Translations under genes and position numbers: made by a program
Part shown: in pieces, positions 1 through 34,483 of the stretch
Numbering within the stretch: position 1 is the first letter of the stretch
Layout of the letters: every line of letters starts with the position of its first letter
Assembly: GCA_025361105.1 (NCBI GenBank)
Contig: JANYAW010000369.1
Coordinates: 1 to 34,483, forward strand
DNA length: 34,483 bases
Source: Rhodocyclaceae bacterium
Lineage (GTDB): Bacteria > Pseudomonadota > Gammaproteobacteria > Burkholderiales > Rhodocyclaceae
Direction of reading: 5' to 3'
Notes under the pieces: model-generated
What the model saw: the letters and a program-made list of their open reading frames with translations, nothing else
What the model was told of the DNA's origin: nothing
Database searches by the model: none

Positions 1-1
1 A

Positions 2-742
2 CTGCAACTCAAAAAACAAGCGCGTCGCCGCTTGATTGGTGCGATTGCGCTGGCGCTATTTGGTGTGATCACTTTGCCTATGGTCATGGACAGCCAGCCG
101 CGACCGGCCGCACCGGAAATCCAAGTGCATATTCCCAGCCAGGACGGTCCAGGATTCACCGGCAAAATCGTGCCTGGTGCTGCTGTCAAACCAACACCTA
201 TGCCACCCGCACTGCCTGCCGCAGCAATGACAACAGCGCCGCAAGCCGATACGCCAGTGACAAAAGGTGCACCGAGCACACTACCGAGTACGAGCGAAGC
301 CAGTGCACCAGTGGCACCGGCAAAAGTGGCGGAGGTCAAGAAATCCGTGGAGGCCGTGCCTGGCAAAGCGCCAAGTTCAGCCGTTGCAAAACCGAAACCG
401 AGCGCAGGAAAAACACCAGAGCCAGCCAAGAAAGTTGCTGAAGCAGCGAGCACTGAAACAAAAACCAATGACGAGCCGCGCGCATTGGCCGCGCTTACTG
501 GTACGGAGAGTCTTAGCGCGCCTTGGGTTGTGTTGTTGGGTGCCTACAAAGATGCGGGTAACGTTAAGACCTTGCTGGCCAAAGTCAAGGAAATGAAAAT
601 TCCCGTGTCGACAGAAAAATTTGAATCGTCGGCCGGCCCCAGAATCCGTGTGCGTGCTGGCCCGTTTGCGACACGCGCCGAAGCCGAAAAAGCGCAGGCG
701 CGAATTCTCACCATCAAAGTACGTGGCGTGCTGTCGCAGTAA
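2..742 (+). CDS. SPOR-domain cell-division protein, DedD-like (5' partial)
   Basis: The reading frame is open from base 2, so the true start lies upstream of the window; the TTG at 32 falls inside the membrane anchor and is unlikely to be the start. Visible parts in order are a basic cytoplasmic stretch (KKQARRR), one transmembrane helix (about residues 11-30, counting from base 2), a long Pro/Ala/Lys-rich periplasmic linker (about 35-165), and a C-terminal SPOR domain (about 170-246) containing APWVVLLGAY and RVRAGPF. SPOR domains bind denuded peptidoglycan at the division septum, and DedD-type proteins support septation. Position just before cvpA and purF matches the folC-dedD-cvpA-purF order of many Betaproteobacteria. 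The family call is firm; the exact DedD role is inferred from architecture and context. Confidence 0.85.
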   Translation: MQLKKQARRRLIGAIALALFGVITLPMVMDSQPRPAAPEIQVHIPSQDGPGFTGKIVPGAAVKPTPMPPALPAAAMTTAPQADTPVTKGAPSTLPSTSEASAPVAPAKVAEVKKSVEAVPGKAPSSAVAKPKPSAGKTPEPAKKVAEAASTETKTNDEPRALAALTGTESLSAPWVVLLGAYKDAGNVKTLLAKVKEMKIPVSTEKFESSAGPRIRVRAGPFATRAEAEKAQARILTIKVRGVLSQ

Positions 743-759
743 CCGGTTAACAGTTGGCG

Positions 760-1254
760 ATGACGTTTTTTGATTACGCGGTGCTGAGCATCGTTGGTGT
801 TTCGATTTTGGTCGGTGTGTGGCGCGGGGTGGTGAGTGAGTTGCTGGCCTTGGCAGCGTGGGTGGTGGCGTTCTTTGCGGCGCGAGAATTTGCAACAAGC
901 GTCGTGCCGTGGTTCGCGAAATGGGTTGCGGACCCGGGTCTGTGTTTAGCAGCAGCGTATGCAGGTATTTTTGTCGGCGTGTTGTTGATATTTGCAATAC
1001 TCCGATTTGCCATTTCGATGATGCTCACGGCAGCGGGTTTGGGATTATTGGATCGGCTTTTGGGTGCGTGTTTTGGGGCAGTGCGTGGTGCTTTGATTGT
1101 ACTGATTGCAGTCATGCTGGCCGGGCTTACACCATTGCCCGCCCAGCCTTATTGGCGCGATGCGGTGTTGGCGCAACCCATAGAAACAGCGGTGTTTGCA
1201 GTGAAGCGTTGGATGCCGGCGGATTTGGCAGCACGAATCAAGTTTTACCGATAG
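760..1254 (+). CDS. cvpA: CvpA family inner-membrane protein
   Basis: This is a 164-residue hydrophobic protein with four predicted membrane helices. It begins MTFFDYAVLSIVGVS and includes GVWRGVVSE, the usual CvpA N-terminus. I chose ATG 760 over TTG 754 because family members start with M-T-x-F-D; no strong ribosome-binding site is visible for either. CvpA was named for colicin V production in E. coli and lies next to purF in many proteobacteria. It has been linked to envelope and bile-salt stress, but its molecular activity is unknown. It follows the SPOR gene by 17 bp and precedes purF by 51 bp, so co-transcription is likely. Confidence 0.92.
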   Translation: MTFFDYAVLSIVGVSILVGVWRGVVSELLALAAWVVAFFAAREFATSVVPWFAKWVADPGLCLAAAYAGIFVGVLLIFAILRFAISMMLTAAGLGLLDRLLGACFGAVRGALIVLIAVMLAGLTPLPAQPYWRDAVLAQPIETAVFAVKRWMPADLAARIKFYR

Positions 1255-1305
1255 CGAGTTTTCGTTGATTGAATAAGTGTCGTCCGGTATTGATAAGGAA
1301 TAACC

Positions 1306-2847
1306 ATGTGTGGAATCCTCGGTGTGGTCGCGACCTCACCAGTCAATCAGTTGTTGTATGACGGCTTGCAGGTCTTGCAACATCGCGGCCAGGATGCTGC
1401 GGGTATTGCGACCAGCGAAGGCGGGCGTTTTCATATGCACAAAGGCTCGGGTTTGGTGCGTGATGTGTTTCGCACCCGCAACATGCGCAGCCTGACCGGC
1501 CAATGGGGCATCGGGCATTGCCGCTATCCGACCGCAGGCTCGGCCTACAACCCGGCCGAGGCGCAGCCGTTCTATGTCAATTCGCCGTTCGGTTTGATGC
1601 TCGCGCACAACGGCAATCTGACTAATTCCGATCAACTCAAGCAAGACATGTTTTTGCAAGACTTGCGGCACATGAATACCAATTCGGATTCGGAGATTTT
1701 GCTCAACGTCCTGGCGCACGAACTGCAAGCCGCATCGACGCAATATCAAGTCGATGCCGAGACTATCTTCAAAGCCGTGTCGGGAGTTTATCGTCGCGTG
1801 CGTGGTGCTTATGCGGTGGTGGTGATGATCGCGGGCTACGGCTTGCTAGCCTTTCGCGATCCGTATGGCATACGCCCGCTGGTGGTTGGCAAAAACGATA
1901 CGCCGGACGGTACGGAATATCTGGTTGCCTCCGAGAGCGTCGCGATTGATACGTTGGGCTTCAAAGTGCTGCGTGACGTTGCGCCGGGTGAAGCGGTGCT
2001 GATAGATCTGCGCGGAAATTTCCTGAGTCGGCAATGTGCCGATCACACGATGCACGCGCCGTGCATGTTTGAGTTTGTTTATTTGGCACGACCGGACTCG
2101 TTGATGGACGGAATCTCCGTTTACGAAACGCGAGCAAAAATGGGTGAGTTTTTGGCCGACAAAATTCGCCTGACCTTGCCGCATTTGAAGATAGATGCCG
2201 TGATGCCGATTCCCGATTCAAGTCGGCCCGCCGCCATGGAATTGGCGCGGCGGCTTGACTTGCAATATCGCGAAGGCTTTGTAAAAAATCGCTACATCGG
2301 TCGCACATTTATCATGCCTGGTCACGCCACACGGCGCAAATCGGTGCGTCAAAAACTCAACGCGATTGCGCAGGAATTCCGTGGCAAAAATGTGCTGCTG
2401 GTGGACGATTCCATCGTGCGCGGAACCACCAGTCGCGAGATTATCAATATGGCGCGCGAGGCTGGTGCGAACAAAGTTTATTTCGCTTCTGCATCGCCGC
2501 CGGTGCGCTTCGCCAACGTCTATGGCATCGACATGCCCTCGCGTAGTGAGCTAATCGCGGCCTTTCGCAATGACGAAGAAATCTGCCGCGAGATTGGCGC
2601 CGATGAATTGATTTATCAAGACATCGACGCGCTTCGCGCAGCAGTACGTGCCGTCAATCCGGCGGTGACCCAGTTTGAGACTTCGTGTTTCGACGGGAAC
2701 TATGTGACCGGCGATATCAGCGCGGCGTATCTCAAACACATGGAAGACAGACGTGATGCGCCAGTGGACGACCAAGACGGCGACGACGGCTATGGCGGTG
2801 ATAGCAGCGGCGGGCAATTGGATCTCAACCTGGTTTCATCCGAATAA
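1306..2847 (+). CDS. purF: Amidophosphoribosyltransferase (PurF)
   Basis: PurF catalyses the first committed step of purine synthesis, making 5-phosphoribosylamine from PRPP and glutamine in the cytoplasm. The protein has 513 residues, close to the E. coli enzyme (about 505). After initiator removal, Cys2 of MCGILGVV becomes the N-terminal nucleophile of the glutaminase domain (about residues 1-230). The phosphoribosyltransferase domain follows, with the PRPP loop [14 protein letters not shown] (D367, D368). The ATG is preceded by AAGGAA at 1295. An acidic, Gly-rich C-terminal tail ([16 protein letters not shown]) is an unremarkable extension. Placement between cvpA and metZ is the common betaproteobacterial arrangement. 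Confidence 0.98.
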
Positions 2848-2864
2848 GGATTTGGTCGAAAAAA

Positions 2865-4049
2865 ATGGATGAGCATGAGCAAAATGATTGGGCACCCGAA
2901 ACGCTCGCGGTGCGTTTGGGCCAAGAGCGCAGCCAATACGGCGAGCATTCTGAAGCGCTTTACCTGACTTCGAGTTTCGTTTTCAAAAACGCGGCGCAAG
3001 CCGCTGCGCGCTTCTCCGGGGCAGAGCCGGGCAACGTCTATGCACGATTTACCAACCCGACCGTAACGAGCTTGCAACAGCGTTTGGCGGCGCTGGAAGG
3101 CGCGGAAGATTGCATTGCTACTGCAAGCGGTATGGCGGCGATCATGGCGACGGTGATGGCGTTGATGAATTCAGGCCAGCATATCGTAGCCTCGCAAAGT
3201 ATTTTTGGTGCGACTCAACAATTGTTCGGCAATTTGTTGCCGCGTTTTGGTATCGAAACGACCTTTGTCGACGGCGCGAATCTCGCTGCGTATTCGGCAG
3301 CGCTGCAACCAAATACGCGCATCGTATTTGTCGAGTCACCCTCCAATCCGTTGACCGAATTGGTCGACATCGCTGCACTGGGCAAGATTACGCGTGCGCA
3401 CGGTTCGCTGTTGGTGGTGGACAATTGCTTTTGCACGCCAGCGCTGCAATTGCCGCTGGCACTCGGCGCAGATTTGGTGATTCACTCAGCGACCAAATAT
3501 CTTGATGGGCAGGGGCGTGTATTGGGCGGTGCGGTGTGCGGTCCCAAGGTGCTGACCGACGAAGTATTTAAATTTCTTCGCACTACCGGACCGACGCTCT
3601 CGCCGTTCAATGCGTGGATCATTCTCAAAGGTCTGGAGACGCTGTTTATTCGAATGACCGCACAGTCGGCCAATGCACTAGCCCTGGCGCAATGGCTGGC
3701 GCAGCAGCCATCGGTGTCACGGGTACATTACCCAGGATTGCCTACGCATCCGCAATATGAACTCGCCAAGCGTCAGCAAAGTGGTGGCGGGGCGATTGTG
3801 TCATTTGAAGTTCGCGGCGGACGCGATGCAGCATGGCGCGTGGTCGACCATTGCAAATTGCTTTCGATTACTGCAAATCTTGGCGATACCAAGACTACGA
3901 TTACCCATCCCGCATCCACCACGCATGGCCGCATCACCGCTGAAGCGCGTGCGCAATCCGGGATCACCGAAGGTTTGTTACGGATAGCTGTGGGTCTTGA
4001 AGCGCAAGTCGATTTGCAAGCGGATTTGTTGCGCGGCCTGGCTGGCTAG
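2865..4049 (+). CDS. metZ: O-succinylhomoserine sulfhydrylase (MetZ)
   Basis: This is a 394-residue PLP enzyme of the Cys/Met metabolism (cystathionine gamma-synthase) family. The PLP lysine is K211 in HSATKYLDGQGR, and the family motifs YARFTNPT and ATASGMAAI are present. MetZ makes homocysteine directly from O-succinylhomoserine and sulfide in methionine synthesis. Assignment to MetZ rather than MetB or MetY rests on overall resemblance and on the conserved purF-metZ adjacency (17 bp apart), so substrate choice is inferred. The stop at 4047-4049 lies within three tandem CTAG units (4046-4057), and the convergent lpxH begins its stop 19 bp further on. Confidence 0.93.
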   Translation: MDEHEQNDWAPETLAVRLGQERSQYGEHSEALYLTSSFVFKNAAQAAARFSGAEPGNVYARFTNPTVTSLQQRLAALEGAEDCIATASGMAAIMATVMALMNSGQHIVASQSIFGATQQLFGNLLPRFGIETTFVDGANLAAYSAALQPNTRIVFVESPSNPLTELVDIAALGKITRAHGSLLVVDNCFCTPALQLPLALGADLVIHSATKYLDGQGRVLGGAVCGPKVLTDEVFKFLRTTGPTLSPFNAWIILKGLETLFIRMTAQSANALALAQWLAQQPSVSRVHYPGLPTHPQYELAKRQQSGGGAIVSFEVRGGRDAAWRVVDHCKLLSITANLGDTKTTITHPASTTHGRITAEARAQSGITEGLLRIAVGLEAQVDLQADLLRGLAG

Positions 4050-4068
4050 CTAGCTAGTACTTCGAACC

Positions 4069-4875
4069 TCAGTGCGACCAGTCCAGACGCTGAACTTTTC
4101 CGGCCTTGATTTCCAAGGCATCGCCACGACCCGTGTCCCAATCTGAAAGCACCCAGCGCTCACTGCCTGTGGCGGCATCGACGATCTCATGACCGGGTCG
4201 ATGTGTGTGACCGTGAATCATAATCTGGCAACCTGATGCAGCCAGCGTTTGCCTCACAACGTTTGGATTGGCATCCATAATCTCGGCAGATTTTTGGCGG
4301 ACTGCTTCTGCGCTACGCTGGCGTAGTGCAACAACTTCGGCGCGCCTGGCTTCTAAAGGTTTCGCCAGGAAATTTTTTTGCCATTCTCCTATACGTACAA
4401 GGCGGCGAAAATCCTGATAGGCATGATCGTCGGTGCACAGCGTATCGCCGTGGAGTAAAAGCGCTTGCATGGTGTGATTTAACGGCGTGTCACCAGCACC
4501 AACTGGCGGTTGCGTAATGGCTTGCGTGATATTCAACACGCTGAGCTCAGGCAACAAAATCGCACCGGTTGCCGCTGCGAAATTTGAGCCAATCAAGAAA
4601 TCGCGATTGCCATGCACGAAGAACAATCGCGTGCCGCCATCGGATAGCTGTCGCAACTTCGCGACGATTTCGGCGATGAACAAATCATCAAGATTGTCGT
4701 CACCTATCCAATACTCGAACAAGTCGCCAAGAATAAACAATGCCTCAATTTTTTGCGCCACACAATTGACCAAAAGGCGCGCAAATCGCTCGGTCAAGTC
4801 CGCGCGATCTTGGCGCAGGTGCAAGTCGGAGACAAAGCGGACGGTACCGGCAATGGAGAGCATGCCGTCGCCCAT
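4069..4875 (-). CDS. lpxH: UDP-2,3-diacylglucosamine diphosphatase (LpxH) carrying an in-frame repeat insertion
   Basis: LpxH hydrolyses UDP-2,3-diacylglucosamine to lipid X in lipid A synthesis, at the cytoplasmic face of the inner membrane. The calcineurin-type metal ligands are visible: SDLHL (D17, H19), GDLFEYW (D51), GNRD (N90), HGDTLC (H142) and HGHTHRP (H221, H223). Between LLPE (residue 110) and HGDTLC the protein has about 17 residues more than E. coli LpxH (recalled, not aligned by tool). That extra stretch contains PVGAGDTPLN (124-133), encoded by the dispersed repeat at 4477-4507. The start lies 4 bp after the ppiB stop, suggesting translational coupling; ATG 4863 is an alternative. 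All catalytic residues are intact, so the enzyme is probably functional. Confidence 0.95.
   Translation of the reverse strand: MGDGMLSIAGTVRFVSDLHLRQDRADLTERFARLLVNCVAQKIEALFILGDLFEYWIGDDNLDDLFIAEIVAKLRQLSDGGTRLFFVHGNRDFLIGSNFAAATGAILLPELSVLNITQAITQPPVGAGDTPLNHTMQALLLHGDTLCTDDHAYQDFRRLVRIGEWQKNFLAKPLEARRAEVVALRQRSAEAVRQKSAEIMDANPNVVRQTLAASGCQIMIHGHTHRPGHEIVDAATGSERWVLSDWDTGRGDALEIKAGKVQRLDWSH
4477..4507 (+). repeat. Dispersed repeat copy 1, inside lpxH
   Basis: This copy contains the exact core GGCGTGTCACCAGCACCAAC followed by TGGC and preceded by ATTTAAC. It lies on the strand opposite to lpxH. Read in the lpxH frame it encodes PVGAGDTPLN. It matches the cysS copy over 29 of 31 bases. Confidence 0.93.
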
Positions 4876-4879
4876 TGCA

Positions 4880-5386
4880 CTAGACGCTAACCGCGCTTTC
4901 GATAATCACGTCGTCCTTTGGCACGTTCTGGTGATGGCCGCTGTTGCTAGTTTTGACGGCGGTAATTTTGTCCACCACATCGGTGCCGTCAACCACGCGG
5001 CCAAATACGCAATAGCCCCAGCCATCTTGACCCGGATGATTGAGAAAATCGTTGTTGCCGACATTGATAAAAAATTGTGCGGTGGCCGAATGCGGGTCAG
5101 AAGTACGCGCCATCGCAACGGTGTAGCGATTGTTCTTCAGTCCATTTGCCGCTTCATTGGCGACGGGTTCGCCGACGGATTTTTGTTTCATGCCCGGAGC
5201 GAAACCGCCGCCTTGAATCATGAAGCCATCAATCACGCGATGAAATATCGTGCCGTTGTAGTGGCCGGCGGCGACATAAGCGATGAAGTTGGTGACCGTT
5301 TTGGGTGCTTTTTCAGCATCAAGCTCCAACGTGAATGCACCGTGGTTGGTGGTGAACTTGATCATGGATTTTTCGCTAGTAGTCAT
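4880..5386 (-). CDS. ppiB: Cytoplasmic peptidyl-prolyl cis-trans isomerase, cyclophilin type (PpiB)
   Basis: This is a 168-residue cyclophilin without a signal peptide. The catalytic core is [14 protein letters not shown] (R50, F55, Q58), followed by the AQFFINV strand and the [13 protein letters not shown] motif. It speeds proline isomerisation during protein folding in the cytoplasm. The chosen ATG at 5386 overlaps the ppiA stop (ATGA), which favours coupled translation. Family members usually begin at the equivalent of MIKFTTNHG, so ATG 5365 is a credible alternative. It is about 58% similar by eye to its neighbour ppiA, suggesting an old tandem duplication with divergent localisation. Confidence 0.95.
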
Positions 5387-5961
5387 TTTTTTTCGCTAAG
5401 TAATTTGACAGAAATAATAGTCACCGGTGTGGTGGGGACATTTTGATGCGGGCCTGAATTACCGGTCGGGACTTTGGCAATTTTTTGTACCACATCCATG
5501 CCGTCGACAACTTTGCCGAACACGGCATAGCCCCAACCATCACGGCCGGGATTGTTGAGAAACTCGTTGTGTTTGAGGTTGATGAAAAACTGTGACGTTG
5601 CCGAGTGCGGCTCGTTGGTGCGCGCCATTGCCAAAGTGCCAAGCTCGTTTTTCAAGCCATTGGTGGCCTCATTGGTGATGCTGGCGCGCGGTTCTTTCTG
5701 CACCATTTTTTCCGTGAAGCCGCCGCCTTGAATCATGAAGTTGTCCATTACGCGATGAAAAATCGTCCCTGCGTAAAAACCATCTTTGGTGTACTGGAGA
5801 AAGTTGGCGACCGACTTCGGCGCTTGCTCGGCGTACAGTTCGACAATCATCGTGCCTTGGCTGGTTTTAATCTCAACCCGAGGATTGGGTGCCGGTTCTG
5901 CGGCGAGACTGACGGCAGAAACCAGTAAGCTAAAAAGCGTTACCGCAATAAATCGAAACAT
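5383..5961 (-). CDS. ppiA: Periplasmic peptidyl-prolyl cis-trans isomerase, cyclophilin type (PpiA)
   Basis: This is a 192-residue cyclophilin with a Sec signal peptide (about residues 1-21, cleavage after SLAA), so it acts in the periplasm on envelope proteins. The cyclophilin signature [14 protein letters not shown] (R70) and [14 protein letters not shown] are intact. The stop overlaps the ppiB start by four bases. The order ppiA-ppiB-lpxH is frequent in Betaproteobacteria. Its ATG is 25 bp from the upstream L,D-transpeptidase stop, so all five genes from 8295 to 4069 may form one transcript concerned with the cell envelope. Confidence 0.95.
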
Positions 5962-5986
5962 GTTGATTCCTTCAAAGTGAAATTAC

Positions 5987-7261
5987 TCAAACTGCATCTT
6001 CTTTAACAATCTTCCAGCGTCCGGATTCCTTAATCCAGTATTGACGCTTTTTCATTGATCCAGACAAAGTGCTCGAACGATAGTTCTGATCGAAAGTCAC
6101 CACGACGTAGTCTTCTGCGCCAGGATTGCGAAACATGCTGATGTTGTTGACGCCAACTTTGATCCACGTTTTCCCGGCGTTCACGGTTTGCTTGCGCGCT
6201 AACCAAGCTGTTCGATCCTGTCCGTCAGACAAAAACTCGCGCGCGTAATTTTCGGCATAGTGAGCATCGTCGCGCGTCTCCCACGACACGCGCCATGCAT
6301 CAATCACCGCGAGCAAGGAATCACGCTCATGCTGCCAATCGTCGTGCGATAGCCATTCGATATTGTTGCTGATGATGACCGGCGTGAGCCCAATTTGCAG
6401 CGTCTTGGCCACGACATCGAGGTCTTGATTGGATAACACCACACAGCCATCCGATGCCTTGGGCGGGCGGGAATAAGTATCCGACGGAGTGCCATGCAAC
6501 CAAATCCCATGTCCGTCGCGACCGTGCTGCTTGTCCCACGCGTTCGGGTAGTTCAGTGGATACGCACCATTGCCATATAAATCAGCCAAGCCGCTACGCG
6601 GCAAGCTTGAAGTAACGTGATAAACACCAATCGGTGTCTTGCGATCACCTTCGCGTACTTTGTCTGCACCAAGCTTGCCTTGTGAGATGTAATAGTCAGC
6701 GACAAACTTCGGCGTGCCATTGTCATTTTGGTAAAGATACAAGCGCGATTTCTGCGTATCGACGACCACCGCATAACGCTGCTCGGCATGCATTTGCATC
6801 AAATAGCGCGGCACGTAGTCCACCGGTGGTTTTGCGCGATAAGCTTTGAGTCGCGCCATCGCTTCATCACGCAGATCGGCGACTTTTTCGGTAGACAAAT
6901 TGTTACCAACATCGCCAAACGTTTCCAGTGGCCGCGTCCGCGCCAACAACAAATCACCACGTATCAAATGCCCCAGCCGAAAGTTTGGATAGCTCGCCAA
7001 CAGCGTATCGGTTTGGCGCATTGCCAAATCCAAACGGTTGGATTCAATCTTGTCAAAAATACTTGCCAACTGCGCTTCCAGCCCGCCATCAGATAAGGCG
7101 GTGCCGTCATCTCCAGCGACACGATGGCTCGCCAGTGTTGCCTGCGCGAGCCGTTCGGGCTTGGGTAGCATCGCCCATGCCGCGAGCGCGGCAACCACCA
7201 CCGCAATGCCCGCAGTAGCTCGCATTGCCTTGGCCGAAAAAGAAAAATGCAACGCAGGCAT
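5987..7261 (-). CDS. L,D-transpeptidase (YkuD) with C-terminal NTF2-like domain
   Basis: The 424-residue protein starts with a membrane anchor or signal (about residues 12-31), then a helical region, a YkuD L,D-transpeptidase domain (about 163-296) and an NTF2/SnoaL-like C-terminal domain (about 315-424). The catalytic motif is HGTPSDTYSR...ASDGCVVLSN, with H256 and nucleophile C273. Such enzymes form 3-3 crosslinks in peptidoglycan or attach proteins to it, in the periplasm. The start chosen is the ATG at 7261 that overlaps the upstream stop as TAATG; a longer start at 7297 would overlap the TPR gene by 37 bp. The C-terminal domain closely resembles that of the upstream gene, and the architecture matches the Cds6-like L,D-transpeptidase family. 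Confidence 0.9.
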   Translation of the reverse strand: MPALHFSFSAKAMRATAGIAVVVAALAAWAMLPKPERLAQATLASHRVAGDDGTALSDGGLEAQLASIFDKIESNRLDLAMRQTDTLLASYPNFRLGHLIRGDLLLARTRPLETFGDVGNNLSTEKVADLRDEAMARLKAYRAKPPVDYVPRYLMQMHAEQRYAVVVDTQKSRLYLYQNDNGTPKFVADYYISQGKLGADKVREGDRKTPIGVYHVTSSLPRSGLADLYGNGAYPLNYPNAWDKQHGRDGHGIWLHGTPSDTYSRPPKASDGCVVLSNQDLDVVAKTLQIGLTPVIISNNIEWLSHDDWQHERDSLLAVIDAWRVSWETRDDAHYAENYAREFLSDGQDRTAWLARKQTVNAGKTWIKVGVNNISMFRNPGAEDYVVVTFDQNYRSSTLSGSMKKRQYWIKESGRWKIVKEDAV

Positions 7262-8295
7262 TAGCGTGACCCGACTTGCTCGTGGGTGATTAGCCATTTG
7301 CCATCACGATGAACCATTGTGACTGACTTGGTGCTGTTGGCTTTAAGTGACGCAGACCGATAATTTTGGCGGAACGTCGCGGTCGCCGTTTCGCCGGCAA
7401 GCTTGACGTTTAACTTTTCGATGCTGACTTGAATCGCGCCGGGTTTGGTAATTCGCTGCTTACGTTCAAGCTCCCAAGCGCTGCGCGAGAGCCCACCCGG
7501 TGTTTGGAAATCGGGCGCGTAATGCGCCAGATACGCGCTGACCTCTTTGTTCGACCAAGCGCTTGCCCAAGCATTGAGTGCCTTGGCGACATCAGCACTG
7601 TTTGCTGCAGACGCGCTAGGTTTGTCGGCTACTGGTACAGCAGGCTTTGGCGCTTCGACCGCTTTGGTCGGTGCCGTAACCACCGGTATAGTCACAGGAG
7701 TCGATGGTGGCGAGGTCGTCGCGACAATCACTGGTTTTGCGGTTTCGATCGGCTTGGCAGCTACTTGCACCGGACTTCGCACGTTGGTCGTCATCAGATC
7801 ACGAATCAAGGCGAGTTTGCTTTGTGCTGACGCATTTGAAGAATCCAACTGCAATGCGCGGTCATAGGCCTGACTCGCGAGACGCGCATAAATATCGCCC
7901 AAATTTTCGTGCGCGGTGGCGTAGGACGGATGTGTACGAATCGCCATTTCGAGCGCGCCTTTGGCTTTTTCGTATTGCTTTTGTTGCGCAAAAATCACCG
8001 CCAAATTGTTATACGGCTCGGGCAACTCAGGGTAATCCTCCGTCAGTCGCTGGAACACCGCAATCGCTTCTGTCGGCCGGTTCATTTCGGTAAGTGCGAT
8101 GCCACGCAGAAATCGCGCTTGTGCATCTTTGGGTTTACTGGCCAGAAATCGATCAAGCTGTTCGAGTGCCTGCGCGTGTCGACCCTCCTTGATGAGCTTG
8201 CTGGCATCCGTCAACGTGTCGGCGTACGCTGGGATGCTGAGCGTCATGGCGATGACTATGGCAAGGATTGGAAGTCGAAAAGAAAGTAATTTCAT
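7261..8295 (-). CDS. Exported TPR protein with C-terminal NTF2-like domain
   Basis: This 344-residue protein has a signal peptide (about 1-25, ending PAYA). Three or so tetratricopeptide repeats follow (about 27-165, including PEPYNNLAVIFAQQKQYEKA and ATAHENLGDIYARLA). Next come a Pro/Thr/Val-rich linker (about 175-230) and an NTF2-like domain (about 235-344). It is probably periplasmic or outer-membrane associated. The downstream L,D-transpeptidase carries the same C-terminal domain, and the genes are coupled by TAATG, so the two products likely work together on the cell wall. The role is inferred from context; no enzyme motif is seen. Confidence 0.85.
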   Translation of the reverse strand: MKLLSFRLPILAIVIAMTLSIPAYADTLTDASKLIKEGRHAQALEQLDRFLASKPKDAQARFLRGIALTEMNRPTEAIAVFQRLTEDYPELPEPYNNLAVIFAQQKQYEKAKGALEMAIRTHPSYATAHENLGDIYARLASQAYDRALQLDSSNASAQSKLALIRDLMTTNVRSPVQVAAKPIETAKPVIVATTSPPSTPVTIPVVTAPTKAVEAPKPAVPVADKPSASAANSADVAKALNAWASAWSNKEVSAYLAHYAPDFQTPGGLSRSAWELERKQRITKPGAIQVSIEKLNVKLAGETATATFRQNYRSASLKANSTKSVTMVHRDGKWLITHEQVGSR

Positions 8296-8362
8296 GTAGG
8301 TGGTTGCCGGTCAATTGCCCGACCAAGTACGTAGTGTGGTGACAAAAACACGCAGGTCAATC

Positions 8363-8391
8363 AGGATAAAATCTAATCTGAATTCTACCAA
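8363..8391 (-). promoter_or_regulatory. Possible sigma70 promoter for the TPR/L,D-transpeptidase genes
   Basis: On the minus strand TTGGTA (-35, 8386-8391) is followed after 17 bases by TATCCT (-10, 8363-8368), about 65 bp upstream of the ATG at 8295. Both hexamers match only four of six consensus positions. The 216-bp divergent region 8296-8511 shows no other clear signal and must also hold the cysS promoter. Confidence 0.35.
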
Positions 8392-8511
8392 AACGTGCCG
8401 CAACTAAGCGCTTCCCTGCTCGCCAATGAAGCGTCGAGAACGCTTGCATTAGCGCGCTAACTTGAGCCATTCCTTGAGTCATTCCTTACGTGTGTCGCCA
8501 AACTTTCCAAT

Positions 8512-9927
8512 ATGCTGAAAATTCACAATACGCTGAGCCGAGAAAAACAAGAATTTATTCCGCTTGAAGCGGGACGGATTCGGATGTACGTTTGCGGTCT
8601 GACGGTGCAAGATGTTCCGCACCTTGGCCACGCGCGCACCTTCATTGCGTTCGACGTGATTGCGCGTTGGTTGAAGATCACTGGGTACGACGTAAGCTAC
8701 GTCAGAAACATCACGGACATCGACGACAAAATCATTCGCAAAGCGGGTGAAGGCGGCGAGTCGATTGGCGCGCTGACTGAGCGCACCATCGTTGCGATGC
8801 AATCCGATTTTGCTGCCTTGGGAATGGCCGCGCCAGATTTTGAACCGCGCGCCACGCAATACATTCCGCAAATGCTGGAAATGATAGCGACTCTGGAGCG
8901 CAAGAAATTGGCCTATCAAGCGGGCGATGGCGATGTCAATTTTGCGGTGCGGCGCTTTGAAGGTTACGGAAAATTATCCGGCAAATCGCTCGACGATTTA
9001 CGCGCTGGTGAGCGCGTCGCCGTCGATACTTCAAAGCGTGATCCACTGGATTTCGTGTTGTGGAAATCCGCTAAAGCTACCGAACCTGCCGAGTCAAAAT
9101 GGGATTCACCATGGGGTTCGGGGCGTCCGGGCTGGCATATCGAGTGCTCGGCGATGTGCGTAGCAGTTTTAGGGAAGACTCTGGACATTCACGGCGGCGG
9201 GCCAGATTTGAAATTCCCGCATCACGAAAATGAAATCGCCCAAAGCGAAGGCGCACACGATGTGACTTTCGCCAACTATTGGATGCACACTGGTGCGCTC
9301 AATGTTGACGAAGAAAAAATGAGCAAGTCACTCGGTAATTTTTTTACCGTACGCGAGGCCTTGGCTCGCTACGATGCTGAAGTGATTCGTTATTTTGTGG
9401 TGCGTTCGCACTACCGCAGTAGTGTGAATTTTTCGGAAGACCAGCTAATCGAATCGCATGCTGCACTGCGTCGACTGTATACAGCGCTCAGGCAGGATTT
9501 GCCAGTTGGTGCTGGCAACACGCCGTTAAATGATGTGAATTGCGCAGTGAATTGGGATGACGATTACGGCAAGCGCTTTAGGGCCGCAATGGATGATGAT
9601 TTCAATACGCCTGAGGCACTCGCGGTGTTGTTTGATTTGGCTGGCGAAGTGAATCGCGGCAATCGCAGCGCTGTCTCGCAACTCAAAGCGCTCGGTGGCG
9701 TATTGGGTCTTTTGCAGCGAGCCCCGTCGGTTTTCTTGCAAGCAGTGACCGGGCTGACAGATGAACAGAGCCTTGGCAACGCGGCAATTGAGGAAAAAAT
9801 TTTGGCGCGAACGCAGGCTAAGCAAGCGAGAAATTTTGCGCAATCAGATCGCATTCGCGATGAGTTGAAGGCGCAAGGCATTGTTTTGGAGGATGGACCG
9901 CAAGGCACTACCTGGCGAAGATCGTGA
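8512..9927 (+). CDS. cysS: Cysteinyl-tRNA synthetase (CysS) carrying an in-frame repeat insertion
   Basis: This class I synthetase of 471 residues charges tRNA-Cys. It shows the zinc ligand C28 (MYVCG), the HIGH motif as HLGH (37-40), GWHIECSAM, and KMSKS (269-273). It ends with the [15 protein letters not shown] tail typical of the family. Between LYTALR and the [10 protein letters not shown] motif it is about 11 residues longer than E. coli CysS (recalled). This excess coincides with [10 protein letters not shown] (331-340), encoded by the dispersed repeat at 9501-9531. The insertion lies in the variable linker before the helical anticodon-binding part, where length change is likely tolerated. 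The gene is essential as a rule, so the copy must be tolerated. Confidence 0.97.
9501..9531 (-). repeat. Dispersed repeat copy 2, inside cysS
   Basis: On the plus strand it reads GCCAGTTGGTGCTGG, then CAACACGCCGTTAAAT. It is the reverse complement of the family core, with two changes in the centre (TG instead of CA). In the cysS frame it encodes [10 protein letters not shown], the same peptide and frame as in lpxH. The arms GCCAG/CTGGC can form a 5-bp stem with a 6-base loop. Confidence 0.93.
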
Positions 9928-9974
9928 CGGTCGCGATGGTAGCGAGGATTTGTATTTGCGCGGTGTAACATGCA

Positions 9975-9998
9975 AACGGCTCGGGTGTCCGAGCCGTT
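9975..9998. other. Perfect hairpin between cysS and tRNA-Leu
   Basis: A 10-bp perfect stem (AACGGCTCGG with its complement) closes a 4-base loop. No run of T follows on either strand, so it is not a textbook Rho-independent terminator. It could still end or process the convergent cysS and tRNA transcripts. Confidence 0.6.
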
Positions 9999-10065
9999 AC
10001 CTAATACCGTTTCAGTTTCAATCGTGGTCGCTGCATTTTCTTTTTTGCGAAGCCAAAAAATCGGC

Positions 10066-10150
<85 letters not shown>

Positions 10151-10175
10151 GGGTGCAAAACAGGCGCGGATTCTA

Positions 10176-12494
10176 ATGGAAAGCCCCAAATTGTCAAACA
10201 AGTCAGCCAAAACCAAGACCAAAACAGATTACTCGAATCGTCGAAAGGCCGATCCGCATTTCGAGCGCGAACGCGAGAAATATGACGAGCCGTTGCCGAG
10301 TCGTGAATTCATTCTCGACATCTTGACGACGCAAGGCGTGCCATTGGCATTCGTCGAGCTTTGCAATTTGCTTGATATAAAAGCCGTCGAGCAAGAACCA
10401 TTTCAACGTCGACTTGGTGCGATGGCGCGTGATGGTCAAGTGATGCAAAACCGGCGCGATGACTGGTTGGTACCAGATAAGGCTGACCTGATTCGTGGAC
10501 GCATTGAAGGTCATCCGGACGGCTACGGATTTCTCGCACCCGACGAAGGCGGTAGTGATTTGTTTTTGTCGGCGAAGGAAATGGCCAAAGTCTTGCACGG
10601 CGACCGTGCTATTGCGCGCGTCATTGGCATCGACCGCAAAGGTCGCCCTGAAGGCAAAGTGGTTGAGGTGATTGAACGCGCGAATACCAAGTTGGTTGGG
10701 CGCGTATTTCAAGAGCATGGCGTGTGGTTTGTGGTGGCCGAAAACAAGCGCATTAGCCAGGATATTTTGCTCGCGCCGTATGAAAAAAAGAACGCCAAAA
10801 TGCCGCGTCCGGAATCTGGCCAAGTGGTGATGGTGGAGTTGCTGGAACAACCAAGTCGGCAGTCGCAGCCGATTGGGCGCGTTATCGAAGTGCTCGGTAA
10901 CTATGCGGATTCGGGCATGGAAATCGAGATTGCGTTGCGCAAGCACGAGTTGCCGCACGAGTTCTCGAAAGACGCATTGGCGGAAACCAAAAAGCTGCCT
11001 GACACAGTGCGCAAGTCCGATTGGAAGGGTCGCGAAGACATCACCAAGTTGCCACTGGTGACTATCGACGGCGAGACCGCGCGCGATTTTGATGACGCGG
11101 TGTATTGCGAAAAAGTTGGCAAGGGATTTCGTTTGATTGTCGCGATTGCTGATGTATCACATTACGTGACCGCTGGAGGTGCGCTCGATGGAGATGCATA
11201 TGATCGTGGCACGTCGGTGTACTTTCCGCGTCGCGTGATTCCGATGTTGCCGGAAAAAATTTCCAATGGACTGTGTTCGTTGAACCCGGACGTAGAGCGA
11301 CTGTGTGTGGTCTGTGACATGTCGATTTCCGGTACAGGGGTCATCAGTCGCTATCGGTTTTATCCCGCAGTGATGTTTTCGCATGCGCGTTTGACCTACA
11401 CCGATGTGGCGGCGGCGTTGTACGAGCGCGATGCGCCAACGCGCAAGAAACTGGCGGCATTGTTGCCACATCTGGAGTCACTCGACACTTTGTTCAGGGT
11501 CTTGCTTCTCGCTCGAGAAAAGCGTGGTGCAATTGATTTCGAGACGCTGGAAACGCGCATGAGTTTTGATGGCAACGGGAAAATTTCGAGCATCGACCCC
11601 TACCATCGCAACGACGCACATCGGTTGATTGAAGAGTGCATGCTAGCGGCCAACGTTTGTGCGTCCGAGTATTTGCACAAGTGCGAACATCCGGCTTTGT
11701 ATCGCGTACATGAAGGCCCGACGCCTGAACGTTTGGTAAAGCTACGTGACTTTCTCGGTACCTTCGGTTTGCAACTTGGCGGTGGCGAAACACCAAGCGC
11801 CAAGGACTATGCAGCACTGCTGGCGCGCATCGGCGATAGGCCAGACAAACAATTGTTGCAAACGGTGATGTTGCGCTCGCTGCGGCAAGCGGTATATAGC
11901 CCAGACAATGTTGGGCATTTCGGGCTGTCGTATGAGAGCTATACACATTTCACCTCGCCGATTCGCCGCTATCCGGATTTGCTTGTTCATCGTGCTATCA
12001 AGGCTGCGCTAAAGGGCGTTCGCTACGAGCCCGGATCGTGGGATGAAATTGGAATTCACTGCTCGAAAACCGAACGTCGCGCCGATGAAGCGACGCGCGA
12101 TGTCGAAGCCTGGCTGAAATGCTTTTACATGCGTGATCGAATTGGCGAGGAATTTACCGGCAGTATTTCGGCGGTGGTGCCGTTTGGTGTGTTCGTCGCA
12201 CTCGACAATGTGTTTGTCGAAGGTTTGATTCACGTTTCCGAACTTGGTCACGATTATTTCCACTTTGATGAAAAAGCGCATGCAATGGTTGGCGAGCGCA
12301 GCGGTCGACGTTTCCGCTTGTCAGATCGCGTCTCAGTGCAGCTAGTGCGCGCTGATTTGGAGACCAACAAGATAGATTTTCGGCTAGTCGATGGCGGCGT
12401 TGTTGGCCGATCACAGAGCGTGGAAAAAAAGCCGTATAGCGACAATTCGGTGCCGAAAGCTAAGCAAAACAAAGGAAAGAGTGGGCGACGCTGA
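10176..12494 (+). CDS. rnr: Ribonuclease R
   Basis: This 772-residue RNB-family 3'-5' exoribonuclease degrades structured RNA and works in RNA quality control. Domains in order are an N-terminal winged-helix region (PSREFILDILTTQG), cold-shock domains (about 110-260), and the RNB catalytic domain with DGETARDFDDA (D298, D304, D306, D307) and HFTSPIRRYPDLLVHR. A C-terminal S1 domain (FTGSISAVVPFGVFVAL) and a Lys-rich tail (KKPYSDNSVPKAKQNKGK) follow. I set the start at ATG 10176 because the open frame upstream runs through the tRNA gene and cannot be coding. Only 25 bp separate the start from the tRNA 5' end, so the promoter must overlap the tRNA or lie beyond it. Confidence 0.96.
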   Translation: MESPKLSNKSAKTKTKTDYSNRRKADPHFEREREKYDEPLPSREFILDILTTQGVPLAFVELCNLLDIKAVEQEPFQRRLGAMARDGQVMQNRRDDWLVPDKADLIRGRIEGHPDGYGFLAPDEGGSDLFLSAKEMAKVLHGDRAIARVIGIDRKGRPEGKVVEVIERANTKLVGRVFQEHGVWFVVAENKRISQDILLAPYEKKNAKMPRPESGQVVMVELLEQPSRQSQPIGRVIEVLGNYADSGMEIEIALRKHELPHEFSKDALAETKKLPDTVRKSDWKGREDITKLPLVTIDGETARDFDDAVYCEKVGKGFRLIVAIADVSHYVTAGGALDGDAYDRGTSVYFPRRVIPMLPEKISNGLCSLNPDVERLCVVCDMSISGTGVISRYRFYPAVMFSHARLTYTDVAAALYERDAPTRKKLAALLPHLESLDTLFRVLLLAREKRGAIDFETLETRMSFDGNGKISSIDPYHRNDAHRLIEECMLAANVCASEYLHKCEHPALYRVHEGPTPERLVKLRDFLGTFGLQLGGGETPSAKDYAALLARIGDRPDKQLLQTVMLRSLRQAVYSPDNVGHFGLSYESYTHFTSPIRRYPDLLVHRAIKAALKGVRYEPGSWDEIGIHCSKTERRADEATRDVEAWLKCFYMRDRIGEEFTGSISAVVPFGVFVALDNVFVEGLIHVSELGHDYFHFDEKAHAMVGERSGRRFRLSDRVSVQLVRADLETNKIDFRLVDGGVVGRSQSVEKKPYSDNSVPKAKQNKGKSGRR

Positions 12495-12558
12495 ATCACG
12501 TACAATCGAACGAATGTAGCCAAACCATGCGAAGGTAATCTGAAAATGCGAGAGCGCA

Positions 12559-13722
12559 ATGATTGACGGTCTAATTGATTTTTCATGGCTACGATTTTTT
12601 ATTATCACCATGTGCTTGACGCAGGTGACGATTGCCACAGTGACAATTTTTTTGCATCGACATCAGGCACATCGCGCACTCGATTTGAGTCCACTCCCCA
12701 GCCATTTCTTTCGATTCTGGCTGTGGTTCACCACTGGTATGGTGACTAAAGAATGGGCTGCCATTCATCGCAAGCATCATGCAAAATGCGAGACAGCTGA
12801 CGACCCGCATAGCCCGCAAATGTTGGGCATCAATCGTGTGTTGTGGGGCGGCGTTTTCTTGTATGTGAAAGAGGCGCACAACAATGAGACGCTTGAACGT
12901 TATGGCCACGGCACGCCCGATGACTGGCTGGAGCGCAAGGTTTATTCGGCGAATCCAAAATCAGGGATACTGATCGCTTTGGCGCTCGACATGCTGATTT
13001 TCGGTGTTATTCCAGGCGCAGTTTTATGGGTGGTGATGGTGTTGTGGATTCCGTTTTGGGCAGCAGGGGTGATTAACGGCGTGGGTCACTTTTGGGGATA
13101 TCGCAACTACGCGAGTGCCGACGCGGCGCGAAACATCCTGCCATTTGGCATATTCATCGGCGGCGAAGAACTGCACAACAATCATCACACTTATGCCACC
13201 TCGGCCAAGTTGTCGAGCAAGTGGTACGAGTTTGATATTGGCTGGATGTATATCTGCATCCTCGAATGGTTGGGGTTGGCGCGAGTCAAAAAAATCGCGC
13301 CAAAGGCTAAATTTGGCGGCGTGCGCGCGTCAATTGATTTGGACACTTTGCAAGCGGTCATCACGCATCGCTACGATGTCCTCGCCCGTTATCTGACCTC
13401 TGTGCGCCAGCTCGCAGCAGAAGAATTTAGTCGCTTGAAAATGACCGCACAGGATGGCAAGCGCTTCAGGCGTTTGCTTGGGCAAGATGCGGCAACGCTG
13501 ACACCGGCGGCACGCGAGCAACTTAGCCCGCTGTTGGCGAGGAGCGAGCGTCTCGACAAAATCGTGACGATGCGTACTGAGCTGGAAGCCTTGTGGGAGC
13601 GCTCAAGCGCCTCGCATGAACAATTGGTGCGTCAATTACAGGACTGGATCGCACGTGCGGAAGCGAGCGGGATTCGGCAGCTTGAGGAATTCTCATTGAG
13701 CCTGAGACGCTACGCCGTATAA
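12559..13722 (+). CDS. Membrane fatty acid desaturase (acyl-CoA/acyl-lipid delta-9 type)
   Basis: This 387-residue integral membrane di-iron desaturase carries three histidine boxes: HRHQAHR (H33, H35, H38), HRKHH (H70, H73, H74) and ELHNNHH (H206, H209, H210). H177 in GVGHFWGY is an extra ligand. Hydrophobic segments lie near residues 10-30, 50-62 and 138-178. It introduces a double bond into membrane acyl chains, a common way to adjust fluidity. The C-terminal third (about 265-387) is a charged helical extension often seen in the beta- and gammaproteobacterial members. The gene is 64 bp after rnr and ends at a strong bidirectional terminator. Confidence 0.9.
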   Translation: MIDGLIDFSWLRFFIITMCLTQVTIATVTIFLHRHQAHRALDLSPLPSHFFRFWLWFTTGMVTKEWAAIHRKHHAKCETADDPHSPQMLGINRVLWGGVFLYVKEAHNNETLERYGHGTPDDWLERKVYSANPKSGILIALALDMLIFGVIPGAVLWVVMVLWIPFWAAGVINGVGHFWGYRNYASADAARNILPFGIFIGGEELHNNHHTYATSAKLSSKWYEFDIGWMYICILEWLGLARVKKIAPKAKFGGVRASIDLDTLQAVITHRYDVLARYLTSVRQLAAEEFSRLKMTAQDGKRFRRLLGQDAATLTPAAREQLSPLLARSERLDKIVTMRTELEALWERSSASHEQLVRQLQDWIARAEASGIRQLEEFSLSLRRYAV

Positions 13723-13741
13723 ATCTTCGGCACTGAAAAAC

Positions 13742-13765
13742 AAAAACCCGCCGAGGCGGGTTTTT
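13742..13765. terminator. Bidirectional Rho-independent terminator
   Basis: An 11-bp inverted repeat, AAAAACCCGCC with its complement GGCGGGTTTTT, sits between the convergent desaturase and rpmG genes. It has an A run on one side and a T run on the other, so it can serve both strands. Confidence 0.9.
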
Positions 13766-13781
13766 TATTGTGAAGCGAAAT

Positions 13782-13949
13782 TTACTTTAGTTTCACTTCC
13801 TTATAGGCAACATGCTTGCGCGCCTTCGGATCGTACTTCATGAATTCCAGCTTACCCGGCGTGGTCTTCTTGTTTTTTGACGTGGTGTAGAAATGACCGG
13901 TTCCGGCTGTGGATTCCAGTTTGATTTTTTCGCGTCCGCCTCTGGCCAT
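13782..13949 (-). CDS. rpmG: 50S ribosomal protein L33
   Basis: The minus strand encodes a 55-residue protein starting [14 protein letters not shown], with [19 protein letters not shown] and a lysine-rich end ([13 protein letters not shown]). This is the standard L33 sequence. It lacks the CxxC zinc pair, so it is the zinc-independent form. The ATG follows a good AGGAG at an 8-base spacing. It lies 32 bp after rpmB, as in the radC-rpmB-rpmG operon of E. coli. Confidence 0.97.
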
Positions 13950-13981
13950 GATTTTCTCCTAAATGCTTATTGCTAGCGGAA

Positions 13982-14218
13982 TTAGACGCGTTCGCCGCGC
14001 TCGCGCAGCTCAATCAGAACGACATCAATACCTTTTTTATCAATCGTACGCAGGCCTGCGTTAGAAACACGCAAACTTACCCACCGGTTTTCATTTTCGA
14101 CCCAGAATCGACGGTTATGCAGATTCGGGAGGAAGCGACGCTTGGTCTTGTTATTAGCGTGCGAAACGTGATTTCCGACCATCGGGGCTTTCCCCGTGAC
14201 TTGGCAAACGCGGGACAT
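13982..14218 (-). CDS. rpmB: 50S ribosomal protein L28
   Basis: This 78-residue protein begins [27 protein letters not shown], the characteristic L28 start, and ends with [17 protein letters not shown]28 is part of the large ribosomal subunit. AGGAG precedes the ATG. A well-placed sigma70 promoter lies at 14255-14283, giving a leader of roughly 30 bases, so rpmB-rpmG can be expressed independently of radC. Confidence 0.98.
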
Positions 14219-14254
14219 GCTTGCTCCTAATATTGCCTAAAAGTAAAGCCAACC

Positions 14255-14283
14255 ATTTTAACGTGTAATTTTCCATTGTTCAA
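14255..14283 (-). promoter_or_regulatory. sigma70 promoter of rpmB-rpmG
   Basis: On the minus strand TTGAAC (-35, 14278-14283) and TAAAAT (-10, 14255-14260) are separated by 17 bases. The predicted start of transcription is about 30 bases from the rpmB ATG. Confidence 0.7.
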
Positions 14284-14340
14284 CAGTGTTTGGGTAAAAA
14301 ATCTAAAAAATTGCCGAAATTCCAATTTGGCCGACCAATT

Positions 14341-15022
14341 TCAGACCAAACCACGTTCTGCCAACGAAAGCGGTTTTTGGGTGGTGGTAACAATGAAATG
14401 ATCGAGCAAGCGGACATCGACCAGCGTGAGCGCCTGTTTCAGCGCCTGAGTTAGCGAAATATCAGCGGCCGACGCTTCGGCGCGGCCCGACGGGTGATTG
14501 TGCGCCAGAATAACGGCGGCCGCGTTGAGTTCAAGCGCCCGTTTGACTACTTCGCGCGGATGGACGCTGGTTTGCGTCAAAGTACCGCGAGACAATTCCT
14601 CGCTCTTGATGAGCTTGTTGCCTGCATCCAGCCACAGCGCGACAAACACTTCATGCGGCAACGGTGCGATTTGCAAGTGCAACCAATCGGCCACGGCTTG
14701 TGGGTTTGACAGTACATCGCGGGTGTTCATTTGCCCGACCAGCGTGCGTTTGGCCAGTTCCAAGACTGCAAGCAATTGCACGGACTTGGCGCGACCAATA
14801 CCGACGACTTCTTGTAATTTGCTGGCGGGTGCGGAGGCGAGTTGGTTCAAATCCCCGTCAAATTTTTCAAGCAGTTCACGGGCAAGGTCGACCGCCGATT
14901 TGCCGCGCCGCCCAACGCGCAAAAAAAATCGCCAAAATTTCTGCATCGGAAAGCGCCGCCGCACCATGCTTGAGCAAACGCTCGCGAGGCCGCTCCGCAG
15001 CTGGCCAGTGGTTAATCGCCAT
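14341..15022 (-). CDS. radC: RadC family JAB-domain protein, apparent frameshift
   Basis: Starting at ATG 15022 the frame gives [20 protein letters not shown]...[10 protein letters not shown], the normal RadC N-terminus, then runs out of frame at a run of eight T on the coding strand (14921-14928). With seven T the frame continues as [18 protein letters not shown] and reaches the stop at 14341, giving about 226 residues, the usual length. The helix-hairpin-helix part ([14 protein letters not shown]) and the JAB metal motif HNHPSG...D (H174, H176, D187) are intact. A sequencing or assembly indel, slippage-based recoding, or a recent mutation could explain this. RadC biochemical function is not settled. 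The gene is divergent from coaBC and heads the rpmB-rpmG cluster. Confidence 0.85.
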
Positions 15023-15065
15023 GGCATAGAATGTTTGCATTGTGCATTGTCAGGATTCTAAAGCC

Positions 15066-16250
15066 ATGATGGAACTGCATGGAAGGCGCGTGGTGCTTGG
15101 CGTGACGGGCGGTGTGGCGGCGTATAAGGCTGCCGAGTTGGCACGTTTGTTGGTGAAGGCCGATGTCGAGGTGAATGTTGTGCTCACCGAAGCTGGTGCG
15201 CAGTTTGTTGGCGCGGCAACATTTCAGGCAATTACCGGCAGGCCGGTTTGGCAAACCCTGTGGGATTCGCGAATGGACAACGCGATGGCGCACATCGACT
15301 TGAGTCGTGACGCGGATTTCATTTTGATTGCACCGGCAACGGCGGACTTCTTGGCCAAATTGACTCACGGTTTGGCGGATGATTTGTTGTCGACATTGTG
15401 CTTGGCGCGGGATTGTCCCTTGTTGGTCGCACCAGCGATGAACCGGCAGATGTGGCAAAACCCGGCCACGCAGCGAAATATCATGCAATTGGTCAATGAT
15501 GGCGTGAGCGTTCTTGGCCCAGGAATTGGCGAGCAAGCATGCGGCGAAACCGGTGCGGGGCGAATGCTCGAAGCGACTGAGATTCTCGATGATGCCATTG
15601 CGTTTTTGCAGCCGAAAGTCATGGCCGGAAAGCGCGTTTTGATTACCGCCGGACCGACCTTTGAAGCGATTGATCCGGTACGTGGATTGACCAATCCCAG
15701 CTCGGGGAAAATGGGTTTTGCACTCGCCCGCGCTTGTGTCGAAGCGGGTGCGCAGGTGACGCTGATAGCAGGTCCAGTGACACTGAACACGCCGCGCGGT
15801 GCGACACGTATTGACGTCACCAGCGCTTTGCAAATGCGTGATGCGGTGATGCGGGCAGTTGATGCTGCTGATGTGTTTATCGGCGTTGCTGCGGTTGCCG
15901 ACTATCGGCCAGTCGAAAACGTCGCACACAAGATAAAAAAATCATTAGTGATGAGTATTGATTTGATCGCTAATCCGGATATTTTGGCGGAAGTCGCAGC
16001 GCGTCCGAATGCCCCGTTTTGTGTAGGCTTTGCTGCGGAGAGCCAAAATTTGGCGAGCTATGCCGAAGGCAAACGCGTGGCCAAAAAACTGCCTCTAGTG
16101 GTCGGAAATTTAGTGCAAGACGGTCTTGGCGGCGATCAGAATGCGGTGACATTATTTGACGAAAACGGCGCACATTCGCTGCCCCAAGGCGACAAATTGG
16201 AAGTGGCGCGCGAGATTGTCAAACACCTCGCCGTGCTGGCGGGCAAGTGA
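15066..16250 (+). CDS. coaBC: Bifunctional phosphopantothenoylcysteine decarboxylase/synthetase (CoaBC)
   Basis: This 394-residue protein carries out two steps of coenzyme A synthesis. The N-terminal flavin-dependent CoaC half (about 1-185) shows H76 (AHIDLSR), the PAMN motif with N126, and C159 in [12 protein letters not shown]. The C-terminal CoaB half (about 188-394) shows [23 protein letters not shown] (N210) and the lysine motif HKIKK (K289). I chose ATG 15066 because AGGA at 15052 is well spaced and family members start just before [11 protein letters not shown]; a GTG at 15042 is also in frame. It is followed 7 bp later by dut, as in many proteobacteria. Confidence 0.97.
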
Positions 16251-16257
16251 GAAACCA

Positions 16258-16719
16258 ATGCACAAAATTGATATCAAAATCATCGATGCGCGCTTGCGAG
16301 ATGTCGACGCAGCGCTGATGCCCCAATACGCCACCGCTGGCTCGGCAGGGCTGGATTTGCGCGCCTGTATTGATGCGCCGATCCACTTGCAAGCCGATGC
16401 AACGACTTTGATCCCGACTGGCATTGCGATTCATCTTGGTGACCCCAATCTCGCCGCGATGATCCTGCCGCGTTCAGGCTTAGGTCACAAACACGGTATC
16501 GTTTTGGGGAACTTAGTCGGCTTGATTGATTCGGATTACCAAGGGCAAATTTTTGTGTCGACGTGGAATCGCGGCGCGCATGAGTTCGTCATCAACCCGA
16601 TGGAGCGTATTGCACAACTGGTGGTTGTACCGGTCGTGCAGGTCGCATTCAATATCGTCGATGAATTCGACAAAAGCCAACGCGGAGCGGGCGGGTTTGG
16701 GAGTACGGGAAAGGCTTAG
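16258..16719 (+). CDS. dut: dUTP diphosphatase (Dut)
   Basis: This 153-residue homotrimeric-type dUTPase converts dUTP to dUMP, keeping uracil out of DNA and feeding dTMP synthesis. Conserved motifs are [10 protein letters not shown] (motif 1), [11 protein letters not shown] (motif 2), GLIDSDYQG (motif 3, catalytic D91), MERIAQLVV (motif 4) and [10 protein letters not shown] (motif 5, nucleotide lid). ATG 16258 is 7 bp after the coaBC stop; the longer open frame upstream overlaps coaBC and is rejected. It is convergent with aceB across a 78-bp gap filled with repeat sequence. Confidence 0.97.
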
Positions 16720-16728
16720 CGGCAACGC

Positions 16729-16784
16729 AACGGCGTGTCCGTGGTGCTGGCGATACTAATGGCGTGTCACCAGCACCAACTGGC
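16729..16784 (+). repeat. Dispersed repeat copy 3, with a degenerate head-to-head partial copy
   Basis: A full 27-base copy lies at 16758-16784 (one change, AAT for AAC). Just upstream, 16729-16740 repeats AACGGCGTGTCC, and 16742-16750 reads TGGTGCTGG, the inverse of part of the core. TGGTGCTGG pairs perfectly with CCAGCACCA at 16770-16778, a 9-bp stem around a 19-base loop. The block fills most of the gap between the convergent dut and aceB stops and may act as a transcript end. Confidence 0.85.
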
Positions 16785-16797
16785 AAGTTCGCTTCCC

Positions 16798-18393
16798 TTA
16801 GTCCATCGCCTCGTACAACGGCAGCGTCAAGAACTCCGGATAGTTTTCCGAGAGCGACATTTCCTCGAATATGATTGCCGCTTGCTCGTAGGTTTTGGTG
16901 TCGTCGCCCGCTGCGCCGACGGTTGCTTTTACTTTCGCGAGTTCTTCAGTGATTAATACCCGCACCATCTCTGCTGTGACTTTGCGGCCATCGTCCAGCA
17001 CACCTTTGGGCGACACCACCCATTGCCGAACCTGCGAGCGGGAAATTTCTGCGGTTGCCGCGTCTTCCATCAAATTGTGTATCGGCACGCAGCCGTTACC
17101 CGCGAGCCATGAGCCGAGGTAATGTACGCCGACATTGATGTTGTTGCGCACGCCAGCTTCAGTAATTGGAGTTTCGGGCAGAAAGTTGAGCCAATCTTTC
17201 GGCCCGAAATTTTCGTCGCGCTGTTTTTCCCACTGGTTCGGGCGCTCGCCCAACACTTTTTGGAATTCCTCCGCCGCAATCGCCACCAAGCCAGGATGCG
17301 CGACCCAACCGCCGTCGAAGCCGTCGTTGGCATCACGGGTTTTGTCGTGGCGAATTCCGGCCAGCGCTTTTTCGTTGGCGACTGGATCGTTCTTGATCGG
17401 AATCAGCGCACTCATGCCGCCCATGGCCGGTGCGCCGCGCTTGTGGCAGGCTTTCACCAGCGCCAGCGCGTAGGAACGCATGAACGGAACTTCCATCGTA
17501 ATCGCGCTACGTTGCGCCAAACAAAAATCCTTGTTGCGTTTGAATTTCTTGATGCAGGAAAAAATGTAGTCCCAACGTCCGGCATTCAAGCCCGCGCTGT
17601 GCTCGCGAAGTTCGTACAAAATTTCTTCGAGTTCAAATGTCGCCAAAATTGTCTCGATCAAAACGGTCGCTTTAATTGTGCCTTGCGGTATGCCGATTTC
17701 ATTTTGCGCCATCACGAAAATGTCATTCCACAAACGCGCCTCAAGGTGCGATTCCATTTTTGGCAGATAGAAAAACGGTCCTGCGCCGCGGGCGATTTGT
17801 TCCTTGGCGTTGTGAAAAAACACCAGTGCAAAATCGAACACACCGCCGGACACCCGCTGGCCATCGACCAACACGTGCTTCTCGTCCAAATGCCAGCCGC
17901 GCGGACGGATTTGTAGCGTGGCGATTTTGTCGTTGAGTTTGTATTCCTTGCCTGCTTCGTTTCTGAAACTTAGCTCGCGCCGTATCGCTTTGAACAAATT
18001 GATTTGCCCTTGAATCTGGTTGTCCCATTTCGGGCTGTTGGAATCCTCAAAATCGCTCATGTAACTATCCGCGCCAGAATTGAAGGCATTGATAATCATC
18101 TTCGCTTCCACCGGCCCGGTGATTTCGGTGCGACGACGCTCGAGCGCTTTTGGTAGTGGCGCGATTTTCCAATTCCCATCGCGAACATACTTGGTTTCGG
18201 GCAAGAAATCGGGCAATTCGCCTGCGTCAATGCGCGCTTGGCGAGCAATGCGCGCGGCGAGTAAATCGCGACGGCGCGATTCGAACGCACGATGCAATTT
18301 GGCGACAAAGGCCAGCGCTTCTGGCGTGAGAATTGTGGCGAATTCGGCTGAAACAGGTGCCGTAATTTGAATGTCAGCGGGCATCGTGCTCAT
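16798..18393 (-). CDS. aceB: Malate synthase A
   Basis: Malate synthase condenses glyoxylate with acetyl-CoA to malate, the second enzyme of the glyoxylate shunt. The 531-residue length and motifs (MSDFEDSNSPKWDNQ, LQIRPRGWHLDEKH with R165, MEVPFMRSYALALVK, PIHNLMEDAATAEISRSQ) match isoform A (E. coli AceB, about 533 residues), not the larger isoform G. AAGGA precedes the ATG. The gene is divergent from a LysR-type regulator, and aceA lies beyond that regulator, so the three form a small acetate/fatty-acid utilisation block. Confidence 0.97.
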   Translation of the reverse strand: MSTMPADIQITAPVSAEFATILTPEALAFVAKLHRAFESRRRDLLAARIARQARIDAGELPDFLPETKYVRDGNWKIAPLPKALERRRTEITGPVEAKMIINAFNSGADSYMSDFEDSNSPKWDNQIQGQINLFKAIRRELSFRNEAGKEYKLNDKIATLQIRPRGWHLDEKHVLVDGQRVSGGVFDFALVFFHNAKEQIARGAGPFFYLPKMESHLEARLWNDIFVMAQNEIGIPQGTIKATVLIETILATFELEEILYELREHSAGLNAGRWDYIFSCIKKFKRNKDFCLAQRSAITMEVPFMRSYALALVKACHKRGAPAMGGMSALIPIKNDPVANEKALAGIRHDKTRDANDGFDGGWVAHPGLVAIAAEEFQKVLGERPNQWEKQRDENFGPKDWLNFLPETPITEAGVRNNINVGVHYLGSWLAGNGCVPIHNLMEDAATAEISRSQVRQWVVSPKGVLDDGRKVTAEMVRVLITEELAKVKATVGAAGDDTKTYEQAAIIFEEMSLSENYPEFLTLPLYEAMD

Positions 18394-18489
18394 TTGTTTT
18401 CCTTAGTATTAGCGGTGAATGTGGGCAGAAAACGAAACTTTATTACATTACAAACATCGTGATAAGCTGAGCATTTGTTCATTCAGTAG

Positions 18490-18502
18490 ATACTTAAAGT
18501 AT
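18490..18502. promoter_or_regulatory. Candidate operator palindrome between aceB and the LysR gene
   Basis: ATACTTAAAGTAT is a perfect 6-1-6 inverted repeat in the 140-bp divergent region. The position suits binding by the adjacent LysR-type protein, but assignment is by location only, and AT-rich palindromes of this size can arise by chance. Confidence 0.4.
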
Positions 18503-18533
18503 TGAATCGAGTATCGAACAAAAATCGCCATCC

Positions 18534-19430
18534 ATGAGCCATTTCAAACAAATGCAAGCCTTTGTGAATGCCGCCACACGCGGCTCGCTGGCCGACGCGG
18601 CAAGGCTGGACGAGGTGACGCCAGTGGTCATCGGGCGGCGCATTGATGCGCTGGAGACCCGCTTGGGTGTGCGGCTCTTGCTGCGCACGACGCGCAAACT
18701 CACGCTGACCCGCGAGGGTCAAGCTTTTTTGGAAGATTGTCAGCGCGTGCTGACTGATTTGAGTAACGCAGAAACGGCCGTGTCGCTTGGCAGCATTCGT
18801 GCGCGCGGGCACGTCAAAATTTCTGCACCGGCCGGATTTGGGCGGCGGCATGTTGCCCCGCACGTGGCGACATTTCAGGCCGAGCATCCCGACGTGCGCA
18901 TCAATCTGGATTTGACTGACCGGTTGGTCGATTTGATGAATGAAAGCGTTGATTGTGCGGTGCGAATCGGCGAGATGGATGATTCAAATTTGGTCAGCGT
19001 GCGCTTGGGTGAAATGCGCCGCGTGATCGTCGCCGCGCCTAAATATTTGCGGGCCAACGGCGTACCGTCAGCACCAACTGAGCTTGCGCATCACAACTGC
19101 TTATCGCTGACCCAACAACGCGGTTGGTCGTTGATGGCGAATGGCGAAGCACAGGTGATCAAAGTTGCAGGCAATTTGGAGAGCAACGATGGCGCCGTGT
19201 TGCGTGAGTGGGCACTGGCCAGCAAAGGGCTAGCCTGGCGCTCGTGGTGGGAAGTTGGCAACGATGTGATCAAAGGCAAACTCAAAACCGTGTTGGACGA
19301 TTACGCTGCGCCACCGGTCGGAATATACGTGGTGTTCCCAGATCGCCGACATTTGCCGCTGCGCGTGCGTTTGTTTATTGATATGCTGAAAGCATGTTAC
19401 GCGCGCGGTGATTATTGGGAGCGGACGTGA
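18534..19430 (+). CDS. LysR-family transcriptional regulator
   Basis: This 298-residue protein has an N-terminal winged helix-turn-helix (about 1-60, FVNAATRGSLADAARLDEVTP and RRIDALETRLGVRLL) and a LysR substrate-binding domain (about 90-290). It is divergent from aceB and convergent with aceA. LysR proteins usually act on the divergently transcribed neighbour, so control of the glyoxylate shunt is the leading guess. The effector is unknown. The recognition helix differs from the usual SQPAVS pattern (DEVTPVVIGRR), which is typical of the CrgA/DhcR-like subgroup. Confidence 0.9.
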   Translation: MSHFKQMQAFVNAATRGSLADAARLDEVTPVVIGRRIDALETRLGVRLLLRTTRKLTLTREGQAFLEDCQRVLTDLSNAETAVSLGSIRARGHVKISAPAGFGRRHVAPHVATFQAEHPDVRINLDLTDRLVDLMNESVDCAVRIGEMDDSNLVSVRLGEMRRVIVAAPKYLRANGVPSAPTELAHHNCLSLTQQRGWSLMANGEAQVIKVAGNLESNDGAVLREWALASKGLAWRSWWEVGNDVIKGKLKTVLDDYAAPPVGIYVVFPDRRHLPLRVRLFIDMLKACYARGDYWERT

Positions 19431-19438
19431 GCAAATTG

Positions 19439-19465
19439 CTCGGTTGGTGCTGGTGACACGCCGTT
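19439..19465 (-). repeat. Dispersed repeat copy 4
   Basis: This reverse-oriented copy matches the core at 23 contiguous bases, with divergence in the last four (CTCG in place of CCAG). It starts 9 bp after the LysR stop and lies just before a Rho-independent terminator, between convergent genes. Confidence 0.9.
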
Positions 19466-19479
19466 ACAGCCATGAGACG

Positions 19480-19520
19480 AAAAAAACGCCGCGACTCATT
19501 TCGAGCGCGGCGCTTTTTTT
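19480..19520. terminator. Bidirectional Rho-independent terminator
   Basis: CGCCGCG (19487-19493) pairs with CGCGGCG (19506-19512), flanked by seven A on the left and seven T on the right. It lies between the convergent LysR gene and aceA and can stop both. Confidence 0.85.
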
Positions 19521-19534
19521 ACTGCGAACAATAT

Positions 19535-20833
19535 TTAGTGAAACTGTTCTTCTTCCGTCGAGCCGGTCAGCGCAGTCACTGACGATTTGCCACCTTGAAT
19601 CACGGTCGTCACTTCATCGAAATAGCCAGTACCGACTTCTTGCTGATGCGAGACAAAGGTGTAACCACGATCACGCGCAGCGAACTCCGGTTCCTGTACT
19701 TTCTCAATGTACGCGGTCATGCCGCGTTCAACATAGTCTTGCGCCAGGTCGTACATGTGGTACCACATGTTGTGGATGCCGGCCAAGGTGATGAATTGGT
19801 ATTTGTAGCCCATTGCGCCAAGTTCGCGCTGGAATTTGGCGATGGTCGCATCGTCGAGATTTTTCTTCCAGTTGAACGACGGTGAGCAGTTGTAGGCGAG
19901 CAATTTGCCGGGGAATTTGCTGCGGATCGCTTCGGCGAACTTGCGTGCGAATTCCAAATCCGGCGTGCCGGTTTCACACCACACCATGTCGGCGTAGGGC
20001 GCGTAGGCGAGACCGCGGCTGATGGCTTGATCAAGGCCTTTATAGGTTTTGTAGAAGCCTTCTGCGGTGCGCTCTCCAGTGATGAATGGCTTGTCGTTGT
20101 CATCCACATCCGAGGTAACCAAATCTGCGGCTTCGGCATCGGTGCGGGCAAGGATGATAGTAGGTACGCCCATCACGTCGGCGGCCATGCGCGCGGCGAT
20201 CAGTTTTTGTACGGCTTCTTGCGTTGGCACCAAAACCTTGCCACCCATATGGCCGCATTTTTTGACTGAGGCGAGCTGGTCTTCAAAATGCACACCAGCC
20301 GCGCCAGAGCGAATCATGGCTTTCATCAATTCAAATGCGTTTAACACGCCACCAAATCCGGCTTCTGCATCGGCAACGATAGGCGCGAAATAATCGATGT
20401 AGCCTTTGTCGCCAGCGTCTATACCTTTGGAGTGTTGAATCTCATCCGCACGGCGGAAAGAGTTATTGATGCGCTCGACGACTTTTGGCACCGAGTCGAC
20501 GGGGTAGAGCGATTGATCGGGATACATCGCGGCGTAGCCGTTGTTGTCGGCGGCGACTTGCCAGCCGGACAGATAAATTGCCTTGATGCCGGCTTTGACT
20601 TGCTGCATCGCCTGACCGCCGGTGAGCGCGCCCAAGCAATTGACATAGGGCGTGTTGTTGACCAAGTCCCAAAGTTTGTCAGCGCCACGTTTTGCCAGCG
20701 TGTTTTCGATAGCGAAGGAGCCGCGCAAACGGACGATGTCTTCGGCAGTGTAGCCACGCTTGATGCCTTTCCAGCGCGGGTTTTCGGCCCAGTCTTTGGC
20801 CAGAGCGGCAGCTTGTGCTTTACGGTCAGTCAT
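19535..20833 (-). CDS. aceA: Isocitrate lyase
   Basis: Isocitrate lyase splits isocitrate into glyoxylate and succinate, the first glyoxylate-shunt step. The 432-residue protein contains the signature KKCGHMGGK with catalytic C193, plus [27 protein letters not shown] and [10 protein letters not shown]. The start is ATG 20833, preceded by AAGGAA with good spacing. A longer frame from 20866 lacks family similarity ([11 protein letters not shown]). A strong promoter and a 14-bp palindrome lie upstream. Confidence 0.98.
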
Positions 20834-20883
20834 TAGAGTTCCTTTGTATAGTGGGTAGGCGGTCAAGATGAACCACGACGCAA

Positions 20884-20912
20884 AGTTTACGTGGAGTATT
20901 GCGCCGTGTCAA
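20884..20912 (-). promoter_or_regulatory. sigma70 promoter of aceA
   Basis: On the minus strand a perfect TTGACA (-35, 20907-20912) is followed after 17 bases by TAAACT (-10, 20884-20889). The predicted leader before the aceA ATG is about 45 bases. Confidence 0.75.
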
Positions 20913-20914
20913 CA

Positions 20915-20928
20915 GTCTTATATAAGAC
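20915..20928. promoter_or_regulatory. Perfect 14-bp palindrome upstream of the aceA -35
   Basis: GTCTTATATAAGAC is fully self-complementary and sits 2 bp upstream of the -35 hexamer. Such a position fits a dimeric regulator binding site. The bound protein is unknown; a GntR-type or similar regulator of central carbon genes is possible. Confidence 0.6.
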
Positions 20929-20995
20929 ATATTACATTAAGCTTGACGCGCTATCTGTTTGAAAAATATAGAAATACACTTTTTGAGTGGTGTGC

Positions 20996-21481
20996 TTACG
21001 GCACGTGAATCGCTATTTTGCTCACAATCACACCATCTTCGTCGGCGTAAATCCATTCGCCCGGGACAAAGTCGACATCGCCAAACGAGACGACGATATC
21101 CGCTTCGCCGATATTTTTCTTCAAGGTTTTCATCGGATGAGTGTCGATTGCAAAAACACCGATATCCATTTCAGCTATCGCGCGCGAATCACGAATGCAG
21201 CCGTTGACCACGATGCCAGCCCAGTTATTTTTGATACCAAGGCTCGCGAGTTGATCACCGACCAGCGCGCGCCGAATGCTGCCACCGCCGTCGATAACCA
21301 GCACTCGTCCGTCTCCCGCCGATTCAAGCGCTTTGCGCACGAAGGAGTTGTCTTCAAAAACTTTCAGCGTAACAATTTTGCCGTGAAATGAGGCCTTGCC
21401 GCCAAAGCTGGTGAACATCGGTTCAACAACGCGCACACCATCCTCGTGCGCATCGCAAAGGTCAGTGGTCAGGTAAGTCAT
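20996..21481 (-). CDS. rraA: RraA family protein (ribonuclease E inhibitor / oxaloacetate decarboxylase-like aldolase fold)
   Basis: This 161-residue protein starts MTYLTTDLCDAHEDGVRVVEPMF, typical of RraA, which binds RNase E and slows RNA decay in E. coli. The fold is shared with HMG/CHA aldolases and is often misnamed menaquinone methyltransferase. Conserved parts are DGGGSIRRALVGD and VNGCIRD, residues that in the aldolases hold metal and substrate, so an enzymatic role cannot be excluded. AGAGGAA precedes ATG 21481. It lies downstream of clpA, separated by a terminator. Confidence 0.9.
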   Translation of the reverse strand: MTYLTTDLCDAHEDGVRVVEPMFTSFGGKASFHGKIVTLKVFEDNSFVRKALESAGDGRVLVIDGGGSIRRALVGDQLASLGIKNNWAGIVVNGCIRDSRAIAEMDIGVFAIDTHPMKTLKKNIGEADIVVSFGDVDFVPGEWIYADEDGVIVSKIAIHVP

Positions 21482-21502
21482 ATTGGTTCCTCTGAAATGA
21501 AA

Positions 21503-21541
21503 AACGCGCCACACGTTTTCACATGTGCGGCGCGTTGGGTG
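21503..21541 (-). terminator. Rho-independent terminator of clpS-clpA
   Basis: On the minus strand AACGCGCC pairs with GGCGCGTT, with further pairing of the inner GCAC/GTGT bases, and is followed by TTTTT. It lies after the clpA stop and only about 20 bases before the rraA start, so rraA may depend on read-through or its own promoter. Confidence 0.75.
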
Positions 21542-21562
21542 TTAAAAGATTTCAGTCGAGCG

Positions 21563-23839
21563 TCAGTGCTGAATCGGTGCAGGCGCTGCAACATCAGATT
21601 CTGTCGCCGGAAAAGTCAGTTGAACTTTCTCGTTTTCGTCCAGATCTATTGTCACGCGGCCACCATGAATCAGCTGGCCAAATAGCAATTCATCGGCCAA
21701 TGCCGCACGTATCGTATCCTGAATCAGCCGTGCCATTGGCCGTGCCCCCATCAGAGGATCGAAACCCTTTTCACCCAGCCAGGCACGCAGCGCATCAGTG
21801 AAAATCGCTTCGACTTTTTTCTCATGCAACTGGCCTTCGAGTTGCATCAAGAATTTATCAACTACGCGCAAAATAATTGCCGCATCAAGCGCTTTGAAGG
21901 AAATGATGGCATCGAGACGATTACGAAATTCCGGTGAGAACATCCGCTTGATGTCGCCCATTTCATCGTTCTGCCCTTTGTTGGACGTAAAGCCAATGCT
22001 GGATTTTTGCAGCGCTTCGGCACCGGCATTGGTAGTCATCACAATAATCACATTGCGAAAATCGGCCTTGCGCCCGTTGTTGTCGGTCAGCGTACCGTGA
22101 TCCATTACCTGTAACAAAATATTGAACACATCGGGGTGAGCCTTTTCAATCTCGTCGAGCAGCAAAACCGAGTGCGGTTTCTTCGTCACCGCTTCGGTCA
22201 ACAATCCGCCTTGGTCGAAACCGACGTAGCCCGGTGGCGCGCCAATCAACCGACTCACCGCATGTCGTTCCATGTATTCAGACATATCGAATCGAATCAA
22301 CTCGATGCCCATTGAATACGCGAGTTGTCGCGCGACTTCGGTTTTGCCAACACCAGTGGGACCGGAAAAAAGGAAATTGCCGATGGGTTTTTGCGGCTGA
22401 CCAAGACCAGAGCGCGACATCTTGATTGCCTTGGCCAAGGCTTCAATTGCCGTGTCCTGACCGAACACCAGATTCTTCAAATCGCGATCAAGATTTTTGA
22501 GTGCGGAACGATCATCCGCTGATACATGCTGCGGCGGAATGCGCGCAATTTTGGCGACGACTTCTTCAATCTCTGGTTTGCCTATGGTTTTTTTCTGTTT
22601 CGATTTCGGCAGAATTCTTTGTGCGGCACCGGCTTCATCAATGACATCAATCGCCTTGTCGGGTAGATGTCTGTCATTGATGTATTTGGCAGAAAGTTCC
22701 GCCGCTACCGAAATTGCCGCCGCAGAATACTTAACACCGTGGTGCTCTTCAAAGCGGCTTTTCAGGCCACGCAAAATCGATACCGTCTCTTCAACACTTG
22801 GTTCTTCAACATCAACTTTCTGGAATCGCCGTGACAAGGCATGGTCTTTCTCAAACACACCGCGATATTCGCTGTAAGTCGTCGCGCCAATACATTTCAA
22901 GTCACCTGATGCCAAGGCTGGCTTGAGCAAATTCGACGCGTCCAAGGTGCCTCCCGAGGCTGCGCCCGCACCGATAAGCGTATGAATTTCATCGATGAAC
23001 AAAATCGCATTAGGGTCGCCGAGCAATTGCTTGAGCACGCCTTTCAAACGTTGTTCAAAATCGCCGCGATATTTAGTTCCGGCAAGCAGCGCGCCCATGT
23101 CCAAAGAATGCACCACGCATTTTGAAAGAATTTCTGGCACGCGACCTTCGACGATGCGATGTGCCAGTCCTTCCGCAATTGCCGTCTTGCCGACACCAGC
23201 TTCGCCGACTAATAGTGGATTGTTTTTGCGCCGACGACACAAGGTTTGAACAACTCGCTCGAGTTCTTTTTCACGACCAATCAGCGGATCGATTTTCCCA
23301 GTCAATGCCTGTTGATTCAAATTCACCGTGAACGAGTCCAAGGGGCTGTTCTTTTCTTGTGCTTCGGATTCGGTTTCGGTCGATTCTTCCTTGCCAGCCG
23401 GATGCGGCGTTTTGGTGATGCCATGCGAAATGAAATTCACTACGTCAAGGCGCGAGACGTTTTGGCGCTGCAAGAAAAACACCGCGTGAGAATCTTTTTC
23501 GCCAAAGATGGCGACCAGCACATTGGCGCCGGTGACTTCTTTTTTGCCCGAAGACTGAACATGCAAAATCGCGCGCTGAATGACGCGCTGGAACCCTAAG
23601 GTGGGTTGCGTGTCGATCTCGTCCAAGCCACCAATGGTTGGGGTATGTTCGGTGATAAAGGTCAGCAATTCTTTACGCAAGCCTTCGGCATCGGCAGCGC
23701 ACGCACGCAAGACATCGGCGGCACTCGGGTTATCGAGCAAGGCCAGCAGCAAGTGCTCAACCGTGATGAATTCATGGCGCTTTTGTCGTGCTTCCATAAA
23801 AGCCATATGCAGGCTGACTTCGAGTTCCTGAGCAATCAT
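21563..23839 (-). CDS. clpA: ATP-dependent Clp protease ATP-binding subunit ClpA
   Basis: This 758-residue AAA+ unfoldase has the same length as E. coli ClpA. An N-domain (about 1-145) precedes the D1 module with Walker A GEAGVGKT (212-219) and Walker B AILFIDEIH. The D2 module follows with Walker A GPTGVGKT (493-500) and Walker B VLLLDEIEKAH. It feeds proteins to ClpP, which is not in this window. The start overlaps the clpS stop by one base (TGATG), so clpS-clpA are translationally coupled, and the adaptor is made with its partner. Confidence 0.98.
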   Translation of the reverse strand: MIAQELEVSLHMAFMEARQKRHEFITVEHLLLALLDNPSAADVLRACAADAEGLRKELLTFITEHTPTIGGLDEIDTQPTLGFQRVIQRAILHVQSSGKKEVTGANVLVAIFGEKDSHAVFFLQRQNVSRLDVVNFISHGITKTPHPAGKEESTETESEAQEKNSPLDSFTVNLNQQALTGKIDPLIGREKELERVVQTLCRRRKNNPLLVGEAGVGKTAIAEGLAHRIVEGRVPEILSKCVVHSLDMGALLAGTKYRGDFEQRLKGVLKQLLGDPNAILFIDEIHTLIGAGAASGGTLDASNLLKPALASGDLKCIGATTYSEYRGVFEKDHALSRRFQKVDVEEPSVEETVSILRGLKSRFEEHHGVKYSAAAISVAAELSAKYINDRHLPDKAIDVIDEAGAAQRILPKSKQKKTIGKPEIEEVVAKIARIPPQHVSADDRSALKNLDRDLKNLVFGQDTAIEALAKAIKMSRSGLGQPQKPIGNFLFSGPTGVGKTEVARQLAYSMGIELIRFDMSEYMERHAVSRLIGAPPGYVGFDQGGLLTEAVTKKPHSVLLLDEIEKAHPDVFNILLQVMDHGTLTDNNGRKADFRNVIIVMTTNAGAEALQKSSIGFTSNKGQNDEMGDIKRMFSPEFRNRLDAIISFKALDAAIILRVVDKFLMQLEGQLHEKKVEAIFTDALRAWLGEKGFDPLMGARPMARLIQDTIRAALADELLFGQLIHGGRVTIDLDENEKVQLTFPATESDVAAPAPIQH

Positions 23840-24159
23840 CAGTTTTCCTCCATTACGCAGGCCAGCGGGTGCTGATGCCGACGGGAAAATGCTTCGACTT
23901 GTTCAACCTTTGTAGCCGCCACATCGCGAGGGTAAGTACCGCATACGCCTTTCCCATCTCGATGCACGTTCAACATTACCATGGTCGCTTGCTCGCGAGA
24001 GAGTCCAAAAAACTTCTCTAGTACGACAACGACAAAGTCCATTGGAGTGAAATCATCGTTGAGCAGCAACACCTTAAACATCGGTGGTGGCTTAACTCGA
24101 CTTTTCTCCGGAAGCAGGACAGCACCGCCATCACGTTCGATTTGCTTGCGCGTGACCAT
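23839..24159 (-). CDS. clpS: ATP-dependent Clp protease adaptor ClpS
   Basis: This 106-residue adaptor delivers N-end-rule substrates to ClpAP. The conserved binding region [22 protein letters not shown] and the later [20 protein letters not shown] segment are intact. It is coupled to clpA by TGATG. Upstream is the 385-bp region shared with the divergent cold-shock gene; no convincing clpS promoter could be picked by eye. Confidence 0.97.
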
Positions 24160-24292
24160 GATTTGATTCTAATGCGATATGGAGGCGCGACACGACAGTT
24201 GCAAGGGTTGAATAGGGCGCGCAAGGCGGTTCTTTTTACGCGCGGCAATGAAAATTGTACATGTGGTTTTTATGTAACAATTGCTAAAAAAG

Positions 24293-24321
24293 TTGACCAT
24301 TTTGTAAAATGGGCGTATAAG
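24293..24321 (+). promoter_or_regulatory. sigma70 promoter of the cold-shock gene
   Basis: TTGACC (24293-24298) and TATAAG (24316-24321) are separated by 17 bases. Transcription would start near 24328, leaving an untranslated leader of about 217 bases before the ATG at 24545. Confidence 0.75.
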
Positions 24322-24327
24322 GCGAAG

Positions 24328-24544
24328 CGTGTTTGGCTCAAGGTCTGTCTCAGTGTTCCTTACGAATTGTTTTCTCTTCGCCGAGGTTTCCGGTCTCCCC
24401 GCTGTCCTTCAGTTTTCTGAATCGCCGCTCGGTGTCCTTCACTGCTTCAAAATTGTTAGACAAACATCACCCCGGTGATCATGTTTGCACACGCCGTGTG
24501 CGCTGAAATCCGGTTTATTCGTTTTTGATTAAGGAAGAGTTTTC
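24328..24544 (+). other. Long 5' leader of the cold-shock gene
   Basis: The stretch between the predicted start of transcription and the ATG holds no open reading frame of interest. It includes a small hairpin GCACAC/GTGTGC (24487-24501) and a strong ribosome-binding site AAGGAAGAG (24531-24539). E. coli cspA has a 159-base leader that folds into a thermosensor; a similar role is inferred here from length and position only. The rest of 24160-24292 shows no feature. Confidence 0.5.
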
Positions 24545-24748
24545 ATGGCAACAGGTACAGTCAAGTGGTTCAACGACGCCAAGGGTTTCGGCTTCATCAC
24601 TCCAGATGATGGCAGCGAGGATCTTTTCGCGCATTTCTCCGCAATTAACATGGCGGGATTCAAGTCTCTGAAGGAAGGTGACAAGGTAACGTTCGACGTT
24701 GTGCAAGGCCCTAAGGGCAAGCAAGCGTCAAACATTCAGAAACCCTGA
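24545..24748 (+). CDS. Cold-shock protein (CspA family)
   Basis: This 67-residue single cold-shock domain protein binds single-stranded RNA and DNA. It shows [18 protein letters not shown] with RNP1 KGFGFI and RNP2 DLFAHF, and ends KQASNIQKP. Such proteins act as RNA chaperones in cold or general growth. Codon use is that of a highly expressed gene. It has its own promoter, long leader and a strong terminator, so it is monocistronic. Placement next to clpS is common in proteobacteria. Confidence 0.97.
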
Positions 24749-24771
24749 TTGCCGCTCTTCGCTTCGACTTG

Positions 24772-24797
24772 TGGTGCTGAAGATTTTGTCAGCACCA
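24772..24797 (+). other. Hairpin in the cold-shock mRNA 3' region
   Basis: TGGTGCTGA pairs perfectly with TCAGCACCA around an 8-base loop, a little upstream of the terminator. The arms resemble TGGTGCTGG/CCAGCACCA in repeat copy 3, which may be coincidence or a decayed relative. Confidence 0.55.
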
Positions 24798-24806
24798 AAA
24801 ATTGAG

Positions 24807-24838
24807 AACCCGCTCAAGGCAACTTGAGCGGGTTTTTT
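24807..24838 (+). terminator. Rho-independent terminator of the cold-shock gene
   Basis: A 12-bp perfect stem, AACCCGCTCAAG with its complement, closes a 4-base loop and runs into six T. This is a strong terminator. Confidence 0.93.
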
Positions 24839-24948
24839 CTTTGTGGGCAACAACTTTTTTAAATGAAAATTTTCATTTTTCCTTCGCCACCAGCACGATC
24901 TAACCCACGCCGGATGCACGCGCCAAACTTTAAGTCTGAGGCGCCGCT

Positions 24949-25494
24949 GTGCCGCGCCTAATCTTGCTCAACAAACCCTTCGGCGTGCTGACGCAATTCA
25001 CTTCTGAATTAGGTCACGCCACGCTCAAAGATTTTGTACCCGTGCCCAATGTTTATCCCGCCGGCAGGCTCGACGCGGACTCGGAAGGCTTGGTACTACT
25101 CACCGACGACGGTGCACTGCAGGCGCGCATCGCCGACCCGCGCCACAAGCTTGCCAAGCGCTATTGGGTGCAGGTCGAAGGCATTCCCGAATCGGCCGAT
25201 TTGTTGCGCCTCACCAATGGTATTGACCTCGGCGATTTCGTCACCGCGAAATGCGAATGCAAAATCATTGATGAGCCAGCATCACTATGGCAGCGCACAC
25301 CGCCGATACGTGTGCGTGCGGCAATCCCAACCACGTGGCTGGAGATTATTTTGCGCGAAGGAAAAAATCGACAAATCCGTCGAATGACTGCGAAAATTGG
25401 CTATCCTTGCTTGCGCCTGATTCGATACTCCATCGGGCAATGGACTTTGCGGGACATGCAACCAGGCAAATGGCGAGAAGAGGAAATACGATGA
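24949..25494 (+). CDS. 23S rRNA pseudouridine synthase, RluE-like
   Basis: This 181-residue protein of the RsuA/RluB/E/F family isomerises a uridine in rRNA. The catalytic aspartate lies in PAGRLDADSEGLVLLTDDG, and the family end EGKNRQIRRMTAKIGYPCLRLIR is intact. There is no S4 domain, as in RluE (which modifies U2457 of 23S rRNA); target choice is inferred. The start is GTG 24949, since a stop lies in frame 12 bases upstream. The stop overlaps the next gene (ATGA), so the two are probably coupled. Confidence 0.9.
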   Translation: MPRLILLNKPFGVLTQFTSELGHATLKDFVPVPNVYPAGRLDADSEGLVLLTDDGALQARIADPRHKLAKRYWVQVEGIPESADLLRLTNGIDLGDFVTAKCECKIIDEPASLWQRTPPIRVRAAIPTTWLEIILREGKNRQIRRMTAKIGYPCLRLIRYSIGQWTLRDMQPGKWREEEIR

Positions 25495-25931
25495 TGCGAA
25501 TTAGTTTTTTGGTAGCGCTAATGCTGAGCAGCATCAGCGTATCAGCGCAGTATGCAATCCCGCAAATTGAATTGACTGCGGGCATGTATCGCATTGAAGC
25601 GGAAGTCGTCACCACGCCAGAGCAGCGCGCAACCGGCTTGATGCGTCGCACTGAAATGCCTCAACAACACGGCATGCTATTTGTGTTCCCGGAAGAAATG
25701 CGCCACTGCATGTGGATGAAAAATACACTGCTGCCACTCTCCGTAGCTTTCATTGACCGTAGTGGAAAAATTATCAACGTAGAAGAAATGCAACCGCAAA
25801 CCGAAAACAATCATTGCGCGAAAGCCGAAGCGCGCTATGCGCTGGAGATGAATTTGGGCTGGTTCAAAACACGCGGCTTAAGTCGCGGTGCGCAAATTGT
25901 TGGTGTGGAGAAAGCACCGGTTGCACGGTAG
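25491..25931 (+). CDS. DUF192 family exported protein
   Basis: This 146-residue protein has a signal peptide (about 1-19, ending SVSA) and a DUF192 domain with the motifs TPEQRATGLMRRTEMPQQHGMLFVF and CMWMKNTLLPLSVAFID. The ending ALEMNLGWFKTRGLSRGAQI is also typical. The molecular function of the family is unknown; bacterial members are periplasmic. The ATG overlaps the rluE-like stop by four bases, with GAGGAA upstream. A longer frame from 25287 overlaps the upstream gene and is not used. Confidence 0.9.
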   Translation: MMRISFLVALMLSSISVSAQYAIPQIELTAGMYRIEAEVVTTPEQRATGLMRRTEMPQQHGMLFVFPEEMRHCMWMKNTLLPLSVAFIDRSGKIINVEEMQPQTENNHCAKAEARYALEMNLGWFKTRGLSRGAQIVGVEKAPVAR

Positions 25932-25962
25932 TGATTGTGACGCTCGCAGTATGGAGGAATGG

Positions 25963-26328
25963 ATGGATCTCATCGTCAAAATTGCGTGGTTGAGTTTGGC
26001 TGCGGTGCATGCCATGCCTGCGGCAGTATTGTTCGTGCCAAGCATGACGCAGACGCTTTACGGCGTGGCCGCAGACGGGACGATTGGCGTGTTGCTGATC
26101 CATCGTGGCGCGTTGTTTTTGGCGCTACTCGTTGCGGCACTGTTCGCAATGTTTGATCCAGACGCGCGCAAAGTTATTTCATTGCTCATCGCAATCAGCG
26201 TCATAGGCTTTTTGCTGGTCTATGCGCGCGCTGGTAAGCCCGAAGGCGCGTTGCGAACTATTGCGATTGCTGACCTTGTCGCATTGCTACCCTTGGCGTT
26301 GGTATGTTTTGACGCATGGTGGAAGTAG
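25963..26328 (+). CDS. Small four-helix membrane protein of unknown function
   Basis: The 121-residue protein is mostly hydrophobic, with about four membrane helices (near 5-25, 42-60, 68-85 and 98-116). GGAGGA at 25953-25958 supports the ATG at 25963 (MDLIVKIAWLSLAAVHAMPA); a start at 25951 is possible. I recognise no catalytic motif. It follows the DUF192 gene by 31 bp and is the last gene before a repeat-rich convergent gap. Confidence 0.75.
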   Translation: MDLIVKIAWLSLAAVHAMPAAVLFVPSMTQTLYGVAADGTIGVLLIHRGALFLALLVAALFAMFDPDARKVISLLIAISVIGFLLVYARAGKPEGALRTIAIADLVALLPLALVCFDAWWK

Positions 26329-26342
26329 GGAGTCACGGTGAT

Positions 26343-26373
26343 ATTTAACAGCGTGTCGCCAGCACCAACTGGC
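26343..26373 (+). repeat. Dispersed repeat copy 5
   Basis: ATTTAACAGCGTGTCGCC then AGCACCAACTGGC: two changes from copy 1 in 31 bases. It begins 15 bp after the stop of the small membrane protein and directly precedes the DUF1854 gene fossil. Confidence 0.92.
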
Positions 26374-26383
26374 GATTTTGGCC

Positions 26384-26440
26384 TTACAGGAATCGATCCA
26401 ACAATCGCCGACTGGTCTTATCCAGCGCTGATACGTCGGC
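26384..26440 (-). pseudogene. Fossil of a DUF1854 gene 3' end
   Basis: Read on the minus strand, 18 codons and a stop give ADVSALDKTSRRLLDRFL. The intact DUF1854 gene ends ADVLALDKTSRRLLDRFL. Seventeen of eighteen residues agree, but 12 of 57 bases differ, almost all silent, and the stop codon differs (TAA versus TAG). Upstream codons do not match. It lies between repeat copies 5 and 6. This looks like the tail of a once-functional homologue rather than a recently decayed duplicate of the neighbour. Confidence 0.8.
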
Positions 26441-26496
26441 AGAGGAATTTAAGAATTTAAGGGGTCGCACTAAGTTGAGGCGACCGGCATCACCCC

Positions 26497-26527
26497 GTCA
26501 GTTGGTGCTAGCCACACGCCGTCAAAT
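26497..26527 (-). repeat. Dispersed repeat copy 6
   Basis: This inverted and more diverged copy reads GTCAGTTGGTGCTAGCCACACG on from 26497. It forms, with copy 5, a 185-bp unit with inverted ends enclosing the DUF1854 fossil and a small hairpin (GGTCGC/GCGACC, 26463-26485). The remaining 26528-26614 shows no feature. Confidence 0.85.
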
Positions 26528-26614
26528 CCTTTGCAATCAATCAATGGCGCGAAGCTAAGGCAGATCGTCATTTCCTCACACCCGCAATTCCTCATTTCGC
26601 CGAAACACAGCCGC

Positions 26615-27232
26615 TCATTTCTGTTTGGTATAGAAATAATCGTAAGCAACACTCCAGCTTTTGCCGCCGTCGGCTGAGCGTTCAGAGTACTGCCTGACCT
26701 GACCTTGTGCAGTAACGCTGAGGGTCATTTTCCGCAATATCACTTTCCCATCACGCAAATGGGTCTCGCCTTCAAGGCGCATTGCGCCTTCATGCAAATC
26801 GCCGCTGAACTCGCTGACCGTACCGACTCGGTCAACCCACGTCTGGCGCCATTTGTACAGGGTAGCATCAAAAAAATTGATGCTCTTTCCTGTGTAGCCG
26901 TCCGGCTCAAAATAGCTTTCCAGAATTGAGCAGCTACCGGGCAGGCGTTCAATTTTGCTCTCGGCGATTTTCCGACCGTGGTCATAGACATCCCAGTTAC
27001 CGAGCCAGAAGTCGAGTTGCCGTTGCTCCACCGCCTTGTTGTCGCACGAGCTGTCCATGTCTAGCGCGGGGGTCTGCGTCGCTGATTGGCTATAGGCAGG
27101 GAATGCGAAGTTCAGACATAAGCCGAGCAGTCCGCGCATGACAAGCTGAATCATCCATTTTGGCAAACCAAACTGTGCGGAGAAAAGAACAATAGATTGC
27201 GGCGGCGATTGCAGCAACAGCATGTTTTTCAA
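26615..27232 (-). CDS. Exported lipocalin-like (DUF1579-type) protein of unknown function
   Basis: The 205-residue protein has a hydrophobic segment (about 27-48, ending AYSQS) that would serve as a signal peptide, then a domain starting RQLDFWLGNWDVYDHGRKIAESKIERLPGSC. The FWLGxWDV opening and repeated beta-strand pattern are typical of DUF1579-like beta-barrel proteins. AAGGAG with good spacing supports TTG 27232 as start; ATG 27154 would place the signal at the N-terminus and is an alternative. It lies alone between the repeat-rich gap and the cyanophycin locus, and is flanked by two related repeat-plus-DUF1854-tail segments, so it may be an insertion. Confidence 0.75.
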   Translation of the reverse strand: MKNMLLLQSPPQSIVLFSAQFGLPKWMIQLVMRGLLGLCLNFAFPAYSQSATQTPALDMDSSCDNKAVEQRQLDFWLGNWDVYDHGRKIAESKIERLPGSCSILESYFEPDGYTGKSINFFDATLYKWRQTWVDRVGTVSEFSGDLHEGAMRLEGETHLRDGKVILRKMTLSVTAQGQVRQYSERSADGGKSWSVAYDYFYTKQK

Positions 27233-27300
27233 TTTGCGCTCCTTAAAATTTCACCCTAGTGTGATCGTTGTCAAATTCATCCGTTGATATCTTGTGGTGA

Positions 27301-27331
27301 ATTCGACGGCGTGTCACCAGCACCAACTGGT
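27301..27331 (+). repeat. Dispersed repeat copy 7
   Basis: The core is exact apart from the final base (TGGT for TGGC), with GAC for AAC at the start. It lies 27 bp downstream of the DUF1854 stop and about 70 bp upstream of the exported protein start. The same repeat-then-DUF1854-tail order occurs at copy 5. Confidence 0.92.
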
Positions 27332-27358
27332 GAAGCTGAGCTTGGACGAATTCCGCCG

Positions 27359-27847
27359 CTACAAAAACCGATCCAATAATCGTCGACTGGTTTTGTCCAG
27401 CGCCAATACATCAGCAATCAAAAACTGTATTGAATGGCTATCGGCAACCAAAAGTGAATGCTTGCCCAGATGTCGTATGTCTTCTTCGCCACGCAGGACA
27501 AATGAGGTTTCGCCGCGATCGGTGTCGACTGTCCATGTGCTGGGTGTAGCGAAACTTGAGACGCGTTTTAGACGCGTGATGGTTGGCATAAATTCACGTG
27601 CGGCCAATTCGCTGGTCACTAGATCGCGCAAGTCGGCGGGGAGATCGGCGAGGCTTTCTATCCAAGCCAATTCTTCGCCGTTGATGGCGACGACTGAAAT
27701 GCCTTCATTCGGCGCAGCCACTGGGAAGGCGCGCACCGGTGAGACACCTTCGTGCGACACGCCATGCACATCGGTCAAAACCAAGCGTCCAAAAGTGTTT
27801 CGCCGAAATTGAAAGTTAACGCGTTGAAAGTTATTTATTTCAGCCAT
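27359..27847 (-). CDS. Cyanophycin-associated DUF1854 protein
   Basis: This 162-residue protein has the DUF1854 pattern: RNTFGRLVLTDVHGVSHEGVSPVRAFP, then GISVVAINGEELAWI, and the ending ALDKTSRRLLDRFL. No signal peptide or membrane helix is seen, so it is cytoplasmic. Its function is unknown. Family members regularly sit beside an ABC transporter and cyanophycin synthetases in Betaproteobacteria, as here. Its start overlaps the transporter stop by 8 bp, which suggests coupled translation and a partnership. Confidence 0.88.
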   Translation of the reverse strand: MAEINNFQRVNFQFRRNTFGRLVLTDVHGVSHEGVSPVRAFPVAAPNEGISVVAINGEELAWIESLADLPADLRDLVTSELAAREFMPTITRLKRVSSFATPSTWTVDTDRGETSFVLRGEEDIRHLGKHSLLVADSHSIQFLIADVLALDKTSRRLLDRFL

Positions 27848-30149
27848 GAGTTTTCGCTCCCGCCAAAGCCACGCCGCCGGGCGGCAACACTGGATTGCCG
27901 TCGACGTTGCGCGCTTGCGCTTCGTAGAGCCGGTAATACGCGCCTTGCCGCGCCATCAGCTCGTCGTGGCCACCAACTTCCACTATTTCACCTCTGTCCA
28001 TCACCACCAGCCGGTCGGCCTTATGCAATGTGGAAAGTCTGTGCGCAATCGCAATGGTGGTGCGACCAGCGACCAAGTTGTCGAGCGCTTTTTGGATCTC
28101 TTTTTCTGTTTCGCTGTCGACGCTGGAGGTTGCTTCATCCAAAATCAAAATCCGTGGATTGATCAGCAGTGCGCGGGCGATAGAAATGCGTTGTCGTTCG
28201 CCACCTGACAAACCCTGGCCACGTTCGCCGACTAGCGAGTCGTAGCCCATCGGCAAGCGCAAAATAAATTCGTGGGCGTGTGCGGCGCGTGCAGCGGCGA
28301 TGATTTCCTGCCGCGTAGCCTCGGGTTTGCCGTAGGCGATGTTCTCGGCAATTGAGCCGAAAAACAAAAACGGTTCTTGCAGAACCAGTCCGATATGCCG
28401 ACGGTAATCGGCAACCGGAAACGAGCGCACATCAACGCCATCGACACGAATTGCGCCGTCGGTCACGTCATAAAAACGGCAAATCAAATTGACTAAAGTG
28501 CTCTTACCCGAACCGCTGTGACCAACCAGACCGATCATTTCGCCAGGTTGAATATGCAGCGACAAATTACGCACCACCGAGCGGTTGCCATAACGAAAGC
28601 CAATGTCGTGAAGCGTGATTTCGCCGCGCACAGTTTCGACGTGAATCGGATTGGTCGGCTCGGGCACATTAGAAACATGATCGAGAATATCGAAGATGCG
28701 CTTGGCACCAGCGGCGGCTTTTTGTGTCACCGAAACAATGCGGCTCATCGAATCCAGGCGTGAATAAAAACGCCCGATGTAGGCGAGAAAAGCGGTCAGC
28801 ACGCCGACGGTGATTTCATGTTGCGAGACTTGCCAAATGCCGAAGGTCCAGACTACCAACAAGCCGATTTCGGTAAGCAGCGAAACCGTGGGCGAGAACA
28901 GTGACCAAGTTTTATTCAGCTTGTCATTGACCAATAAATTATGTCGATTGGCTTCGCGAAATCGTTGTGCTTCGCGCTTTTCTTGGGCGAAAGCTTTGAC
29001 TACGCGGATGCCGGGGATGGTGTCGGCCAGGACATTGGTCACTTCGCCCCAAACGCGATCAATTTTTTCAAATCCGGTACGTAATTTGTCGCGTACCAAA
29101 TGAATCATCCACGCGATGAATGGCAAGGGAATCAAAGTCACCAGAGCCAACCACGGATTGATCGAAAACAAAATCACGGCGGTCAAAAATATCATCAGTA
29201 CGTCGGATGCGAAATCCAGCGCGTGCAGTGACAAAAACACGCAGATGCGATCGGTCTCCGAGCCGATGCGGGTCATCAAATCACCGGTGCGTTTGCCACC
29301 GAAATATTCCAGCGACAGCTGCAACAAATGCTCGTAAGTCGTGGTGCGCAAATCCGCGCCGATGCGCTCGGATACCAGCGCCAAAATATAAGTCTTGGCC
29401 CAGCCCAAGCCCCATGAAATCAGCGCGGCAGCCAGCAGCCCGAGCATATATCCGGCGACGGTCATCGGGTCGATATGTGCGCCGTTTTGAAACGGGATCA
29501 ACACTTCGTCCATCAACGGCATCGCCAAATACGGCGGGATTAAAGTCGCGGCGGTGGAGCCGAGCATCAACAAAAATCCGGCCAGCAATTGGCCTTGATA
29601 CGGCTTGGCAAATCGCCACAAACGGAACAAGGTCCATGTTGATGGCGGCTTGTAAATTTCGCGCGTGCAAATTGAGCATTCATCGCTGCCGGACTCCAAC
29701 GGCGTTTTGCATTTTGGGCAAATGTCGTCGGCATCGCGCACTGGTGGATTACCGCTGGTTTTGGCGGTCAGCAAAATATTGAATTCGCGAATCACGCGCA
29801 ACGCGGCGAGATTGTGCCCCAAGGTATAGCGCCAACTGGCAAGGCGGGCATGCGGGCTGAGTAATTCCAAAGTACCCACGCCGGCGTAATCAAAATGCTT
29901 GAGTGCCATGCCCGATTGCATAGGCCAGCGCGACCATGTCGCTGCGCCAGGTGATTTGGCGATGAGGCAATCTTGCGTCAGTGCAATCAGACCTGAGCGA
30001 AAATTCAGCGTCGCGTCGAGGTCGACTTCGACCCAATCGAGTATCGCATCGCCGGGCAACAGTTGCGCGGTGATTTCAACTTGCCAATGCTCGGGCAAAT
30101 CAACAAGGCCACTAGGAGGAGGGGATGTTTGGTCGGTTGAAGGAGTCAT
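27840..30149 (-). CDS. Cyanophycin-associated ABC transporter (fused membrane and ATPase domains)
   Basis: The 769-residue half-transporter has an unusual N-terminal part. It opens with a soluble beta-rich region (about 18-130) and continues with a four-cysteine zinc ribbon (C144, C147, C158, C161). A type-1 exporter membrane domain follows (about 180-485, six helices), then an ATPase domain with Walker A GHSGSGKST (543-551), Q591, signature LSGGERQR (647-654), Walker B ILILDE (667-672) and H703. It should act as a homodimer in the inner membrane. Its substrate is unknown. Location next to the cyanophycin synthetases and coupling to the DUF1854 gene suggest a role in polymer metabolism, perhaps peptide or amino acid movement, but this is inferred. 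Confidence 0.9.
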   Translation of the reverse strand: MTPSTDQTSPPPSGLVDLPEHWQVEITAQLLPGDAILDWVEVDLDATLNFRSGLIALTQDCLIAKSPGAATWSRWPMQSGMALKHFDYAGVGTLELLSPHARLASWRYTLGHNLAALRVIREFNILLTAKTSGNPPVRDADDICPKCKTPLESGSDECSICTREIYKPPSTWTLFRLWRFAKPYQGQLLAGFLLMLGSTAATLIPPYLAMPLMDEVLIPFQNGAHIDPMTVAGYMLGLLAAALISWGLGWAKTYILALVSERIGADLRTTTYEHLLQLSLEYFGGKRTGDLMTRIGSETDRICVFLSLHALDFASDVLMIFLTAVILFSINPWLALVTLIPLPFIAWMIHLVRDKLRTGFEKIDRVWGEVTNVLADTIPGIRVVKAFAQEKREAQRFREANRHNLLVNDKLNKTWSLFSPTVSLLTEIGLLVVWTFGIWQVSQHEITVGVLTAFLAYIGRFYSRLDSMSRIVSVTQKAAAGAKRIFDILDHVSNVPEPTNPIHVETVRGEITLHDIGFRYGNRSVVRNLSLHIQPGEMIGLVGHSGSGKSTLVNLICRFYDVTDGAIRVDGVDVRSFPVADYRRHIGLVLQEPFLFFGSIAENIAYGKPEATRQEIIAAARAAHAHEFILRLPMGYDSLVGERGQGLSGGERQRISIARALLINPRILILDEATSSVDSETEKEIQKALDNLVAGRTTIAIAHRLSTLHKADRLVVMDRGEIVEVGGHDELMARQGAYYRLYEAQARNVDGNPVLPPGGVALAGAKTHG

Positions 30150-30331
30150 AGCAGAGAGAATAAGCCATGCGCCATCGAAAATGGTAGCGAAAATACTTGC
30201 GGGATTAAGGTAATCTGACAGGCGTGATGAGGGTTATTGGCGAAGCATTGATGGATGGATTCAGCAAAACGCCACAGGCTGCCATTCAACAAGAAAACTT
30301 TGAAAAGGCGTTGAAACTGCGAACGCGCACC

Positions 30332-32515
30332 ATGACAAACAAAAATATCAAACTTTTGCGCGTTACGCATCTGCGTGGCCCGAACATTTGGACTTACCGG
30401 CCGACGCTGGAAGCTTGGGTCGACATCGGCGAGCTTGAAGATTTTCCATCCAACAAAATTGACGGGTTTTATGAGCGACTCGATGCCGCCTTACCCGGCT
30501 TGATTGAGCATCGCTGCGGAGTTTATGAGCGTGGTGGATTTATGCAGCGCGTGCGCGAAGGCACTTGGTCGGCGCACATTCTTGAGCACGTCGTGATTGA
30601 ATTGCAAAACCTCGCTGGTATGCAAACGGGGTTTGGTCAAACCCGCGAAACGCCCGCGCGAGGCGTGTACAAAATGGCGGTGCGCGCGCGCGATGAAACG
30701 GTCGGGCGGGCGGCGATTGATGCAGGAAAAAATTTGTTGGTTGCGTTGATTAACGATCAAGCGTTTGATGTTAAAGCGGCGATTGCCGAGCTCAAGGATT
30801 TAGTCGAAAGCTACTGCTTGGGGCCATCCACCGCATGCATCGTGAATGCCGCTACCACGCGGCGAATTCCGGCGATGCGTTTGAACGACGGTAACTTGGT
30901 GCAGCTGGGCCACGGCAAAAAACAGCGCCGGATTTGGACTGCCGAGACCGACCAAACCAGTGCGATTGCCGAGAGCGTTTCGAGCGATAAAGATTTGACC
31001 AAGTCACTACTCGTCGCCTGCGGTGTGCCAGTGCCGGAGGGGCAAGTGGTTGATACGCCGGAGGCTGCGTGGGAGGCTGCGCAGGACATTGGTTTGCCAG
31101 TGGTGGTGAAGCCGACCGATGGCAATCATGGCCGGGGGATTTCAATTGAACTAACGACACAAGCCGAAGTCGAAGCCGCATTTCCGTTCGCGCAGCGTCA
31201 TGGCAGCGAAGTGATGGTCGAGAAATTTATTGCGGGTAACGAACATCGCTTACTCGTCGTTGCAGGCAAAGTGGTTGCTGCTTCGCGTGGCGAGAGCGCG
31301 TGGGTAGTTGGCAATGGGGTGAATACGGTTTATGACTTGGTCGAAGATCAGATCAATGCCGATCCACGACGCGGTAGCGGAGAAGATTTCCCGCTGGCAG
31401 AGGTCGGCATCGTCAACAGCCCGTCGATACGCCAAGACCTGGCGCGACAAGGTTTGGAGCCGGATTCGATTCCTGAAAATGGTCGCCGTGTGTTGATTCA
31501 ACGCAACGGCAATGTGGCGTTTGAATGCAGCGAATTTGTGCACCCCGAAGTGGCTGCCGTAGTGGGCTTGGCGGCACGGATTGTTGGCTTGGACATTGCC
31601 GGAATTGATGTCGTCGCGCAGGATATTTCACGTCCGTTGGCTGAGCAAGGTGGGGCAGTAGTCGAGGTGAATGCCGGGCCAGGATTATTGATGCATTTGA
31701 AGCCCGCCAGCGGCACGCCGCAGCCGGTGGGCGAGGCGATTGTGGCGCACTTGTTCCCGGATGCGAGTAACGGTCGGATTCCCATTGTGGGGATTAGTGG
31801 CACTGGTGGAAGCAATGCAAATGACAACAACGCGCACATCGCCCGTCTCGTGCATTGGTTGATGGACTTCGCTGGTTATCACGCGGGCTTGGCCTGCGCA
31901 GACGGATTGTTCCTTGGCCGGCGTCGGGTAGACGCGCGCAACTCGGTTAATTTTGATGCTGGTCAGCGCGTGTTGATTAACCGTTCGGTCGACGCTGCAG
32001 TATTTGAAACCACTGTAGAAAGCATATTGCGCGAAGGCTTGCCGTATGACAAATGTCAGGTCGGCGTGGTCACCGACGTAGGTGAAGCGGATGATTTCAG
32101 CGAGTTTTATATGAACCACGACGATCATGTCTACAAAGTGCTGCGCACGCAAGTCGATGTGGTGCTGGCCACCGGAATTGCGGTGCTTAACGCTGCCGAT
32201 GCGCAAGTCGTCGAGATGGCCGAGTTGTGCGATGGCGAGGTGATTTTCTACGGTGTGCGGTCCAACGAGGTTATTGCGGCACATTTACAAAGCGGCGCGC
32301 GCGCGGTGGTTTTACAAGCGCAACAAGCGGCATTGTGCAAAGGCGATGAACCTGCACGCTTGGTCAATATCGCTACCCCGTTGCTGGCCGACGAAGGACG
32401 GAAATCCAGCGTCGCAGCGGCCATCGCGGTGGCGTGGGGGCTGGGAATTTCCGCCGAATTGATTGCGGCAGGCTTGGAAAATTTTACTACCGACGCGCCA
32501 ACGTTTAACGCATAG
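30332..32515 (+). CDS. Cyanophycin synthetase homologue with degenerate Mur-ligase domain (CphA'-type)
   Basis: The 727-residue protein resembles CphA, which builds multi-L-arginyl-poly-L-aspartate. The N-domain is well conserved (LRGPNIWTYRP, VEHRCG, and HILEHVVIELQ with H82, E85, H86), and the ATP-grasp loop is DGNHGRG (263-269). Other conserved sites are changed. The LSTGG motif is replaced by NVAFEC (394-399), and the arginine of NAAPGxRMH is lost (NAGPGLLMH, 447-455). The Mur P-loop GTNGKTT reads GTGGSNA (490-496), and the protein stops where the last Mur lobe would begin. The full polymerase activity is therefore unlikely; primer processing, CphA2-like or regulatory roles are possible. 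The start is set by family length; GTG 30224 or ATG 30227 are in frame. It is divergent from the transporter and 42 bp upstream of cphA. Confidence 0.88.
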   Translation: MTNKNIKLLRVTHLRGPNIWTYRPTLEAWVDIGELEDFPSNKIDGFYERLDAALPGLIEHRCGVYERGGFMQRVREGTWSAHILEHVVIELQNLAGMQTGFGQTRETPARGVYKMAVRARDETVGRAAIDAGKNLLVALINDQAFDVKAAIAELKDLVESYCLGPSTACIVNAATTRRIPAMRLNDGNLVQLGHGKKQRRIWTAETDQTSAIAESVSSDKDLTKSLLVACGVPVPEGQVVDTPEAAWEAAQDIGLPVVVKPTDGNHGRGISIELTTQAEVEAAFPFAQRHGSEVMVEKFIAGNEHRLLVVAGKVVAASRGESAWVVGNGVNTVYDLVEDQINADPRRGSGEDFPLAEVGIVNSPSIRQDLARQGLEPDSIPENGRRVLIQRNGNVAFECSEFVHPEVAAVVGLAARIVGLDIAGIDVVAQDISRPLAEQGGAVVEVNAGPGLLMHLKPASGTPQPVGEAIVAHLFPDASNGRIPIVGISGTGGSNANDNNAHIARLVHWLMDFAGYHAGLACADGLFLGRRRVDARNSVNFDAGQRVLINRSVDAAVFETTVESILREGLPYDKCQVGVVTDVGEADDFSEFYMNHDDHVYKVLRTQVDVVLATGIAVLNAADAQVVEMAELCDGEVIFYGVRSNEVIAAHLQSGARAVVLQAQQAALCKGDEPARLVNIATPLLADEGRKSSVAAAIAVAWGLGISAELIAAGLENFTTDAPTFNA

Positions 32516-32557
32516 TTCAGCGCATAAGCATTGCTCAACAAATAGGAAAACTGTCTC

Positions 32558-34483
32558 ATGGATGTATCGCGTATTCGTGTGTTGCGAGGGCCAAATTTAT
32601 GGAGCCGTCACACCTCCGTTGAAGCTATCGTGGCTTGTGCGCCGGATGAATGTGAGATCGACACGATGCCAGGGTTTGAAGCGCGAGTGCGTGCGCGTTT
32701 TCCCGAGCTTGGGCAATTGCAACCCAAGGGCCATCTCGACCCGATGTCGCTCGCCCATGTGCTCGAAGCGGCGACTTTGGGGCTGCAAATTCAAGCCGGT
32801 TGTCCGGTGACATTTAGTCGCACACAAGCCACGGTTGATGTCGGCGTCTTTCAATTGGTGGTTGAATACACCGAGGAAAGCGTGGGACGCATGGCGCTGG
32901 AAATGGCGCAGGAACTGGTCGAATCAGCGCGCACCGATACACCGTTCGATTTGACCGCATCGCTGGCCAAGCTTAAAGAGACAGACGAGGACGTGCGCTT
33001 GGGTCCATCGACAGGCGCAATAGTGCATGCAGCAGTTTTGCATGGCATTCCGTATCGACGCTTGACGCAGGGGAGTTTGGTGCAGTTCGGTTGGGGTTCG
33101 AAACAGCGGCGAATTCAAGCGGCGGAAATCGATTCCACCAGCGCGATTGCCGAATCCATTGCGCAGGACAAACAACTCACTAAACGCTTGCTCAAAGCCG
33201 CTGGCGCCTCGGTGCCGACTGGTCGTCCGGTCGATGATGTGGACGATGCGTGGGCAGCGGCGTTGGAGATTGGTTTACCAGTGGTGGTCAAGCCGCAAGA
33301 TGGCAATCAAGGCAAAGGTGTGACGGTCAATATCGTCACCCGTGATCATCTGGAAATCGCTTTTAACGCAGCCAAGGAATTTCGCCGCAACATCATGGTC
33401 GAAAGTTATATGCCGGGCCATGACTTTCGCATGCTGGTGGTCGGCGATAAATTGATTGCCGCCGCCCGCCGCGATTCGCCTTTTGTGGTCGGAGATGGCG
33501 TGCACACGATTGTTGAATTGGTCGCCCAAATCAACACCGACCCACGCCGCGGCGATGGTCACGCCACCCCGATGACGCGGATCCGGATTGATGAAATCGC
33601 CGTCGCGCGCATTGCGATTCAAGGCTTCACACCTCAATCTATCCCGCCCAAAGGTCAGCGCGTGGTGTTGCGTAACAACGCGAATTTGTCCACTGGCGGT
33701 ACGGCCACTGATGTCACTGATGACGTGCATCCCGATGTAGCCGCTAGTGCAGTAGCCGCAGCGCAGATGATCGGTTTGGACATATGTGGCGTGGATATCG
33801 TCTGCGATACCGTGTTAAGACCGCTGGAAGAAACCGGTGGCGGCATCGTTGAAGTCAATGCCGCGCCGGGACTTCGCATGCACACCGCGCCGTCGTTTGG
33901 CAAAGGTCGGCCAGTAGGCGAAGCGGTAATTGCGGCACTCTATCCCGACGGCGGCGATGGTCGTATTCCTCTGGTCGCAGTGACCGGAACGAATGGCAAG
34001 ACAACAACGGTGCGACTGATTTCACACCTGATTGCGGCCAGCGGTTTACGCGTCGGCATGACTAATACCGACGGCGTTTATGTGCAGGGCAAACGTATCG
34101 ACACCGGAGATTGTTCCGGCCCACGCAGTGCGCGCAATGTGTTGATGCATCCCGATGTTGATGCAGCGGTGTTTGAGACCGCGCGTGGCGGCATGCTGCG
34201 TGAAGGCTTGGCTTTTGATCGCTGCAAGGTTGCGGTGGTTACCAACATTGGTTTGGGTGATCATTTGGGGCTAAATTACATCACCAGCGTCGCCGATTTG
34301 GCGGTGCTCAAACGCGTCATCGTGCAAAACGTTGCGCCTGCAGAAGCGGGTGGCGTCGGCGTGCTCAACGCCGCCGATCCATTGGTGGTAAAGATGGCTG
34401 GCGATTGCCCCGGCGAAATTATTTATTTTGCGGTTGATCAAAATTTGCCGGTGATGGCGGCGCATCGTGCGCGTGGGCATCGG
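32558..34483 (+). CDS. cphA: Cyanophycin synthetase CphA (3' partial)
   Basis: The frame is open for 642 codons to the window end, so about a quarter of the protein is missing. CphA makes cyanophycin, a nitrogen-storage polymer, by ATP-dependent addition of Asp (ATP-grasp part) and Arg (Mur-ligase part). The ATP-grasp motif is DGNQGKG (248-254), with LSTGG (377-381) and NAAPGLRMH (434-442). The Mur P-loop VTGTNGKTTT (475-484) and ETARGGMLREGLAFDRC are intact. The N-terminal HxxEH site of CphA1 reads HVLEA (67-71), so the metal motif is lost. The start MDVSRIRVLRGPNLW is preceded by AGGAAAA at 32543. Confidence 0.94.
   Translation, partial: MDVSRIRVLRGPNLWSRHTSVEAIVACAPDECEIDTMPGFEARVRARFPELGQLQPKGHLDPMSLAHVLEAATLGLQIQAGCPVTFSRTQATVDVGVFQLVVEYTEESVGRMALEMAQELVESARTDTPFDLTASLAKLKETDEDVRLGPSTGAIVHAAVLHGIPYRRLTQGSLVQFGWGSKQRRIQAAEIDSTSAIAESIAQDKQLTKRLLKAAGASVPTGRPVDDVDDAWAAALEIGLPVVVKPQDGNQGKGVTVNIVTRDHLEIAFNAAKEFRRNIMVESYMPGHDFRMLVVGDKLIAAARRDSPFVVGDGVHTIVELVAQINTDPRRGDGHATPMTRIRIDEIAVARIAIQGFTPQSIPPKGQRVVLRNNANLSTGGTATDVTDDVHPDVAASAVAAAQMIGLDICGVDIVCDTVLRPLEETGGGIVEVNAAPGLRMHTAPSFGKGRPVGEAVIAALYPDGGDGRIPLVAVTGTNGKTTTVRLISHLIAASGLRVGMTNTDGVYVQGKRIDTGDCSGPRSARNVLMHPDVDAAVFETARGGMLREGLAFDRCKVAVVTNIGLGDHLGLNYITSVADLAVLKRVIVQNVAPAEAGGVGVLNAADPLVVKMAGDCPGEIIYFAVDQNLPVMAAHRARGHR

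Follow-up and report, generated by a model that had tools for sequence, protein, structure and literature searches.

The lpxH gene in the analysed window (the whole stretch of DNA under study, 34,483 nucleotides from a Rhodocyclaceae bacterium) contains a copy of a repeated sequence within its reading frame. This raises the question of how such a sequence became part of an essential lipid A enzyme and what kind of element it represents. The identity of the gene is well founded, as its product matches the NCBIfam model PRK05340.1 with 254 bits against a cut-off of 134 and also exceeds the cut-off of TIGR01854. As the earlier note had described, the repeat lies in frame and supplies the peptide PVGAGDTPLN, residues 124–133 of LpxH, encoded by nucleotides 4477–4506. 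The stretch that links LLPE to HGDTLC, which had been put at about 17 residues longer than in the E. coli enzyme, is likewise 17 residues longer than in the solved LpxH sequences 8s7f and 8qjz. The metal ligands on both sides are intact, D17, H19, D51, N90, H142, H221 and H223 being invariant among 39 aligned LpxH sequences. In a structure model built from an alignment of 39 homologues, with a mean pLDDT of 88.9, residues 120–132 form a predicted loop of lower confidence (block mean 62) between strands 111–119 and 133–141, in agreement with the surface turn between strands that had been suspected.

The repeat in lpxH is a member of a dispersed motif family, the abundance of which lies far above chance. 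The common form of the motif is AGTYGGYGCTGGNNNNACGSYG, and a few flanking bases also belong to the signal. About 560 copies are present in the source genome (G000, 2.86 Mb). When up to two mismatches are allowed, its own dialect, CAGTTGGTGCTGGNRACACGC, is matched 557 times in the assembly, 271 and 286 times on the two strands, against none for the reversed pattern, which served as a control. The spelling-tolerant count of AGTYGGYGCTGGNNNNACGSYG gives 564 copies, 276 on the plus and 288 on the minus strand. The contigs sampled from this genome (292 kb) hold 75 copies, of which 50 agree with the pattern at every one of its 19 specified positions. The unit can be written approximately as GCCAGTTGGTGCTGGYRACACGCCGTYAA. 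Its conserved stretch comprises 22–25 bp and 34–46 bits, and conservation stops sharply at about 25 bp. The consensus is non-palindromic and has no GTAG head. The window itself carries eight copies, including a diverged one, and five of them lie between genes (Table 1). The copies within 26343–26522 are inverted about 125 bp apart; in Neisseria, pairs placed in this way act as terminators.

Table 1. Motif copies in the window and the two enzyme genes that contain them in frame.
Feature	Position	Strand	Remarks
lpxH, UDP-2,3-diacylglucosamine diphosphatase	4069..4875	-	268 aa
Motif copy in lpxH	4477..4507	-	reads CCAGTTGGTGCTGGTGACACGCCGTTAAAT on the minus strand; PVGAGDTPLN, residues 124-133
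cysS, cysteine--tRNA ligase	8512..9927	+	TIGR00435, 550 bits
Motif copy in cysS	9501..9531	+	same reading frame as the lpxH copy; residues 331-340
Motif copy, intergenic	16757..16786	-	between the ends of dut (16719) and the malate synthase gene (16798)
Diverged motif copy in LysR-type regulator gene	19056..19080	-	3 mismatches to the own-genome pattern; reads NGVPSAPT
Motif copy, intergenic	19443..19466	+	flanked by two convergent genes
Motif copy, intergenic	26343..26374	-	opposite orientation to 26498-26522
Motif copy, intergenic	26498..26522	+	inverted pair with 26343-26374
Motif copy, intergenic	27301..27330	-	flanked by two minus-strand genes

By the names of its relatives, the window stands near Sulfuritalea, Rugosibacter and other Rhodocyclaceae or Sterolibacteriaceae. 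A search among these relatives with the pattern of the source genome's own dialect gave no matches, and the notion of a repeat private to this genome was overturned by the dialect-tolerant pattern. When AGTYGGYGCTGGNNNNACGSYG was counted throughout the family in spelling-tolerant form with up to one mismatch, most genomes in about seven genera (g1, g2, g9, g19, g62, g70 and g88) were found to hold 118–765 copies each, against 0–2 for controls. Genus g69 has 78 copies of a dialect that matches the tolerant pattern only with a mismatch. Counts stay at background level (0–22) in nearly all remaining genera of the family, the highest being 22 in a single g23 genome, followed by up to 15 in a few others, and outside the family no more than six copies occur in each of 291 genomes from about 50 other families. 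Low counts are also encountered within carrier genera: 32 in G299/G089, 49 in G318 and none in G304. In three genomes of non-carrier genera (G139, G112 and G111), the few copies sit close together, in clusters that span from a few kb up to about 40 kb and are probably DNA received from carriers.

The abundant version of the motif in each relative was recovered by k-mer discovery. It reads AAAAGTCGGCGCTGG..ACGGCG in Sulfuritalea G069, AGAGTTGGCGCTGGCGACACGG in G063, AAAAGTCGGTGCTGGCGRGACGGCG in G073 and AAAAGTCGGCGCTGGTGACACGGCG in G065. Among the matched sequences, the versions of genus g19 end in ACGGCA and those of g69 contain GTCGACGCTGG. The dialects are thus genus-specific consensus sequences, with genomes grouped by genus rather than on a species tree, and orthologous sites are spelled in the dialect of the genome in which they lie.

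This spelling is also found in lpxH. According to the earlier note, the repeat had been inserted at this place and thereby accounted for the extra residues of the enzyme. The relatives argue against both statements: about 30 of them have VGAG[GD]T in the same loop of an LpxH of ordinary length, and the 17 extra residues of the window protein lie to either side of this peptide. In the relatives, the peptide appears as KVGAG[GD]T at the same place, each time in the dialect of the respective genome, and its VGAG[GD]T part is encoded by AAAGTCGGCGCTGGCGGTACG. The alignment of LpxH from relatives, which had been proposed as a check, gave a divided answer. The core peptide is common to these relatives, the extra length is absent from them, and the repeat is present elsewhere in their genomes. 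Carriers and non-carriers among the relatives show no difference in loop length, and the non-carrier loop lacks the peptide. Since the loops of the non-carriers and of Sulfuritalea are equally long, the motif would have arisen in lpxH without lengthening the protein. Judged from these alignments, the repeat is real, yet it is no recent insertion into LpxH. The best explanation of the compared sequences is that the lpxH site is ancestral in the group, was converted to the spelling of the source lineage and saw its surrounding loop lengthened. Alternatively, the site may have been lost, followed by a fresh insertion in the same loop. Lengthened LpxH loops also occur at the same place in the relatives L062, L064 and L080, two of which have CVPxxPL and GRGQVTA-like pieces in common; the source of these pieces may be another repeat.

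A peptide shared by about 30 relatives could also be retained because VGAG[GD]T serves the function of the LpxH enzyme, its likeness to the repeat being secondary. However, the codons are conserved beyond the peptide. The lpxH motif uses GCT for alanine in 21 of 24 cases, whereas the rest of the same gene stretch does so in only 8 of 341 (P about 1e-24, a value that overstates independence because the 26 LpxH genes compared are related). Threonine is encoded by ACG in 23 of 23 cases and lysine by AAA in 13 of 13, and carriers with random synonymous codons were looked for and not seen. On this codon evidence, it is clearly the DNA, beyond the peptide alone, that is conserved in the lpxH motif. 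In other genes, the motif DNA falls in different reading frames, or on the opposite strand, and its translation gives unrelated peptides. Together with the non-carrier enzymes that do without the peptide, these observations make a loop conserved for LpxH function barely credible.

Short repeats that are read in frame in essential proteins and lie in their surface loops are familiar from the palindromic elements of Rickettsia, which are longer, palindromic and inserted. A short selfish element of this type, jumping in frame into genes and thus reaching surface loops, would explain why the copies are many and near-identical, and it would fit the LpxH loop with its 17 residues more than in relatives. 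It is also in line with cysS, where none of the 19 relatives compared has the 10–11 residues that lie exactly at the motif; this copy does look like a clean insertion of about 11 residues, as far as aligned proteins can tell. The other genes behave differently in a survey of orthologues, in which 12 coding copies of the source genome had a spanning homologue and eight allowed a reliable comparison with a carrier from another genus. Five of these eight sites have an orthologous motif of matching orientation in the other genome, spelled in the dialect of that genome; they lie in lpxH, mutM, a gene for an ilvD-like dehydratase, L006:9714 and L022:226. The clearest of these dialect-converted sites is mutM, which reads RRVTSTNW in the source genome and RRLTSADF in the carrier G073, while the non-carrier G010 has an unrelated stretch of equal length; the ilvD-like pair reads QLVLATRR and, in the other dialect, ESALAARR. 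At two further sites, L017:5122 and the gene of a LolD-like ABC ATPase at L023:5582, the motif is absent without a gap, and at cysS it is absent with a gap of 10–11 residues.

A jumping element is difficult to reconcile with sites in lpxH, mutM and ilvD that are common to other genera in different dialects, or with homologues that lack the motif and still align gap-free, as in mutM, the LolD-like gene and L017:5122. Gaps are also missing at most high-identity Sulfuritalea pairs, and the unit is non-palindromic with a sharp conservation edge. The insertion reading, as drawn from pairwise alignments, was retained for cysS only. Unlike the Rickettsia elements, the motif is found at most testable sites through substitution or shared ancestry, with cysS alone fitting their pattern. 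Selfish insertion thus explains cysS but fails because of the shared, dialect-converted sites, and we consider it improbable as an account of the family.

Sites are also shared in the surroundings of lpxH. A comparison of 20 kb around this gene in 20 relatives shows four sites that 15–18 genomes within Sulfuritalea have in common. Ungapped substitutions set apart the lpxH site and a second one in G089, a low-copy relative from Sulfuritalea, with some of the G089 alignments being gapped across intergenic stretches. At L213:17875 and its orthologues, GCTCG replaces GCTGG. This site is common to 15 genomes and survives in G089, and it may be held by the protein sequence, not by the motif.

The repeat had been described as non-coding, which does not agree with its distribution: among the 76 copies sampled from the source genome, 41 fall inside genes and 35 between them according to a simple gene model, corresponding to 0.16 versus 1.02 copies per kb. 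Other carriers show a similar pattern. The intergenic excess, along with the inverted pair in the window, could point to an extragenic palindromic element of the REP type or to a regulatory RNA or terminator motif. REP sequences with their RAYT transposases are palindromic and extragenic and occur in hundreds of dispersed short copies. The motif is likewise dispersed in hundreds, but it is non-palindromic, lacks the head and is genic in about half of its copies. A REP-type family exists separately in G069. Identity with REP elements was ruled out on the structure of the motif, and the group of REP, RNA and terminator readings as a whole is very unlikely. The separate family of G069 (L136, L145) consists of REP-like GTAGGGCCGACTTCAGTCGGCC units in arrays and has AGTCGGC in common with the motif. 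Another abundant repeat with a REP-like look, TGTGGGAGCGGCGGCC, occurs on contig 1 of G005 (L176–L181), a member of the family without the motif.

Along the chromosome, the copies are spaced more evenly than expected at random. In G073, the coefficient of variation is 0.74 against 1.02 under the null model (P 0.0007), and over 400 kb of the closed genome G125 it is 0.76 against 0.99 (P 0.004). Jumps of a selfish element would not produce such even spacing. The same 400 kb contain 41 copies on the plus and 46 on the minus strand. Their largest gap free of the motif, a single case, covers 16 kb of low GC content (G125:C1:14700-30697, L254–L255) that encode a cytosine (C5) DNA methylase along with large ORFs of 1846, 505 and 700 aa, and this stretch is possibly a defence island.

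Even spacing is also what a protein acting on the chromosome inside the cell would select for, be it a nucleoid organiser or a factor that steers replication or recombination. For known uptake sites, this interpretation of even spacing was put forward by Karlin and colleagues (cited in PMC1939737). The dialects would then track a co-evolving binding protein, and the strong conservation of the DNA inside genes would be accounted for; indeed, a DNA-binding protein with a different role could produce the same pattern. However, the copies are strand-neutral, unlike sites of the Chi or KOPS type, and the information content of each site far exceeds what is needed for finding hundreds of sites. An essential role is further called into question by the lack of the motif in most genera of the family and its near-loss in Sulfuritalea G089. 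We regard a site of this kind as the main rival, albeit an unlikely one.

The best explanation, in which we place moderate confidence on the basis of comparative analysis, is a signal of the uptake type that works like a DNA uptake sequence. Known uptake sequences are evenly spaced without orientation bias, show an excess in noncoding DNA, form dialects and occupy permissive sites in core genomes (PMC1939737, PMC3630211, PMC2397512). These traits are matched by what was directly observed: the motif is abundant, non-palindromic, strand-neutral and evenly spaced, it forms dialects and occupies permissive genic sites next to an intergenic excess, and it is conserved by descent with occasional gains of the gap type. 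Two points count against the uptake reading: the motif is longer than the neisserial DUS, and close inverted pairs are rare in G125, with one at less than 300 bp among 87 copies, next to a single pair in the window. From the overall pattern, we infer an uptake function, a receptor and recombination as the driver. A surface DNA receptor belonging to a type IV pilus or competence machine would favour DNA bearing the signal, so that DNA taken up would mainly come from kin. Recombination of this DNA would repair old sites and found new ones where they are permissive, and if the preference of the receptor shifted, recombination would rewrite the sites. The LpxH loop would be one such permissive place.

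Two putative components of such a machine are present. A minor pilin encoded in the source genome (L217:1495-1920) scores above the Pfam cut-off for ComP_DUS, with 32.9 bits against 27.3. The ComP_DUS family occurs in 35 of 38 genomes and the competence pore ComEC in all 32 genomes surveyed for it, in both cases in carriers and non-carriers alike, and therefore the two proteins do not discriminate between them; they permit the uptake reading but do not prove it. Upstream of the gene for the ComP_DUS-type pilin, at L217:1250-1366, a full copy of the motif follows the degenerate half-copies GGTGATACTTAGCAGCGTGT and GGTGACACTTAACGGCGTGT and forms GTGACAC...GTGTCAC together with its flank. A search of the literature, with most subscription journals outside its coverage, returned nothing relevant on the motif or on uptake sequences in Rhodocyclaceae or Sulfuritalea, and no uptake or binding experiment on these bacteria was found in it.

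Among the known systems, the neisserial DUS resembles the motif in many respects: both occur in hundreds of copies on both strands, are non-palindromic, come in lineage-specific dialects (PMC3630211, PMC2397512) and use permissive sites within and between core genes, some of which face gaps in relatives and others of which are inherited. The ComP_DUS-family pilin of the source genome is a further likeness. The DUS, however, is of the GCCGTCTGAA type and reaches up to about 13 nt, and apart from CTG inside the core, its sequence is unrelated to the motif of 22–25 bp, which belongs to a different betaproteobacterial family and for which the uptake role is deduced from its pattern. Because of the different sequence and the longer conserved stretch, the motif should be kept apart from the DUS, even though the two would act alike if the inferred uptake role is right. 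With the USS of the Pasteurellaceae (PMC12616744, PMC1939737), it shares a core with conserved flank positions, even spacing, dialects and a noncoding excess, yet with many genic copies. It differs from the USS in sequence and taxon, having a GC-rich core and, in most dialects, an A-rich 5' flank. With somewhat better than even confidence, we propose a third, independently evolved family of uptake signals in the Sulfuritalea/Rugosibacter group. This family would comprise at least five dialects, exceed the neisserial signal in length and use a putative surface receptor of its own.

Such a signal would account for the same odd peptides in the unrelated essential proteins LpxH, CysS, MutM and the IlvD-like dehydratase, with the warning that peptides of this kind should not be taken for protein function. 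Whether molecular drive or selection is responsible for the spread of such signals, a long-open question, would then become testable by comparison. As of October 2025, a paper on uptake receptors still named the Neisseriaceae and the Pasteurellaceae as the sole families known to discern their own DNA at the cell surface by short motifs (PMC12616744). If the uptake reading is true, self-recognising transformation extends beyond them to free-living betaproteobacteria as a third independent case.
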